DNA of 64,000 nt from an uncultured Roseateles sp. GTDB lineage: Bacteria; Pseudomonadota; Gammaproteobacteria; Burkholderiales; Burkholderiaceae_C. Below, piece by piece: positions 1-64,000 of the stretch. Numbering within the stretch: the first letter of the stretch is position 1; each line of letters starts with the position of its first letter. The DNA lies in NCBI RefSeq assembly GCF_945956965.1, contig NZ_CAMFJS010000003.1, positions 62,001-126,000 of the forward strand. The letters run 5' to 3'. Below the pieces are notes generated by a model. It made no database searches. It saw nothing but the letters and a program-made list of their open reading frames with translations, and was not told the DNA's origin. A program made the translations under genes and the position numbers.

Positions 1-1
1 A

Positions 2-778
2 CGCGGACTCAAAGAGAACGAAGGTCTCAACGATGAGCAATACCTGGATGGCGAACGCTATTACGGGGCGGAAAAGGACGGCGTCTTCAAGCGACCGGAC
101 AACGGCAAGGAATACGTCAAGGGTCACAACGGTGTCTTCATGTCACGTTATGTGCGGCGCGAACTCAATCAATACGACATTACCGCCCTGGGGCCGGACG
201 ACGAGCGCAAAGATCTGAGCTCCACGGGCATCAGCACGCACTCGCAGGTTGACATCGGGCGCAAGAAGCCGCGCCTTTACGGCGATGCCAGCAAGCTGGG
301 GCAAGCCCTCGGCACGCCGGAGCGCGAGTTTTTGCAGCAAAGCTATGGCGGCGGCGGCAATCAGTTCGCCTTCAGCCACACGGCCACCCAGCACCCGATT
401 TTGAGCAATGACCATCTCAATTTCGGTGTCAAAGGCAGAAAGGACACCGACACCACGCCTCATGCTCGCATCGTCACGGATCTCTCCAAACTCAATCCGG
501 AGCACCGCCGCGCGCAGTGGGCCATGGCGCCCGAGGAAGAAGGCGGTCACATCATCCGCCGCCCCGAGACCGACTTCGACGAAGAATGGATGAAAGCCCG
601 GCGCAGCAAGGTCATCCAAAGCGGCTACCGCAACAAGGAAGTGTTGAGCTCCACCATTCCGGCAGAGGCCGTGGTGGCGCTTGAAAATGGCTGGGAAACA
701 GGCGATTACGCGGGCGGGGTGTCCGCCGCCGGGCAGTGGTTTGGCGGTATCAAGAAGGACAAGGAAAAAGTCATCTGA
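2..778 (+). CDS. Partial CDS: C-terminal part of a possible toxin/effector (5' end outside window)
   Basis: The frame is open from the first complete codon of the window to the stop at 776-778, so about 258 residues of a longer protein are visible. The internal ATG at 140 is not a likely start because the frame continues upstream with the same character. I recognise no family with certainty. The charged, Gly/Asn-rich sequence ends with a segment reading EVLSSTIPAEAV followed by a short tail. That pattern recalls the last strand and helix of ADP-ribosyltransferase-like toxins, but no complete catalytic triad can be assigned. The DUF4157 gene starts 25 bp downstream, so the two probably form one operon. 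DUF4157 proteins often accompany polymorphic or contractile-injection effectors. Effector role is inferred from context only. Confidence 0.6.
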   Translation, partial: RGLKENEGLNDEQYLDGERYYGAEKDGVFKRPDNGKEYVKGHNGVFMSRYVRRELNQYDITALGPDDERKDLSSTGISTHSQVDIGRKKPRLYGDASKLGQALGTPEREFLQQSYGGGGNQFAFSHTATQHPILSNDHLNFGVKGRKDTDTTPHARIVTDLSKLNPEHRRAQWAMAPEEEGGHIIRRPETDFDEEWMKARRSKVIQSGYRNKEVLSSTIPAEAVVALENGWETGDYAGGVSAAGQWFGGIKKDKEKVI

Positions 779-803
779 TCCTTTCACTCTCGGGAGCAGC
801 AGC

Positions 804-1775
804 ATGAAAACACGCGTCAAGCATGAACCTCCTCATCAGCACAGCCAGGCGAGCGCGCCAGCCTCACGCGGCCCGGCCCTGGCCAGCGAAGCCGTCGACC
901 GCAGTTCACGGCAAAGCACCCAGCGCCAGACGATGGCACAACTCAAGGCCGCCGCACCAACCGGTCATGGCAGCGCGCTGCCAGCCCTGCTGGCCAGTGG
1001 CATCAGCCAGCTGAGTGGCGTGGATTTGGGCGCCGTCAAAGTGCATCGCAATTCCGCCAAGCCGGCGCAACTCAATGCCCTGGCCTATGCCCAGGGGCAG
1101 GACATTCACCTGGGGCCCGGCCAAGAGCAGCACTTGCCTCATGAGGCTTGGCACTTGGTGCAGCAAGCGCAGGGCCGGGTGAGCTCAACCCGGCAGCTCA
1201 AAGGCACCAATATCAACGACGATGTGGCGCTTGAGCGCGAAGCCGATCAAATGGGCGAACGCGCCCTGCAGCAGGCCAGCGGCGCCCACGAAAGCGGCTG
1301 CGCTTGCGGCAGTTGCCAAAGCCCGAATTTCAGCGCATTGACACCTAGCGCGCCACAGCAAAAGGCGACGCAGCTGATGTGCGACCGTGGACATGCTTTC
1401 CACAACAACGGCCCTTGCCCGGATGGCGACATTTTGGATCGCACCCAAGAGCTAGGCGTCAAGCTGGGCAACAAGCACAAGGCAAGTTCAAAAAAGCGTG
1501 GCGTCAGCAAGTCCACGACAAAGGTTCAAGAGCGCATCGAACGCCATATCAACGCAGCCGTGCAGGGAAATCCGTCCAAGGCGAGCTATGGAGGTCGTAA
1601 CGGACAGAACCTGCTTTGGGAGGTGGCGCGAGCAACCAAAGCCAAGCAAGCACTCCGAGGCCCCAGGCGCATACTCCAGCACCCCGGAGGTGGCGGCGAG
1701 GATGATCCCTTGGATCTCTTTGAAGACGGCCGAGGAAACCACTCCGATACCGATTCGGAGTCCGACTCGGAGTAG
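804..1775 (+). CDS. DUF4157 domain protein with HEXXH motif (injection-system-associated)
   Basis: This 323-residue protein carries a DUF4157 (putative metallopeptidase) domain at about residues 60-150. The zinc-site motif is HEAWH (H113, E114, H117) followed by LVQQ. A downstream ALEREAD segment (E144-D148) has the acidic residues expected for the third ligand region. A Cys cluster (C166, C168, C171) and further Cys near 193 and 205 follow. The C-terminal half is basic and unrecognised, and the last 30 residues are a very acidic D/S/E tail. ATG 804 is preferred over the longer frame from 681 because that frame overlaps the upstream gene. DUF4157 proteins are known companions or cargo of extracellular contractile injection systems and polymorphic toxins; the target here is unknown. 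No phage-tail-like structural gene is visible. Confidence 0.8.
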   Translation: MKTRVKHEPPHQHSQASAPASRGPALASEAVDRSSRQSTQRQTMAQLKAAAPTGHGSALPALLASGISQLSGVDLGAVKVHRNSAKPAQLNALAYAQGQDIHLGPGQEQHLPHEAWHLVQQAQGRVSSTRQLKGTNINDDVALEREADQMGERALQQASGAHESGCACGSCQSPNFSALTPSAPQQKATQLMCDRGHAFHNNGPCPDGDILDRTQELGVKLGNKHKASSKKRGVSKSTTKVQERIERHINAAVQGNPSKASYGGRNGQNLLWEVARATKAKQALRGPRRILQHPGGGGEDDPLDLFEDGRGNHSDTDSESDSE

Positions 1776-1786
1776 GCCTCTGGCGC

Positions 1787-2494
1787 TTAAGCCTTAAGCG
1801 TCTTCATCGGCTCAGCCAAGGCATCCAAGCTCTGCCCCTGCGCCGCAAGCAATTTCTCCAGCGCCGGCAGCAAAGGACCCAATTTTTCCTCCAGCGCATC
1901 GCGCACCGTGTCCACAAAGACCTGGGTCTGGCGTTCGATCTCGATATTGAGCGCGGCGCCCTCGGCCTTCTCGCCGAAGGTGGTGGCTCGCAAGGTTTCG
2001 GGGATGAGCCAGACTTCGAACCAGCCGGCCTTGCGGTCGGCCTCGGCCACCGTCAGGCTGGCGCCGTTGATGGCGATATAGCCCTTGCTGAAGATGTAGC
2101 GCATCCAGGGTGCGGGCACTTGAATGCGCAGCACATGGTTGTTCTCGGGGCGGCGGATGCTGGCCAGGGTGGCCATGAAGTCCACATGGCCGGACAAGGG
2201 GTGGCCACCGATCTCGGCGCCGTCGCGGGCGGCGCGCTCCACATTGATGCGGCTGCCCAGTTGCAAGCCGGCCAAGGTGGTGAGGGCCAGGCTTTGCTGC
2301 ATCACATCGAACTCGGCCTGGTTGGCGTCAACAAGCCGGGTGACGGTCAAGCAAACGCCGTCGCAGGCCACGCTGGCGCCGATTTCCAGCCCCTCGCAAA
2401 AGCCCGGCGCGAAGGCCAGGGTGAAGCTGCGCAGACCGGGTCGGTCAGTGAGGGCCGCGACCTGCGCGATGCCTTGAACAATGCCTGTGAACAT
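1787..2494 (-). CDS. ribE: Riboflavin synthase, alpha subunit
   Basis: This enzyme dismutates two 6,7-dimethyl-8-ribityllumazine molecules to riboflavin plus the pyrimidine precursor, the last step of riboflavin synthesis. The N-terminus MFTGIVQGIAQV is the family signature. Two tandem lumazine-binding repeats cover about residues 1-97 and 98-200. At 235 residues it is slightly longer than usual (about 200-220) because of a helical tail. E. coli nomenclature calls this gene ribC. No FMN riboswitch fits upstream, since only 38 bp separate it from amtB on the same strand, so it may be read from the amtB promoter. The stop codon lies inside a small inverted repeat at 1784-1800. Confidence 0.95.
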   Translation of the reverse strand: MFTGIVQGIAQVAALTDRPGLRSFTLAFAPGFCEGLEIGASVACDGVCLTVTRLVDANQAEFDVMQQSLALTTLAGLQLGSRINVERAARDGAEIGGHPLSGHVDFMATLASIRRPENNHVLRIQVPAPWMRYIFSKGYIAINGASLTVAEADRKAGWFEVWLIPETLRATTFGEKAEGAALNIEIERQTQVFVDTVRDALEEKLGPLLPALEKLLAAQGQSLDALAEPMKTLKA

Positions 2495-2532
2495 GGGGAG
2501 AACGACGCCAGAACGAAAACAAGGCGCCGAGC

Positions 2533-3735
2533 TTACCAGCTGACCTCACGCTCGGGCGTGGCGCCGATCTTGTGGATGGACAGGTCGGCACCGTCAAACT
2601 CTTCTTCCTGGCTCAGGCGAATGCCGACGAAGCGCTTCAAAGCCCCGTAGACCAACAAGCCACCGAGCGAAGCCCAGACGACGCCCATCGCCGTGCCGAT
2701 CAACTGCGCCATCAGGCTGACGCCGCCGATGCCGCCCGCCCAGCTGCTGCCGAAGATGCCGCAGGCGATGCCGCCCCAGGCGCCGCACAAGCCATGCAGA
2801 GGCCACACGCCCAACACATCGTCGATCTTCCAGCGGTTCTGCGTGAGCGTAAACATCTGCACAAAGATGATGCCGGCCACCGCGCCCACCACGAGGGCGC
2901 CCACCGGGTGCATCAGATCAGAACCGGCGCACACGGCCACCAGGCCGGCCAGCGGGCCGTTGTAGGCGAATCCAGGGTCATTGCGTCCGGCCCAGGTAGC
3001 GGCCAGCGTGCCGCCCACCATGGCCATCAAGCTGTTCACGGCGACCAGGCCGGAGATCTTGTCCAAGGTCTGCGCGCTCATCACATTGAAGCCGAACCAA
3101 CCCACCGCCAGGACCCAGGCACCCAGAGCCAGAAATGGAATGCTGCTGGGCGGATGCGCGCTGATGGCGCCGTCCTTTTTGTAGCGATTCATGCGCGGGC
3201 CCAGCAGCAGCACGGCCGCCAGGCCGATCCAGCCACCCACGGCGTGCACCACCACACTGCCGGCAAAGTCGTGGAACTCCGCGCCAAAGCTGGCCTTGAG
3301 CCAGGCTTGCACGCCAAAGGCCTGGTTCCAGGCCACGCTCTCAAACAAGGGATAGACCAGGCCGACGATGACCGCCGTGGCCATCAGCTGCGGGCCGAAT
3401 CGCGCACGCTCCGCAATGCCACCGGACACGATAGCCGGAATGGCCGCCGCGAAGGTCAGCAGAAAGAAGAACTTGACCAGCTCATAGCCGTTCTTGGCCG
3501 CCAGGCTCTCGGCACCGGTGAAGAAATGCGTGCCATAAGCCACGCCATAGCCGACCAGGAAATACGCCACGGTGGAGACCGAGAAGTCCACCAAGATTTT
3601 CACCAGGGCATTGACCTGGTTCTTCTTGCGCACGGTGCCCAGCTCCAGAAAGGCGAAGCCTGCGTGCATGGCCAGCACCATGATGGCGCCGAGCAAAATA
3701 AATAGCGCATTCGCGCCTTGACTGAGGGTCTCCAT
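2533..3735 (-). CDS. amtB: Ammonium transporter (Amt family)
   Basis: This inner-membrane trimeric ammonium channel has 400 residues and about 11 membrane segments. The twin pore histidines are visible in VVVHAVGGW and WPLHGLCGAWGG, and the conserved GGIAERARF loop is present. I chose ATG 3735 (METLSQGANALF) because the longer frame back to 3927 encodes a Cys/Arg-rich stretch unlike Amt proteins. There is no PII gene (glnK) next to it, unlike the usual glnK-amtB operon; a PII gene elsewhere is presumed. A candidate sigma-54 promoter and an NtrC-type palindrome lie upstream, so nitrogen-limitation control is likely. ribE follows 38 bp downstream. Confidence 0.95.
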   Translation of the reverse strand: METLSQGANALFILLGAIMVLAMHAGFAFLELGTVRKKNQVNALVKILVDFSVSTVAYFLVGYGVAYGTHFFTGAESLAAKNGYELVKFFFLLTFAAAIPAIVSGGIAERARFGPQLMATAVIVGLVYPLFESVAWNQAFGVQAWLKASFGAEFHDFAGSVVVHAVGGWIGLAAVLLLGPRMNRYKKDGAISAHPPSSIPFLALGAWVLAVGWFGFNVMSAQTLDKISGLVAVNSLMAMVGGTLAATWAGRNDPGFAYNGPLAGLVAVCAGSDLMHPVGALVVGAVAGIIFVQMFTLTQNRWKIDDVLGVWPLHGLCGAWGGIACGIFGSSWAGGIGGVSLMAQLIGTAMGVVWASLGGLLVYGALKRFVGIRLSQEEEFDGADLSIHKIGATPEREVSW

Positions 3736-3855
3736 GAAGCTGCGTGGCCTTTTCTCTCGTCTCGCTTTAAAGGAAAGACCCCGCACCGGCGCAGCACATG
3801 GGGCAAGAACTGCCGCAGCCAACGCACCAAGGACGGGATCCACCGCACCGAAACA

Positions 3856-3870
3856 GCAAGAACAATGCCC
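3856..3870 (-). promoter_or_regulatory. Candidate sigma-54 (-24/-12) promoter for amtB
   Basis: On the minus strand the bases read GGGCATT-GTTC-TTGC. GG and GC are separated by the canonical 12 bp, and the -12 TTGC is exact; the consensus is TGGCACG-N4-TTGC. The predicted start point is about 3845, giving a leader of about 110 nt before amtB. The -24 half is imperfect, so support rests on spacing, orientation and the upstream NtrC-like site. Confidence 0.5.
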
Positions 3871-3929
3871 ACATTGGCGCAGGGCATGGCCGCAGGCTTG
3901 CACGCCAATCGCACCAATATGTAGCACTT

Positions 3930-3946
3930 TGCACGAAAACAGTGCC
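3930..3946 (-). promoter_or_regulatory. Candidate NtrC-binding palindrome upstream of amtB
   Basis: The site contains GCAC-N7-GTGC (3931-3934 and 3942-3945), matching the NtrC consensus TGCACC-N5-GGTGCA at its core bases. It lies about 90 bp upstream of the predicted sigma-54 start point, a normal enhancer distance. I found only one good site. Confidence 0.5.
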
Positions 3947-4011
3947 GTCGCGCCTCAGAGTGGAGCGGTGCGGCACTCGGGCCAAGGCGGCCCGCTCAGA
4001 GGCGCATAGAC

Positions 4012-4365
4012 TCAGATGTATTGCGCGAACAATTCCGGCTTGAAGCTCAGGCTCAAACGACCATCGGCCCATTCCACGATGGGGCGCTTGATCACGCTGG
4101 GCTGGGCCAGCATCAAGGCCAGAGCGCTGGCGGCGTCCACCACAGCGGCCTTCTCGGCCTCATCCAACTTGCGCCAGGTGGTGCCGGCGCGGTTGATGAC
4201 ATCCTCCCAGCCCAGCTCGGCCAGCCAGCGCTTCGCCTGCTCGACCGGCACGCCGGCTTTCTTGAAATCATGGAACTCAAAGGCCTGACCCTGCTCGGTC
4301 AGCCAGGTGCGCGCCCGCTTGACGGTGTCGCAGTTGGGTATGCCGTAAACAATAATTGTCTTCAT
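4012..4365 (-). CDS. ArsC/Spx-family reductase-like protein (YffB type)
   Basis: This small thioredoxin-fold protein (117 residues) starts MKTIIVYGIPNCDTVKRA. The single Cys in the GIPNCDT loop is the family active-site position. The C-terminal KRPIVEW segment is the substrate-loop region shared with ArsC and Spx. Members are annotated as ArsC-family reductases, possibly glutathione-dependent, but a true arsenate role is not shown, and there are no ars genes nearby. It is transcribed away from aat, which starts 73 bp beyond on the other strand. Confidence 0.85.
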   Translation of the reverse strand: MKTIIVYGIPNCDTVKRARTWLTEQGQAFEFHDFKKAGVPVEQAKRWLAELGWEDVINRAGTTWRKLDEAEKAAVVDAASALALMLAQPSVIKRPIVEWADGRLSLSFKPELFAQYI

Positions 4366-4438
4366 GCTGCCAGTTTAGGGCAGGCCGTGGCGCCAGCCGG
4401 GCCGCCTGCCCGCTGCCAACCGCTACCATGCAGGCAAG

Positions 4439-5194
4439 ATGATTGACTGGCTTGACGACTCCACCCTGAGCTTCCCGCCCAGCAGCCGCGCGCTGGGGCC
4501 GGATTCCGACGCGCCTGGCCTGCTGGCCGCCGGTGGCGACCTCCGCCCCTCGCGCCTGCGCGCAGCCTATTCACAAGGCATCTTCCCCTGGTACGGGCCA
4601 GGTCAGCCGCCGCTGTGGTGGGCGCCCGATCCGCGCATGGTTTTGCAGACGGCCAACTTCAAACTCTCGCGCTCGCTGCGCAAGACGCTGAGCCATTTTG
4701 TGCGCGCGACCGATTGTGAGATTCGCGTCGACAGCGCCCTGCCCGAGGTGCTGGCCGCCTGTGCCGAGGCGCCACGCGAAGGCCAGTCGGGCACCTGGAT
4801 CCTGCCCGAGATGCAAGCCGCCTATCTGGCCTGGGCCCAGCAAGACGGCTGTGTGCACAGCATTGAGACCTGGATGGACGGCGAGTTGGTGGGCGGCCTC
4901 TACGGCGTCAACCTGGGCCGTATGTTCTTTGGTGAGTCAATGTTCATGCGGCGCAGCGATGCCTCAAAAATCGCCTTAGCCGCGCTGATTTGCTTGTGCC
5001 GGGAATATGGCATTGCCTGGATTGACTGCCAGCAAAACACCCGCCACCTGGCCTCCATGGGTGCGGCCGAAGTGCCACGGCCAGTCTTCGAGGCCCATTT
5101 GGCCCAGGTCTGCCCGCAAGCCGCACCTGCCGCTTGGCACTATCATCCCGCCCTGTGGACCCAGCTCGGCGGCAGCTTTGCCGACGAGTTCTAA
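4439..5194 (+). CDS. aat: Leucyl/phenylalanyl-tRNA--protein transferase
   Basis: This enzyme transfers Leu or Phe from tRNA to the N-terminus of proteins starting with Lys or Arg, making N-degrons for ClpS/ClpAP. The 251-residue length is typical. The diagnostic block GLLAAGGDL...YSQGIFPWY lies at residues 27-52 and is followed by [10 protein letters not shown]. The C-terminal [16 protein letters not shown] segment is also conserved. It is paired with bpt 28 bp downstream on the same strand; together they form the two-branch N-end-rule tagging module common in betaproteobacteria. Confidence 0.96.
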
Positions 5195-5222
5195 GGCCCC
5201 AACGCCACTGACCCGCCACGCC

Positions 5223-5957
5223 GTGACCTACCCCAAGGATCTCCCGCTCGCCAAGCTGCAGTTTTATGCCACTGCAACCTACCCCTGCAGCTATCTGCCG
5301 GGGCGGCAGGCGCGCTCGCAAGTGGCAACGCCCAGTCATCTGATCCACGCCGACGCCTACTCGGGCTTGGTCTCCGCCGGCTTTCGGCGCAGCGGCTTGT
5401 TCACCTACCGGCCGCATTGCGATGGCTGCAAGGCCTGCGTGCCCATGCGCATCCCGGTGCAAGACTTCCGCCCCACTCGCAGCCAGCGGCGCGCCTGGAC
5501 CCAACATCAAAACCTGCAAGCCCGGGTGCTGCGCTTGGGCTATAGCCAAGAACATTACGAGCTCTATCTGCGCTACCAGACCGGCCGCCACTCCGGCGGC
5601 GGCATGGACAACGACAGCGTGGACCAATACACCCAGTTCCTGCTGCAAAGCCGCATCAACTCGCGCCTAGTGGAATTCCGCGAGCTGCAGGCCGACGGCA
5701 GCAGCGCGCTCAAGATGGTGTCGATTCTGGACATCCTCAGCGACGGCTTGTCGGCGGTATACACCTTCTACGAGCCCGATGAAAACGCCAGTTATGGCAC
5801 TTACAACGTGATGTGGCAGATCCGCCAAGCCAAGGACTTGCAGCTCTCCCACCTCTACCTGGGCTACTGGATCGCCGAAAGCCCCAAGATGGCTTACAAG
5901 GCAAAGTACCGCCCGCACCAGCTGCGCCTGGATGGGCAGTGGGTGCAGCAGGACTGA
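5223..5957 (+). CDS. bpt: Aspartate/glutamate leucyltransferase (Bpt)
   Basis: This leucyl-tRNA-protein transferase adds Leu to N-terminal Asp or Glu; it was formerly called arginyltransferase (Ate) by homology. I chose the GTG start at 5223 because the product then begins with the family N-terminus [21 protein letters not shown] longer frame from 5007 would overlap most of the aat 3' end. The 244-residue protein has the conserved cysteine cluster C66-x2-C69-x2-C72 (CDGCKACVP). It is the downstream gene of the aat-bpt operon. Confidence 0.95.
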
Positions 5958-5963
5958 AAGCAA

Positions 5964-5981
5964 CCGAGCCGATTCGCTCGG
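5964..5981 (+). terminator. Short hairpin after bpt
   Basis: The stem CCGAGC/GCTCGG has a 6-nt loop between bpt and the convergent antiporter gene. There is no U-tract, so it is only a weak candidate terminator that could serve both strands. Confidence 0.3.
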
Positions 5982-6017
5982 GGCTCAGTCATTCAGTTGC
6001 TCTGGTCTTTCAAACGC

Positions 6018-7301
6018 TCAAAGGTATTTGAAAGCCGCAGCCGCCACCAAGGTCGGCAAGAAGGCCGCCATCAGCAAGCCTAGGGGATGAACGGTCTGGC
6101 GATCGAAATGCGGCCGCAGCACGGCAATGCCCGCCGGGTTGGGCGCGTTGGCGATGATGGTCAAACCGCCGCCCGTCACAGCACCCGCCACCAGCGCGTA
6201 CTTGAAGCCCTCTGAGAGCCCTTCCACCAAGGAGCCCAGATAGGTCAGCGCCGCGTTGTCGGTCACTGCGGTCAAGAGCGTGGCGCCGTAGAACACGGCC
6301 TCGCTGCTCATGCTCATCAAGACGGGCTGCAACCACCATTGCTGCTGACCACCCAGCACCACCAAGCCAGCCAGGAAGAACGCCACCAACAAGCCCTCAC
6401 GCAGGATCAGCCGGTCTTGATGATGCTGGTAAGCCTTGGCCACGCCAAGGAAAAACAGGAACAAGCCCATGAACACCGCCGGATGATGCGCGAACAGCAC
6501 CACGCCGGCCAGGAACATCAGGTGCACCAGCACCAAGCTCTTGGGCACCGGCGGCGCATCGGTGGCCGCGGATTCTTGCAAGGGCAGGCGTGCCAATTCC
6601 TTGCCGAAGAGCAGGACCACGCCGGCGGTATTCACCACAATCGCCACCGCCGCCTTCCAGCCGAAGGTGTTCAGCATGAAACTGCTGTCCCAGCCCCATT
6701 TGCCCGCCACCATCAAGACCGGCGGCGCGGCAAACGAGGTCAGCGTGCCGCCGATCGAGATGTTGACGAACAGCACGCCCAGCGTGGCGTACTTCAAGCG
6801 TGTTGAGATCGGCCGAGCGAAGAAGTTTTCTGCCAGCATCAGCGCGGCCAGCGTCATGGCCGCCGGCTCGGTGATGAAGGAGCCCAGCAAGGGCACCAGC
6901 ACCAAGACCAGCACATACATGCCCACGCTGCCCGGCAGGGGCAGGCCGCGCGCAATCAGGCGCACGAGTGCCATGGCGGACTGAATGATGGGCCGCGTCC
7001 CTGCGATCACCATGATGGCGAACACAAACATCGGCTCGGTGAAATTGCGGCTTTCGATATAGGTGATGGCCTGATGCTCGCCCTGCACGGCAAACATGAA
7101 GAGCATCAGTACCATGGCCCAGAAGCCGAACACCACCTCGACCTCGCCCAGCAAATGCCACAAGCCCGCATGGCGGGGCCGGCTGTGCGCCAGGTTCTCA
7201 AAAAACTTGGTGGAAAAAGTGTGAATCAGCGCAATGCCGAACACGATGGCGGCGAACACCTCGGTGGCGTGGCTGGCAATGGCGGGAGGAATCTGGAACA
7301 T
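6018..7301 (-). CDS. Putative Na+/H+ antiporter (Na_H_antiport_3 family)
   Basis: This 427-residue protein has about 12 hydrophobic segments and begins MFQIPPAIASHATEVF. The blocks SFITEPAAMTLAALML, NISIGGTLTSFAAPPVLMVA and TLLTAVTDNAALTYLGSL match the putative sodium/proton antiporter family related to the NhaD/ArsB superfamily. The conserved TDNAALT and SIGGTLTSFAAPP motifs probably form the ion path. Substrate is inferred from family. The downstream neighbour (bpt) is convergent. Upstream, 110 bp separate it from the ExoD gene on the same strand. Confidence 0.85.
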   Translation of the reverse strand: MFQIPPAIASHATEVFAAIVFGIALIHTFSTKFFENLAHSRPRHAGLWHLLGEVEVVFGFWAMVLMLFMFAVQGEHQAITYIESRNFTEPMFVFAIMVIAGTRPIIQSAMALVRLIARGLPLPGSVGMYVLVLVLVPLLGSFITEPAAMTLAALMLAENFFARPISTRLKYATLGVLFVNISIGGTLTSFAAPPVLMVAGKWGWDSSFMLNTFGWKAAVAIVVNTAGVVLLFGKELARLPLQESAATDAPPVPKSLVLVHLMFLAGVVLFAHHPAVFMGLFLFFLGVAKAYQHHQDRLILREGLLVAFFLAGLVVLGGQQQWWLQPVLMSMSSEAVFYGATLLTAVTDNAALTYLGSLVEGLSEGFKYALVAGAVTGGGLTIIANAPNPAGIAVLRPHFDRQTVHPLGLLMAAFLPTLVAAAAFKYL

Positions 7302-7372
7302 GCTCGCTCAAAACTAGCGAGGCGGCCCGACCTTCGCTGTACACCTGCCGAGCCGCCCTCTGCCGCTCAAGC

Positions 7373-7398
7373 ACCCGGCGGCAGTTTAACCGCCGGGT
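7373..7398 (-). terminator. Hairpin downstream of exoD-like gene
   Basis: A perfect 9-bp stem ACCCGGCGG/CCGCCGGGT has an 8-nt loop just after the stop of the ExoD gene (minus strand). No U-tract follows, so it could be an RNA 3' stabiliser or a Rho-assisted terminator rather than a classic intrinsic terminator. Confidence 0.4.
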
Positions 7399-7410
7399 AT
7401 CCAGACATGC

Positions 7411-8091
7411 TCAGAACAAGACGCCGAACTCCAGCCCGGTCCAGCGCGTCAGCCAAGCCACACCGCGCTGCGCCACATCCACCAACACATGGCCCATCAT
7501 CAGCGCGAATGCAAAGGCGCCCGAGCCCACCACCGCCGCCGCCAGCAAGGCCAAGCCATCGCGGAACATCCAACCCAGGCTCAGCAGCACCAGGCTGATG
7601 CTGGGCAACACATTGCCAAAGGGCAGAGGCAGCAAGATCAGCAGGCCCATCAAAGCGATCCACAAGCGCCAACCCTTGTGGGTGCGGCGATGGCTGGCCC
7701 AATGCCAACGCGCCTTCATCAAACGGTCCGACAAGCCATACATCCAGGCCAGAAAATTCAAGCAGCGGCGTGACCACACCGCATTCAGGCGCACCCGGCT
7801 CAGCCGCTCGGGCACGATGCGCTCATCCAGCGCCGTGCTCCAGCGCCAGGCCAAGGCAAAGATCACAAAGCTCAGCAGCGTACCCACCCCGGCCAGGGGC
7901 ATCACACTCAGCACCGCCATCAGCAGCAAGAGCACAGCCGCAGACGCTTCACCGTGCAGGCGCAGCAAATCGGGCAGGGACAGATCGCGCACGCCGCCCA
8001 AGACCTTGGCCTCGGCAGGCGCGGCCGCCGCGTGATCGTGAAGATGCTCCTGCGCGGCGCGACGAAAGGACTCAGCCAGTTGTTTAGACAT
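7411..8091 (-). CDS. ExoD-family exopolysaccharide synthesis membrane protein
   Basis: The 226-residue protein has a polar N-terminal segment (about residues 1-45) followed by four or five membrane helices. The pattern DLLRLHGEASAAVLLLLMAVLSVMP...GVGTLLSF is typical of ExoD. ExoD of Sinorhizobium affects exopolysaccharide production and alkaline tolerance, but its biochemical role is unresolved. It probably forms a two-gene operon with the small membrane protein that ends 25 bp upstream of its start. Confidence 0.85.
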   Translation of the reverse strand: MSKQLAESFRRAAQEHLHDHAAAAPAEAKVLGGVRDLSLPDLLRLHGEASAAVLLLLMAVLSVMPLAGVGTLLSFVIFALAWRWSTALDERIVPERLSRVRLNAVWSRRCLNFLAWMYGLSDRLMKARWHWASHRRTHKGWRLWIALMGLLILLPLPFGNVLPSISLVLLSLGWMFRDGLALLAAAVVGSGAFAFALMMGHVLVDVAQRGVAWLTRWTGLEFGVLF

Positions 8092-8116
8092 GGGCTAACT
8101 AACTTCTTCGCATGGA

Positions 8117-8518
8117 TCAGATGCCGGCTTGCTGGCGCAACTGCTGCACGCTGGGCACACGGCCCAGCAGCAAATGGGCCGCACCGGCCAAGACCAACAT
8201 CACCACCAGGCCGAAGAGCCACAGCAGCCAAATCAAAGGTTCCAACCAGCCCATCGCCGAACCCAGCAATGGCAGCACATCGCGCGCACTGTTGAGCAAC
8301 CACAGCACGCCTTCTTGGGCCAGCTTGACGGTGGCCGGGTCAATCCACAGCGCCAGGGCCGGTGGCAAGGGCATGGTGGCGGCGGCCGTGCCCAACTGCT
8401 CCGCCTGACCCGAGGCGAGCAGGCCGGCAGCCCATTCGCTGACCGTCACGAACAAGAGCGCTGCACCGGTCCACAGCGCGGCCAGCAAGGCAAAAACAAT
8501 CCAAACGGCAATCTTCAT
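8117..8518 (-). CDS. Small membrane protein, unknown function
   Basis: The 133-residue product starts MKIAVWIVFALLAALWTGAAL. There is one N-terminal membrane segment (about residues 3-27) and a strong second one near 92-117. The middle contains a PPALALWIDPATVKLAQ stretch that looks like a periplasmic loop. I chose the start at 8518 because the longer frame to 8899 encodes low-complexity Arg/Ser sequence. A start at ATG 8542 (MQHLQSHP...) is possible. I recognise no named family. The 25-bp spacing to the ExoD gene suggests co-transcription. Confidence 0.7.
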   Translation of the reverse strand: MKIAVWIVFALLAALWTGAALLFVTVSEWAAGLLASGQAEQLGTAAATMPLPPALALWIDPATVKLAQEGVLWLLNSARDVLPLLGSAMGWLEPLIWLLWLFGLVVMLVLAGAAHLLLGRVPSVQQLRQQAGI

Positions 8519-8870
8519 CGGGTGGCTTTGTAGGTGCTGCATCCGCAGCATTGCAAGAGTCAAAGTTGGGGGAACAAAGTCGAAAGGACTCGCCTCACAC
8601 TGAACGTCAGGATAGGCAGCGCGCCGGGTCCTGCAAACCATGCAGGGGCTGAAGGACGCTGCGCTTTTTACGAACATTCCCGCAGCAAGACTTCGGTGCG
8701 AACAGCTTTTGGCACGCTTTGCGCACAAAAGCGAAAACCAGGCGAGGCCAGGCCGCAGTCCCGCTCGGCCTGAGCCCATATTCGGCCAGGGTATGAGCAA
8801 GTGCGAACGCCTTCCTTGGCCCCAACCCCTGCCCTGCTTAAGCTGGCGGCACGCAATCAGAGGAGGCTCC
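8519..8870. other. 352-bp intergenic region with sigma-54-like motif
   Basis: This is the divergent region between the 8117-8518 gene and molbindin. I see no convincing gene. On the plus strand, 8710-8724 reads TGGCACG-CTTT-GCGC: an exact -24 element and a correctly spaced GC at -12. The predicted start is near 8736, about 135 nt before the molbindin ATG. No tRNA or riboswitch fold was recognised; short open frames here have poor codon character. Confidence 0.4.
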
Positions 8871-9089
8871 ATGAGCATCACCGCCATCAATGTTCGCAAT
8901 CAGTTCCGCGGCGTCATCAAAGAAGTCATCGAAGGGCCGGTCGTGTCCGAGGTCGATGTGCAGACGCCCAGCGGGCAGATCGTCACCTCGGTGATCACCA
9001 CCCGCTCGGTCAAAGAGTTAGGGCTGGTGGTCGGTCGCGAGGTGGTGGCGCTGGTGAAGTCCACCGAAGTGTCTATCGCCACACTCTGA
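8871..9089 (+). CDS. Molbindin: single TOBE/Mop-domain molybdate-binding protein
   Basis: The 72-residue protein begins MSITAINVRNQFRG and is a single Mop (TOBE) domain. Such domains oligomerise and bind molybdate or tungstate for storage and homeostasis, as in Clostridium Mop and Azotobacter ModG. The NQFRG...EGPVVSEVDV...ITTRSVKELGL pattern matches. A strong Shine-Dalgarno AGGAGG lies at 8861-8866, which fixes the start. No modABC transporter is next to it. A sigma-54-like element lies upstream. Confidence 0.88.
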   Translation: MSITAINVRNQFRGVIKEVIEGPVVSEVDVQTPSGQIVTSVITTRSVKELGLVVGREVVALVKSTEVSIATL

Positions 9090-9111
9090 AGCCCGAGAAG
9101 GAGCGCCCACC

Positions 9112-9708
9112 ATGCTGAGCAATCCCTACCGCAGCCCGCGCTTGTTGATCGTTCCGGGCTTGCATGACAGCGGCCACGGCCATTGGCAAACCTGGCTGCA
9201 ACAGCAGTTCCGCGACTCGCGCCGCGTCCTGCAGCGCGATTTCAGCCAGCCCGACCTGCAGCGCTGGGCCGACCGCATCAAGACCACGCTGGACGCCGCC
9301 GGCCCCGGCGAATGGATTGCGGTGGCACACAGCTTTGGCGCCTTGGCCCTGGTGCGCCATTTAGCAGACCATGCCGACAGCCCCATCCGCCAAGTGCTGC
9401 TGGTGGCCCCGGCAGAGCCGGACAAATTCGGCCTGGCGGAGTCCTTGCCGCATCACCGCCTGCCGGTGCCCAGCAGCTTGATCGCCAGCCAGAACGACCC
9501 GTGGATGAGTGCCGCCTCGGCCCTGCGCTGGGCCTCGCGCTGGGGATCGAGCTTCAGCAATCTCGGCGCGGTGGGGCACATCAATACCGAATCCGGCTTC
9601 GGCCCCTTCCCCCTGGCCAAACGCTGGGTGGAAGCCGCCAAGGCACGCGCGGCGCGCGAGTACCGGCCCAGCCACGCGAACTTCAGCGAATGGTCGTTTG
9701 CAGTTTGA
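9112..9708 (+). CDS. RBBP9/YdeN-family alpha/beta hydrolase
   Basis: This 198-residue serine hydrolase-fold protein starts with RLLIVPGLHDSGHGHWQTWL, the RBBP9-family N-terminus. The nucleophile elbow is AHSFGAL. The acidic residue is in SQNDPWM and the histidine in VGHINTESGFGPFP, both diagnostic. The substrate of bacterial members is unknown. It starts 23 bp after molbindin, so it may be co-transcribed. Confidence 0.88.
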   Translation: MLSNPYRSPRLLIVPGLHDSGHGHWQTWLQQQFRDSRRVLQRDFSQPDLQRWADRIKTTLDAAGPGEWIAVAHSFGALALVRHLADHADSPIRQVLLVAPAEPDKFGLAESLPHHRLPVPSSLIASQNDPWMSAASALRWASRWGSSFSNLGAVGHINTESGFGPFPLAKRWVEAAKARAAREYRPSHANFSEWSFAV

Positions 9709-9785
9709 GGCCACGCGATCTCCGTCCTGCAGCCAGCAAGAAACCTAACCCTCATCTCACCAGCACCCGAAAAGGAAACACAAGC

Positions 9786-10433
9786 ATGCCAAGCCTGCGC
9801 CTGGGCGACCTCGCCCCTGACTTTGAACAAGCCTCCACCGAAGGCCCGATCAGCTTCCACCAATGGCTGGGCGATAGCTGGGGCGTGTTGTTCTCGCACC
9901 CGGCCGATTTCACGCCGGTCTGCACGACAGAGTTGGGCCGCACGGCCAAGCTCAAGGACGAATTCTCGCGCCGCAACGTGAAGGCCATCGCCCTGTCGGT
10001 GGACCCGCTAGACAAGCATCTGGCCTGGATCGCTGACATCAACGACACCCAGGGCACCGAGGTGAACTTCCCCATCCTGGCCGACGCCGACCGCCGGGTC
10101 AGCGAGCTCTACGACCTGATTCACCCGAATGCCTCAGCCACGCTGACGGTGCGCTCACTCTTCATCATCGACCCGGCCAAGAAGGTGCGGCTGATCATCA
10201 CCTACCCGGCGTCCACCGGCCGCAATTTCAACGAGATCCTGCGCGTCATCGACTCCCTGCAACTGACCGAATACCAAAGCGTGGCCACGCCTGCCGATTG
10301 GCAGGACGGCGACGATGTGGTGATCGTGCCTTCGCTGCAAGACCCTGAACTGCTCAAGCAGAAGTTCCCCCAGGGCTTTGAAGCGGTGCGCCCCTATCTG
10401 CGCTACACGACCCTGCCACGGCAAGCCGCCTGA
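9786..10433 (+). CDS. 1-Cys peroxiredoxin (Prx6/AhpC-TSA family)
   Basis: The 215-residue peroxidase reduces H2O2 and organic peroxides. The peroxidatic cysteine is C46 in FTPVCTTE, and it is the only Cys in the protein, which identifies the 1-Cys class. The long C-terminal domain with ATPADWQDGDDVVIVPS is typical of Prx6-type enzymes. ATG 9786 is preceded by AAAGGAAA. A longer in-frame extension from 9183 overlaps the hydrolase and is spurious. The next gene is a CysB-type regulator on the same strand. Confidence 0.93.
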   Translation: MPSLRLGDLAPDFEQASTEGPISFHQWLGDSWGVLFSHPADFTPVCTTELGRTAKLKDEFSRRNVKAIALSVDPLDKHLAWIADINDTQGTEVNFPILADADRRVSELYDLIHPNASATLTVRSLFIIDPAKKVRLIITYPASTGRNFNEILRVIDSLQLTEYQSVATPADWQDGDDVVIVPSLQDPELLKQKFPQGFEAVRPYLRYTTLPRQAA

Positions 10434-10548
10434 GCCGGGGAGCGGTACGGCATTGCCGCAATCGCTCATATCGTTAGCAGAAATGCTTGGAGGACAAGCA
10501 CAGCCTCTTTCTCTAACAATGGAAAACAAATAACGACTGAGGCTGAGC

Positions 10549-11511
10549 GTGAATTTCCAACAACTGAGATCCGTCCGCGAGGCGCAGCGCCGCGGCTTCA
10601 ACCTCACCGAAGTGGCCCTGGCCCTGCACACCTCGCAGCCCGGCGTCAGCCGGCAGATCCGAGAGCTGGAAGACGAACTGGGTATTGAAATCTTTCACCG
10701 CGCCGGCAAGCGCCTGACCGGTCTGACCGAACCGGGCCGCAATGTGCTGCCCATCGTTGAGCGCCTGCTTCACGAGGCCGACAACCTCAAGCGCGCCGGT
10801 GATGACTATGCCCAGGCCGGCAGCGGCACCCTGCGCATCGCCGCCACCCACAGCCAGGCCCGCTACGCCTTGCCGCCGGTGGTGCGCGACTTCCGCGCCG
10901 CCCATCCCGATGTCACCTTGCACCTGCAACAAGGCTCGCCGCAGCAAGTGGCACGCCTGCTGCTGGACGGCGAGGCCGATGTGGGCATTGCCACCGAGGC
11001 GCTGACCCAATACACCGAACTCGTCGCCCTGCCCTGCTATCGCTGGACCCACAACATCATCGTCCCGCTGGTCCACCCCCTGGCGGCAGAGGCAGAGGCG
11101 CTCGCGGCCGAGGGTCAGGTCTTGAGTCTGGCACGCCTGGCGCAGTTCCCCATCGTCACCTACGAGAGCGGCTACACCGGCCGCGCCCACATTGACGACG
11201 CCTTCAACAAGGCCGGGCTGGAGCTCAATGTCGTGTTGGCTGCGATGGATGCCGATGTGATCAAGACCTATGTGGACCTGGGCCTGGGCGTGGGCATCGT
11301 CGCGGCGATTGCCTATGACGAGCAGCGCGACCAGCACTTGCGCGCCATCGACGCACGCCATCTGTTTGCCGACAATTTGACCCGCTTGGCCGTGCGCCGT
11401 GACGCCTATTTGCGGGACTACATCTACGCTTTCATCGCCACGTTTGCCGCGCCGCTTGACCGCGCCACGGTGGACCAGGCACGCAGCGGGCACGGTGACG
11501 GCGCGACCTGA
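10549..11511 (+). CDS. CysB-family LysR-type transcriptional regulator
   Basis: The 320-residue LysR regulator starts at GTG 10549. The N-terminal HTH (residues 1-60) reads MNFQQLRSVREAQRRGFNLTEVA, the CysB/Cbl signature. The effector domain includes TATH-like and QGSPQQVARLLLDGEADVGIATEAL segments typical of CysB. CysB proteins sense O-acetylserine or sulfate status and activate sulfur assimilation. No cys genes are in the window, so the regulon cannot be read from context. Confidence 0.9.
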   Translation: MNFQQLRSVREAQRRGFNLTEVALALHTSQPGVSRQIRELEDELGIEIFHRAGKRLTGLTEPGRNVLPIVERLLHEADNLKRAGDDYAQAGSGTLRIAATHSQARYALPPVVRDFRAAHPDVTLHLQQGSPQQVARLLLDGEADVGIATEALTQYTELVALPCYRWTHNIIVPLVHPLAAEAEALAAEGQVLSLARLAQFPIVTYESGYTGRAHIDDAFNKAGLELNVVLAAMDADVIKTYVDLGLGVGIVAAIAYDEQRDQHLRAIDARHLFADNLTRLAVRRDAYLRDYIYAFIATFAAPLDRATVDQARSGHGDGAT

Positions 11512-11644
11512 GGCCGCGCCTGCCCCAAGCTCCCGTGACCAATCAGCGCGCGACCCGCTTGGCTTGCGTGCGTCTGCATGACTTCCCACCCGCGCGGGGC
11601 AAACGATTAGCATCATCGCTTCCAAACCGATTGGGGCCGTTGCC

Positions 11645-13597
11645 ATGCACCGTCAGCTTGTTCTAGTCACTGCACTCGTCACTGTCCTGCACGCCCTGAA
11701 CGCTCAGGCCGACAACACGCCGGCCGGCCATAGCTACACGCCACCGGACGCATTCACGGTGAGCCAGACCGGGCCGCAATTGCGCCTCACCGCGCCCGAG
11801 GGCGATGCCAGCATCGTCATGGTGGAGTTGGCTGCTGCCAAAGATGCCAACGACGCCGTTGCCCAAGCCTGGGTCCAAGCACAGCCCGATTTCAAGCGCA
11901 GCCTGCGCATTGCCACGCCGCGGCCGGCACGCAATGGTTGGGTCGACCAGCAGGTGTTCGAATACGAAACCTCGCCGAATGAAAAGCTCGTGCTGCAAGC
12001 CATTGCACGGCGCGCCAGCACGGGCGCGGGCTGGGTGGTGCTGCTCTTACAGGCCTCCGAGGCCACGCTGGAAAAGCGCAGCAGCCCGATCAGCAAATTC
12101 TTCAGCAGCCTGCGGCCCCAGGGCTATGAGCGCGAAAGCTTTCTCGGCCGCACACCCAAGCCGCTGACACCCGAGATCGTCGACAAGCTCAAGGCCTTTG
12201 TGGCCGATGGCATGAGGCAACTCGATGTGCCCGGCGTGGGCCTGAGCTTCATCAGCGAAGGCAAGCTGGTCTGGGCCGGCGGCTTGGGCGTGCGGCAACT
12301 GGGTCGGCCTGAGCCCGTGGACGCCGATACGCTCTTCATGGCGGCCTCCAACACCAAGGCCATGACCACCGCCTTGATGGCGCGCGCGGTTGACGCCGGC
12401 AAGCTGAGCTGGGAGCAGCCGGCCAATCAAGCCTATCCAGGCTTCCGGCTGGCCGAGCCCGAGGTCAGCAATAGCGTGCGGATCAAGCATCTGGTCTGCG
12501 CCTGCACCGGCATGCCCCGGCAAGATTTGGAATGGCTGTTTGCCGACGGCAAGGCGCCAGCGAAAGTCACATTTGATCAACTCAGCCTGATGAAGCCCAC
12601 CAGCCGCTTCGGCGAGGTGTTTCAGTACAGCAATTTGATGGTCAGCGCCGGCGGCTATATCGCCGCCCATGCGCTCAAGCCCGAGCAGGAAGTGGGCGCC
12701 GCTTACGACAGCGCCATGCAAGAGCTGCTATTCCGCCCGCTGGGCATGACGCGCACCACCTTCGACTACAAACAAGCGCAAAGCAACAACCACGCCAGCC
12801 CGCACGGCGATGCCTTCGATGGCAGCACCCGCCTGGCCAGCATGGACCTGAACTACACCATCATTCCCGGCCGCCCGGCAGGCGCCGTGTGGACCAGCCC
12901 GCGCGACTTCAGTCGCTGGGTGCAGATGGAGCTGGGAAGGGGCAAAACACCCGAAGGCCAGCCCCTGATCTCAGAAGCCAACTGGGCGGCCCGTTATGCC
13001 CCGCAGGTGATGGTGGGTGAAGACATCAGCTATGGCATGGGCCTGTTCGTCGACAAGCAGTACGGCATCACCGTGGCCTCGCATGGTGGCGATATGTTGG
13101 GCTACCACTCCAATATGATTTGGCTGCCCGAGTCCGGCATGGGCGTGACGATCCTGACCAACTCCGATGCCGGCGTGCTCTTGCGCGGGCCGCTGCAGCG
13201 CAAGCTGCTGGAGTTGGTATTTGACGGCCGCCCGGAGGCTGACGAGCGCTTGCAAGTCGCCATCGCCAACCGCAAAGCCGAGGCCATCAAGAACCGCGAG
13301 TTGCTGACCCTGCCGGTGCCCGCCGAAGCGCAGCGCAAGCTGGCCGCTCGCTACTACAGCCCGCAACTGGGCCACATCAAGGTCAGCCGCAAAACCGGCA
13401 AAGTGCACTTCCAGTTTGACCACTGGCGCAGCGAAATCGCACTGCGCAAGAACGAGGATGGCACGCAGAGCTACATCACCATCTCGCCCGGCATCAGCGG
13501 CATCGAGTTCGTGCGTGAAGACAAGTCCAGCAAGCCCACGCTGATCCTGCGCGACGCGCAGCACGAGTACCGCTTCGAACAGGCGCGCAAGTCCTGA
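11645..13597 (+). CDS. Exported serine hydrolase, class C beta-lactamase/PBP4-like fold
   Basis: The 650-residue protein has a signal peptide (about residues 1-22, ending AQA). Residues 23-160 form an extra N-terminal domain of unknown type. The catalytic beta-lactamase-like domain (about 180-520) has SxxK at S235-K238 (SNTK), YxN at Y328-N330 and HGG at 480-482 in place of KTG. The C-terminal 110 residues form a beta-rich domain. HGG is common in esterase/peptidase members, so it is more likely a D-aminopeptidase- or esterase-type enzyme than a resistance beta-lactamase. It is monocistronic as far as can be seen. Confidence 0.88.
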   Translation: MHRQLVLVTALVTVLHALNAQADNTPAGHSYTPPDAFTVSQTGPQLRLTAPEGDASIVMVELAAAKDANDAVAQAWVQAQPDFKRSLRIATPRPARNGWVDQQVFEYETSPNEKLVLQAIARRASTGAGWVVLLLQASEATLEKRSSPISKFFSSLRPQGYERESFLGRTPKPLTPEIVDKLKAFVADGMRQLDVPGVGLSFISEGKLVWAGGLGVRQLGRPEPVDADTLFMAASNTKAMTTALMARAVDAGKLSWEQPANQAYPGFRLAEPEVSNSVRIKHLVCACTGMPRQDLEWLFADGKAPAKVTFDQLSLMKPTSRFGEVFQYSNLMVSAGGYIAAHALKPEQEVGAAYDSAMQELLFRPLGMTRTTFDYKQAQSNNHASPHGDAFDGSTRLASMDLNYTIIPGRPAGAVWTSPRDFSRWVQMELGRGKTPEGQPLISEANWAARYAPQVMVGEDISYGMGLFVDKQYGITVASHGGDMLGYHSNMIWLPESGMGVTILTNSDAGVLLRGPLQRKLLELVFDGRPEADERLQVAIANRKAEAIKNRELLTLPVPAEAQRKLAARYYSPQLGHIKVSRKTGKVHFQFDHWRSEIALRKNEDGTQSYITISPGISGIEFVREDKSSKPTLILRDAQHEYRFEQARKS

Positions 13598-13674
13598 ATG
13601 CGGGCGGGGCCGAGCGCGGTCTAAACGGATCTAAGGCGGTCTAGCGCTGCTCCGCCAGATTCAGGCAGGTCGGG

Positions 13675-13694
13675 AGGCCTGAGCGATCAGGCCT
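13675..13694. terminator. Hairpin between convergent genes
   Basis: The perfect stem AGGCCTGA/TCAGGCCT with loop GCGA lies between the convergent serine hydrolase and DHH genes. No T-tract on either side, so terminator function is uncertain. Upstream, at 13617-13643, a CGGTCTA/CGGATCTA motif recurs three times. Confidence 0.35.
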
Positions 13695-13725
13695 CAGCCT
13701 CCGCTACCCCGAGGATCCTCAGCGC

Positions 13726-14664
13726 TTAAGCCTGGGCCTCGCCGCTTTCTTGCGCATTGAATTCGCCGCTCAGCAACTCCGGCAAGCGCGACACGCTCAT
13801 CCTGAATCCACAGGCCTGGGCGTGTCCGCCACCGCCCAGGCTCTCGGCCAGCGGGATGCAATCAAAGTTGCGCTGCGAGCGCAGCCCACACTTGACCGCC
13901 CCGCCACTGCCGGCGCTCCACATCAAAGCAAACGTGCCGGACTTGGCCGACAGCAAATCGCCGACAAGGCTGTGGAACATGCCTGGCGCGTTGACCATCA
14001 ATCCGCTGATGCCGTTGAAAGTCAGCGGCTGGGCGCCCTCGGCCAGGTCGGCGCATAGCTTGCGGTACTTCTCGTCCATCGCCGCACCACGCGCCATGAA
14101 GGCGGCCGTTTCGTCCGGGCTGAACGCGGCAATCTCTTGCCAGCGCGCGAACTCCTTGGCCTCCATGTCCAGCGCCGACAAATAGGCGCCGCTTTCGGGG
14201 TATTGCCAGACCCAGATGTCACGGTCTTCGATATAGCGCACCAGATCGGGCAAAGGCTGTTCAGGCAGGAAGAACTCCCAGGCCAGGCGCGCGCCGGACT
14301 TGCTCATATCGAAATGCACAACGCCGCAGCGGCACTGGAAGCCGCTGAGCTTTTCGGCCGCGCTCTTGTGATGATCCAACATCACCAACTTGGCCGCAGC
14401 GGCATCGATGGCGCTCAATATCTCAGCCGGAAACGAGAAATCGAGGATGTAGACCGCACGCCCGTCAAGCGGCGGCAGATCGGCCAAACTCTGCACCTGA
14501 CCATGATCGAGCCCCAGGAACTCAGCTTGGCCACCATAAAACAGCCAGCCCGCCAGCGCCGCTGCAAAACCGTCCGGGCAGCCCTTGCCGTGATACAGCA
14601 CCAAGGGACTGGGATCCTCAAGCGAGGGGGCGAGCAAAAGTTGCAAAGGGAGAATAGATTTCAT
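13726..14664 (-). CDS. DHH-family phosphoesterase (DHH/DHHA1)
   Basis: The 312-residue protein has an N-terminal HGKGCPDGFAAALAGW segment with metal-ligand D31. The DHH motif is D97-H98-H99 in VMLDHHKS, and a C-terminal DHHA1 segment reads GGGGHAQACGFRM near residue 282. Such proteins hydrolyse phosphodiesters (oligoribonucleases, c-di-AMP or pApA phosphatases, RecJ relatives). This standalone form is unassigned. Start ATG 14664 gives MKSILPLQLL; the longer frame to 14763 has no family support. Confidence 0.85.
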   Translation of the reverse strand: MKSILPLQLLLAPSLEDPSPLVLYHGKGCPDGFAAALAGWLFYGGQAEFLGLDHGQVQSLADLPPLDGRAVYILDFSFPAEILSAIDAAAAKLVMLDHHKSAAEKLSGFQCRCGVVHFDMSKSGARLAWEFFLPEQPLPDLVRYIEDRDIWVWQYPESGAYLSALDMEAKEFARWQEIAAFSPDETAAFMARGAAMDEKYRKLCADLAEGAQPLTFNGISGLMVNAPGMFHSLVGDLLSAKSGTFALMWSAGSGGAVKCGLRSQRNFDCIPLAESLGGGGHAQACGFRMSVSRLPELLSGEFNAQESGEAQA

Positions 14665-14790
14665 AGGGACCGAATTGTCCCCGGACTTTTCTACCCAACA
14701 CGATTTCTTCTCGAAATATGAGTCCGCCAAGGGCCAGCACTGTCCCCCGAAAAAGCGTCGCACTTAACTGCAATTTGGCGACCTCAAATG

Positions 14791-14828
14791 AAAAAAAAGG
14801 CCTGAGTCATCAATGACTCAGGCCTTTT
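14791..14828 (-). terminator. Intrinsic terminator of ssrA
   Basis: A perfect 14-bp stem (AAGGCCTGAGTCAT and its complement) with a 2-nt loop is followed on the minus strand by a run of Ts, just beyond the tmRNA 3' end. This is a textbook Rho-independent terminator. Confidence 0.93.
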
Positions 14829-14840
14829 CGCCTTCAAAAA

Positions 14841-15213
14841 TGGTGGAGCCGGCGGGAATTGAACCCGCGTCCGCAAACCATCACCGGGCAGTTCTACATA
14901 CTTAGCCTTCTGATTTGAATCTCACGGGCCAGAACGCGCAGAGGCACGCTTTCTTTCCCGCCAGTCACTTAATCTCGTTCTGTACCGAGTAACCCGATCC
15001 AAAACCAGCCCATGTGAATGACTTCTCAGCCTGTTGTCTTGCGACTTGGGCCCGGCCCATGGGCCAACCGTTGAGAAGCTCACGCGCAATTAAGCGGCGA
15101 GTGCGAACGTAGAGTCGTTTGCAGTTACTTTGTTTCCAGTGGTTTTACGAGCGAACTGGTGCTCGGTATGCCCTACTCCGGATCCGCATCCACGTCGAAA
15201 CCTGGTCGGCCCC
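14841..15213 (-). ncRNA. ssrA: tmRNA (transfer-messenger RNA)
   Basis: The RNA rescues stalled ribosomes by trans-translation with SmpB. The 3' end (14841 and up, read on the minus strand) carries the T-arm sequence GGGTTCAATTCCC, the acceptor strand GGCTCCA and encoded CCA. The 5' end is GGGGCCGACC at 15213, followed by the conserved TTTCGACG region. Length 373 nt is in the family range. The mRNA-like part encodes tag ANDSTFALAA. A strong terminator lies 13 bp downstream. Confidence 0.96.
15090..15122 (-). other. tmRNA tag reading frame (ANDSTFALAA)
   Basis: Codons from the resume GCA at 15122 to TAA at 15090 read A-N-D-S-T-F-A-L-A-A-stop. The ALAA end is the recognition signal for ClpXP/ClpAP and SspB-type adaptors. 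Confidence 0.93.
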
Positions 15214-15223
15214 AGAACTCGGT

Positions 15224-15252
15224 ATTTTAGGCCAGTCCAAGCACTTGCAAGA
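15224..15252 (-). promoter_or_regulatory. Candidate ssrA promoter
   Basis: A TAAAAT -10 hexamer (15229-15224, minus strand) lies 10 nt before the mature 5' end. TTGCAA at 15250-15245 is a possible -35 with a short 15-bp spacer. It overlaps the 3' end of gph. Confidence 0.4.
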
Positions 15253-15928
15253 GCTCATCAGGACTAGAAAGCACAATATCTGCGCCCCAAGCGCTCACCG
15301 GCAGGCCATTTCCGAGGTATCCCCAGGCCGCGGCAGCGGTTTGCATGCCGGCGGCGCGCCCCGCGACGATGTCGCGCTCATCGTCACCGACGTAAATGCA
15401 ATGCTGAGGCAGCACACCTGCACGCTTGGCCGCCTCGAGCAAAGGCGCCGGGTGCGGCTTGGCATGTGGCGTGGTGTCGCCACCCACCACGGTTTTTGCC
15501 GCGGCACGCAAACCCAAGGCTTCGGTCAAGGGCAAGGCAAAACGCTCGGCCTTATTGGTCACCACGCCCCAAGCCAAGCCAGCCCCTTCCAAGCCATGCA
15601 ATAGCTGCTGGACCTGATCGAACAGGGTTGTCTCTTGCGCAAGCCTTTGCTCATACCGGTCCAGGAACTCGATCTTCAAGGCCTCGTAATCCGCATGTTG
15701 GGGCGCGATATCCAAGGCGGCACCCAACATGCCGCGAGCGCCTGCGCCGACCAAAGGCCGCAACACCGCCAAGCTCAGGGGCGGCAGGCCGCGTGCCTGG
15801 CGCATCTCATTGGCCGCCCCCGCTAGATCGGGCGCGCTATCTACCAAAGTGCCGTCCAAGTCGAACAGCACCGTACTCACCAAGCCGGGGCTAGGCAAGC
15901 CCAGCTTTCGCGTCAACACGGCACTCAT
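15227..15928 (-). CDS. gph: Phosphoglycolate phosphatase (HAD family)
   Basis: The 233-residue HAD hydrolase has the catalytic motif [13 protein letters not shown] (motif I), a VVTNKAERF motif II region and [17 protein letters not shown] (motif IV). Gph dephosphorylates 2-phosphoglycolate from DNA repair and RubisCO side reactions. The start codon ATG 15928 overlaps the ubiG stop (ATGA), which marks translational coupling; the ubiG-gph pair is conserved in betaproteobacteria. Confidence 0.93.
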
Positions 15929-16626
15929 GCGGGCTTGCGGCAAGCCAGCAAATAGTTGACGTCGGTATCGCTGCCCAGGCTGTAGCGCTGGGTCAGTGGG
16001 TTGTAAGTCAAACCCCGGCTAGCCTGCAGTTCCAGGCCCGCATCGCGGCAGTACTGAGCCAGCTCGGACGGGCGCAAAAACCGCGCATATTCATGCGTGC
16101 CAGCAGGCAGCATTTTGAGCACGTATTCCGCACCAACAATGGCCAGGGCAAAGGACTTGGCATTGCGATTGAGGGTCGACAAAAACACCCAGCCACCTGG
16201 CTTCACCAGATCGGCACAGGCTTGCACCACCGAACCCGGGTCCGGCACATGCTCAAGCATTTCCATGCAGGTGACGGCATCGAAGCTGGCGGGCCGCTCG
16301 GCAGCCAGTGCCTCGACGGCGATCTCGCGATATTCCACGTTCTCGGTGCCCGCCTCCATCGCATGCAACTGGGCCACGCGCAGCGGCTTGGTTGACAAAT
16401 CAATGCCCAGCGCATTGGCGCCACGGCGCGCCAAAGAATCGGTCAAGATGCCACCACCGCAGCCCACATCTAGCACCGTCTTACCAGCCAAGGGGCAATA
16501 ACTGGCAATCCAATCCAGCCGCAGAGGATTGATTTGGTGTAGGGGTTTGAATTCGCTCTCAACATCCCACCAACGATGGGCCAGGTCGCCAAATTTGGCT
16601 AGTTCTTGGGGGTCTGCATTGATCAT
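15925..16626 (-). CDS. ubiG: Ubiquinone biosynthesis O-methyltransferase
   Basis: UbiG performs the two SAM-dependent O-methylations of ubiquinone synthesis. The 233-residue protein has the family start [22 protein letters not shown] motif [17 protein letters not shown], and the motif [12 protein letters not shown]. It is followed by gph with a 4-bp overlap. The ompA-family gene upstream is separated by a strong terminator, so ubiG has its own promoter. Confidence 0.96.
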
Positions 16627-16674
16627 GGCTGGAATGGTAATAGCTGCTGACGAACCGGAGCGAAAACAGGGACG

Positions 16675-16699
16675 AAAAAAAGCCCCGCATAGGCGGGGC
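16675..16699 (-). terminator. Intrinsic terminator of ompA-family gene
   Basis: On the minus strand the stem GCCCCGC/GCGGGGC with a 4-nt loop is followed by seven Ts, 34 bp after the stop of the OmpA-family gene. Confidence 0.9.
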
Positions 16700-16733
16700 C
16701 TTCTCGCACAAAGCGCCCGAAGGCGCTTGCCAA

Positions 16734-17387
16734 TTACTTGGCGCGGGTACCGACGACTTCGATTTCCACGCGGCGGTTCTTGGCGCGGCCTTCGGCAGTC
16801 TTGTTGTCTGCCACAGGAGCCTTCTCGCCCTTGCCTTCGGTGTAAACGCGGTTCTTCTCAGCACCGGCGCCAACCAAGTAAGCCTTGACGGCTTCAGCAC
16901 GCTTGACCGACAGCTTCTGGTTGTAAGCATCGGTACCAACGCTGTCGGTGTGACCCACGGCGATGATGACTTCCAGGTTGATACCCTTGGTCTTGGCCAG
17001 CAGGTCGTCCAACTTGGCCTTGGCTTCAGGCTTCAGAGTGGCCTTGTCAAAGTCGAAGAAGGCATCAGCAGCGAAGGTAACCTTCTCACTGACCGGAGCC
17101 GGAACAGGCTTCGGGGCAGGAGGAGCAGGAGGCACCACCACCGGAGGAGCAACGGGAGCCGGTGCCTCAACCTTAGGAGCGGGCTTCAGCGCGCCATCGC
17201 ATTCGGCCGCGGCAGTTGCCGGGGTCCAGTTGGCATCGCGCCAGCAGTATTCGTTGGTGCCGTTCTTCCAAACGGTGCCATCAGTTGCACGCCAGTTGTC
17301 AACCGTCTGCGCAAAAGCGCCGGACGATGCAAAGGCAGCGACCACAGCGACGGACATCAGCGACGCCACTCGATTCAATTTCTTCAT
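16734..17387 (-). CDS. OmpA-family outer-membrane protein
   Basis: The 217-residue protein has a signal peptide (about 1-26, ending AFAQ), a short domain with [19 protein letters not shown] (two Cys), a Pro-rich linker and a C-terminal OmpA/peptidoglycan-binding domain with [25 protein letters not shown]. There is no eight-stranded barrel, so it is a peptidoglycan-linked lipoprotein-like or periplasmic form common in Burkholderiales. Start ATG 17387 follows GAGAGGAGAA; it is read divergently from gyrA. Confidence 0.92.
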
Positions 17388-17653
17388 GATTCTCCTCTCA
17401 AGGAATGCCGCAGTTGCCCTGCGAGTGCCCAGTAAGTGCTTGAACAAAACCTTAGACAGATTCCCGAGTGCGGGTTTCTCCTAGGGACTCATCGATTGTG
17501 CCATAGGGCACCGATGGCTTCGTATTGTGGCGGTGCCGAACCACAGAGTTGGCGATATTGTTGCGATCCTGCTACAGCCGCAGGCCTTTAGAATCACGGC
17601 TTCCGTCTCTAACGATGCAGGCTCACCTGATGGGTGCGGCCGCGCACAAGCGC

Positions 17654-20332
17654 ATGACCCAGTTCGCCAAGGAAACATTGCCCATCAGCCTCGAAGAGGA
17701 AATGCGGCGCTCATACCTCGACTACGCCATGAGCGTGATCGTTGGCCGTGCACTCCCCGATGCCCGCGACGGCTTGAAGCCGGTGCACCGCCGCGTTTTG
17801 TTCGCGATGCACGAGCTGAACAACGATTGGAATCGGGCCTACAAAAAGTCGGCCCGTATCGTTGGCGACGTGATTGGTAAATATCACCCACACGGGGATA
17901 TCGCCGTCTACGACACCATCGTGCGTATGGCGCAGGATTTTTCCCTGCGTCATATGTTGGTCGACGGTCAGGGCAATTTCGGTTCGGTGGACGGCGATAA
18001 CGCCGCGGCCATGCGATATACCGAAATCCGCTTGGCCAAAATCGCCCATGAAATGCTGGCCGATATTGACAAGGAAACCGTCAATTTCGGACCCAACTAC
18101 GACGGCTCGGAAAAGGAGCCGCTGGTCTTGCCGGCCCGCCTGCCCAATTTGCTGATCAACGGCGCCACCGGCATTGCCGTGGGCATGGCCACGAACATCC
18201 CGCCGCACAACCTCAACGAGGTGGTGGACGCTTGCCTGCATTCGCTGAAGAACCCGGATTGCACGGTCGACGAGTTGATGGAAATCATCCCGGCGCCTGA
18301 CTTCCCGACCGCCGGCATCATCTACGGCCTGTCGGGCGCCCGCGACGGCTACCGCACCGGCCGCGGCAAGGTGGTGATGCGCGCCAAGGTCCACTTCGAA
18401 GACATCGACCGCGGCAATCGCCAGGCCATCATCGTTGACGAGATTCCGTATCAAGTTAACAAGAAGACCCTGCTCGAGCGCATTGCCGAGTTGGTGCACG
18501 AAAAGAAGATTGAAGGCATCAGCCACATCCAGGACGAGAGCGACAAGTCCGGCATGCGCGTGGTGATCGAGTTGAAGCGCGGTGAAGTGCCCGAAGTGGT
18601 GCTGAACAATCTGTACAAACAGACGCAGCTGCAAGACACCTTCGGCATGAATATGGTGGCGCTGATCGATGGTCAGCCCAAGCTGTGCAACCTGAAGGAC
18701 CTGATCACGGTCTTCCTGGAGCACCGCCGCGAAGTGGTGACACGCCGGACGATTTTTGAGCTGCGCAAGGCGCGCGATCGCGGCCATGTACTGGAAGGTC
18801 TGGCCGTAGCCATGGCCAATATCGACGAGTTCATCGCCACCATCAAGAACTCGCCCACGCCGCCCGTGGCCAAGGCCGCCTTGATGGCCAAGAGCTGGGA
18901 CTCCTCGCTGGTGCGCGAAATGCTGGTGCGCGCCGAGGGCGACACGCCTGGCGGCCGCAATGCCTTCCGCCCCGAAGGGCTGGAGCCGGTGTTCGGCATG
19001 CAGTCCGACGGCCTCTACCGCTTGTCGGACGACCAAGCCAGCGAAATCCTGCAGATGCGCTTGCAGCGCCTGACCGGCCTGGAGCAGGACAAGATCGTCA
19101 GCGAGTACAAGGAAGTGATGTCGCAGATCGCCGACTTGCTGGACATCCTGGCCAAGCCCGCCCGCGTCACCGCCATCATTGGCGAAGAACTGGTGCAAGT
19201 GCGCCAAGAATTCGGCCAGACCAAGATCGGCGCACGCCGCAGCGCGATTGAACATAACGCCCAGGAACTGGGTACCGAAGACCTGATCACGCCCACCGAT
19301 ATGGTGGTGACGCTCTCGCACACCGGCTACATCAAGAGCCAGGCGCTGAGCGAATACCGCGCGCAAAAACGCGGCGGCCGCGGCAAGCAAGCCACGCAGA
19401 CCAAGGACGACGACTGGGTCGACCAACTCTTCATCGCCAACACCCACGACTGGATTCTGTGCTTCAGCAATCGCGGCCGTGTCTACTGGCTGAAGGTGTG
19501 GGAAGTGCCTCAGGGCTCGCGCAATTCGCGCGGCAAGCCCATCGTCAATATGTTCCCGCTGCAGCAAGACGAGAAGATCACCGTCGTGCTGCCTTTGACC
19601 GGTGAGTTCCGCAGCTTCCCCGAAGGTCACTTCATCTTCATGGCCACTGCCCTGGGCACGGTCAAGAAGACCTCGCTGGAAGACTTCTCCAACCCCCGCA
19701 AGGCCGGCATCATCTCGATCGCACTGGACGAAGGCGACCACCTGATTGGTGCAGCGCTGACGGACGGCAAGCATGACGTGATGCTGTTCAGCGACGGCGG
19801 CAAGGCCGTGCGCTTTGACGAAGACGATGTGCGTCCGCTGGGCCGCACCGCCCGCGGCGTGCGCGGCATGATGCTCGAGCCCGAACAGCGCCTGATCGCC
19901 ATGCTGGTGGCCGAAGACGAAACGCAGAGCGTGCTGACCGCCACCGAAAACGGCTACGGCAAGCGCACATCCATCACCGAGTACACCCGCCACGGCCGCG
20001 GCACCAAGGGCATGATCGCCATCCAGCAGACCGAACGTAACGGTCGCGTGGTGGCCGCCACCCTGGTGCGCGCTGAAGACGAAATCATGCTGATCACCGA
20101 CCGTGGCGTGCTGGTGCGCACCCGTGTGTCGGAAATCCGTGAGTTGGGCCGCGCCACACAAGGCGTCACCCTGATCGCGCTGGATGATGGTTCCAAGCTC
20201 TCGGGCTTGCAGCGCATCGTTGAGAACGACGCCAACGAAGGCAATGCCGCTGAAACCAGCGACACTGCTGACGCCTCCAATGAACCAGCCAACCCAAGCG
20301 ATGACGCTGGCGACGACACCACCAAGGAATAA
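17654..20332 (+). CDS. gyrA: DNA gyrase subunit A
   Basis: The 892-residue breakage-reunion subunit starts at ATG 17654 ([18 protein letters not shown]); longer frames back to 17525 lack support. Catalytic Tyr lies in [11 protein letters not shown]. The GyrA box QKRGGRG is at about 571-577, and the C-terminal wrapping domain ends in an acidic Asp/Glu/Ser tail. Numbering matches E. coli in the QRDR: residue 83 is Ile (codon ATC at 17900-17902) and residue 87 is Asp. Ile at 83 is associated with fluoroquinolone resistance in other bacteria. gyrA heads the long gyrA-to-lapB array. Confidence 0.98.
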
Positions 20333-20334
20333 GC

Positions 20335-20940
20335 TTGAACACGACCACCAAGTCCATGAAGATCATCGCCGCCACCGCCTTGGCCCTGTGCGCCAATCTG
20401 AGCTTTGCGCAGGCGGCGACTTCGACGTCCTCGCCGGCCAAGAAGGAAATCATCGCCAAGCTGCTGTCCCTGCAAGCGCAAAGTTATGAGCAACTGGCCC
20501 GTGGCGTGCTGCAGCAGCCGCTGGGCAATCTGATGCAGGGCGCAGGTGCGGCTTTGCAGCAAGTGCCGGCCGAGAAGCGCGAAGCCACGGCCAAGGCGAT
20601 CGAAGCCGACATCAAGAAGTTTGTCGAAGACAACGCGCCGATGATCCGCGACAAGGCGGTCAAGCTGGCCCCCTCCACCGTGGGCGCCGTGCTGGACGAG
20701 CGCTTCACCGAGGATGAGCTCAAGCAGTTGCTGAACTGGCTGGAGTCTCCGGTCAACAAGAAGTTCGGCCAAGCCAGTGGCGAGATGCAAAAGGCCTTGA
20801 TGGACAAGCTGATGGCCGACACCGCACCCACGCTGGAAACCCGCTTCAAGGCGCTGCAGCAATCGGTCGGCAAGCAGCTGGGCATCCCACCGGCAGCATC
20901 AGCACCGGCCTCAGCCGCCAAGCCCGTCATCAAGAAGTAA
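20335..20940 (+). CDS. DUF2059-type exported protein
   Basis: The 201-residue protein has a signal peptide (ALCANLSFAQA) and a helical domain with the pattern DERFTEDELKQLLNWLESPVNKKF, matching the DUF2059 family of periplasmic proteins of unknown function. The frame starts at TTG 20335, two bases after the gyrA stop, with AAGGA correctly spaced. ATG 20356 has no Shine-Dalgarno, so TTG is preferred. It sits between gyrA and serC and is probably co-transcribed. Confidence 0.8.
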   Translation: MNTTTKSMKIIAATALALCANLSFAQAATSTSSPAKKEIIAKLLSLQAQSYEQLARGVLQQPLGNLMQGAGAALQQVPAEKREATAKAIEADIKKFVEDNAPMIRDKAVKLAPSTVGAVLDERFTEDELKQLLNWLESPVNKKFGQASGEMQKALMDKLMADTAPTLETRFKALQQSVGKQLGIPPAASAPASAAKPVIKK

Positions 20941-21033
20941 GCCCGCTCAGGCTCGCAACACAAGGCACCCAGCCAGGCTCGGTGCCTTGATTTGCAAGAG
21001 CCCACCCTCTTCAGCCGCCCTCGCCCCACGTCC

Positions 21034-22155
21034 ATGACCCAGCGCCCTTTCAATTTCTCCGCCGGCCCGGCCGCTCTGCCTGAAGAAGTCTTGAGCCAGG
21101 TGGCTGCCGAGATGCTGGACTGGCATGGCAGCGGCATGAGCGTGATGGAGATGAGTCACCGGGGACCTGAGTTCAGCGAGATCTGCGCGACGGCCGAACG
21201 CGACCTGCGCGAGTTGCTGCAGGTGCCCAGCATTTTCCACATCTTGTTCATGCAAGGCGGCGGCTTGGCGGAGAACGCCATCGTGCCGCTGAACCTGTCG
21301 CGCGGCGGCGAAGTGGATGTGGTGGTTACCGGATCCTGGTCCAAGAAAAGCGCCGAGGAAGCGCGCCGTTATGCTGACGTCGGTATTGCCGCAGACGGTG
21401 CTGCCGCCAAGTACAGCACCATTCCTGCACCGGCCAGCTGGCAGCTGCGCAAGAACGCGGCCTATGTGCACGTCTGCAGCAATGAAACCATCGACGGCGT
21501 CGAGTTTCACCAACTGCCCGACCTGAAGGCGCTGGGCAGCGATGCGCCCTTGGTGATCGACTGCTCCTCACACCAACTCTCGCGCTCGATTGACTGGTCC
21601 AAAGTCGGCCTGGCCTTTGGCGGCGCACAAAAGAATATCGGCCCCGCCGGCCTGACCCTGGTGTTTGTGCGCGAGGACCTGCTGGACCGCGCCCTGGCTA
21701 TCTGCCCGTCAGCCTTTGAGTTCAAGACCGTGGCCGCGGCCCAGTCCATGTACAACACCCCGCCGACCTTTTCGATCTACGTGGCCGGCCTGGTGTTCCA
21801 GTGGCTCAAGCGCTTCAGCTATGCCGGCAAGACCGGCGTGGCCGCCATTGAGCAGCGCAATATCGACAAGGCCGCCCTGCTCTACGGCGCGCTGGACGCT
21901 TCGAATTTGTTTGAAAACCGCGTGGCGGCCGACTGCCGTTCGCGCATGAACATCCCTTTCTATCTGCGCGGCGAGTACAACACGCCGACGCTGAACGCGG
22001 CCTTCCTGGATGGCGCGAAAGCACGACAACTGCTGCAACTCAAAGGCCACAAGTCGGTGGGCGGCATGCGTGCATCGATCTATAACGCCATGCCACTGGA
22101 GGGCGTGCAAGCCCTGGTGGCATACCTGAAGGATTTTGAGGCACAACATGGCTGA
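21034..22155 (+). CDS. serC: Phosphoserine aminotransferase
   Basis: SerC converts 3-phosphohydroxypyruvate to phosphoserine, and also acts in pyridoxal phosphate synthesis. The 373-residue protein begins [19 protein letters not shown]. The PLP-binding Lys is in [13 protein letters not shown], and the C-terminus [17 protein letters not shown] is diagnostic. ATG 21034 is chosen over TTG 20992. Its end overlaps the pheA start by 8 bp, showing coupling. Confidence 0.97.
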
Positions 22156-23272
22156 CTCCCCGGCTGGCAGCGAAGGCACGAACGCCGCGCCAGCGAGCGA
22201 ATTACTGGCATTGCGCGATCAAATTGACGCGCTGGACAAAACCCTGCTCGAGGTCTTGAACCGCCGCGCCAAGGTGGCCGAGTTGGTGGGCGAAGTCAAA
22301 CGCCGCGAAGGCACGCCCTTCTTCCGCCCCGACCGCGTGGCGCAGGTGATCGAGAAGATCAAGGCGGCCAACCCCGGCCCGCTGCAAGGCGAACATGTGG
22401 CCGCCATCTGGCGCGAGATCATGTCGGCCTGCCTGGCACTGGAATCCCCGCAGCGCGTCGCGGTGCTGGGCCCGGTGGGCACCTTCTGCGAGCAAGCGGC
22501 GATCGAGTATTTCGGCGGCGCCGCCGATCTGATTTACTGCGCCAACTTTGACGAAGTCTTCCACGCCACTGCCAGCGGCAGCGCTCAGTACGGCGTAGTG
22601 GGCGTGGAGAACATGACCGAGGGCGTGGTGACACGCTCGCTGGACTTGTTCCTGCACACACCCACCCACGTGGTCGGTGAAGTCAGCTTGCTGATCCGCC
22701 ACAACCTGATGTGCAAGGAAAATTCCTTGGCCGGCATCAAGGCCGTGCTGGCGCATCCACAGGCCCTGGCGCAATGCCAGAACTGGCTCAACAAGCATCT
22801 GCCCGATGCCGAACGCCGGGCGGTGAGTAGCAATGCCGAGGGCGCCCGTCTGGCCGCCAGCAACCCCGAGTGGGCGGCCATTGCCGGCGAACGCGCCTCC
22901 ACCATTTTTGGCCTGCACATCGTTGCCCACGCGGTGCAGGACGAGGCGTACAACCGCACCCGCTTTGCCGTCATCTGCCTGCCGCAGACCATGGCCACGC
23001 CACCCGCCACGGGCCGCGACTGCACCAGCCTGATCGTCTCGGTGCCGAACCGCCCCGGCGCTATGCATGACCTCTTGGTGCCGCTGAAGACCCATGGTGT
23101 GTCGATGACACGCCTGGAGTCACGCCCGGCACGCACCGGCCAGTGGGATTACTATTTCTACATTGATCTGGACGGCCACCCGACGCAACCCCATGTGGCG
23201 GCAGCCTTGGCGGAATTGCGCGAGTTGTGCGCTTTCTTCAAGATCATTGGCGCTTACCCAGTGAAGGCCTAA
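22148..23272 (+). CDS. pheA: Chorismate mutase/prephenate dehydratase (P-protein)
   Basis: The 374-residue bifunctional enzyme makes phenylpyruvate from chorismate. The AroQ-type chorismate mutase domain is at about 15-105 ([21 protein letters not shown]). The dehydratase domain contains [17 protein letters not shown] and [10 protein letters not shown]-terminal ACT domain with ESRP near residue 326 mediates Phe feedback inhibition. ATG 22148 overlaps serC by 8 bp. The operon order serC-pheA-tyrA-aroA lacks the hisC copy seen in some Burkholderiales. Confidence 0.97.
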
Positions 23273-23305
23273 GTGCCAAAGCAAGGTCCGAAAGTCCGAA
23301 GCAGC

Positions 23306-24184
23306 ATGTACAAGCAACTTGGCGTGATTGGCTGTGGCCTGATGGGCGGCTCGTTTGCCCTGGCGATGAAGAAGTCCGGCCTGGTCAAGCGCGTCATCGG
23401 CTATAGCAAATCACCCTCGACCACCGAGACCGCCAAGCGCCTGGGTGTGATCGACGTTGCCGCTGAATCGGCCCTGCTAGCCGTGGCCGGCTCGGACGTC
23501 GTGCTGGTGGCCGTGCCCGTGTCCGCCACCGAAGCGACCTTGAAGTCGATTCGCGACCTGATCACTCCGCAAATGCTGGTGATGGATGTCGGCTCCACCA
23601 AGTGCGATGTCACTGAGGCCGCGCGCGCCGCCCTGGGTGACCGCCTGCCCAGCTTTGTGCCAGCCCACCCGATCGCTGGCAAGGAAAGCGGCGGCGTTCA
23701 ACATGCCGAAGCCACGCTCTACCAAGGCCGCCAAGTCATCCTCACACCCTTGCCCGAGACCAGCCCGCTCGCGGTGCAAAAAGCCACCGATGTGTGGTCC
23801 AAGCTCGGCGCGCAGGTGCTGAAGATGACACCCAAAAATCACGACGCGGCCTTTGCAGCGGTCAGTCATCTGCCTCATCTGCTGGCCTTCGCCTATTTCC
23901 AGTCGGTAGCGACACAGGCCGCCGGGCGCGACTTCCTGAGCCTGGCCGGCCCCGGCTTTCGCGACTTCACCCGCATCGCCGCCAGCGACCCTGCTGTCTG
24001 GCGCGACATCTTGATGGCCAACAAGGCCGAAGTTCTGGTGCAGGCCCAACGCTTTCGCCAAACCCTGGATGCGCTGGAGGCCTTGATCAAGGCAGACGAC
24101 GCGGCCGCGCTGGAGGCCCGCATCCGGCTGATCTCCGAAGCGCGGGGGCAATGGCAGATGGGCGCACCGCGCCTGCTCAAATAA
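23306..24184 (+). CDS. tyrA: Prephenate dehydrogenase
   Basis: TyrA oxidatively decarboxylates prephenate to 4-hydroxyphenylpyruvate in Tyr synthesis. The Rossmann motif GVIGCGLMGGSFALAM starts at residue 6, and the catalytic histidine region reads PAHPIAGKESGG. The 292-residue length is typical of the non-fused enzyme. ATG 23306 is preferred; an upstream GTG at 23273 would add 11 unconserved residues. Confidence 0.95.
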   Translation: MYKQLGVIGCGLMGGSFALAMKKSGLVKRVIGYSKSPSTTETAKRLGVIDVAAESALLAVAGSDVVLVAVPVSATEATLKSIRDLITPQMLVMDVGSTKCDVTEAARAALGDRLPSFVPAHPIAGKESGGVQHAEATLYQGRQVILTPLPETSPLAVQKATDVWSKLGAQVLKMTPKNHDAAFAAVSHLPHLLAFAYFQSVATQAAGRDFLSLAGPGFRDFTRIAASDPAVWRDILMANKAEVLVQAQRFRQTLDALEALIKADDAAALEARIRLISEARGQWQMGAPRLLK

Positions 24185-24289
24185 TCGCCGGCCATCTCCG
24201 CAGCTCTTTTCGTGACCAGACCCGCAGACGACACCGCCGCAGACACAAACACGTGAACCACCTGGTTTGCGCCCCAACTGTTCACGCTC

Positions 24290-26314
24290 ATGTTCAAGAC
24301 TCATTTCCTCGACCTCCCCCCGCTGCGCAGTGCCGCCGGCACCGTGCGTTTGCCGGGCTCCAAGAGCATTTCCAACCGCGTGCTGCTGCTGGCCGGCTTG
24401 TCGGAAGGCCGCACCGCCGTGCACGACCTGCTGGATTCCGACGACACCGCCGTGATGCTGGCTTCCTTGAAAGAACTAGGTTGCGTGCTGGAGACCGGCC
24501 ACGACGGCGTGCTGCACGTCACCGGCATCGGCGCCCAACTGCGCCAGCGCGAAGCCAAGCTCTTCCTCGGCAATGCTGGCACCGCCATGCGCCCGCTCAC
24601 CGCCGCGCTGGCCCTGCTGGCCGCCACCCAAGGCGCCAGCTTCGAGCTCAGCGGCGTGCCGCGCATGCATGAGCGGCCCATTGGCGATTTGGTCGACGCC
24701 CTGCGCCTGCTGGGCTGCCACATCGACTGCCTGGGCAATGAGGGCTACCCGCCGCTGCGCCTGAGCGGCCCCTCCGCGCTCAAGCTGGATCAACCCGTGC
24801 TCGTGCGCGGAGATGTATCCAGCCAGTTCCTCACCGCCCTGCTGCTGGCCTTGCCCCTGGTGGCGACCGAGCAGGCAGTGGTAGTCGAAGTGACGGGCGA
24901 GCTGATCTCCAAGCCCTATGTCCACATCACACTGGCCCTGCTGGAGCGCTTCGGCATCCAGGTGCAGCGCGAGGGCTGGCAACGCTTCACCATCCCGGCC
25001 GGCAGCCGCTACCGCTCGCCCGGTGATATTCACGTCGAAGGTGATGCCTCCTCGGCCTCTTACTTCGTGGCCCTGGGCGCCATCGCCGCCAATGACGAAG
25101 CGCTGCGCATCGAAGGCGTGGGCTACGCCAGCCTGCAGGGCGATGTGCGCTTTGTTGAAGCCGCCCAGGCCATGGGCGCGCAAGTTGAGATGGGGCCGAA
25201 CTGGCTGGAAGTGCGGCGCGGCGCCTGGCCGCTGCGCGGCATCGAGCTGGACTGCAACCACATCCCCGACGCGGCCATGACCCTGGCCGTGATGGCCTTG
25301 TATGCCGACAGCCCCACCACTCTGCGCAATATCGCCAGTTGGCGAGTCAAAGAAACCGACCGCATCGCCGCCATGGCCACCGAGCTGCGCAAGCTGGGCG
25401 CCCAAGTAGAGGAAGGCCAGGACTGGCTGCGCGTGCACCCGCTGCGCGACTGGCAGGCTGCGACCATTCATACCTACGACGATCACCGCGTGGCCATGTG
25501 CTTCTCGCTAGCCGCCTTCAATGGTTTGCAGGCCAAGTCCGATGCCGCCGTACCGGTGCGCATTCTTGACCCGCAATGCGTGGCCAAGACCTTCCCGGAC
25601 TATTTTGAGACCCTGTTCTCGGTGGTCGAGGCACGCGCCGAGGACATTCCCGTCATCACCATTGACGGCCCCACCGCGTCCGGTAAAGGCACGCTGGCCG
25701 ACCAAGTGGCCCATGCCTTGGGCTACATCATTCTCGACTCCGGCTCGCTCTACCGCGCTTGTGCCCTGGCGGCTGACCGGGGCGAGGTCGACCTCAACGA
25801 TGGTGCAGCCGTCGCCGCCGTGGCCAGCGAGCTGAACCTGAGTTTCAAGAATGGCCGGGTCTGGCTGGACGAGGAAGACATCAGCGATGAATTGCGTCTC
25901 GAAGCCACCGGCCTGATGGCCTCCCAGGTGGCGGCGCACCCGGCGGTGCGCACCGCGCTGAACCAATTGCAGCTCAATTTCCGCCGTTTGCCGGGCTTGG
26001 TGGCCGACGGGCGGGATATGGGCACCGCCGTCTTCCCGGACGCACAGCTCAAGGTATTTCTCACGGCCAGCGCCGCAACGCGCGCCGAGCGGCGGTATAA
26101 GCAATTGATTTCCAAGGGGTTTTCGGCTAATATCGTGGGCTTGCGTGAAGATTTGGAGAGTCGTGACGCACGGGATAAAAACCGCGCCGCATCGCCTCTT
26201 TTAGCTGCCGCAGACGCACAAATGCTCGACAACTCGGCCCAAACGATTGAGGAATCACTCGAATTGGTGCTGGATTGGTGGGCACAAAAAAGGCCATTTG
26301 CCGTTCAGCGTTGA
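24290..26314 (+). CDS. aroA-cmk: Fused EPSP synthase (AroA) and cytidylate kinase (Cmk)
   Basis: The 674-residue protein has EPSP synthase at about 1-445 ([17 protein letters not shown] near the start, [29 protein letters not shown]). Cytidylate kinase runs from about 455 to 674 (P-loop GPTASGKGT at about 460-468, [13 protein letters not shown]). There is no stop or start between them; a short linker reads [11 protein letters not shown]. The first half makes EPSP for aromatic acids, the second phosphorylates CMP/dCMP. The same fusion is annotated in several Burkholderiales. rpsA follows 158 bp downstream, mirroring the common cmk-rpsA order. Confidence 0.96.
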
Positions 26315-26472
26315 ACGGGGAGTGACCCGGCCAAGGCCTTAAAACCGAAGCCAAAACGTCGCCAGGGCTCCAGTGCTCGGGCGCTGTCAACAACCTAACC
26401 CGTAAAGCCCTCACAGGCCTTGCACCCACCGCCTGCGAACAAACGCTTGTTGCAGCAGGTCCAGGAAACCTC

Positions 26473-28182
26473 ATGTCCCAAACCCAAACCGCAGCTTTCG
26501 CTCCTGACTCTTTTGCCGCCATGTTCGAGGAGTCGCTGCAGCGCTCCGACCTGCGCGCCGGTGAAGTGATCTCGGCCGAAGTCGTGCGCGTTGAGCACAG
26601 CTTTGTGGTTGTGAACGCCGGCCTCAAGTCTGAAGCCTACGTGCCAATCGAAGAATTCAAGAACGACCAGGGCGAACTGGAAGTTCAAATCGGCGACTTC
26701 GTTTCCGTGGCGATCGACGCCATCGAAAACGGCTACGGCGACACCATCCTGTCGCGCGACAAGGCCAAGCGTCTGGCCTCGTGGCTGTCGCTGGAAACCG
26801 CGCTGGAGTCGGGCGACTTCGTGACCGGTACCGTGTCGGGCAAGGTCAAGGGCGGCCTGACCGTTCTGGTCAACGGCATCCGCGCTTTCCTGCCGGGTTC
26901 CCTGCTGGACACACGTCCGGTCAAGGACATGAGCCCGTACGAAGGCAAGACCATGGAGTTCAAGGTCATCAAGCTGGACCGCAAGCGCAACAACGTCGTG
27001 TTGTCGCGTCGTGCTGTGGTTGAAGCTTCGATGGGCGAAGAGCGCGCCAAGCTGCTGGAAACGCTGGCCGAAGGCGCCATCGTTCAGGGCGTGGTCAAGA
27101 ACATCACCGAATACGGTGCGTTCGTGGACCTGGGCGGTATCGACGGCCTGCTGCACATCACCGACATGGCATGGCGCCGTGTCCGTCACCCGAGCGAAGT
27201 GGTCACGGTTGGTCAGGAACTGACCGCCAAGATCCTGAAGTTCGATGCTGAGAAGAACCGCGTTTCGCTGGGTCTGAAGCAGCTGGGCGACGATCCTTGG
27301 TTCGGCGTTGCTCGTCGTTACCCCACCAGCACCCGCCTGTTCGGCAAGATCACCAACATCGCTGACTACGGCGCATTCGTTGAAATCGAGCCGGGCATCG
27401 AAGGTCTGGTGCACGTGTCCGAAATGGACTGGACCAACAAGAACGTTGCTCCTTCCAAGCTGGTCACCCTGGGCGACGAAGTCGAAGTCATGGTTCTGGA
27501 AATCGACGAAGACAAGCGTCGCATCTCCCTGGGCATGAAGCAGTGCAAGGCCAATCCTTGGGAAGATTTCGCTGAAACCGTCAAGCGCGGCGACCGCGTC
27601 AAGGGTCCCGTCAAGTCGATCACCGACTTCGGCGTGTTCGTTGGCCTGGCTCAAGGCATCGACGGTCTGGTGCACCTGTCCGACCTGTCGTGGAACGAAA
27701 CCGGCGAAGCTGCTGTGCGCAACTTCAAGAAGGGCCAAGAAGTCGAAGCCCTGGTTCTGGCCGTGGACGTCGAGCGCGAGCGCATCTCCCTGGGCATCAA
27801 GCAGCTGGACAGCGACCCGTTCACCACCTACACCACGGTCAATGACCGCGGCATGACGGTGACCGGCAAGGTCAAGACTGTTGACGCCCGTGGCGCCGAA
27901 ATCGAACTGGCCGACGAAGTGCTGGGCTACCTGCGCGCCTCCGAAATCAGCCGTGATCGCGTTGAAGACGCACGCAATGTGCTGAAGGAAGGCGACGAAG
28001 TCTCCGCCCTGATCGTGAATGTGGATCGCAAGACCCGCAACATTCAGCTGTCGATCAAGGCCAAGGACAACGCCGACAACCAAGAAGCCATGCAGCGCCT
28101 GAGCGCCACTGCTGAGCGCGAAAGCGCCGGCACGACCAGCCTGGGCGCCCTGCTGCGCGCCAAGCTGGACAACCAAGGCTGA
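26473..28182 (+). CDS. rpsA: 30S ribosomal protein S1
   Basis: The 569-residue protein contains six S1 RNA-binding repeats, seen in the recurring [14 protein letters not shown] type strands. It begins with [21 protein letters not shown]1 brings mRNA to the 30S subunit. Codon use is strongly biased, as expected for a highly expressed gene. Start ATG 26473 follows CAGGAAA. Confidence 0.98.
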
Positions 28183-28190
28183 GACCGGAC

Positions 28191-28251
28191 ATAAATCCCG
28201 GAAGGGATTTATGCCTGTCGAAGGCCCAAACGCGATACACGCGTTTGGGCC
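28191..28251 (+). terminator. Two hairpins after rpsA
   Basis: Directly after rpsA lie ATAAATCCC/GGGATTTAT (28191-28212) and a perfect 12-bp stem GGCCCAAACGCG with its complement (28223-28251, 5-nt loop). Neither has a T-run; they probably stabilise the rpsA mRNA 3' end or slow polymerase before the terminator at 28301. Confidence 0.5.
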
Positions 28252-28300
28252 GGGCAAGCAAGGGTGAGATCAGTGCGCTGTGCTAATCTCGCCTCGCTCC

Positions 28301-28336
28301 AAAAAGGGCTCGCCACTTCCAAGTGCGAGCCCTTTT
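28301..28336 (+). terminator. Intrinsic terminator between rpsA and ihfB
   Basis: A long stem (AAAAGGGCTCG and CACTT halves with complements, one bulge, 2-nt loop) ends in TTTT at 28333-28336. It is A-flanked on the other side, so it could act in both directions. Confidence 0.8.
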
Positions 28337-28432
28337 CAATCCTGTCGCCCCAGGCTTTACGCAAGAGCTGCTGTCCTTGATTTCTTGCGCAAGTCCTCGG
28401 ACCCTCCATCGACCGTTTCAGACACCACCACA

Positions 28433-28738
28433 ATGACTCGTTCCGACCTGGTTGCTCTGCTGTCAGATCGCTTTGGCCAACTGGCCCAGCGCGACACCGA
28501 ATTTGCCGTCAAGACGATTCTGGACGCCATGTCCGACGCCCTGGCACGTGGCCACCGCATCGAAATTCGCGGCTTTGGCAGCTTCACCGTCAACCGTCGC
28601 CCACCGCGCAAAGGCCGCAACCCACGCAGCGGCGAACAGGTCTTGATCCCTGAAAAGCTGGTACCCCACTTCAAGCCCGGCAAGGCCTTGCGTGAAGGCG
28701 TGGACGCCAAGAGCGCGCTCGAAGCCAGCGCCATTTAA
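28433..28738 (+). CDS. ihfB: Integration host factor, beta subunit
   Basis: The 101-residue DNA-bending protein begins [17 protein letters not shown]. The beta-arm segment [22 protein letters not shown] is intact. IhfB pairs with IhfA (not in window). ATG 28433 is chosen over a longer frame from 28280. The rpsA-ihfB-lapA-lapB order is conserved in proteobacteria. Confidence 0.97.
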
Positions 28739-28804
28739 AGTCGGATCAGCCCCGACAGCGGCTTTGCGCAGAGGTCCGCCGCAGACCCGTAGAATGCCTA
28801 CTCC

Positions 28805-29104
28805 ATGCGCATCTTCATCTGGCTTTTCAGAGCCTTCCTCTTCTTCACGCTCTTCGCCTTCGCGCTGAACAACAGCCACGAAGTCGTCGTGCGTTGGTTC
28901 TTTGGCCATGAGTGGCATGCCCCCTTGGTCATCATCGTGCTGACTGCCTTTGGCCTTGGCTGCGGCTTTGGCGTGCTAGCCATGGTGCCGGCCTGGTGGC
29001 ATCACCGCCGTGTCGCCAAACGCGCGCCACTTGAAGAAGGCGCTGGCACCACGCCAGCCACCACCGATCCCATGCCCCCGACTGCGATCCACGATGGAAT
29101 TTGA
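28805..29104 (+). CDS. lapA: LapA-domain inner-membrane protein
   Basis: The 99-residue protein starts MRIFIWLFRAFLFFTLFAFALNN, with two membrane helices (about 4-20 and 38-62) and a polar tail, the LapA/DUF1049 architecture. LapA works with LapB to control LPS synthesis by regulating LpxC turnover. Its 3' end overlaps the lapB start by 11 bp. Confidence 0.9.
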   Translation: MRIFIWLFRAFLFFTLFAFALNNSHEVVVRWFFGHEWHAPLVIIVLTAFGLGCGFGVLAMVPAWWHHRRVAKRAPLEEGAGTTPATTDPMPPTAIHDGI

Positions 29105-30248
29105 CCTGCGCTGGCTGCTGTTCGCGCTGCCGGCGGCATTCGCGCTGGGCTGGTTGGCCTCCAAGCTCGATGCCCGCCAATGGAAACGTGAGCAGCGCGA
29201 TGCCCCCAAAGCCTATTTCAAAGGCCTGAACCTGCTGCTCAACGAGCAACAAGACAAAGCCATCGACGCCTTCATCGAAGCGGTCCAGAACGACCCCGAC
29301 ACTTCTGAGCTGCACTTCGCGCTGGGCAATCTGTTCCGCCGCCGCGGCGAATATGAACGCGCCGTGCGGGTGCACCAGCATCTGCTGGCCCGTGGCGATC
29401 TGCCGCGCGCAGAGCGTGATCGGGCCCAGCATGCGCTGGCGCAAGACTTCTTCAAAGCCGGCCTGTTTGACCGCGCCGAGGAAGCCTATGCCGCGCTGCG
29501 TGGCAGTGCCTTTGAAAATGAAGCCGAACTCGCTTTGCTGAGCCTGTTCGAACGCTCGCGCGAATGGCGCAAGGCGGTGGAGGTCGCTCGCCATCTGGAG
29601 CAAACCGGCACGGCATCGTTTGCCACCCGCATTGCCCACTATCTGTGCGAACTGGCGCTGGAGGCGCTAGCGCGTGAGCAGATCGACGAGGCCAAGGGCT
29701 TGTTGCAAGAAGCCCGCAAGGCCGCGCCGCAAGCCGCCCGCGCCCATGTATTGACCGGCCAGATGCTGGCCCGCCGCGGCCATGCCGAAGCCGCCATGGC
29801 CGCTTACGCCGAACTGCTGGCATTGAACCCCGAGGCCTTCAATCTGGTTGCCAAGGACTATGCCGAGGCGGCCTTGGCCTGCGGCAGCGGCAGCGCTGAG
29901 CGCGCACTGGCCACCCTCAGCGCCCAATACCAGCGCACGCCGGGCTTGCATCTGCTGGGCGCCATCTCCAAGCTCGAACCCGCCGCCGCCCAGCAACGCC
30001 AGCGCCTCACCGAACATTTGCGCGAACAGCCCAGCTTGAGCGCGGCGAGAAGCCTGCTTGCGGTCAGCACCTCCAAGCTCAGCGAAGAGGAAGCGCCCCT
30101 TGTCGGCGTGGCCCTAGATCGCGCGGCTCGCCCGCTGCAACGCTATCGTTGCGCTGCCTGCGGCTTTGAGGCCCAACACTATTTCTGGCAATGCCCCGGT
30201 TGTTTGAACTGGGACACTTATCCGCCCCGACACGTCGAAGAGCTGTGA
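29094..30248 (+). CDS. lapB: Lipopolysaccharide assembly protein B (TPR/rubredoxin domain)
   Basis: The 384-residue protein begins MEFDLRWLLFALPAAFALGWL (membrane anchor). It has a TPR array from about 40 to 330 and ends in a rubredoxin-like zinc ribbon CAACGFEAQHYFWQCPGC. It links LPS synthesis with FtsH-mediated LpxC degradation. It overlaps lapA by 11 bp, and the glycosyltransferase cluster follows. Confidence 0.95.
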   Translation: MEFDLRWLLFALPAAFALGWLASKLDARQWKREQRDAPKAYFKGLNLLLNEQQDKAIDAFIEAVQNDPDTSELHFALGNLFRRRGEYERAVRVHQHLLARGDLPRAERDRAQHALAQDFFKAGLFDRAEEAYAALRGSAFENEAELALLSLFERSREWRKAVEVARHLEQTGTASFATRIAHYLCELALEALAREQIDEAKGLLQEARKAAPQAARAHVLTGQMLARRGHAEAAMAAYAELLALNPEAFNLVAKDYAEAALACGSGSAERALATLSAQYQRTPGLHLLGAISKLEPAAAQQRQRLTEHLREQPSLSAARSLLAVSTSKLSEEEAPLVGVALDRAARPLQRYRCAACGFEAQHYFWQCPGCLNWDTYPPRHVEEL

Positions 30249-30360
30249 CCCACCCGGAAGCGCTAACGCGCGTTTCCCTCAAGGGGCGGCGCCAGCAGCC
30301 CGGCATCGCCGGTTCTGCGGCCCTCACTTGGCTTGAACATGAGTTCCGCGAAAGATTGAA

Positions 30361-31101
30361 ATGAGCGCTACACGAGTCATCCTCTGCATGAAATGGGGCA
30401 CCAAGTATGGCCCCGAATATGTGAACCGGCTCTACGCCATGGTGCGCCGCCACCTCGTGGGCGAATTCAAATTCGTTTGCCTGACCGACCGCACCGAAGG
30501 CATCCGCGCCGAGGTGCAATGCTTCCCCATCCCCGAGCTGACCTTACCTAATGGTGAGCCTGAGCGGGGCTGGAAGAAGCTGACCACCTTCAGCCCCGAT
30601 CTCGGCCAACGCTACGGCTTGCAAGGCACGGCCTTGTTCCTGGACCTGGATGTGGTGATCGTGGATGACATCACCCCCTTCTTCGAAGTGCCGGGCGAGT
30701 TCTTGATCATTCACGACTGGAAGCGCCCCTGGCGCATCACCGGCAACTCGTCGGTCTACCGCTTTGAGTTGGGCGCGCACGATGATGTGCTGACGAAGTT
30801 CTGCGCCAACCAGGCTCAGGCCAAGGCTGACTTCCGCAACGAACAAGCCTTTTTGACCGATGTCTTGCACAAGCAAGGCAAGGTGAAGTACTGGGAATCC
30901 AGCTGGTGCGCCAGCTACAAATACCACTGCTTACCTGTATGGCCGACCAGCTACTGGCGTGAGCCCTTCATCCCCAAAGGCGCACGCATCCTGATCTTCC
31001 ACGGCGTGATGAACCCACCCGATGCCCTGGCCGGCCGCAACAACGGCAACTGGCGCCATGCGCGCCCGGCGCCCTGGATCGCCCAGCACTGGTGCGAGTG
31101 A
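30361..31101 (+). CDS. Glycosyltransferase-like protein with DxD motif
   Basis: The 246-residue protein has CMKWGTKYGPEYVNRLYAMVRRHL at the start and a DxD-type metal site at D95-D97 (LFLDLDVVIVDD). This is typical of a GT-A fold, single-domain transferase found in LPS core or capsule clusters. Donor and acceptor are unknown. It lies between lapB and the next transferases with a 20-bp gap downstream, so an LPS/surface glycan role is inferred. Confidence 0.8.
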   Translation: MSATRVILCMKWGTKYGPEYVNRLYAMVRRHLVGEFKFVCLTDRTEGIRAEVQCFPIPELTLPNGEPERGWKKLTTFSPDLGQRYGLQGTALFLDLDVVIVDDITPFFEVPGEFLIIHDWKRPWRITGNSSVYRFELGAHDDVLTKFCANQAQAKADFRNEQAFLTDVLHKQGKVKYWESSWCASYKYHCLPVWPTSYWREPFIPKGARILIFHGVMNPPDALAGRNNGNWRHARPAPWIAQHWCE

Positions 31102-31120
31102 GCGCGGAAGGCATATTGGC

Positions 31121-32092
31121 ATGACGGTCTGGGCAGTTCTGCTGGGCGTGCTGCAACTGCTTGCGGCCGTGTTGCTTCTGGCTTTGGGCTGGGAAGTGTT
31201 GCGGGTGTTGCGCGCTCGGGTGCCAGCGAATGCGCAACAAGTGGCCATTGGTAAAGCCCCGCAGCAAGCCCCTGCCGCCATTCCGAAAATCATCTGGGCC
31301 TATTGGCATGAAAGCCCGCCGCCGGCCTTAATTCAACAATGCCAGGCCAATTGGCAGCGCTTCGCGCCCGACCATGAGTTGCGCCTGCTGCATCAGGGCA
31401 ATTTCCGCCAATGGCTCAAGGACGAAGACGGTGCGCTGTTGAGCCGACTCGATGCCCTGCCGCATTACCGCCAAGCCGATTGGCTGCGCCTGCAGCTGCT
31501 GGCGATCCATGGTGGCCTCTGGGTCGATGCCTCGATCTTGCTGTGTCAAAGCCTGGACTGGGTACATCAAGCCCAGCGCGCGCACAAGGCCGAATTCGTC
31601 GGTTTTTATATTGACCGTTTCACGACCCGGCCCGATCAGCCCATTGTTGAAAACTGGTTCATGGCGGCCCCGCCCGAGAGCCCATTTATCAGCGCGCTGG
31701 CCGCTGAGTTCGAACTCGCCATCAGCTTGGGCGAAGCCTCCTATCTGGACCGCTTGCGTGAACAGGGCAAACTCGAGCGCGTGGTTCAGGGCCTGGGCCC
31801 CAAGGACCAGCAATACCTGATCATGCACGTGGCTGCCGCCGTCATTCTCGATGCCGGCGAGCAGGCCTATCGCCTCGCCCTGACCCGTGCGGAAGACTCC
31901 GCCTTCGCCTTTCACAAGGCCCTGGGCTGGCGCAAACGACATTTGTTTGCCCGCCTGGCCTGGACGCCCTGCCCCAACCGCCTGCCTGTGCTGATCAAGC
32001 TGCGGGGCGGCGACCGCCGCGTTTTTGAGCGCGGCGTGGCCAAGGGTCAGGTCTTGCCAGGCAGCGCCCTGGCCCAACTGCTGCGGCACTGA
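31121..32092 (+). CDS. Capsular polysaccharide synthesis-type glycosyltransferase
   Basis: The 323-residue protein has an N-terminal membrane anchor (about 3-22) and a GT-A domain with PKIIWAYWHESPPP, PHYRQADWLRLQLLAIHGGLWVDASI and a late WMAAP-like segment. This is the Caps_synth/GT32-like pattern. The start is ATG 31121; an earlier frame overlaps the upstream gene. Its stop overlaps the next start by one base (TGATG), so it is coupled to the following family-2 glycosyltransferase. Confidence 0.82.
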   Translation: MTVWAVLLGVLQLLAAVLLLALGWEVLRVLRARVPANAQQVAIGKAPQQAPAAIPKIIWAYWHESPPPALIQQCQANWQRFAPDHELRLLHQGNFRQWLKDEDGALLSRLDALPHYRQADWLRLQLLAIHGGLWVDASILLCQSLDWVHQAQRAHKAEFVGFYIDRFTTRPDQPIVENWFMAAPPESPFISALAAEFELAISLGEASYLDRLREQGKLERVVQGLGPKDQQYLIMHVAAAVILDAGEQAYRLALTRAEDSAFAFHKALGWRKRHLFARLAWTPCPNRLPVLIKLRGGDRRVFERGVAKGQVLPGSALAQLLRH

Positions 32093-33138
32093 TGGTCCAG
32101 ACGAGCACGCCCTGGCTCAGCATCCTGCTGCCGGTCTACCGGGTCGAAGCCTATCTGCAGGCCTGCGCTGATTCGATTCTTCCGCAGGCCGATGCCGGGG
32201 TGGAGCTGGTCTTCGTGGACGATGCCTCACCCGATGCCTCATACGACTTGCTGGCCCAGCTGCAGCAAGCGCACCCTGGCCAGGTACGCGTGTTTACGCA
32301 AAGCAAAAACCAAGGCGTCAGCGCAGCACGCAACCGCTTGCTCGACGAAGCGCGCGGCGACTACCTCTGGTTCATTGACCCGGACGATTTGCTGGAGCCC
32401 GGCGCCATCCCCAGGCTCAAGGCCTTGATTGAAGCCGAGGCGCCGGATCTGATCATGTGTGACTTCCGCGCCTTCGAGGATGAGAGCGGCCGCGTGCGCA
32501 AGCCGCGTCTGGCCCATGTCAGCACCTTTGCGGGTCAAGCCAGCAGCAGCGGCAGCACAGGCCACTTGTGCCATGACCGCGACGCCTTGATTCAGGGCCT
32601 GTTCAAGGCCGGGCAGCTGCACCCCTGGTCCAAGATCATCCGCCGCGCCCTCTGGCCGGCCGAGCTGCGCTTTCCCCTGGGCCGCATCTTCGAAGATTTG
32701 GCGGTACTGCCACGCCTGGCTTTGCAGGTCAACAGCTACCACCACGTGCCCGAGGTCTGGGTCGGCTATCGCCAGCGCCCCGGCAGTGCGCTGGCCAATT
32801 TATCGGCAGCCCGCATCGACGATTGGATGCAAGCCCTGCTGGGCTACGGCGCGGCAATGAAGGCAAGCGCCACACCCTTCCATGCACAAACCGAGTTTGA
32901 AGTGGCTCACTTCAGTGCCCGCACCTTGCTGCGGGCCTGCAAGCGGCGGCAGGCGCTCGGCGGCACAGATGCCCGCAACGACCAGTCCCGCTACGTCCAG
33001 CAATGGAGCCAGTCCTCGCCACTGACGGCGCGACAGTTGCTGCACGCCTATCTGGGGCGCGGTATGTGGCTGCGCGCCCTGCAGCTCTGGCTATGCCTGC
33101 GCCGAGCGGCTTATAGCGAGAGCAATAAGTCTTCGTAG
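32092..33138 (+). CDS. Family 2 glycosyltransferase
   Basis: The 348-residue GT2 begins WLSILLPVYRVEAYLQACADSIL. The nucleotide-sugar site reads VFVDDASPDASYDLL and the metal site WFIDPDDLLEPGA. It is in an operon with the two upstream transferases. Its last 28 bp overlap the 3' end of a convergent glycosyltransferase gene on the other strand. Confidence 0.9.
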   Translation: MVQTSTPWLSILLPVYRVEAYLQACADSILPQADAGVELVFVDDASPDASYDLLAQLQQAHPGQVRVFTQSKNQGVSAARNRLLDEARGDYLWFIDPDDLLEPGAIPRLKALIEAEAPDLIMCDFRAFEDESGRVRKPRLAHVSTFAGQASSSGSTGHLCHDRDALIQGLFKAGQLHPWSKIIRRALWPAELRFPLGRIFEDLAVLPRLALQVNSYHHVPEVWVGYRQRPGSALANLSAARIDDWMQALLGYGAAMKASATPFHAQTEFEVAHFSARTLLRACKRRQALGGTDARNDQSRYVQQWSQSSPLTARQLLHAYLGRGMWLRALQLWLCLRRAAYSESNKSS

Positions 33139-34232
33139 CGCTGGGTCATCAAGGCCACGCCATGTTCGCGTAAAGCCTGCTCGCGGGCAGCCGCACCCAA
33201 GGCTGCCGCAAACTGCGGCTCGCGCAGCAATCGCGCCAGCGCCTGGGCCAAAGCAGCAGCATCGCCTTCAGGCACCAGCAAGCCGGTACGCTCCGCTTCC
33301 AACAAACCCTCCACGCCCGGTACCAGGCTGGCCACGCAGGCACTGCCGGCCGCCATGCCCTCCACCAAGGCCAAGGGCATGCCCTCGTAATGGGTGGACA
33401 GCACGCAGATCTGCTGGCTGATCAGCAATTGCGGCATCTGGGCGTAATGGCCGAGAAATTCCACCTGAGCGCCCAGACCCAAGTCACTCACCAAGCGCTT
33501 GGCGGCCTGCCGGTAGCTGGCTTTGCCCGCTCCAGCTAGAAAAAGTTTGGGGCGCAGGCCTTGCTGGCCAAGCAGATGCAAAGCGCGAATCAGGGTGAGA
33601 TGGTCTTTCTGCCGCGCAAAGCGGGCCGACATCACAAGCCCCGGCTCGCGTTGCGCGAAGTCTTGCTGCGCAGCGGCCTCAAAGCGCTCCAGCTTGACGC
33701 CGTTGGGAATGGCAAGGGTCTTGGCCTCGGGCAAGCCCATTTGCACCAAGCGCCGCCGCACGCCTTCGGACACACCCACCAGCTTGGCCGTGTAGCGGCT
33801 CAGCCAACGCGACTGCGCGGCACGCCAGGCGCTGTAGCGTTCCCGGCTGTTGTGCTCCACCTGCACCAGTGCCGGCACCTTGGCCCACAAGCCGGCCCAG
33901 CGGCCGATCAAATGCTCCGGAAAGCCATGTGCGGTCAACACCGCAGGTCGCCAGTCGGCACACAGCCGGCGCAAGGCCCAGATCGTGGCCAGATGCGACC
34001 AGCCCGGCAGCACTTCCACCCGCAGGCCGCGCTCGCGCAGCGCTAGCACCCGGGCAGCATCGGTATTGCGTTTGCGGCGCAGCACCAGCATGGGCTCGAT
34101 GCGCGTGCCCGCCAGCGAGGCCAGGCACAAATCAACGGCCACCTGGGTGGCACCGGAAAACCCACCGGTGACGAAGTGCAGCACGCGCACGCGATGCGTC
34201 GGCGCGACGCTTGAAATCTCTGGAACGCTCAT
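33111..34232 (-). CDS. Family 4 (GT-B) glycosyltransferase
   Basis: The 373-residue protein has a Gly-rich N-terminal loop (VLHFVTGGFSGATQVAVDL) and a C-terminal donor site with the EX7E motif in HYEGMPLALVEGMAAG. It is convergent with the preceding GT2 (28-bp overlap) and divergent from msbA (38-bp gap). It is likely a heptosyl- or hexosyl-transferase of LPS core or O-chain; the sugar cannot be told. Confidence 0.9.
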   Translation of the reverse strand: MSVPEISSVAPTHRVRVLHFVTGGFSGATQVAVDLCLASLAGTRIEPMLVLRRKRNTDAARVLALRERGLRVEVLPGWSHLATIWALRRLCADWRPAVLTAHGFPEHLIGRWAGLWAKVPALVQVEHNSRERYSAWRAAQSRWLSRYTAKLVGVSEGVRRRLVQMGLPEAKTLAIPNGVKLERFEAAAQQDFAQREPGLVMSARFARQKDHLTLIRALHLLGQQGLRPKLFLAGAGKASYRQAAKRLVSDLGLGAQVEFLGHYAQMPQLLISQQICVLSTHYEGMPLALVEGMAAGSACVASLVPGVEGLLEAERTGLLVPEGDAAALAQALARLLREPQFAAALGAAAREQALREHGVALMTQRYEDLLLSL

Positions 34233-34270
34233 GCCGGGCAGTATAGAAACAGCAGCGACAATGGCCGGCT

Positions 34271-36010
34271 ATGAGTGAAGATTCTTCCGACCTGCGTGCC
34301 ATCGCACGGCGCTTGTCCGTCTACGTCTCGCCCTACAAATGGGGCGTTGTGCTGACCGTCTTGGCCTATCTGGGCCTGGCGGCGACCGAGCCGCTGATCC
34401 CCGCCCTGATCAAGAACGTGTTTGGCGATGGCTTTGCCAAACAGTCCTTCTCGGTCTGGTGGGTGCCGGTTGTTTTGATCACCCTGTTCGCTCTGCGCGG
34501 CCTGTTTGGCTTTTTGGGCCAGTACCTGCTGAACTGGACGGTCACCCGCTCGGTGATGGATTTCCGCGCCGCCTTGTTCGACGCCCTGGTCCGCGCCGAC
34601 GCCCGCGTCTTCACCAGCTTGCAGCCGGGCACGGCGGTGACCAAGGTGGTCAATGACCCGCAGCAAATCATGTCCATGCTCAGCGGCCCTATGCTGAGCA
34701 TCTTGCGCGACGGCCTGCCGGCCCTGGCCATGCTGGGCTATCTGTTCTTCTTAAACTGGCAGCTGACCTTGATGTCGCTGGTGACCACACCGGCCATGGC
34801 CTGGGTCGTTCAGCAAGTCAACAAGCGTATCCGCCGCATGGGCAGCAAAACCTATGACGCGCAATTGCATCTGGTCAACAAGGTCGACGATGTGACCCGC
34901 GCCTGGCGCGTGGTGCGCAGCTTTGACGCCGCCGACCATGAGCGCGCCGCCTTCAAGGGCTTGGCCCAGGAAGTGCAGCGCAATGCCTTGAAAACGGCCG
35001 CTGCCGGCGCGCTGAGTCAGCCGCTCTCGCAGCTGATTGCCAGTGTGGGCCTCTCGGTCATCATCTGCCTGGCCTTGCTGCAAGCGCGCCAGGCCAATAC
35101 CGGCGTGGGCGAGTTCGCCGCCTTCATCACCGCCCTGCTCCTGCTGACCTCGCGCCTGCGTCACCTCAGCGATTTGATGCCCCCCATCACCAACGCCTTG
35201 GTGATCGCGCGCGGCTGCCTGAGCATCATGGACATGCCGGCCGAGCCTGACCAGGGCCAGCGCACGCTGAGCAAGGTGCGCGGCGAGCTAGCCTTGCAAG
35301 ACGTGCGTTTGCAATACCCAGGCGCCGAGCGTCCGGCCCTGAACGGCCTGAGCATGCAATTCAAGGCCGGCCAGACCACCGCCCTGGTGGGCAGTTCGGG
35401 CGCGGGCAAAAGCTCCATCATCCATCTGCTGCTGGCCTTCGGTGAACCGGACCAGGGTCAGGTCTTGCTAGACGGCGTGCCCATCAACGAGCTGAAGAAG
35501 AGCAATCTGCGCCAGCAGTTTGCCGTGGTCTCGCAAGACATCGTGCTGTTTGATGCCTCGGTGGCCGACAACATCGCCTACGCCCAGCCGCGCGACGACG
35601 CCAAGCTGGAGCAAGCCCTGCGCGCCGCCCATCTCTGGGACTTTGTGCAAAAAGAGTTGCCGCAAGGCCTGGACACCCTGGTCGGCGCCAACGGCAGCAA
35701 GCTCTCCGGCGGCCAGCGCCAGCGTCTGGCGATTGCCCGGGCGCTGTACCGCGACGCGCCGATCTGGGTCTTCGACGAAGCCACCTCGGCGCTGGATACC
35801 GAGAGTGAGCGCGCCGTGCAACAAGCCCTGGAGCAATGGCAGGGCCGCAAAACCCTGATCGTGATCGCGCACCGCCTGTCCACCATCCGCGCGGCCGACA
35901 CCATTCAAGTGATGAGCCAAGGCCGCGTCACCGAAAGCGGCACCCACACCGAACTTCTGGCCCGTGACGGCGCCTATGCCGCGATGGTGCGGGCGCAAAA
36001 CGGCGAGTGA
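34271..36010 (+). CDS. msbA: Lipid A export ATP-binding/permease protein MsbA
   Basis: The 579-residue half-transporter has six membrane helices (about 20-310) and a C-terminal ATPase with Walker A GSSGAGKSS, signature LSGGQRQRLAIARAL and Walker B IWVFDEATSALD. MsbA flips lipid A-core across the inner membrane. Its place beside lapAB and glycosyltransferases supports the LPS role over a drug-exporter role. Confidence 0.93.
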   Translation: MSEDSSDLRAIARRLSVYVSPYKWGVVLTVLAYLGLAATEPLIPALIKNVFGDGFAKQSFSVWWVPVVLITLFALRGLFGFLGQYLLNWTVTRSVMDFRAALFDALVRADARVFTSLQPGTAVTKVVNDPQQIMSMLSGPMLSILRDGLPALAMLGYLFFLNWQLTLMSLVTTPAMAWVVQQVNKRIRRMGSKTYDAQLHLVNKVDDVTRAWRVVRSFDAADHERAAFKGLAQEVQRNALKTAAAGALSQPLSQLIASVGLSVIICLALLQARQANTGVGEFAAFITALLLLTSRLRHLSDLMPPITNALVIARGCLSIMDMPAEPDQGQRTLSKVRGELALQDVRLQYPGAERPALNGLSMQFKAGQTTALVGSSGAGKSSIIHLLLAFGEPDQGQVLLDGVPINELKKSNLRQQFAVVSQDIVLFDASVADNIAYAQPRDDAKLEQALRAAHLWDFVQKELPQGLDTLVGANGSKLSGGQRQRLAIARALYRDAPIWVFDEATSALDTESERAVQQALEQWQGRKTLIVIAHRLSTIRAADTIQVMSQGRVTESGTHTELLARDGAYAAMVRAQNGE

Positions 36011-36062
36011 ATGAAGCGCTGATTGACTGAGCGAAGCCCGGCGTGCCAAGGCGGAATTGCTG

Positions 36063-37391
36063 CTACACCCGAGCCGGCTCGCTCACCAAACCGGCCGCTT
36101 CCGCAAACCCGCCGCGCCGCCGGCGCATGGCCGCTGCATCGATCTGCGGCGGCTGGGTTGGCCAACCAAAGAAGCGCTGAACCTCGGCCCGACGGGCCAG
36201 CGTGTCGCTCATGCCCAGGTTGATCAGCTCATTGGTGAAGGGCGGCTCAAACAGCAAATAGCTGGTCAGCGCCGAACCGCTGGCGCCTTTGCCCTCACCC
36301 GACACCCCCACACTGCGCAGCAGGCCTTTGATGGCCGGCGGCAAGGCGCCCTGATGCTCGGCCGCCAATTCATCCAGGCGGCGACTGGGCGCGATCACCA
36401 TCACATCAATCGGACGCAGCGGTGTGCTTTCCCGCGCGCTGGCAGGCAGCAAGGACAGGGTGTTATTGATGCGTTGCAGGCGCTCAACATCCACCGCCAG
36501 CGCATCCAGAAAAATATTCGACAAAGCATGGCCGGCAATTTGCGCCATGCTGGGCGCGCCTTCCACCAGCGTGCGGCGCTCTTCCTCGCCCTCGGGCTCA
36601 TTCATGCGGCCGGCACCAATCACCAGCACCCGTTCGGCCCCCAGATGCACGGCGGGCGAGATGGGTGCACTCTGGCGCATCGAGCCATCGCCAAACCATT
36701 CCATCTTCTTGCCCAAGGTCAGCGGCTGGGCGGGGAAGATGAAGGGAATGGCTGAAGACGCCAACAAATGCTCCACCGAGATCTTGGTGGGCGTGGCAAT
36801 GCGCTGCGAGCGAAACCAGGGTGTCACCGCCTCGCGGGCTTGATAGAAGGTCACATGATGGCCCGAGGTGTAGCTCGACCCGCTGATCGCGAGCGCCTGC
36901 ATATGGCCGTCGGTCAGCATCTGCTCGACCCGCTCCATCTTGATCCATCGGTGCAGCAGGCGGCCCAGCGGCGAGTTATCCAGCAGGCTGCGCGGCCGGG
37001 TGCGGCGCCAGCGCGCCACGGCCCAGCCCAGGCTCATCATGGTCATCCAGCGCGCGCCGGTGCGGATCACACCAAAAGCATCCGCACAGTAAATGTCTTC
37101 CACATGCAGGTTCTGCCACAGATGCACCAGGCCATCCACGGCGGAATCAAAGTCGTCGGCATAGCAGGCCAAGGTGCCCGCATTGATGGCGCCGGCGGAG
37201 GTGCCAGCCACGATGGGGAACGGCGTCGGGCCGGCCAAGCCCGCATCGCGCCGCAGCTGCGCCAGCGCGGCCAGCACGCCGACCTGATAGGCCGCACGCG
37301 CGCCGCCGCCGGTCAGGATGAGACCGGTGGCGGGGCTTGTCCGAGCAGTCGGAGCCGTCGGAGCAGAGTCGGGGCTTGGCGTGTTCTGCAC
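36063..37391 (-). CDS. Patatin-like phospholipase
   Basis: The 442-residue protein has the patatin oxyanion loop GGGARAAY, nucleophile elbow GTSAG (serine of a Ser-Asp dyad) and DGS motif (FGDGSMRQSAPISPA) with the catalytic Asp. The start is GTG 37391, since no ATG precedes the conserved region. A Thr/Pro/Ala-rich leader of about 22 residues is not a signal peptide, so the enzyme is probably cytoplasmic or membrane-associated. A C-terminal region of about 120 residues is common in betaproteobacterial members. Confidence 0.9.
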   Translation of the reverse strand: MQNTPSPDSAPTAPTARTSPATGLILTGGGARAAYQVGVLAALAQLRRDAGLAGPTPFPIVAGTSAGAINAGTLACYADDFDSAVDGLVHLWQNLHVEDIYCADAFGVIRTGARWMTMMSLGWAVARWRRTRPRSLLDNSPLGRLLHRWIKMERVEQMLTDGHMQALAISGSSYTSGHHVTFYQAREAVTPWFRSQRIATPTKISVEHLLASSAIPFIFPAQPLTLGKKMEWFGDGSMRQSAPISPAVHLGAERVLVIGAGRMNEPEGEEERRTLVEGAPSMAQIAGHALSNIFLDALAVDVERLQRINNTLSLLPASARESTPLRPIDVMVIAPSRRLDELAAEHQGALPPAIKGLLRSVGVSGEGKGASGSALTSYLLFEPPFTNELINLGMSDTLARRAEVQRFFGWPTQPPQIDAAAMRRRRGGFAEAAGLVSEPARV

Positions 37392-37505
37392 AGGGTGGAT
37401 GAATGGCTACGCGAGCCATCATCGCTGAATTTGCGCGCTCTTCGCCCGGAAAAGCGGGGGAAGCTGGGCCCTAGTCTTCTGCCTGACATTTGAATCGCCG
37501 GAGCC

Positions 37506-38342
37506 TCAGGCCAGGAAGAGCGTGCGCGCCACGTACTTCAGGCGGTCCAGCAGCGTCAGCTGGCGCTCGTACTTGTTGTACTTCCTGAAAATGAAGAAAC
37601 AGCCTGCGCGGGTCGTCACATCGGCTGCGTCGATGACAAACTCCTGCGGCGCTTGCAAATAGGCCAGCAGCAGCATGGACTGATCATCGTCGGTCAAGCC
37701 CTGGGCAAACAAATGCTCAATCGCGTTCACCATCAACTCGGCCATGCGCGGCCACTGCTGGGCCGGCGCCACGATGTGGCAGCCTTGGATGTAGACGATG
37801 TTCTCCTTCACCGCCTTGGGGATGTCAATGCCGGCGTGCACAGGCAGCAGGCTGTACATATGGATCTTGTCGGCGAAGTCCTGGTCCCAGCGCAGGGAGA
37901 TGGGCAGCTGGCGCTTTTTCTTCAGATAACCGAAGTCGATCCAGGCCACCTGGCCCGAGCGGATGCCTTGTGCGGCAATGGCCTTGCAGCAGAAGTCGGC
38001 CTTCAGGTAGTTGACCAGCACATAGCGCGGCTCGTAATACTCCGGGCAATTGGGCTCCAGAATGCCATCCCGGTACTCGGGGCTTTGCTGCACCTGGCGG
38101 ATCCGCTCCAGCAAGCCAGCATGGCGCTCAAACAGATCGTCTTCAAAGTACACCTGCAAATTCGGCTTCTTGGCCTGCAGGCGCTGCACGCGTTCCCGGT
38201 GCTTGGACTCTGTGAACAAGATGATGGGATTTTCCAGCAGGCACAGTCGCTCGAAATTCCGAAAATAGACGTCGGTAGAACGGGCAAATTTGACCCAGTC
38301 ACCTCGACCAATATCGAAAAATGCGCTCACGATGGTGATCAC
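37506..38342 (-). CDS. HtrL/YibB-family protein
   Basis: The 278-residue protein starts MITIVSAFFDIGRGDW, the HtrL/YibB family signature, and has WIDFGYLKKK in the middle. E. coli yibB lies in the LPS core (rfa) locus, and the family is treated as glycosyltransferase-like of unknown function. The start is GTG 38342 with AAAGGA 8 nt before it; the nearby ATG (38333-38350 region) is out of frame and closes at once. Close to the glycosyltransferase/msbA cluster, which fits an envelope-glycan role. Confidence 0.85.
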   Translation of the reverse strand: MITIVSAFFDIGRGDWVKFARSTDVYFRNFERLCLLENPIILFTESKHRERVQRLQAKKPNLQVYFEDDLFERHAGLLERIRQVQQSPEYRDGILEPNCPEYYEPRYVLVNYLKADFCCKAIAAQGIRSGQVAWIDFGYLKKKRQLPISLRWDQDFADKIHMYSLLPVHAGIDIPKAVKENIVYIQGCHIVAPAQQWPRMAELMVNAIEHLFAQGLTDDDQSMLLLAYLQAPQEFVIDAADVTTRAGCFFIFRKYNKYERQLTLLDRLKYVARTLFLA

Positions 38343-38359
38343 TGCATGATCCTTTCGGC

Positions 38360-38417
38360 AAAAAAAAGAGGCTTAGGCGCTGGGGGCTGCTGTGCGCTTG
38401 ACGGCTTCGGCGCCTCT
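38360..38417 (-). terminator. Possible terminator of dnaE
   Basis: On the minus strand, AGAGGC (38417-38412) can pair with GCCTCT (38372-38367) and is followed by a run of Ts (38366-38360). The loop is long, so it is a weaker candidate. It lies 44 bp after the dnaE stop. Confidence 0.4.
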
Positions 38418-38460
38418 CGCGCCTGGACGGCAGCCACGCAGCGATACCGCCACCAAGCGC

Positions 38461-41400
38461 TTACTCATAGGCAATCTGCGCCGGCGGCATGGGCGCCACG
38501 CCAGGCATCTGTTTGGCGACTGCTGCGGCAGCAGCGCTGCTGAGTTGCGCCAAGCGGGCCAACGCCTCATCGCAGGGCCAGAAGCGGCTGTCCTCACCCA
38601 GATCAATCTTGAACTCGGCACCCTCTTGCTCGCCACTCAGGAAGTGGTGCGTGACGATCTTCAAGCCTTGGGTCAAGGTACCGGCCTCGGTCTCCACCCG
38701 CTTGGCCGGCCATTGTTTGACCACCTCTTGCAGCGGCGGCAGCGTCGTGCGCACCGGCACATAGAAATGTTTGCCATTGCGGGCGCGGGCGCTGGCCAGG
38801 TCCATCACCTCCAGCACATTCATGCGGAAGCCGCCCGAGAAGCGGTCCATCTGCACCTTGCCGCGCATGATCAGCAACTCATCATCCACCAGCAGTTCCT
38901 TGGCGCTGTTGAGCAACTCTTCATTGGCCACGCACTCAATCGAGTCGCTCTTGTCGTCAAGCTTGAACAGCGCCACCCGGCCGCGGTTGCCATTGATGAT
39001 GCGCAGGTCGCTGACGATGCCGGCCACCTGCACCGGTTCGCGGATCTCGGTGCAATTGGCAATGCGCAGGCGCACCATGCGGCGGACTTCTTCGCCGCTC
39101 TGGTCAAACAAATGGCCGCTGAGGTAGAAGCCGATGGCGGTCTTCTCCAGCGTCAGCCGCTCCTTGATGCTCCAACTTGGCACGTCCACCAAATCAGGCT
39201 CGGCGGTGCTGGAAGCATGGCTATCGCCGAAGTCGAACAAGCCGCCCTGGTCGGCATTGGCCTCCAGCGTCTCGGCATGGGTGTAGCCACGCGCCACGCT
39301 GGCCAGCAAGCGGGCGCGATCGGGTTCCAGGCAGTCAAAGGCACCGGCCTTGATGAGCGCCTCCACCACCCGCTTATTGCAAGCCTTGCGGTCGATGCGC
39401 GAGCAAAAGTCGAAAAAGCTCTTGAAGGGCCCGCCTTCGGTGCGCTTGGCAACGATGGAGTCAATCGCGCCCTTGCCGGTGCCCTTGATGGCGCCTAGGC
39501 CGTAGTTGATGCGCTTGGGCCGCGCGCTGCTGACGGTGGGCTGGGCCCAGTTCGGGTACACCCCGTCGCCGGGCATGATGGGTTCGAAACGGTGCACACC
39601 GAGATTGACGTTAGGCGGCTCGAAGTCAATACCGAAGAGCTTGGCGTCATTCAACAAGACCTTGAGCTTGTCGGTGTCGTCCATTTCGATGGTCATATTC
39701 GCGGCGAAGAACTCCGCCGTGTAATGCACCTTCAGCCAGCCGGTGTGATAGGCCAGCAGTGAGTAAGCGGCAGCGTGCGACTTGTTGAAGCCGTAGCCCG
39801 CAAACTTCTCCATCAAGTCGAAAACTTCGTCGGCCTGCTTTTCATCCAGGCCATTGACGGCCGCGCCCTTGCGGAAGATGGCGCGGTGTTCGGCCATCTC
39901 CTCGGCCTTTTTCTTACCCATGGCGCGGCGCAACATGTCGGCGCCGCCGAGACTGTAGCCGCCCAGCACCTGGGCGGTCTGCATCACCTGCTCCTGATAG
40001 ACCATGATGCCGTAGGTCTCGGCCAGCACCGGTTCGGTCAGCGGGTGCGGGTACTCCACCACTTCCTTGCCATGCTTACGCGCAACGAAGGTGGGGATCA
40101 GGTCCATAGGGCCTGGGCGATACAAGGCGTTCAGCGCAATCAGATCCTCCAGGCGCGAGGGCTTGGCATCCTTCAACATGCGCTGCATGCCGGGGGATTC
40201 AAACTGGAACACGCTTTCCGTCAGGCCGTCGGAGAAGAGCTTGTAGGTGCGGCGGTCATCCAGCGGGATGGTCTCAAAGGCAAAGCTCTTTTGATCGGGG
40301 TAGCGGGCAACGATGAAGTCCTTGGCCAGCTCCAGAATGGTCAGCGTGGCCAGACCCAAGAAGTCGAACTTGACCAGGCCGATGGCCTCAACGTCGTCCT
40401 TGTCGTACTGGCTCACCGCGCTGGTGCTGCCGGGCTGTTGATACTGCGGGCAGAAGTCGGTGATCTTGCCCGGCGCAATCAGCACGCCCCCGGCGTGCAT
40501 GCCGATATTGCGCACCATTCCTTCGACGCGGGCCGCCAGCTTGAGCAGCTCGGCCACTTCTTCCTCTTGGGCCTCGCGCTCATTGATCTCCGGCGCCTCG
40601 TGGCGTGCATAGATGACTTTTTCTTTTTCCGGGTCAAAGTTCTCGGGCAGCTTGGCCAGCGTCACCGTCTTGCCCGGCGGCGCGGGAATCAGCTTGGCAA
40701 TGCCGTCCACCTGGCCATAACCCATGCCCAGCACCCGGCCGATATCGCGCAGCGCCGCCTTGGCCGCCATGGTGCCGAAGGTGGCAATCTGGCTCACCGC
40801 CGGCAGGCCGTATTTGCGCTTGACGTAATCGATCACCCGGTCGCGATTGCCCTGGCAGAAGTCGATGTCGAAGTCGGGCATGGACACCCGCTCAGGGTTC
40901 AAGAAGCGCTCGAACAGCAGGTTGTACTGCAGCGGATCCAAGTCGGTAATCAAGAGCACATAGGCCACCAGCGAGCCAGCACCCGAACCCCGGCCCGGCC
41001 CCACGGGGCAGCCATTGAGCTTGGCCCATTTAATGAAGTCACCCACGATAAGGAAGTAGCCAGGGAAGCCCATCTTGATGATGGTGCCCAGCTCAAACTC
41101 CAGCCGTTCCACATAGCGCGGGCGCTGCGCCTCGCGCTTGGCCTCATCCGGATAGAGCATCTTCAGGCGGTCTTCCAGGCCCTCGTAGGAGAGTTGGCGG
41201 AAGTACTGCTCCATCGGCATGGGTGTGACGCCGTCTTCCAGCAGCGGCGTCGGGAAATTGGGCAGCTGCGGCTTGCCCAGCACCAGGCTGATGGAGCAGC
41301 GGCGGGCGATTTCCAGCGTGTTGGCGATGGCCGAAGGAATGTCGGCAAACAGCGCCTCCATATCGGCCTGGCTGCGGAAATACTGGCCCGGCAGAAAGCG

Positions 41401-42087
41401 CTTGATGCGCTTGGGGTTGGCCAAGGTTTCGCCTTCGGCCACGCACACGCGCGCCTCGTGGGCCTCGAAATCGTCTTCGCCCAGGAACTGGATCGGGTGC
41501 GTAGCCACCACCGGCAATTGCAGCTCGGCGGCGAAAGGCACGCTGGCTTGCACCAAGGCCTCTTGGCCAGCCAGGCCGGCGCGCTGCAACTCGATGTAGA
41601 AGCGATTCGGAAAAATCTCGGTGAAGCGCCGCGCCCATTCCAGCGCGCGCGGTTTATCACCCGCCAACAGCGCCGCGCCCAGGCCGCCAAACTGCGCGCC
41701 CGAGAGGCAAATCAAGCCCTCGTTCAATTCGCGCAGCCATTCCCATTTCAAACAGGCCTGGTTGCGCTGCACGTTCTGAATCCAGGCACGCGAGAGCAGT
41801 TCGCACAGATTCAGATAACCCTGCTTGTTCTGCACCAGCAGCAGCAGGCGGGAGGGGTTCTTGTCCGAGCCCTCGGGCTCCAGCCAGCAATCGGCGCCCA
41901 GAATCGGCTTGACGCCCTTCTTGCGGCAAGCGTTATAAAACTTGATGCCGCCAAACATATTGGCCAGGTCGGCAATGGCCAGCGCCACCTGCCCGTCTTT
42001 GGCCGCGGCCGCGGCCGCATCATCGGTTCTGAGGGTGCCGTCAACGACGGAAAATTCGGTGTGCGTGCGCAGGTGTACAAAAGCCAT
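38461..42087 (-). CDS. dnaE: DNA polymerase III, alpha subunit
   Basis: The 1208-residue replicative polymerase begins MAFVHLRTHTEFSVVDGTLR (PHP domain). The polymerase core has GPGRGSGAGSLVAY and PDFDIDFCQGNRDRVIDYV with catalytic Asp residues. Fingers, a helix-hairpin-helix and an OB domain follow. It is the DnaE1 type with no built-in exonuclease insertion. ATG 42087 is used; the longer frame to 42252 is not conserved-like. Confidence 0.97.
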   Translation of the reverse strand: MAFVHLRTHTEFSVVDGTLRTDDAAAAAAKDGQVALAIADLANMFGGIKFYNACRKKGVKPILGADCWLEPEGSDKNPSRLLLLVQNKQGYLNLCELLSRAWIQNVQRNQACLKWEWLRELNEGLICLSGAQFGGLGAALLAGDKPRALEWARRFTEIFPNRFYIELQRAGLAGQEALVQASVPFAAELQLPVVATHPIQFLGEDDFEAHEARVCVAEGETLANPKRIKRFLPGQYFRSQADMEALFADIPSAIANTLEIARRCSISLVLGKPQLPNFPTPLLEDGVTPMPMEQYFRQLSYEGLEDRLKMLYPDEAKREAQRPRYVERLEFELGTIIKMGFPGYFLIVGDFIKWAKLNGCPVGPGRGSGAGSLVAYVLLITDLDPLQYNLLFERFLNPERVSMPDFDIDFCQGNRDRVIDYVKRKYGLPAVSQIATFGTMAAKAALRDIGRVLGMGYGQVDGIAKLIPAPPGKTVTLAKLPENFDPEKEKVIYARHEAPEINEREAQEEEVAELLKLAARVEGMVRNIGMHAGGVLIAPGKITDFCPQYQQPGSTSAVSQYDKDDVEAIGLVKFDFLGLATLTILELAKDFIVARYPDQKSFAFETIPLDDRRTYKLFSDGLTESVFQFESPGMQRMLKDAKPSRLEDLIALNALYRPGPMDLIPTFVARKHGKEVVEYPHPLTEPVLAETYGIMVYQEQVMQTAQVLGGYSLGGADMLRRAMGKKKAEEMAEHRAIFRKGAAVNGLDEKQADEVFDLMEKFAGYGFNKSHAAAYSLLAYHTGWLKVHYTAEFFAANMTIEMDDTDKLKVLLNDAKLFGIDFEPPNVNLGVHRFEPIMPGDGVYPNWAQPTVSSARPKRINYGLGAIKGTGKGAIDSIVAKRTEGGPFKSFFDFCSRIDRKACNKRVVEALIKAGAFDCLEPDRARLLASVARGYTHAETLEANADQGGLFDFGDSHASSTAEPDLVDVPSWSIKERLTLEKTAIGFYLSGHLFDQSGEEVRRMVRLRIANCTEIREPVQVAGIVSDLRIINGNRGRVALFKLDDKSDSIECVANEELLNSAKELLVDDELLIMRGKVQMDRFSGGFRMNVLEVMDLASARARNGKHFYVPVRTTLPPLQEVVKQWPAKRVETEAGTLTQGLKIVTHHFLSGEQEGAEFKIDLGEDSRFWPCDEALARLAQLSSAAAAAVAKQMPGVAPMPPAQIAYE

Positions 42088-42487
42088 AGAGCATTGTAGG
42101 CAATGGGCCAATCCGGGACGCCTGAGAAAGCCTTTGGCGGCGCCCGCCATAGACGCTGGAGTCGGACAGTTGAGCCAATTGCGACCGCCAAGACAAAAGG
42201 CGCGCGACGCGTCCACGGCGGCCTCAGGCTGAAATGAGCCGGCCTTGCACATCCAAAACTAACGGCCGCCGCGCTTGGACTGATGGCCGGTCTTCATCCC
42301 TCGCGCCCTACTGAACGCAAATACCTCGCATTCCCGGCTCAAAACCGAGGGTGATTACCCCCCTCAATTGCGGGGGTAGCCAGATGATTTCTCACTTTGT
42401 GCGATTGCCGGATTGTTATTGAAGTCGCACGATGGCCGAGCTGTCGCTGCGGTCGCAGTTGCGGTTCGAAATGCCTAGGAGTTCGCC
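42088..42487. other. 400-bp divergent intergenic region with inverted repeat
   Basis: The region lies between dnaE (minus) and the surface-protein cluster (plus). No gene is seen. At 42356-42378 an exact inverted repeat TACCCCC-N9-GGGGGTA occurs. It looks like an operator for a dimeric regulator and lies 110 bp before the first gene of the cluster. The first gene has a good Shine-Dalgarno, AGGAG, at 42478-42482. Confidence 0.5.
42356..42378. promoter_or_regulatory. Inverted repeat TACCCCC-N9-GGGGGTA
   Basis: The two 7-bp arms are exact, with centres 16 bp apart. Either an operator for the cluster at 42488-46588 or a hairpin; the arms are too short and unfollowed by T for a terminator. The cognate regulator is unknown. 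Confidence 0.45.
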
Positions 42488-42865
42488 ATGGAATTTCAAT
42501 TCGTCCGCCCCTTGAGCCTGCGCGCTCGCCAGGCTGCGGCCTCAACCCTTGTTTGCCTGCCGCTGCTGTGTTCGGCCCAAGGCATTGCCATTGCCAAAGT
42601 GCCCGCACCCAGCTTGGCCGGCCCTTCGCTGGTGCAAGCCACCAAGGGCGCCGTTTTTGAGGGGCGCGGTTACCCGCCGAACACCGCGGTGTCGATCGCC
42701 ATGCAGGCGCCCAATGGCGTTGAGTCCCAGTTTTCGGTCATGGTCAGCCCGGCGGGCACGCTCACTTACCGGGTTCCCGCCAGCATGGCCGGGGCGCACA
42801 AACTGAGTGTTCTGGACAGCTCGGGCAAGGCCTTGGCGAGCACCAATTTCATCGTGACGCAGTGA
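42488..42865 (+). CDS. Small exported Ig-like protein
   Basis: The 125-residue protein has a likely signal peptide (about 1-31; arginine-containing N-region, hydrophobic core and LCSAQG cut site). The mature part reads as one beta-sandwich: FEGRGYPPNTAVSIAM...VSPAGTLTYRVPASMAGAHKLSVLDSSGKALAS, an Ig/IPT-type pattern. No catalytic motif. It is the first gene of a run of exported-protein genes, with 7 bp to the next, so co-transcription is likely. Confidence 0.75.
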   Translation: MEFQFVRPLSLRARQAAASTLVCLPLLCSAQGIAIAKVPAPSLAGPSLVQATKGAVFEGRGYPPNTAVSIAMQAPNGVESQFSVMVSPAGTLTYRVPASMAGAHKLSVLDSSGKALASTNFIVTQ

Positions 42866-42872
42866 GGCCGCG

Positions 42873-44009
42873 ATGATGCAGTCGAGGCAAACAAAACACT
42901 TGAACAGGCAGCCTCCCAATCGGATCAGCCTAGTGGTCGCTGCAGCCGCCCTGCTTGCAGGCACGACAGCTGGCCATGCGAGTGAGCCCGCGAGCGGCGC
43001 TGTTGCTGGTGCTGTCGGCGTCACTGGTACATCGGTGGCGAGTGTGGCCTATGTGTCCCTGCGCGGCGGCGACCCGCAAATCTGGGTGCAAAACAGCCAG
43101 GGGCGTGAGCAGGTTCTCACCCAAGGTAAAGCGCTCTATGCCCAACCCGCTTTGGCCAGCGATGGTCGTTTGGCCTATGTGGCGCGAGAAGCCGGCCGCC
43201 CCGTGGTCTACACCATGAACGGCGACGGCTCCGCTCAGCAGCGTATCTCCACGGGAACGGAGGCTGAGATGGCACCGAGCTGGTCGCCCGATGGCCGATC
43301 ACTCGCCTTCTTTGCCCTGGACTTGCAAAGCGGGAAGTCGGTGCTGCGTCTGGTCAATCTCCAAACCCAAACAAGCACCACCATCGCCGGCCCCAGCACA
43401 TCCATGGGGCCAGCGCCAGCAAGCTGGTCGGCCGACGGAAAACGGCTGTGTTTTCTGGGCCAAGATGCCAAGGGCCGCACCCAGGCATTCGTCGTCCAGC
43501 ATGACGGCAGTGGCTTGAAGGAGCTGAGCAGCAAGTTCGCGCCACGCGGCGCAGCTTGGGCGGAGCTGTCCCCCGACGGCAAGAAGGTCGTTTGGGTGGC
43601 CGATCTGCGCGAGAAGCGCTCGCATCTGATCGTCACCGATGTCGACACGGCTCAGTCCACCGACCTCACCGCCGATGTGGTGGCCTCTCACGAATCTCCC
43701 CGGTGGTCACCCGACAGCCAGTACCTGGTGTTCTCCAGCACCCGTGATGACCCCGCAGGCACGCGCACCGACATTCACACCATGAAGTTCGATGGCAGCG
43801 AACTGCGCAACCTCAGCCACCACCCTGCAGAGGATTTCGATCCGAAATGGAGCAGCGACGGGCGCCACATCATCTTTGCCAGCTTGCGCAGCGGCACCTC
43901 GCTGCTCTACCAAGTGGATCTGCAAGGCAACAAGACCGAGGCACTGGCGCAGCATGCTTCGCATGACATGGACCATTCGGTGCGGCCTGTGGCCCTGCTG
44001 GCGCGCTGA
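42873..44009 (+). CDS. Exported TolB-like beta-propeller protein
   Basis: The 378-residue protein has a signal peptide (about 15-36, ending GHAS). At least five WD40-like PD40 repeats follow, seen as PSWSPDGRSLAFFAL, ASWSADGKRLCFLG, AELSPDGKKVVWVA, PRWSPDSQYLVFSS and PKWSSDGRHIIFAS. It is TolB-like only in fold: there are no tolQRA or pal genes nearby. It lies between the small Ig-like gene (7-bp gap) and the dockerin gene (72-bp gap), so it probably belongs to the same surface complex. Confidence 0.85.
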   Translation: MMQSRQTKHLNRQPPNRISLVVAAAALLAGTTAGHASEPASGAVAGAVGVTGTSVASVAYVSLRGGDPQIWVQNSQGREQVLTQGKALYAQPALASDGRLAYVAREAGRPVVYTMNGDGSAQQRISTGTEAEMAPSWSPDGRSLAFFALDLQSGKSVLRLVNLQTQTSTTIAGPSTSMGPAPASWSADGKRLCFLGQDAKGRTQAFVVQHDGSGLKELSSKFAPRGAAWAELSPDGKKVVWVADLREKRSHLIVTDVDTAQSTDLTADVVASHESPRWSPDSQYLVFSSTRDDPAGTRTDIHTMKFDGSELRNLSHHPAEDFDPKWSSDGRHIIFASLRSGTSLLYQVDLQGNKTEALAQHASHDMDHSVRPVALLAR

Positions 44010-44081
44010 TCAGGCTGAGCTTTCAATCAACCAAGCCAGGCTGCGCTCACGCGCGAGTCAGGCAAGACCAAGGATCTCACC

Positions 44082-45866
44082 ATGAACACCACTTCTTCCA
44101 GGTCCGCCCGCGGCCGGATTCACGGCGCCACCCGTGACGCCTCACTGGCCATCGGATTGCTGACGGCGCTCAGCCTTTGTACTGGTGCCAACGCCGCCTC
44201 CAAGACCTACACGCTGGACGCTGATTTCGATCTGGGCATCCTGTCCGGCGTCAATCACACCGCACCCAATAACAATCAACTGCAACTGAACACCACGGGG
44301 ACAACGTTTCCTGTGATGTGGATCGCCAATGCCGGCGAAGACACCGTGAGCAAGTTCGACACCAATGCCAACGTCGAACTGGCCCGCTACCGCACTTGGT
44401 TCGGGCCGGCCGGTCAAGCAGGTCATATCAGCCATCTGGGCGACGCCTACTCGGGCCCCGCACCATCGCGCACCGCGGTGGACATCAACGGCAATGCCTA
44501 TGTGCTGAACCGCTGGTTTGCTAACCGCAAACCGGTGCTGCTGAAGCTGCTGAGCGAAGGCTTTATCGACCGCAATGGCAACGGCATCATGGACACGTCA
44601 ACGGGTGCAGTGCCTATGCCCATGGCCGACACCAATGGCAACGGCGAAATCGATGACAACGAGATCACCGATGAGCGCATCGCCTGGGCCGTGCAGGTGG
44701 GCGACCAAAACGGCCTCGGCCGCTCCCTCTGCATTGGCACCGATGGCAATCTGTGGGTTGGCATGTTCAACACACAGCGCTATTACAAATACAGCTCGGT
44801 CGATGGCAGCTTGTTGGCTGGGCCGGTGCAGACAACGCCGACGGCAGGCCAACCGAACTCGGGCTCATGGCAGCCCTACGGCTGCTTGATCGACAAGAAC
44901 GGTGTGCTCTGGAGTGCCTCGCTGGGCGGCCCCCTGGGCAAGATCAGCAACACAGCCAGCAACACCGGCCCCTATACCGTTGCCTCCTTCCCGGGTGGCA
45001 TGTACGGCATTGCTTTGGGCAATGACAAGGTCTATACCGGCAGCAATAACCGCGTTTTTGACCCCGCGACCAATACCTCCGCAGCGATCGGTGGGCTAAG
45101 CGTCAGCTCAGCAGGCATCGTGGTTGATGGTTCCGGCAACATCATTGCTGGCACCAACACCGTGCAGAAGGTCTCGCCTGCAGGCGTCACTTTGTGGACG
45201 GCGCCATTGCAGGCAGGCGGCGCCTACTCCGTCGGTATTCAGGTGGACGCCAACAATGACATCTTCCAGATCGGCTACGGCTCCAACCGGGTGCACAAAT
45301 ACCGTGGCAGTGACGGTGCACCACTCGGAACCTTCCCCGTCGGCAGCGTGCCTTACACCTATAGCGATGCCGCCGGATTTGCCGCCCGCAACTCCACCAC
45401 GCCCACGGGAACCTGGACGGTGACCCATGACGGCGGCGCTGCTGGCGCCGCTTGGGATCGCATCAACTGGACCGATTCAGTGCCCGCCGGTAGCGCCGTG
45501 ATCGTCCAGTACCGCAGCGCGGATCTGGCAGCCAACCTCCCTGCTTTGCCCTATCAGACCGCCAGCAAGAATGTGCCCTTCACCGCCAGCGGCCGCTTCA
45601 TCCAGGTCTTGACCCGATTGAATGCCAACACCAGTAACGAATCACCGCTGCTCTACGACTTGACCATCAGCGCCAAGATCACCGCCTGCGATGTGGACTT
45701 AGACGGCGATGTGGACACGGTCGACCTGGCCCTGATTCGTGCCGGCATCGGCAAGACACCCACAGCCGGTGATCCTCGTGACGCCAATGGCGACGGCCTC
45801 ATCGATGCTCGCGATTTGCGCGCCTGCACCTTCAAATGCACCCGCAGCAACTGCGCAGCGAACTGA
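44082..45866 (+). CDS. Exported propeller protein with C-terminal dockerin-type domain
   Basis: The 594-residue protein has a signal peptide (about 20-39). Residues 75-435 form a Vgb/NHL-like propeller with repeated IDKNGVLWSAS-type blades. Two EF-hand loops are inserted at D163-D171 (DRNGNGIMD) and D183-E194 (DTNGNGEIDDNE). Residues 440-532 look like a beta-sandwich. The end (536-592) has two perfect dockerin calcium loops, D537-D548 (DVDLDGDVDTVD) and D567-D578 (DANGDGLIDARD), plus a conserved-looking C-x3-C-x4-C end. The cohesin-like PEP-CTERM protein is the next gene, 62 bp downstream, which makes it the obvious partner. Confidence 0.85.
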   Translation: MNTTSSRSARGRIHGATRDASLAIGLLTALSLCTGANAASKTYTLDADFDLGILSGVNHTAPNNNQLQLNTTGTTFPVMWIANAGEDTVSKFDTNANVELARYRTWFGPAGQAGHISHLGDAYSGPAPSRTAVDINGNAYVLNRWFANRKPVLLKLLSEGFIDRNGNGIMDTSTGAVPMPMADTNGNGEIDDNEITDERIAWAVQVGDQNGLGRSLCIGTDGNLWVGMFNTQRYYKYSSVDGSLLAGPVQTTPTAGQPNSGSWQPYGCLIDKNGVLWSASLGGPLGKISNTASNTGPYTVASFPGGMYGIALGNDKVYTGSNNRVFDPATNTSAAIGGLSVSSAGIVVDGSGNIIAGTNTVQKVSPAGVTLWTAPLQAGGAYSVGIQVDANNDIFQIGYGSNRVHKYRGSDGAPLGTFPVGSVPYTYSDAAGFAARNSTTPTGTWTVTHDGGAAGAAWDRINWTDSVPAGSAVIVQYRSADLAANLPALPYQTASKNVPFTASGRFIQVLTRLNANTSNESPLLYDLTISAKITACDVDLDGDVDTVDLALIRAGIGKTPTAGDPRDANGDGLIDARDLRACTFKCTRSNCAAN

Positions 45867-45928
45867 GCCTTCATCCACATGCGAGTCACTTGCGACTTGA
45901 ACCCAGCTGTTACCTCAAGGAGTTTGAA

Positions 45929-46588
45929 ATGAAAATGAAAACACTTGCCATCGCCGCCAGTGCGCTGGTCTTGCTGGTCTCGGGCGCACAGGCGGCGCCA
46001 GTGCTCAGCCTGAGCCCTGTCGTGTCCTCCCAACTGGTGGGCAACACCTTCTCCTTGGACGTCAAGATCACCGGCCTGGGCAGCGAGATTGTTTCGGTGT
46101 TCGATCTGAACATCTACTTCAACCCCGCCCAACTTAAAGCCGTCAGCTACAGCCTGGGTTCTGGCTTAGGCGGCCCCTGGACGGATCTTGGACTGGATCC
46201 AGCTGCACCAGGGTCACCAACAGACTCGTTCGATCTGTTCGCATATTCCAATCTTGTCGACCCCTTGGACCCGCTGACCGATGACAACTTGGCTGGGCTA
46301 CAGACGGACGACAGCTTCGTCCTGATGACCCTGAACTTTCAGGCCATTGGCGCCGGTGTCTCACAAGTCTGGTTCGGAGCCGGCGCCAATGAGCGAGACC
46401 TTGTGGGCCGGAATGCACTCTTGCTTCAGGACGTGCAGTTCCAAGATGCCTGCGTTGCCGTCAACAGCCCCACCGGAGGCAACAACAGTTGCAACCAGAT
46501 CCCCGAGCCCAATAGCTATGCCCTGCTAGGTCTGGGCCTTTTTGCGGCATTTGCGCCCACTCTGGCGCGCCGGCGCAAGGCGGACTGA
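45929..46588 (+). CDS. PEP-CTERM-anchored cohesin-like protein
   Basis: The 219-residue protein has a signal peptide (1-22, ending AQA). The body (about 24-175) has a cohesin-like beta-sandwich pattern: VGNTFSLDVKITGL...VSVFDLNIYFNPAQLKAVSYSLG. A Cys pair in the spacer is followed by the sorting signal: P192-E193-P194, a hydrophobic helix and RRRK. PEP-CTERM proteins are processed by exosortase; no exosortase gene is in the window. ATG 45929 follows AAGGAG. A strong terminator closes the cluster. Confidence 0.85.
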   Translation: MKMKTLAIAASALVLLVSGAQAAPVLSLSPVVSSQLVGNTFSLDVKITGLGSEIVSVFDLNIYFNPAQLKAVSYSLGSGLGGPWTDLGLDPAAPGSPTDSFDLFAYSNLVDPLDPLTDDNLAGLQTDDSFVLMTLNFQAIGAGVSQVWFGAGANERDLVGRNALLLQDVQFQDACVAVNSPTGGNNSCNQIPEPNSYALLGLGLFAAFAPTLARRRKAD

Positions 46589-46614
46589 ATTCGCTGAAGC
46601 GAGTCCAACACAGC

Positions 46615-46644
46615 AAAGCCGCGGCACAGTCCGCGGCTTTTTTT
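46615..46644 (+). terminator. Intrinsic terminator after the cohesin-like gene
   Basis: The stem AAAGCCGCGG/CCGCGGCTTT with a 6-nt loop is followed by seven Ts. It closes the transcription unit that starts at 42488. Confidence 0.93.
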
Positions 46645-46882
46645 CGATAGCACAGGCCTGCACGCCGAGGACTCGGGCATCAGTACTACTCAGGCGGCTG
46701 CCACTTTAGCCAGGCTCGCGCCTTTCCATGCCCGTTCAACAGACTGCGGTTCCCGGCCTTTGTGCAAGCCCGGCATTCGGCCATTACCGGCGCGCGGGCA
46801 CAGCGCGACGCTAGGCGTATCAAGCAACTGGTGCCGCAGGGCCACAGCACGTATGCTGCGGCCCCAAAGGAGAACCGCCTTC

Positions 46883-47926
46883 ATGTCGACTACCCAAGCC
46901 GCAATTCAAACGCCCCCTTTTTGCTTACGCACAATTCACACAGCAGCTTTGAGCACAGCGGCCATCGCCGCCCTGCTCTTGGCCATCTCGGCGCCAAGCC
47001 CGGCACAGGCCGCGACGGACAAAAACGCCGCGCAGACCAAACACAGCGCCAAGAACAAATCGAAGTCACCCAGCGCTAGCAAAGCCAAACCGCTGAGCAG
47101 CAGCGAAGTGATCAGCCAGTCGCCCGACAGTGACTGGCGCGACCTGGACCCGCAAAACACCCTGGCGATGGACTTGCCCCAGGGTCAGGTCTTGATCGAA
47201 CTGGCGCCGCGCTTTGCGCCGCGCCATGCGGCCAATATCCGCAGCCTGGCGCAGCAAGGCTATTACGACGGCCTGGCCATCGTGCGGGTGCAAGACAACT
47301 TCGTCACTCAGTGGGGCGACCCGGACGGCGATGACCCTGCCAAGGCCCGCAGCCTGGGCGCGGCCAGCGCCAAGATTCCGGCCGAGTTCAGCATTGCTTA
47401 CCGTGGCCTGCCGCTGACCCGCATGGCCGAGCCCGATGGCTGGGCGCCGGTCACGGGCTTTGTGGACGGCTTTCCGGTGGCCGCCGCGCCTAAGCAAAAC
47501 AAGGCTTGGCTGGCGCATTGCTACGGCATGGTGGGGGCAGGCCGCAATGAGGCGGCGGACTCCAGCACCGGCGCAGAGCTCTACGCCATCATCGGCCACG
47601 CTCCGCGGGCGCTGGACCTGAACATCACCGTGGTGGGCCGCGTGCTCAAGGGCATGGACTTGCTGGCCAGCCTGCCGCGTGGCACGGCGGCCATGGGTTT
47701 TTACGACAAGCCCGAGCAGCGTGTCGCCATCCAATCGGCCCGCTTATTGGCCGACATGCCGGTGTCTGAGCGCCCTGCCCTGCAGGTGATGCGCAGCGAA
47801 AGCAAGAGCTGGGCACAACTGCTGGATGCGCGCCGCAACCGCGGCGGCTGGTATGTGCACAACCCCGCCCGCACCGAACTCTGCGGCGGGCTGCCGCCAA
47901 CGCGGCCGGCCAAGGTAACGGGTTAA
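46883..47926 (+). CDS. Exported cyclophilin-type peptidyl-prolyl isomerase
   Basis: The 347-residue protein has an N-terminal signal-like helix (about 20-44, ending AQAAT) and a Lys/Ser-rich linker. The cyclophilin domain (about 90-300) reads [50 protein letters not shown]. The body is long and divergent compared with PpiA, with insertions around residues 160-200. It probably assists folding of envelope proteins. AAAGGAG precedes ATG 46883, ruling out the longer frame from 46760. Confidence 0.87.
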
Positions 47927-48015
47927 GTCGGCGGGCAGAGGCGGCCGGTCACAGAGGCCGGCCCCAAAAAACCACAGCCATAGGGACAGGCTGGCTCAGG
48001 CCTACAAGCCCGCAG

Positions 48016-48840
48016 TCAGGCCAGCGCCTTGCGCAGCCGGTCACTCGCCGCATCCACCAGCAGGACCAGCATCAACATCGCGCCCACCAGCGTAGCCGTC
48101 TTGCCCATCTGGAAGAGGCTCAGGTGGAAGGACAACATCTGCCCCAGGCCGCCCGCCCCCACCACGCCCAGCACGGCGGCGGCACGGATATTGTTTTCCC
48201 AGCGATAGAGGCTGTAGCTGATCAGCTGCGGCAGAACCTCCGGCAGGCTGGCATAGCAAAACACCTTCAAGCCGCTCAGGCCTTGATGGCGCAGGGCGCG
48301 AGCCGAGTCAGCCGGGGCGTTCTCCAGCGCATCGGCAAACAAGCGTCCCAGCACGCCCGAGGTGTGAGCGGCCAGCGCCAAAGTGCCGGCCATGGGACCT
48401 AAGCCCGCGGCAATCAGCAGCAAGCTGGCCCATACCAGCTCAGGGATGGCACGCAAGGCATTCAGCAACCAGCGCAGCGGGCGGCGCAGCCAATGGGCGG
48501 GCTGGCCCGCTAACTCAGGCGGATGGGCAGCCCCCAGGGCCAGGGCCAAGCCCGCCAGCACGGCCAGCAACGTGCCCAAGGCCGACATAGCCAAGGTCTC
48601 CACCCCGGCCCACAGCACGCGGCGCAAAAAGTCCGGGCTCAAATCGGGCGGGAAAAATTCGCCCACAAAGCGGCCCATGCTTTGAGCCGAGCCGGCAGAA
48701 AACATCTGGCCCCACTGCAGGTCCAGCGACCAGAAACTGGCCAGCACCAAAGCCAGCAGCGCCAGCATCAGCCCCATGGCCTGGCGGCGCGCGCGCCGCA
48801 AGGCCGCGGGCATGGTCAATAGCGCTTGATTCATGCTCAT
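48016..48840 (-). CDS. PhnE-like ABC transporter permease (second)
   Basis: The 274-residue permease has about six membrane helices. The binding-protein-dependent transport motif lies in the VLGVVGAGGLGQMLSFHLSLF region. FFPPDLSPDFLRRVLWAG matches PhnE-type permeases. Start ATG 48840 overlaps the stop of the first permease (ATGA). The order on the minus strand is phnD-phnC-phnE-phnE. Next to selD, so selenium-oxyanion uptake is favoured over phosphonate. Confidence 0.9.
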   Translation of the reverse strand: MSMNQALLTMPAALRRARRQAMGLMLALLALVLASFWSLDLQWGQMFSAGSAQSMGRFVGEFFPPDLSPDFLRRVLWAGVETLAMSALGTLLAVLAGLALALGAAHPPELAGQPAHWLRRPLRWLLNALRAIPELVWASLLLIAAGLGPMAGTLALAAHTSGVLGRLFADALENAPADSARALRHQGLSGLKVFCYASLPEVLPQLISYSLYRWENNIRAAAVLGVVGAGGLGQMLSFHLSLFQMGKTATLVGAMLMLVLLVDAASDRLRKALA

Positions 48841-49691
48841 GCCAAGCTCCGCCGCAGCCACACACCCAGGCCGTCGGCCAGGGCCACCAGCAGCACAAAC
48901 ACCAGCAAAATCGCCGACACCTCGCCGCCGCTGAACATCTTCATGGCCGAATCCAGCTGCTGACCCAAGCCACCCGCGCCCACCATGCCCAAGACGACGG
49001 AAGAGCGGATCGCGCATTCCCAGCGGTAGACCGTGTAAGAACTCAGCTCCGCCGCGTTCTGCGGCAGCAAGGCGTAAAAGAAGGCCTGCAAGCGACCGCT
49101 GCCATTGCGCAGCAAAGCCTGGGTGGGCGTGGCGTCCCCGCTTTCCAGCACCTCGGCATAGACCTTGCCCAGCATGCCGGCGTAGCTCAGCGCAATCGCC
49201 AGCACCCCAGCGGTAGGCCCTAAGCCTACGACCCGCACAAAAATCAAGGCCCACACCAGTTCCGGCACGCTGCGCAGCAGCACCAGCAGGCCGCGTACCG
49301 TTTGGCGCAGCAACGCGCTGCCCAAAGCCATGCGCCCGCTCAGGGCCGAGACCGACAGCACCCGCGTCGCCAGCAACGCCAGCGGCACGGCCAAGAGCAG
49401 GCCCAAGGCCAGGCCGGCAGTGGCCATGGCTACGGTGCGCCAGGCCTCACGGGCCAGCATCAGCAAAAACTCGGGGCTGTGGGCGGGCGGAAAGAAGTCG
49501 GCCAGAAAGCGCCCGGTGACTCGCAGGTTATCGGCGGCCAGCAGTGTCCAGGGCTTGAACTCGCTCAGCTGCAGCATCGGCCAAAGCAGCAAGGCCGCAA
49601 AAGCCAGGCCCAGCAGGCGGCCGGGCCAGGCGGGGTCTTGCAAGGGCACTGTGGAAACCACTGCGGGCGGCTGGCGCAGGCTCAGCGGCAT
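48837..49691 (-). CDS. PhnE-like ABC transporter permease (first)
   Basis: The 284-residue permease has the motif VLGMVGAGGLGQQLDSAMKMF and the PhnE-type FFPPAHSPEFLLML. It overlaps the ATPase gene by 10 bp and the second permease by 4 bp, so the four transporter genes form one tightly coupled operon. Two permeases with a shared ancestor suggest a heterodimeric channel. Confidence 0.9.
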   Translation of the reverse strand: MPLSLRQPPAVVSTVPLQDPAWPGRLLGLAFAALLLWPMLQLSEFKPWTLLAADNLRVTGRFLADFFPPAHSPEFLLMLAREAWRTVAMATAGLALGLLLAVPLALLATRVLSVSALSGRMALGSALLRQTVRGLLVLLRSVPELVWALIFVRVVGLGPTAGVLAIALSYAGMLGKVYAEVLESGDATPTQALLRNGSGRLQAFFYALLPQNAAELSSYTVYRWECAIRSSVVLGMVGAGGLGQQLDSAMKMFSGGEVSAILLVFVLLVALADGLGVWLRRSLA

Positions 49692-50533
49692 GGGTAGACC
49701 ACCTGCGTGGCGGCACTCTGCACCGGCCCATCCAAACTCGGCAAGGCCGCATTCGGTGCCAGCAATTCATCCTCATGCTGCGCGTAAAGCTCACGCAGCA
49801 AGGCCGGGCTAACTTCCGCCGCCGGCAGGTCGAACAAGACCTGACCCTCGCGCAAGCCGACCACTCGCGGGAAATGCGCCAGCGCCAACTCCACATGGTG
49901 CAAAGAAGCCAGCAGGCTAGCGCCACGCTCGCGCGCCGCATCGCTCAAAGCCTGCAAAGCCTGCTTGGCACGTTGCGGGTCCAGGGCCGAGAGTGGTTCG
50001 TCCAGCAACCACAGCCGCGCCGGGCTGACCAAGACGCGAGCCAAGGCCACCCGCTGGCGCTCACCGCCGGAGAGGCGATCCACCCGCTCAAACAGCTTGT
50101 GAGCCAGATCAAAGCTGGCCAGGGCCGCATGTGCGGCCGGCAGATCGCGCGGGGCGAAGAGCGAGAGCAGGCTGGCGGCCAGACTCAAGCTGGGCAGACG
50201 CCCTGCCAGCACGGCGGTGACCACCCGCTGGCGCGGCGGCAAAGGCGGCGTCTGCGGGGCCAGGATCAGCTGGCCCCGCAAGGCCTTCAAGGCCTGCGAC
50301 GACAAAGCCCAAGGGTCCTGGCCCTCGATACGTAGCTGACCATCGCGCGGCGGCAAGGCCGCCGCCAACAGCTGCAGCAAGGTGGTCTTACCCGCGCCCG
50401 AGGGGCCGATCAGAGCCAGTTGCTCACCCGGCTCCACCCGCAGGTTCAAGCCGCGCAGCACGGCCGCCTGCGTGGCTGCACGCCCCATTGGGCTGGCCTG
50501 AACGCCCTGCAGGTCAAGTATCGGCATCGCCAT
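49682..50533 (-). CDS. PhnC-like ABC transporter ATP-binding protein
   Basis: The 283-residue ATPase has Walker A GPSGAGKTT, signature LSGGERQRVALARVLV and Walker B LWLLDEPLSALD. Start ATG 50533 (MAMPILDLQG) is preferred; the longer frame would overlap phnD. It overlaps the first permease by 10 bp. No phn C-P lyase genes lie near, so phosphonate breakdown is not supported. Confidence 0.9.
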   Translation of the reverse strand: MAMPILDLQGVQASPMGRAATQAAVLRGLNLRVEPGEQLALIGPSGAGKTTLLQLLAAALPPRDGQLRIEGQDPWALSSQALKALRGQLILAPQTPPLPPRQRVVTAVLAGRLPSLSLAASLLSLFAPRDLPAAHAALASFDLAHKLFERVDRLSGGERQRVALARVLVSPARLWLLDEPLSALDPQRAKQALQALSDAARERGASLLASLHHVELALAHFPRVVGLREGQVLFDLPAAEVSPALLRELYAQHEDELLAPNAALPSLDGPVQSAATQVVYPCR

Positions 50534-50549
50534 CGTCAAAGCCGCGTCA

Positions 50550-51416
50550 TCACAGCAGATTAGCGTTACGGGCGGCCGCCTCAATGCCCTTGTAGTTCTC
50601 GGCTTGCGTGGGAATGAAGCGGGTGGCGCGCTGCAAGTCCAGAATTTCCTTGCCCTCGGCCGTGTCAGGGCTGAGCTTCAGGAAGGCAGCCTTGAGCTTT
50701 TCGCGCTGAGCGGCAGGCATATCGGCATGCACGGTCCAGTTGTAATCAAAGTAAGCGGGCGTGGTGTAGAAAACCTTGACGCGCTCGGTGTCGACCTTTT
50801 TCTCGGCCACGAACTTGTCCCACACCGAGATGTTCAAGGCGCCGGCCTGCACCTTGCCGGCAGCCACAGCGGCGATGGTGGCGTCATGCGCGCCGCTGAA
50901 GGCCACGCGGCGGAAGTCGCGCTCCGGGCTCATGCCGGCCTGCAGGATGAAGCTGCGCGGCATCAGGTGGCCGGAGGTAGAACTGGCGGAGCCGAAGGAC
51001 ACATCCTTGCCCTTCAGATCGGCCAGGCTCTTGATGCCGGGCTCGGCCGTGATGAAGACCGAGCGGAACTTGGCATCTTCCTCGCGCTGCACCAGCGGAA
51101 TCACCTTGCCGCCGGAGCGGGTGTTGGCCTGCACAAAGGTGAAGCCGCCGAACCAGGCCAGATCGACCTTCTTGTTGACCAGGGCTTCAACCGCCGCCGC
51201 GTAGTCGCTGACGGGGGTGAACTCAACCTTGACGCCGAGTTGCTGCTCCAGATAGCGCACCAGCGGCGCGGCCTTGCGGGCCAATTCGGTGGGCGACTCA
51301 TCGGGAATGGCGGTCACGCGGAACACCGTCGTCTGAGCCATCGCCGGCAAAGCCAGCACCGTGCTGGCCAGCAGGGCTTGGAGAAGACTGCGGCGCAGGA
51401 AAGAAGTCGATGTCAT
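50550..51416 (-). CDS. PhnD-like substrate-binding protein (putative selenium-oxyanion uptake)
   Basis: The 288-residue periplasmic protein has a signal peptide (about 1-27, ending AMAQ) and PhnD signatures: AIPDESPTELARKAAPLVRYLE, VDLAWFGGFTFVQA and SFGSASSTSGHLMPRSF. Start ATG 51416 is preferred over the longer frame. It is divergent from selD with 113 bp between starts. This pairing is known in proteobacteria, where the protein is annotated as a putative selenate-binding protein; that is homology-based and unproven here. Confidence 0.88.
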   Translation of the reverse strand: MTSTSFLRRSLLQALLASTVLALPAMAQTTVFRVTAIPDESPTELARKAAPLVRYLEQQLGVKVEFTPVSDYAAAVEALVNKKVDLAWFGGFTFVQANTRSGGKVIPLVQREEDAKFRSVFITAEPGIKSLADLKGKDVSFGSASSTSGHLMPRSFILQAGMSPERDFRRVAFSGAHDATIAAVAAGKVQAGALNISVWDKFVAEKKVDTERVKVFYTTPAYFDYNWTVHADMPAAQREKLKAAFLKLSPDTAEGKEILDLQRATRFIPTQAENYKGIEAAARNANLL

Positions 51417-51529
51417 AGGAATCCTCGTTGGAGTAAATTTCGCGGGAAGCCCGGTATTGGAACTCATCTCGAAGGCCTTCGCCGGGCACTGCTACATTTT
51501 GGGCAACAGCTTTTTGCGCCCCTATCCCC

Positions 51530-52600
51530 ATGACTGAGTCCAATCACAAAACCGAACCTCGCCTCACCTCCTTGTCGCACGGTGGCGGCTGCGGTTGCAA
51601 GATCGCGCCGGGCGTCTTGTCCGAGATCCTGCGCGGCACGACCGCCATGCCGGTGCCGCCCGAGCTGCTGGTGGGCATTGAAACGGCCGATGACGCCGCC
51701 GTTTACCGCCTCAACGACGAGCAAGCGCTGATCGCCACGACGGACTTCTTCATGCCCATCGTCGACGACCCCTTCGACTTTGGCCGCATCGCCGCCACCA
51801 ATGCCATCAGCGATGTCTACGCCATGGGCGGGCGGCCCATCATGGCCCTGGCCTTGGTGGGCATGCCCATCAATGTGCTGTCCACCACCACCATCGGCCG
51901 CATTCTGGAAGGCGGCGCCAGCGTCTGCCGCGCCGCGGGTATTCCGATTGCCGGCGGCCACACCATCGATTCGGTGGAACCGATTTACGGCCTGGTGGCG
52001 ATGGGCTTGGTGCACCCCGGCAAGGTCAAGCGCAATGCCGATGCGCGGCCCGGCGATGTGCTGGTGCTGGGCAAGCCGCTTGGCGTGGGCATCATGTCCG
52101 CCGCGCTGAAAAAGGAGGCCCTCTCTTCAGAAGGCTATGCCTTGATGATGGCCACCACGACGCAGCTCAACACGCCCGGGCCGGACCTCGCGGCGCTGGA
52201 CGGCGTGCATGCCCTGACCGACGTCACCGGCTTCGGCCTGGCTGGTCACGCGCTGGAGCTGGCGCGCGGCTCGGGCCTGCAAGTGCAGATCGACTGGCCC
52301 AAAGTGCCCCTCTTGTCTGGCGTGGCCGAACTGGCCGGCCAGGGCTTCGTCACCGGCGCCTCCGGCCGCAACTGGGCCGCGTACGGCCACGAGATCGAGC
52401 TAGCGCCTGAGTTGAGCGGCATCCCGCAAGCCCTGCTAAGCGACCCGCAAACCAGCGGCGGCCTCTTGGTGTCTTGCGACCCGGCTTGCCTGCCTGAGGT
52501 GCTGGCCATCTTCGCCCGCCACGGCTTTGCCCAGGCCACGGTGTTGGGCCAGGTGCAGGCGCGCGCTGAAGGGGCCAAGCCTTTGCTGCTCAAGGCTTGA
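51530..52600 (+). CDS. selD: Selenide, water dikinase (selenophosphate synthetase)
   Basis: SelD makes selenophosphate from selenide and ATP for selenocysteine and 2-selenouridine. The 356-residue enzyme has the active loop HGGGCGCK, with C21 and K24 matching E. coli C17 and K20; it is the Cys form, with no in-frame TGA. DDAAVYRL and TTTDFFMPIVDDPFDFGRIAA are conserved nucleotide-binding parts. No selA, selB or mnmH is in the window. Confidence 0.96.
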   Translation: MTESNHKTEPRLTSLSHGGGCGCKIAPGVLSEILRGTTAMPVPPELLVGIETADDAAVYRLNDEQALIATTDFFMPIVDDPFDFGRIAATNAISDVYAMGGRPIMALALVGMPINVLSTTTIGRILEGGASVCRAAGIPIAGGHTIDSVEPIYGLVAMGLVHPGKVKRNADARPGDVLVLGKPLGVGIMSAALKKEALSSEGYALMMATTTQLNTPGPDLAALDGVHALTDVTGFGLAGHALELARGSGLQVQIDWPKVPLLSGVAELAGQGFVTGASGRNWAAYGHEIELAPELSGIPQALLSDPQTSGGLLVSCDPACLPEVLAIFARHGFAQATVLGQVQARAEGAKPLLLKA

Positions 52601-52642
52601 TACCGGCGTAAACAGGCAGCCGATCCAGCTACAAGAAAAGAA

Positions 52643-52664
52643 AAAGCCGCCCGAGGGCGGCTTT
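52643..52664. terminator. Bidirectional terminator between selD and OmpA-domain gene
   Basis: The stem AAAGCCGCC/GGCGGCTTT with a short C-GAG loop lies between convergent genes, with A-rich and T-rich flanks on both strands, so it can serve either. Confidence 0.8.
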
Positions 52665-52719
52665 GTTCTGTCTGGCTGCGAGTAACCCGCTTTCGCGGTC
52701 AACTCGCCAGCTACAGAAA

Positions 52720-53220
52720 TCAGTCAATCAAACGGATTTCCACGCGACGGGCTTGCTCGGCCGGGCCGTCAGCCAAGGTCGATTCTGGCTTACGCAACAG
52801 CACGCGTGCAGGCTCCACGCCGGCATCCTTCAGGGCATTGCGGGCTGCCACGGCGCGGGCCTTGGCCAGGGCCACGTTCTTGGCCGGGTCACCGGAGGCG
52901 TCATGGAAGCCGGCGATCACGATCTTGCGGCCAGGGGCGGCCAGCAGCACTTCGATGGCCTTGGCCAGATCGGCGGCAGCCTCAGCGGGCACGCTGTACT
53001 CGGCCGTGGCGAAGAAGACGGTGCCGACCAGATCGCCGCTGAGCGGGATGTCGATCAACTCAACTTCTTCGACCTGCGCCACAGCGGCAGGCGCGGCTGA
53101 AGAGCGATGCAGTTGATTGAACACGATGCGACCCAGCAGCACCAGCAGCACTGCAGCCACCACCAGGCCGACGATCCACAGAGCGGCGCGTTGGCTGTCG
53201 TCTTGTTGTTCAGATGCCAT
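52720..53220 (-). CDS. Membrane-anchored OmpA-domain protein
   Basis: The 166-residue protein has one N-terminal membrane helix (about 13-34) without a cleavage site and a C-terminal OmpA-like domain (FFATAEYSVPAEAAADLAKAIEVL...VALAKARAVAARNAL). The usual peptidoglycan-binding Asp/Arg pair is only partly recognisable (GFHDASGDPAKN). Start ATG 53220 follows GGGAG. It may link the inner membrane to peptidoglycan; the partner is unknown. Convergent with selD. Confidence 0.82.
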   Translation of the reverse strand: MASEQQDDSQRAALWIVGLVVAAVLLVLLGRIVFNQLHRSSAAPAAVAQVEEVELIDIPLSGDLVGTVFFATAEYSVPAEAAADLAKAIEVLLAAPGRKIVIAGFHDASGDPAKNVALAKARAVAARNALKDAGVEPARVLLRKPESTLADGPAEQARRVEIRLID

Positions 53221-53318
53221 GAAAACTCCCATAAAAAGTGAATGAAAACCGGTGAAAAAATCGAATTCAAATAGGATTCTAGAGGCCAGCCCAAGTTCAC
53301 CTGAAAGCCGACTGGCGC

Positions 53319-55622
53319 CTAGAACAAAGTCAGTGCCAGATCCCGGCCCCGCAGCGCCTGATTGCCTGAAAAATCCTGAGCATGGATACGCAAGATGTAG
53401 TCCCCAGCAGGCAAGTCGCGGGTCAACCAACGCCCTGTTGAGACCTGACCCCCGAGGGCAGAGTTCGTCACCACATAACGAAAGCGGGTCACGGCAGCGC
53501 CATGCACGGTGATGCCGCTGCTGGATGCGTAAATCAGCTTCACCGCTTCGTCGTCCACCGGCATGCGCTCGAAGTTCTGCGTCATGCGGGGCTGCTCAAA
53601 ACCGGGTGCGGGGCGGCCATCGGGCAGCAAGACTTGATAGCCCAGGCTGTGCAGGCCCAGACGGCGGCGCGGCTCGTTGTCGTCCACTTGATCCCAGGCT
53701 TCCACCACGATTTGCAGGCCTGCCTCGTCCCGCGGCACTTGCAAACGTGTCGCGGGTTTCGCCTGCTGTGCCTGGCCATGGTCTTGGGCTTGAGTCTTGT
53801 GGCTGCCCTTACCTGGCTTGGCATGTTTTTCAGACTTGGCGGGCTTGGGCTCAGGCGCGCCCAATTTACGGCCCGTGGCGTCGTAAAGCGCCACCGCCTC
53901 AATCACCGGTGCCAACGTGTCCCGCATACCGGCAAAGCCGAGTTGCAGCGGATTGAGCTGGTAGCCGCCGACACCCAAGGCCAGGTGCACATGGGCCATG
54001 CTGTTGATGCTGCCGAGCTTGTCGCCCGCCGCGAAGCGGGTGCCGCGCCGCACCCGCATGCGCTCAGGCTTGCCCGCCTCGTTGACTTGCAGCAGAAAGC
54101 GCGTTGGATCGAAGACCCGGCCCTTGGCATCCCGCCCCACCTTCATGTGGATATAGCTCAGGCGGTCCAAGGCCAAGCCCTCGCCCAGGGCGCCCAAGGC
54201 CCAGGTGGCCAGCGGGCTGGCCACTTTGGCATCGGCAATGGCCAGCACCTCGCTGCCCACATCGCCGCGCACATCCAGGCCTTCGTGCAGGTGGTCGCGG
54301 CTCTCGCCGCGGTAATTGCCGCGCACCTCACCGGGCGTGCCCACCACCTCATGCCAGCTCAGTTGGGGCTGCACGGGCCAACGCTGCGCGGTGACGGGCA
54401 AGGCCAAATCGCTAGCCGGGCCAATAGCGGCACCGGGGGCCAACACCGAGCTTGGCATCTCTGCGCTTGGCATTTGCGGCAAGAGGCGATGCACCCGGTA
54501 GCTGGCGGCATCGGCCAGATAAACCGGCCCGGCAGGGTCCAGCGCCAAAGCGGTGATGCGAGCAAAACGAACGCTGGGCCCGCGGCTCAAGACATGCACA
54601 GCCCCGGCCGGCGACACCTGCAGCAAGGCACCATTTTTTTGCACGCCCACATACAGAAAACCGTCATGCGTCACCGCGATGCTCATCGGCCGCCACAAGG
54701 GCTTGTCTTCGTCAGCAGGCAAGTCCGGGTCGGTGCGCAGCAAGGTGCTGACCTGGCCCTCGGGCGTGATGCGGCGCAGGGCATTGTTGCGCGCATCACT
54801 GACCCACAGCTGGCCCTGGGCATCCAGCGCCAAGGCGGTGGGCATATCGAAGCGGGCTTGCTCGCCCTGCCCGTCCAGGTAACCAGGCATGCCACCGGCC
54901 AGGGTACTGACCTGGCCCTGGGGCGAGATCACGCGAATGCGGTCGTTATAACTGTCCGCCACGAAGACGCGGCCTTGGGCGTCGACCGCCACGCCCAGGG
55001 GAGCGTTGAAGCGGGCCTGATCGGCCGAACCGTCGCGCCAGCCGGCCTGGCCATCGCCGGCCAAGGTGCTGACCACACCCTCGGGCGTGATTTTGCGAAT
55101 CAGATGATTGCCCGTATCCGCCACCAGAAGATTGCCTTGGCGATCAAGGGCGAGGCCGCTGGGGGTGTGGAATGCGGCCTGAGCGGCGGGGCCATCACGC
55201 CAGCCCTCCACCCCGCTGCCGGCCCAGGTAATGACCTCACCCGTGGGCAAGATGCGGCGGATGCTGTTGCTTTCGCCACCGTCGGCCACAAACACCACGC
55301 CGTTGGCACCCAGGGCCAGGCCGTAGGGATCGGCAAAGCGGGCCGGTGGGCCGCTAGGCGCGCTTCGGTCCCGCTTGCCGCTATGGCCGTCGCCCGCCAG
55401 CAAGCCCACCGAGGCAACGCCGCCAAAAGGCGTGGGCACAACCAGGGGCTGCACTTTTTTGAAAATCGGCCGGGCGGCCTGCTCGGGGTGATTGCCGAGC
55501 CAGACTCGCAACACCAAGCCCGCGGCCAGCAGCAGCGCGAAGGTCAGTGCGAGGGCAAGCAACCAGGGGGAACGCCAGCGGGAACGGCTGCGGGATCGCA
55601 GCGCAAAAGGGGCCAGGGCCAT
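53319..55622 (-). CDS. NHL-propeller/M23 peptidase fusion protein
   Basis: The 767-residue protein starts at ATG 55622, with one membrane anchor (about 17-41). Residues 60-415 carry at least six NHL repeats (for example DPYGLALGANGVVFVADGG, TPSGLALDRQGNLLVADTGNHLIRKI). An M23 (LytM-type) domain follows with HxxxD at H446-D450 and HxH at H544-H546, plus YIHMKVG between them. So all zinc ligands seem intact. The last 200 residues are Pro/Lys-rich then beta-rich. It probably acts on peptidoglycan or acts as a LytM factor. A small Trp-rich gene ends 4 bp before its start. Confidence 0.88.
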   Translation of the reverse strand: MALAPFALRSRSRSRWRSPWLLALALTFALLLAAGLVLRVWLGNHPEQAARPIFKKVQPLVVPTPFGGVASVGLLAGDGHSGKRDRSAPSGPPARFADPYGLALGANGVVFVADGGESNSIRRILPTGEVITWAGSGVEGWRDGPAAQAAFHTPSGLALDRQGNLLVADTGNHLIRKITPEGVVSTLAGDGQAGWRDGSADQARFNAPLGVAVDAQGRVFVADSYNDRIRVISPQGQVSTLAGGMPGYLDGQGEQARFDMPTALALDAQGQLWVSDARNNALRRITPEGQVSTLLRTDPDLPADEDKPLWRPMSIAVTHDGFLYVGVQKNGALLQVSPAGAVHVLSRGPSVRFARITALALDPAGPVYLADAASYRVHRLLPQMPSAEMPSSVLAPGAAIGPASDLALPVTAQRWPVQPQLSWHEVVGTPGEVRGNYRGESRDHLHEGLDVRGDVGSEVLAIADAKVASPLATWALGALGEGLALDRLSYIHMKVGRDAKGRVFDPTRFLLQVNEAGKPERMRVRRGTRFAAGDKLGSINSMAHVHLALGVGGYQLNPLQLGFAGMRDTLAPVIEAVALYDATGRKLGAPEPKPAKSEKHAKPGKGSHKTQAQDHGQAQQAKPATRLQVPRDEAGLQIVVEAWDQVDDNEPRRRLGLHSLGYQVLLPDGRPAPGFEQPRMTQNFERMPVDDEAVKLIYASSSGITVHGAAVTRFRYVVTNSALGGQVSTGRWLTRDLPAGDYILRIHAQDFSGNQALRGRDLALTLF

Positions 55623-55626
55623 GTCC

Positions 55627-55881
55627 TCACTTGCCTCTTTTTCTCGCCTTGGGATCGATTTGACCCAGCGCGTCCATCGAGCGGGCACGACGCTGCGCCT
55701 TTTTTTCTTCCATTTGACGCATGGCATTGCGCTGGGTCAAACCGGTCGCGTCGGCAAAGGTCCACCATGCCGCGGCCAATGCGAAGGGGATGCACAAGGC
55801 CCACCAACTCCAGTCGGCCACCGGCGCCACATCAAAAATCTTCAGCGCCAACAAGACCACACCGATCAATACAAACCACAT
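55627..55881 (-). CDS. Small Trp-rich membrane protein (TIGR04438-like)
   Basis: The 84-residue protein starts MWFVLIGVVLLALKIFDVAPV, has two membrane segments rich in Trp (ADWSWWALCIPFALAAAWWTF) and a basic coiled tail with RQMEEKKAQRRARSMDALGQID. It matches the small Trp-rich family of betaproteobacteria, which has no known role. It ends 4 bp before the NHL-M23 gene, so the two form an operon. Confidence 0.85.
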   Translation of the reverse strand: MWFVLIGVVLLALKIFDVAPVADWSWWALCIPFALAAAWWTFADATGLTQRNAMRQMEEKKAQRRARSMDALGQIDPKARKRGK

Positions 55882-56092
55882 GATTTCCGCTCTCCAAGCC
55901 TTGTGACTGAGCCCAAGCCAATACATATTTCGCTGTCGCCCCGCATGGGCGCACACCGCGCAGTCCAATCCCACATCAAGCAGTCGGCCACACTACACTG
56001 AGGCTAGCATTGCCGCGTTGAACTGATTGGCACAAGACTGTAGTCCACATCGCCTCGATCCCGTTTTTTGCTGTGCCTTTTGAAAGGAAAAA

Positions 56093-56422
56093 ATGAAACT
56101 GACCACGTTCTCCCGCACCCTGTCGCTGGCATTCGCCGGCCTGAGCATTGGCCTGGTGGCCAGCCCGGCCTTCGCCAACGCTGAACTGGCTCAAAAGAAG
56201 AACTGCATGGCCTGCCATGCCATCGACAAGAAGCTGGTCGGCCCGGCCTACAAGGACGTGGCCGCCAAGTACGCCAAGGACAAGACGGCCGTGGCCACTT
56301 TGTCGGCCAAGATCGTCAAGGGTGGCGCTGGCGTCTGGGGCCCGGTGCCCATGCCGGCAAACACGCAAGTGAATGAAGCCGAAGCCAAGCAGTTGGCCAC
56401 TTGGGTGCTGTCGCTCAAGTAA
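56093..56422 (+). CDS. Class I cytochrome c (c551/c552 type)
   Basis: The 109-residue periplasmic cytochrome has a signal peptide (1-29, ending AFANA). The haem site is C38-M-A-C41-H42 and the sixth ligand is probably M87 in WGPVPMPAN. It shuttles electrons to a terminal oxidase or peroxidase. GAAAGGAAAAA precedes the ATG. A strong terminator follows. Confidence 0.93.
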   Translation: MKLTTFSRTLSLAFAGLSIGLVASPAFANAELAQKKNCMACHAIDKKLVGPAYKDVAAKYAKDKTAVATLSAKIVKGGAGVWGPVPMPANTQVNEAEAKQLATWVLSLK

Positions 56423-56472
56423 AGCGCGTGCAAGCGGCGCCTCTGTGGCGCCGACTCAGCAGCCAGACAAGC

Positions 56473-56508
56473 AAAAGGCCCGCCGGATTGATCCGGCGGG
56501 CCTTTTTT
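56473..56508 (+). terminator. Intrinsic terminator after cytochrome c
   Basis: A perfect 14-16 bp stem (AAAAGGCCCGCCGGAT and its complement) with a 2-nt loop and six Ts; A-rich on the other side, so probably bidirectional for cytochrome c and acs. Confidence 0.93.
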
Positions 56509-56548
56509 CTGGTCCTCGCAAGGGCGATTGCTACGCCCTGCTTGTTCA

Positions 56549-56708
56549 ATCAATAAGCCTGACCGAGTTGATTCGCAAGATGGCCGGATTTTGGTGCTCA
56601 CCCACATCGCTGCGCGATATGGGTGAGCTCCGAACCCAGCCGCGCTCTCGCGCCGCCACGCTGCCGCGTGGCCTCGATCAATCGCTCAGTAAGCCTGACC
56701 GAGTTGAT
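56549..56708 (-). repeat. Degenerate second copy of the acs 3' end, with hairpin
   Basis: The 19-bp sequence TAAGCCTGACCGAGTTGAT occurs at 56554-56572 and again at 56690-56708, inside the acs 3' end. Read on the minus strand, both encode QLGQAY plus a stop, with Tyr TAT in the outer copy and TAC in acs. Between them, 56596-56628 forms a 15-bp stem (one mismatch, GCTCACCCACATCGC arm). It looks like a duplicated, decaying acs tail, or a displaced original one. Confidence 0.6.
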
Positions 56709-58647
56709 CGAGGATGGCTGGGTTCTCCAAAGTGCTGGTGTCCTGGGTGACGGACTCGCCCTTGGCGACCGAGCGCAGCAGGCGGCGCATGATCTTGCCG
56801 CTGCGGGTCTTGGGGAGGTTGTCGCCAAAGCGGATGTCCTTGGGCTTGGCGATGGGGCCGATCTCCTTGGCCACCCAGTCGCGCAATTGCTTGGCGATGG
56901 CCTTGGCTTCTTCGCCTTCAGGGCGAGCACGCTTGAGCACCACGAAGGCACAGATGGCCTCGCCGGTGGTATCGTCCGGGCGCCCGACCACGGCGGCTTC
57001 GGCCACCAGGTCGGTGCAGCTCACCAGAGCGGATTCGATCTCCATCGTGCCCATGCGGTGGCCGGAGACGTTCAGCACATCGTCGATGCGACCGGTGATG
57101 GTGAAGTAGCCCGTCTCGGCGTCGCGAATGGCACCGTCACCCGCCAGGTAATAGCCTTTCAGCTCGGCGGGGTAGTAGCTGCTCTTGAAGCGCTCGGGGT
57201 CGTTCCAGATGGTGCGGATCATCGAGGGCCAAGGCTTCTTCACCACCAGGATGCCGCCGGTGCCGTTGGGCACGTCGTTACCCATTTCGTCCACGATGGC
57301 GGTGGTGATGCCCGGGAAGGGCAAGGTGCAGCTGCCCGGCACCAGCGGGGTGGCCCCCGGCAGCGGCGTGATCATGTGGCCACCGGTTTCGGTCTGCCAG
57401 AAGGTGTCAACGATGGGGCAACGGCCGCCACCGACATGCTTGTGATACCACTCCCAGGCAGCGGGGTTGATGGGCTCGCCCACCGAACCCAGCAAGCGCA
57501 GGCTGCTGAGGTCATAACGCTCAGGGTGAACGGCGGTATTGCCTTCGGCGGCCTTGATCAGCGAGCGGATGGCGGTCGGCGCGGTGTAGAAGACGGTGAC
57601 CTTGTGCTTCTCGATCATCTGCCAGAAGCGGCCGGCATCCGGGTAGGTGGGCACGCCTTCGAAGACGATTTCGGTGCCGCCCAGAGCCAGGGGGCCGTAG
57701 GTGATATAGCTGTGGCCGGTGACCCAGCCGATGTCGGCCGTGCACCAGAACACATCGGAATCCTTGAGGTCGAAGGTCCACTTGGTGGTCAGCGCGGCAA
57801 ACAGCAGATAGCCGCCGGTGGAATGCTGCACGCCCTTAGGCTTGCCGGTGGAGCCGGAGGTGTAGAGCAGGAACAGCGGATGCTCGGCTTCCACCCACTC
57901 AGGCTCACACACCGAGGCCTGGCCTTGCAGCACATCGTGCAGCCAGAGGTCGCGGCCTTCCACCCAATTGATCTTGCCGCCGGTGCGCTTGTAAACAATC
58001 ACATCGCGCAAGGTCGGGCAGGCGCCGCCTTCCAGGGCCTCATCCACAATCGCCTTCAGGGGCAGAGCCTTGCCGCCGCGAGCTTGCTCGTCAGCGGTGA
58101 TCACCATCACGGCGCCGGCATCTTGAATGCGGTCACGCAGGCTTTGAGCGGAGAAGCCACCGAACACCACCGAGTGGGTGGCGCCGATGCGGGCGCATGC
58201 CTGCATGGCGGCCACGCCTTCGATGGACATGGACATATAGATGACCACGCGGTCACCCTTTTTGACGCCACGCGCCTTCAGCGCATTGGCCAGCTGGGCC
58301 ACGCGGCCAAGCAATTCGCTGTAAGTGACCTTGGTGACGGCGCCATCGTCGGCTTCAAAGATCAGCGCGGTCTTTTCGCCCTTACCGGCCTCGATATGGC
58401 GGTCCAGGCAGTTGTAAGACACATTGAGCTTGCCGTCTTCAAACCACTTGAAGAACGGGGCCTCGCTGCTGTTGAGCGTCTTGGTGAAAGGCGTTTGCCA
58501 GCTGACGAACTCACGCGCCAGGCGGGCCCAATAGCCTTCGTAGTCGTTTGCGGCCTCGTCAACCAGGGCTTGGTAGCCCGCCATGCCCTTGACATGGGCG
58601 TTCGCCTGCCATTCGGCGCTGGGCAGATATTGGGCGGTCTGAGTCAT
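56686..58647 (-). CDS. acs: Acetyl-coenzyme A synthetase
   Basis: The 653-residue enzyme makes acetyl-CoA from acetate, ATP and CoA. The AMP-binding motif is [20 protein letters not shown]. The C-terminal motif [11 protein letters not shown] carries the regulatory/catalytic lysine that is acetylated in this family. The start ATG 58647 has AGAGGAG upstream. Its 3' end has a partial duplicate outside the gene (see repeat entry). Confidence 0.97.
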
Positions 58648-58863
58648 GAGCTTGTCTCCTCTGAGGGGTTGATCTGCAATCCGTGCTCGCGCTGAATGTC
58701 ATTCAAATCGCAAGGCATTGACGCGACTGTGCATGGCATCTCTGACGAAGCGCTTACTCAAATCGCCACAATGCTGACTCAGCGAACTTCTCTGCCGGTG
58801 ACCCCGCACGGCATCTGGCCGACAAGTTCTTAGAATCGCTCACCCCAAAGACACGAGGAATCC

Positions 58864-59493
58864 ATGTCCACGCCCCCTACCCACCTGCGCCCACTGCCCA
58901 ATCTGATTTTCGCCAGCCGCTGGTTGCAGCTGCCGCTCTATCTGGGTCTGATCCTGGCGCAAGCCGTGTATGTGTTCCAGTTCTGGACCGAGTTGGTTCA
59001 CCTGATCGAATCCGCATTCGGCCACCAGGAGGCCTTGGCCACGCTGGTGAAAAGCATTGGCTACAAGGCCACGGCGATCAAGGATATGTCGGGCGCGGTG
59101 ATTGGCTATGAGCCCATCGCCAAGCTCAACGAGACCATTCTGATGCTGGTGGTGCTGGGCCTGATCGACGTGGTGATGATCTCCAACCTGCTGATCATGG
59201 TGATCGTGGGCGGCTACGAGACCTTTGTGTCGCGCATGAATCTGGACGGCCACCCGGACCAGCCGGAATGGCTCAGCCACGTGAACGCCTCGGTGCTCAA
59301 GGTCAAGCTGGCGACCGCCATCATCGGCATCTCATCCATCCACCTGCTCAAGACCTTCATCAACGCCGATAACTACAGCGAGAAGACGCTGATGTGGCAG
59401 ACCTTGATCCACCTGGCCTTCCTGGCCTCGGCGCTGGCAATTGCCTACACCGACAAGCTGCTCAGCGGCGGACACCCGCCGGCTGAGCACTGA
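58864..59493 (+). CDS. YqhA-family (UPF0114) membrane protein
   Basis: The 209-residue protein has three or four membrane helices and the family sequence [38 protein letters not shown] and [21 protein letters not shown]. Function is unknown; family members are sometimes proposed as small channels. It is convergent with nhaA with only 6 bp between stops. The 216-bp gap to acs holds the divergent promoters; I see no gene there. Confidence 0.9.
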
Positions 59494-59499
59494 GCTGGT

Positions 59500-60678
59500 T
59501 TAGGAGGGTTGGTTGGCGGCCTTGTGAAGAATCCAGGCGCCAATCGCCCCGGCCAGCAGTGAGCCACCCAAGACACCCAGCTTGACCTGAGTCTCAAATT
59601 CCGGCCCCAGGCCCTCAAAAGCCAGGCCGCCGATGAACAAGCTCATGGTGAAACCGATGCCACAAAGCACGCAGACACCAAAGAACTGCGTCCAACTGGC
59701 GCCCGAGGGGCGGCTCGCCACGCCGAATTTGATCAGCAGCCAGGCGCTGCCAAACACGCCCACCGCCTTGCCGACCAGCAGGCCCATGGCAATGCCCATG
59801 GGCAGGGGCTGCAAGAGTGCCGCCGGGCTCATGCCGGCAAACGAAACGCCGGCATTCGCAAACGCAAACATCGGCAGGATCAGGTAAGACACCCAGGGGT
59901 GCAGGCCATGCTCCAGAGTTTCCAGCGGTGAGCCGCCGTGCTTGTCCTGCATGGGGATGAACATCGCCGTGGCCACCCCGGCCAGCGTGGCGTGCACGCC
60001 CGACTTCAGCACGCACAGCCACAAGAGCAGGCCCACGGCCAGATAGACATCGCTGCGCGTCACGCCGGAAAAGTTCAGCGCCCACAGCAAGAACAAGCAA
60101 CCGCCCGCCGCCGCCATCATGGGCAGTGAGAGCTGCTGGGTGTAGAAAAGCGCAATCACGACGATGGCGCCCAGGTCGTCAATGATGGCCACCGCCGTCA
60201 GGAAGATCTTCAGCGAGGCGGGCACCCGCGAGCCCAGCAGCATCAAGATGCCGATGGCGAAAGCGATATCGGTTGCGGCTGGAATCGCCCAGCCCCGCAA
60301 GGCCTGCGCATCGCTCCAGTTGAAACCCACATAGATCAGCGCCGGCACCACCATGCCGCCCAGGGCGGCCACGGCCGGCAGAATCGCCTGCTTGACGCTG
60401 GCCAACTCGCCCGCCACAAACTCGCGCTTGATCTCCAGGCCCACCAGCAGAAAGAACACTGCCATCCACAAGTCATTGACCCAGACGATCAGCGGCTTCT
60501 TCAGCACCAGTGCATCGGCGCCGACACGCACTTCGCCGCTGATCTGGGTGAAGCCCTGGTAGAGATGGCTCATGGGGCTGTTGCTGATGATCAGCGCCAA
60601 AATCGCCGCCAAGGCCAGCACGATGCCGCTGCTGGATTCGCTGGCAAAAAACTTTCGTAGTGACTGTGTCATCAGCAT
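59500..60678 (-). CDS. nhaA: Na+/H+ antiporter NhaA
   Basis: The 392-residue, roughly 12-helix antiporter has WMAVFFLLVGLEIKREFV, ATDIAFAIGIL and the ion-binding Asp pair in AVAIIDDLGAIVVIA. Start ATG 60678 (MLMTQS) is preferred, since GGAGAG lies 6 nt before it; ATG 60672 is the alternative. It is divergent from the fumarase gene (131 bp apart). Confidence 0.95.
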   Translation of the reverse strand: MLMTQSLRKFFASESSSGIVLALAAILALIISNSPMSHLYQGFTQISGEVRVGADALVLKKPLIVWVNDLWMAVFFLLVGLEIKREFVAGELASVKQAILPAVAALGGMVVPALIYVGFNWSDAQALRGWAIPAATDIAFAIGILMLLGSRVPASLKIFLTAVAIIDDLGAIVVIALFYTQQLSLPMMAAAGGCLFLLWALNFSGVTRSDVYLAVGLLLWLCVLKSGVHATLAGVATAMFIPMQDKHGGSPLETLEHGLHPWVSYLILPMFAFANAGVSFAGMSPAALLQPLPMGIAMGLLVGKAVGVFGSAWLLIKFGVASRPSGASWTQFFGVCVLCGIGFTMSLFIGGLAFEGLGPEFETQVKLGVLGGSLLAGAIGAWILHKAANQPS

Positions 60679-60809
60679 AGGTCTCTCCAGTCGCACCGAC
60701 CAAGGGCGCGGTATTCAGTAAACTGGCGGGCAGTGTCTCAGAGTTTTTTGTCAGCGCGGCCAAGCTTTTGACCCGCGCGGACACGGTCTCCCCTAAGTCC
60801 AGCGCCCCT

Positions 60810-62363
60810 ATGACTACTTCAAGCTCCACCCCCATCCGCTACGCCGACCTGGTTGAAAGCGTGGCCGCCGCCCTGCAGTACATCAGCTACTACCACCCGG
60901 CTGACTACATCGCCCACCTGGCGCGCGCTTACGAACGCGAGCAAAGCCCGGCGGCCAAAGACGCCATCGCGCAGATTCTCACCAATTCGAAGATGTGCGC
61001 CGAAGGCCGCCGCCCGATCTGCCAGGACACCGGCATCGTCAATGTCTTCCTCAAGGTCGGCATGAATGTGCGCTGGGAAGGCTTCCCCGGCTCGCTGGAA
61101 GACGCCGTCAATGAAGGCGTGCGTCAGGCTTACAACAACGCCGACAACAAGCTGCGCGCCTCGGTGCTGAACGACCCGATCTTCGAGCGCAAGAACACCA
61201 AGGACAACACCCCCGCCGTCATCAGCGTCAGCATCGTGCCCGGCAACACGGTGGACGTGATGGTGGCCGCCAAGGGTGGCGGCAGCGAGAACAAGAGCAA
61301 GTTCATCATGATGAACCCCGGCGACAATCTGGTCGACTGGGTGCTCAAGACCGTGCCCCTGATGGGTGCCGGCTGGTGCCCGCCTGGCATGCTGGGCATT
61401 GGCGTCGGCGGCACGGCCGAAAAGGCCATGCTGCTGGCCAAAGAGTCGCTGATGGAAGACATCGATATGTACGAGCTGCTGGAACGCGGCCCGCAGAACA
61501 AGCTCGAAGAGCTGCGTATCGAGCTTTATGAAAAGGTCAACGCCCTGGGTATCGGCGCCCAAGGCCTGGGCGGCCTGACCACGGTGCTGGACATCAAGAT
61601 CAAGACCTACCCGACCCATGCGGCCAGCAAGCCCGTGGCCATGATCCCCAACTGCGCCGCCACCCGCCACGGCCACTTTGTGCTGGACGGCTCGGGGCCC
61701 GCCTTCATGACCCCGCCCAGCCTGGACCTCTGGCCCGATGTGAAGTGGGCGCCGGACTACAACAAGAGCAAGCGCGTGGACCTGAACGCGCTGACCAAGG
61801 AAGAAGTCGCCAGTTGGAAGCCGGGCGACACCCTGCTCTTGAACGGCAAGATGCTGACCGGCCGCGACGCTGCCCACAAGCGCATTGCCGACATGCTGGC
61901 CAAGGGCGAGAAGCTGCCGGTGGACTTCACCAACCGCGTCATTTACTACGTCGGCCCGGTCGACCCGGTGCGCGAAGAAGTGGTGGGCCCCGCCGGCCCG
62001 ACCACCGCCACTCGCATGGACGGCTTCACCCGCATGATGCTGGAGAAGACCGGCCTGATCGCCATGGTGGGCAAGGCCGAGCGTGGCCCGGTCGCCATCG
62101 AAGCCATCAAGGACAACAAGAGCGCCTACCTGATGGCCGTGGGCGGCGCCGCCTATCTGGTGTCCAAGGCCATCAAGGCCGCGCCGGTGGTGGGCTTCGC
62201 CGACCTGGGCATGGAAGCGATCTACGAGTTTGACGTGGTCGATATGCCTGTGACCGTGGCGGTGGACGCCGGCGGCACCAGCGCCCACATTACCGGCCCG
62301 GCCGAGTGGAAAGAGCGCATTGCCAGCGGCAAGAGCGTGAGCATCCCCATTGCCAGCGCCTGA
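60810..62363 (+). CDS. Fumarate hydratase, class I (iron-sulfur)
   Basis: The 517-residue enzyme converts fumarate to malate using a 4Fe-4S cluster. Cys ligands are in ICQDTGIVNVF, GAGWCPPGMLGIG and IPNCAATRHGHF. The C-terminal beta domain contains GPTTATRMDGFTRMML. It is a one-chain FumA/FumB-type enzyme. ATG 60810 (MTTSSSTPIRYADLV) is chosen; a start at 60768 is possible but lacks family support. Confidence 0.95.
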   Translation: MTTSSSTPIRYADLVESVAAALQYISYYHPADYIAHLARAYEREQSPAAKDAIAQILTNSKMCAEGRRPICQDTGIVNVFLKVGMNVRWEGFPGSLEDAVNEGVRQAYNNADNKLRASVLNDPIFERKNTKDNTPAVISVSIVPGNTVDVMVAAKGGGSENKSKFIMMNPGDNLVDWVLKTVPLMGAGWCPPGMLGIGVGGTAEKAMLLAKESLMEDIDMYELLERGPQNKLEELRIELYEKVNALGIGAQGLGGLTTVLDIKIKTYPTHAASKPVAMIPNCAATRHGHFVLDGSGPAFMTPPSLDLWPDVKWAPDYNKSKRVDLNALTKEEVASWKPGDTLLLNGKMLTGRDAAHKRIADMLAKGEKLPVDFTNRVIYYVGPVDPVREEVVGPAGPTTATRMDGFTRMMLEKTGLIAMVGKAERGPVAIEAIKDNKSAYLMAVGGAAYLVSKAIKAAPVVGFADLGMEAIYEFDVVDMPVTVAVDAGGTSAHITGPAEWKERIASGKSVSIPIASA

Positions 62364-62406
62364 GCCCGCTGTATGCGCTGAGCCCGTTCTGAACTGAGCA
62401 GCTGCC

Positions 62407-62450
62407 AAGGGCAGGAGGTCTCGCGAATCGCGCGGCCTTCTGCCCTTTTT
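62407..62450 (+). terminator. Intrinsic terminator after fumarase
   Basis: The stem AAGGGCAG...CTGCCCTT, extended by AGG/CCT and CGCG pairs with two mismatches, ends in TTTTT. It separates fumarase from the chemotaxis gene. Confidence 0.85.
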
Positions 62451-62563
62451 CTATGGGCGCGTCACGCCTGGGCAAACACCCAGAGCGCAAGGGCCTACAG
62501 GCGCTATGCGATCCAGCAGGCCCGCCTTATCATGGGCTCACCGCCTCATCTGCCGGAGCCGCC

Positions 62564-64000
62564 CATGCTGAAGACCATCAAGTCGCGCTTGATTGCTGCC
62601 TGTATCGGTATCGTGTTTGCGGCCATCGCCCTGGCCACCACGATCAGCTACCAAACGGTGAAAGCCACCGTGCTGCAACAGGTTGACGAACAGTTGAGCG
62701 AGCAAGGCCGCACGCATGCGGACATGATCTCGATCTGGGTGCGCTCACAGAAGAACATCGTCGCCTCGCTGGCCCCCGCTTTGCAACATGCCGACCCCGG
62801 CCCGGCCTTGCAACAAGCGCTGAGCGCCGGTGTGCTGGACTTGGCCTATCTGGGCGCGGCCGACAAGCGCATGGTCTCGGTGCCCGACCGCAAGCGCGCC
62901 GCCGACTACGACCCCACCGCCCGCCCCTGGTACAAGCTGGCCGCCGGCGGCGACAAGCCGGTGCTGACCTCGCCCTATATCGCGGCCTCCACCAAGAAGC
63001 TGGTGGTGACTTTTGCTGCGCCCATTCGCGAAGGTGGCGAGTTGAAAGGCGTGGCCGGCTCGGATGTGCCCCTGGATGAGGTGGTGGCCGATCTCAGCAA
63101 GGTCAAACCCACGCCCAGCGGCTTTGCATTCCTGATCGACAAGGGCGGCAAGGTCGTCGCCCACCCCAAGGCCGAACTCGCGCTGAAGCCCGCCAACGAA
63201 GTGGCGCCCGGCATCGAGGCCTTGATGGGAGCCAAGTCCCAAGCCGATGCCCTGCCCGTCCTGCGCATTGGTGAGCAAGATTTCTTTGTGAAGTTCTCGC
63301 CGGTCAGCGACACCGACTGGACCCTGGTCACCGCGGCCGAGCAGACGGAGGCCTTGAAAGCCCTCTCGCAATTGCTGCGCAATGCCAGCATCGGCCTGAT
63401 TCTGGTTGTGGCGGCGGCGGCGTTTCTGGCCACTATGCTGGTCAGGGCCCTGCTGGCCCGCTTGGTCAGCGTGCGCAATGCCATGGACCAGATTGGATCG
63501 GGCTCCGGCGATCTGACCCAGCGCCTAGGCACCGAGGGCGAGGATGAGCTGACCGAAATCTCCCGCGCCTTCAACCAGTTTGTCGGCCAGATCGAGGATG
63601 TGATGCGCGATGTGCGCCACACGGCTGAATCCATCGCCGTGGCCTCGCGCGAGATCGCCGTCGGAGCCCAGGATCTGAGCGCCCGCACCGAACAGACCGC
63701 CAGCAATCTGGAACAAACCGCCTCGGCCATGGAAAGCCTGACCGAGACGGTGCACCGCAGCACCGACAGCGCCAATGCCGCCAGTGGCCACGCCAGCAGC
63801 TCGGCCGACATCGCCAATCGCGGCGGTGTGGCGGTGGGCCGGGTGGTGTCCACCATGAATGACATCAGCAGCAGTTCCCAGCGCATTGCCGACATCATCG
63901 GCACCATCGACGGCATCGCTTTCCAGACCAATATCTTGGCCTTGAATGCTGCCGTCGAGGCGGCACGCGCGGGTGAACAAGGGCGTGGATTTGCCGTCGT
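62564..64000 (+). CDS. Methyl-accepting chemotaxis protein (partial, 3' end outside window)
   Basis: The frame is open from ATG 62564 to the window end, giving 479 residues. Residues 8-30 and about 274-297 are membrane helices. Between them is a Cache-type sensor domain with [12 protein letters not shown] and a small ligand pocket typical of dCache. A HAMP domain (about 300-350) follows, then the coiled signalling region, ending in [34 protein letters not shown], which is the highly conserved hairpin tip. Ligand is unknown; Cache receptors often bind amino acids or organic acids. Confidence 0.95.

Follow-up and report, generated by a model that had tools for sequence, protein, structure and literature searches.

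The window, by which we mean the whole stretch of 64,000 nucleotides analysed here (C3:62001-126000 of a 4.96 Mb genome), contains four open reading frames in a row on the + strand, at 42488-42865, 42873-44009, 44082-45866 and 45929-46588; the four consecutive co-oriented genes of the first-pass annotation were thus recovered. All four were also thought to encode exported proteins, which is consistent with their N-termini, judged by eye to be signal-peptide-like. The first encodes a small protein of 125 aa (42488..42865), for which Pfam gave only a weak match to a PGS Ig-like domain (E=0.046, far below the cut-off). The second encodes a PD40/TolB-like beta-propeller of 378 aa (42873..44009; PF07676, E=1e-35), in which neither a dockerin nor a sorting signal was found. 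The third (44082..45866) encodes a propeller protein of 594 aa that ends in a dockerin, here called the passenger, and the fourth (45929..46588) a cohesin protein of 219 aa with a PEP-CTERM signal, here called the anchor. The ATG of the anchor gene at 45929 is preceded on the same strand by AAGGAG (45917..45922), which resembles a ribosome binding site. A strong terminator was said to close the operon; past the fourth gene there is indeed a terminator-like stem-loop with a 10-pair stem and a T tail (46615..46640, +), but it is a consensus match that does not rise above background, as three such matches were found in the operon region versus 3.5 expected from shuffled sequences.

The dockerin domain of the third protein (45684..45845, +) contains the two dockerin-type calcium loops that had been noticed at the end of this protein, D537-D548 (45690-45725) and D567-D578 (45780-45815). 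The two calcium loops, of 12 residues each and spaced by some 30 residues close to the C-terminus, correspond to the dockerin type I pattern, and an alignment of 28 dockerins shows all four loop-end aspartates in every sequence. With a cut-off of 22.9 bits for PF00404, the domain scored 21.1 bits in an hmmscan of the protein and 25.7 bits, over the cut-off, in a search of the genome; the dockerins of its closer relatives (type A, the window's type) reach 32.9 bits. Searched alone against the PDB, the window dockerin gave a weak best match (E=0.0018), with calmodulins following from E=0.024; a profile of 28 dockerins (A5; 23 of the window type and five others) matched 2y3n_B best (E=2.7e-11), the best calmodulin being at E=9.5e-6. 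A profile of the passenger protein matched the designed Pizza propellers (E=1.2e-13) and PknD (E=1.2e-7), which we take to be of the NHL type. A third EF-like loop lies at D183, inside the propeller part and ahead of the dockerin.

The cohesin body of the fourth protein (168 aa, the part modelled) is encoded at 45995..46498 (+) and is followed by a PEP-CTERM sorting signal at 46496..46576 (+), in which P192-E193-P194 precedes a hydrophobic stretch and RRRK, just as first annotated; the signal passes the PF07589 threshold (22.9 versus 20.7 bits), and the protein begins with a signal-peptide-like stretch when judged by eye. The cohesin itself remains below the PF00963 cut-off in a Pfam hmmscan (19.4 versus 24.1 bits). 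Among nine of its relatives, eight match this model at E<=1 and two pass the cut-off (L049 with 26.4 bits and L048 with 52.3 bits, E=8.7e-14); no PF00963 match was obtained for the protein of L031, which belongs to a second type (type B). A profile of 28 cohesin bodies (A3) matched 18 different sequences in the PDB at E-values of 1 or lower, led by 3l8q (E=1.1e-9); 12 of these are titled scaffoldins, and the other six (two titled Endoglucanase and four NagJ) are presumably cohesins as well, several of the matches spanning only positions 10-56 of the 150 in the profile. The AlphaFold2 model of the cohesin body is confident and mostly beta, with 12 strands and one helix (pLDDT 92.6, pTM 0.88). 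At the level of sequence, the proposed cohesin-like body therefore found support, the family profile matching only cohesins among solved structures, and cellulosomal cohesins and dockerins are the closest solved relatives of the two window families. The window cohesin and dockerin are each borderline singly and become convincing only through their family profiles, and the fourth protein is, through its family, best regarded as a cohesin of divergent sequence that carries a PEP-CTERM tail.

The window genome encodes both XrtA (350.8 bits versus a threshold of 208) and XrtB (351.7 versus 275 bits). It has 46 PEP-CTERM places, two of which were found to have a cohesin body, and these two adjoin the only two dockerin places in the genome at E<=0.001; two further, weak dockerin matches (E 0.30 and 0.84) lie in one frame of 6700 aa. 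The genome thus holds two pairs, that of the window and a type-B pair on contig C33, where a gene with weak PGAP1-like similarity, below the cut-off, is located between cohesin and dockerin. Two pairs with different dockerin types in one genome suggest insulated specificities.

The neighbourhood of dockerin and cohesin genes turned out to be strongly conserved, as one would expect if the proposed gene order is meaningful, in an initial search, in a census of the family and outside the family. When 59 genomes were searched with the window cohesin, 24 places in 14 genomes were recovered, seven of which (L013, L014, L016, L021, L024, L025, L026) matched through the PEP-CTERM tail only and were dropped. 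Beside all remaining 17 cohesins there is a dockerin gene: 12 loci are of type A, four are of type B, with the dockerin accompanying a hydrolase-like gene, and one (L048) has a cohesin adjoining a reprolysin-like protein. A scan of named genomes yielded nine loci with an adjoining dockerin in nine of nine, five repeating earlier loci and four new (Beta proteobacterium AAP51, Aquabacterium terrae, a Proteobacteria MAG and Ideonella sp. A 288).

The census comprised 250 genomes drawn from the family, and since PF00963 at E<=0.001 misses the window's own cohesin, two profiles, A1 and A6, were used as well. Profile A1 covers the cohesin body and ends before the PEP motif; its members were picked by likeness to the window cohesin and not by their dockerin neighbours. 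It detected 32 cohesin places in 22 genomes, and a dockerin recognized by Pfam's own model is present within 5 kb of 22 of them, compared to 0.08 expected by chance, and within 750 bases of 13; at L103, one of the 22, cohesin and dockerin share a single long frame. With a dockerin profile built in the course of this work, dockerin-like sequence was adjacent to or within about 4 kb of all 32 cohesins, a count that is partly circular because the profile was seeded by the loop pattern with 39 ORFs of the same loci. An exosortase was found in 22 of the 22 census genomes with a cohesin versus 134 of 250 overall (Fisher p=4.6e-7, with relatedness ignored). Profile A6, whose members were all dockerin-linked cohesins, was searched against 349 genomes of the phylum and gave 10 places in seven genomes; eight of these places belong to six genomes of other families in the same order or class. 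Around these eight cohesins Pfam's own dockerin model, PF00404, has a match within 2 kb in eight of eight cases (seven pass its threshold, the eighth has E=0.002), although this proportion may favour dockerin-linked cohesins owing to the way A6 was made. All eight outside-family tails have the same build, with PEP in four and SEP, PAP or PIP in the other four, and the canonical PEP is found in 44 of 54 tabulated cohesins, the remaining 10 showing AEP, SEP, PAP, PIP or DEP.

These 54 pairs were tabulated after omission of L103, of L116 (a weak cohesin match with the dockerin at its N-terminal end), of L122 (at a contig end, with no PEP-CTERM or dockerin seen), of L123 (no dockerin), of near copies and repeats (L034, L045, L051, L053, L054, L057, L058, L090, L097, L118 and the second pair of L093), and of L148 and L149, which came to light later. 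The two genes are on the same strand in 50 of the 54 pairs, and 45 of these 50 are separated by no more than 100 bases or overlap, overlaps being upper limits as each frame was counted from its earliest start codon. The dockerin gene precedes the cohesin gene in 40 pairs, the order is reversed in 10, and four pairs lie on opposite strands. Across the 54 pairs, dockerin identity and cohesin identity co-vary (rho 0.63). The correlation persists among the 1252 comparisons between non-homologous passengers (rho 0.48; maximum of 2000 permutations, 0.17) and among the 596 in which the gene order differs in addition (rho 0.51), a value reached in 0 of 2000 permutations that were shuffled within order classes (maximum 0.31), a procedure which leaves shared ancestry in place. 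At 27 of 54 loci the top dockerin match also ranks among the three best cohesin matches, versus 9.6 expected, and at the other half it does not. Linked genes can co-vary without binding.

The passengers themselves are highly diverse. A Pfam scan of 20 proteins from such loci, 19 of them dockerin proteins, revealed peptidases (reprolysin-like, C25, M20, M9 collagenase), a GH10 protein at L114, a glucuronyl-esterase-like protein with CBM9, a VWA7-like protein, a calcineurin-like phosphoesterase, a metallo-beta-lactamase fold, a GDSL lipase, an endonuclease/phosphatase fold, and PKD and IgGFc-binding-like proteins, which together with the propeller amounts to 14 passenger kinds; no passenger domain above the Pfam cut-off was found in L107, L031, L059 and L094. 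The type-A anchor, too, is not confined to the propeller, as it also accompanies two further passenger kinds, found at two loci each (L036, L039, L059, L094). The linked module, which had first drawn interest within one operon, is not peculiar to it and is a cassette that recurs with many different passengers.

The other two genes of the operon follow the propeller passenger. A homologue of the TolB-like propeller is present at 17 of the 17 other propeller loci, and of the small first protein at 14 of 17, one of the three loci that lack it (L043) being situated at a contig end; at the four type-A loci with a different passenger both are absent (0 of 4 each). Genes 1 to 3 therefore apparently represent one functional unit from which the anchor is separable, because genes 1 and 2 track the propeller passenger and not the anchor. 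The propeller of the third gene probably does its work jointly with the products of genes 1 and 2; a role in recognition or matrix binding would be a guess. It had also been supposed that the TolB-like propeller might be held at the surface through the same cohesin, a suggestion that we do not follow: neither a dockerin nor a tail was found in this protein, and it occurs with the propeller passenger and not with the anchor, so that it was rejected as a second docked protein.

Taken together, domain types, sorting signal, exosortases, linkage and co-variation lead us to regard genes 3 and 4 as a cognate pair which forms a private, exosortase-sorted cohesin-dockerin anchor, a reading to which we assign a probability of about 0.74 and in which binding and location are the inferred part. 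Both proteins would be exported, and XrtA or XrtB would sort the cohesin via its PEP-CTERM tail into the envelope or into the layer of exopolysaccharide. There the cohesin domain may grip the calcium-folded dockerin at the propeller C-terminus, with binding presumably dependent on calcium, and the propeller would thereby stay on the cell surface or within the matrix rather than being lost. In exosortase-bearing Pseudomonadota such a pair would act as a reusable cassette in which each passenger usually has a private anchor of its own.

A variant compatible with this explanation, which we consider possible though somewhat less than an even chance, is that the cohesin is freed after exosortase cleavage and that the clasp fixes the passenger in loose exopolysaccharide, i.e. 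in a floc or biofilm matrix. The PEP-CTERM protein PepA aids the retention of exopolysaccharide in Aquincola flocs (PMC9850573), and exosortase loss in Nostoc is reported to alter the exoproteome and the adherence to polysaccharide (PMC12188702), both of which would fit such a location. According to another study, exosortase substrates appear to remain membrane-anchored at the cell surface (PMC11980579), which speaks for the envelope instead.

The rule that cohesin and dockerin are linked is weaker from the dockerin side. With PF00404, the 250 census genomes contain 57 dockerin places in 41 genomes, and 28 of these places are linked to a cohesin; 14 of the other 29 places, in 13 regions, were examined, and many of the remaining 15 lie in giant frames. 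Two of the regions (L148, E=9e-14, and L149, E=1e-24) have an adjacent PEP-CTERM cohesin that is found only by A6, four (L154-L156, L159) are weak matches and probably not dockerins, and two (L157, L160) are on short contigs. The remaining five (L150-L153, L158) are good dockerins for which no cohesin neighbour could be detected in the regions examined, and two of them are from one genome (G093) outside the 134 genomes with an exosortase match. Such loci would be accounted for if the dockerin did not bind the neighbouring cohesin at all and served as a calcium-stabilised C-terminal cap or as a secretion determinant, the two genes being neighbours since both serve the cell exterior. We consider this unlikely, because the linkage from the cohesin side is nearly complete across unrelated passengers and families, and because the co-variation persists when order and passenger differ.

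Still less probable is a role in secretion, in which the dockerin would bind a cohesin carried by a type II/III secretin and the PEP-CTERM protein would compete for the dockerin or take it over. The census with PF00963 gave 36 places in 29 of the 250 genomes. A Pfam dockerin lies within 5 kb of 14 of these places, and three more (L090, L096, L121) have an adjacent dockerin by the profile built here; 13 are frames of 798-1030 aa, four are giant frames, and one (L122) is at a contig end. The PEP-CTERM protein of L123 has a cohesin match just over the cut-off (24.9 bits), and no dockerin was found in its region of 14.5 kb. All five proteins examined among the 13 long frames are secretins with a C-terminal cohesin, so that such fusions do exist in the same bacterial family; against their being the partner, a Pfam dockerin is present, by coordinates, within 5 kb of none of the 13 long frames, and PF00963, a model that also misses the window's own cohesin, gives no match in the window genome at E<=0.001. 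The idea of chance neighbours with borderline domain matches, suggested by the position of both window matches just under the Pfam cut-offs in hmmscan, has virtually no probability left and is ruled out by the census linkage, by the family-profile matches in the PDB and by the eight of eight cohesins outside the family.

The private anchor favoured here resembles the cellulosome in that a calcium-loop dockerin resides on the passenger and a cohesin on the anchored partner. Cellulosomes are anchored by S-layer-homology domains or by sortase, and in the pairs described here PEP-CTERM stands in their place. Unlike in cellulosomes, there is one cohesin per anchor protein and one neighbouring passenger, and most of the scanned passengers are not carbohydrases, though L114 has a GH10 domain. 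A cellulosome as such, which would call for a multi-cohesin scaffoldin and several carbohydrases with dockerins, was considered and rejected for the window locus: its anchor gene has one cohesin domain, there is no scaffoldin, and the passenger is a propeller. Cohesins and dockerins outside cellulosomes were reportedly treated by Peer et al. in 2009, a work beyond the scope of our literature search. In ANME archaea such proteins have been noted with their function called unknown (PMC5244752), and for Saccharophagus degradans dockerin-like and cohesin-like modules were pointed out and binding was left to future tests (PMC2386152); in contrast to the loci studied here, neither paper, in the parts considered, reports linkage of a dockerin gene with the gene of a sorted cohesin, or passengers that each have a private anchor.

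From the PEP-CTERM/exosortase system (Haft et al. 2006, PMC1569441) the window anchor has the signal-peptide-like start, the PEP-CTERM tail and the co-occurrence with exosortases; it differs in that the sorted protein resembles a receptor for a second, tail-less protein, and words beginning with 'cohes' or 'cellulosome' are absent from the main text of that paper. In the literature searched, we found no joint mention of PEP-CTERM with a cohesin domain or a dockerin, and the one paper that names both exosortase and dockerin treats them apart; among the matches listed, titles and the beginnings of abstracts describe no sorted cohesin-dockerin pair. An attachment of proteins to a Gram-negative surface by cohesin and dockerin has been engineered in E. 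coli (Ko et al. 2021, PMC9705933). That display is man-made, and the window pair would be its natural counterpart, using exosortase sorting.

Beyond the single locus, we think it likely that exosortase-bearing Pseudomonadota possess a natural and general display platform, in which dockerin-bearing passengers are tethered outside the cell by private, sorted cohesins encoded next door. Linkage, co-variation and sorting signals provide a specific and testable answer for many non-cellulosomal cohesins and dockerins, namely that they are one-to-one tethers on the cell exterior, and the loci collected here make up a catalogue of natural Gram-negative cohesin-dockerin pairs that are probably orthogonal. 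Some PEP-CTERM proteins may have to be understood as sites on which a neighbouring protein docks. If such a display platform exists, orphan non-cellulosomal cohesins and dockerins would gain a function, and PEP-CTERM proteins could be receptors and not effectors.

In the cohesins that go with the second dockerin type (type B), the PEP-CTERM signal lies in the middle of the protein at six loci from several species (L031, L044, L045, L046, L097 and L098), including one on contig C33 of the window's own genome (L031:10189-11235). Beyond the signal these proteins have another hydrophobic segment and then continue for about 100 residues more; at L098 the signal is a SEP variant. The usual site of this signal is described by Haft et al. 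(2006, PMC1569441) as being near the C-terminus virtually always.

At another locus, a cohesin and a PEP-CTERM-like segment share a single long open frame (L103:5000-9361) with a dockerin that lies about 900 residues further on; the proteins may be fused in nature, or the frame may be an artefact of assembly or of frame reading.

For the convincing dockerin proteins of L150, L151, L152, L153 and L158 no adjoining cohesin was detectable. Cohesin domains were also observed at the C-terminus of type II/III secretins (L142, L143, L144, L145 and L147), near which a comparison by coordinates found no Pfam dockerins.

The propeller part of the dockerin protein in the window (44082-45866, forward strand) contains a third EF-like calcium loop at residues 183-194. 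Furthermore, three PEP-CTERM proteins appear by eye to have a trypsin-like serine protease body, two of them arranged in tandem (L047:7238-8440 and L047:8822-9907) and one at a separate locus (L050:8905-9990).
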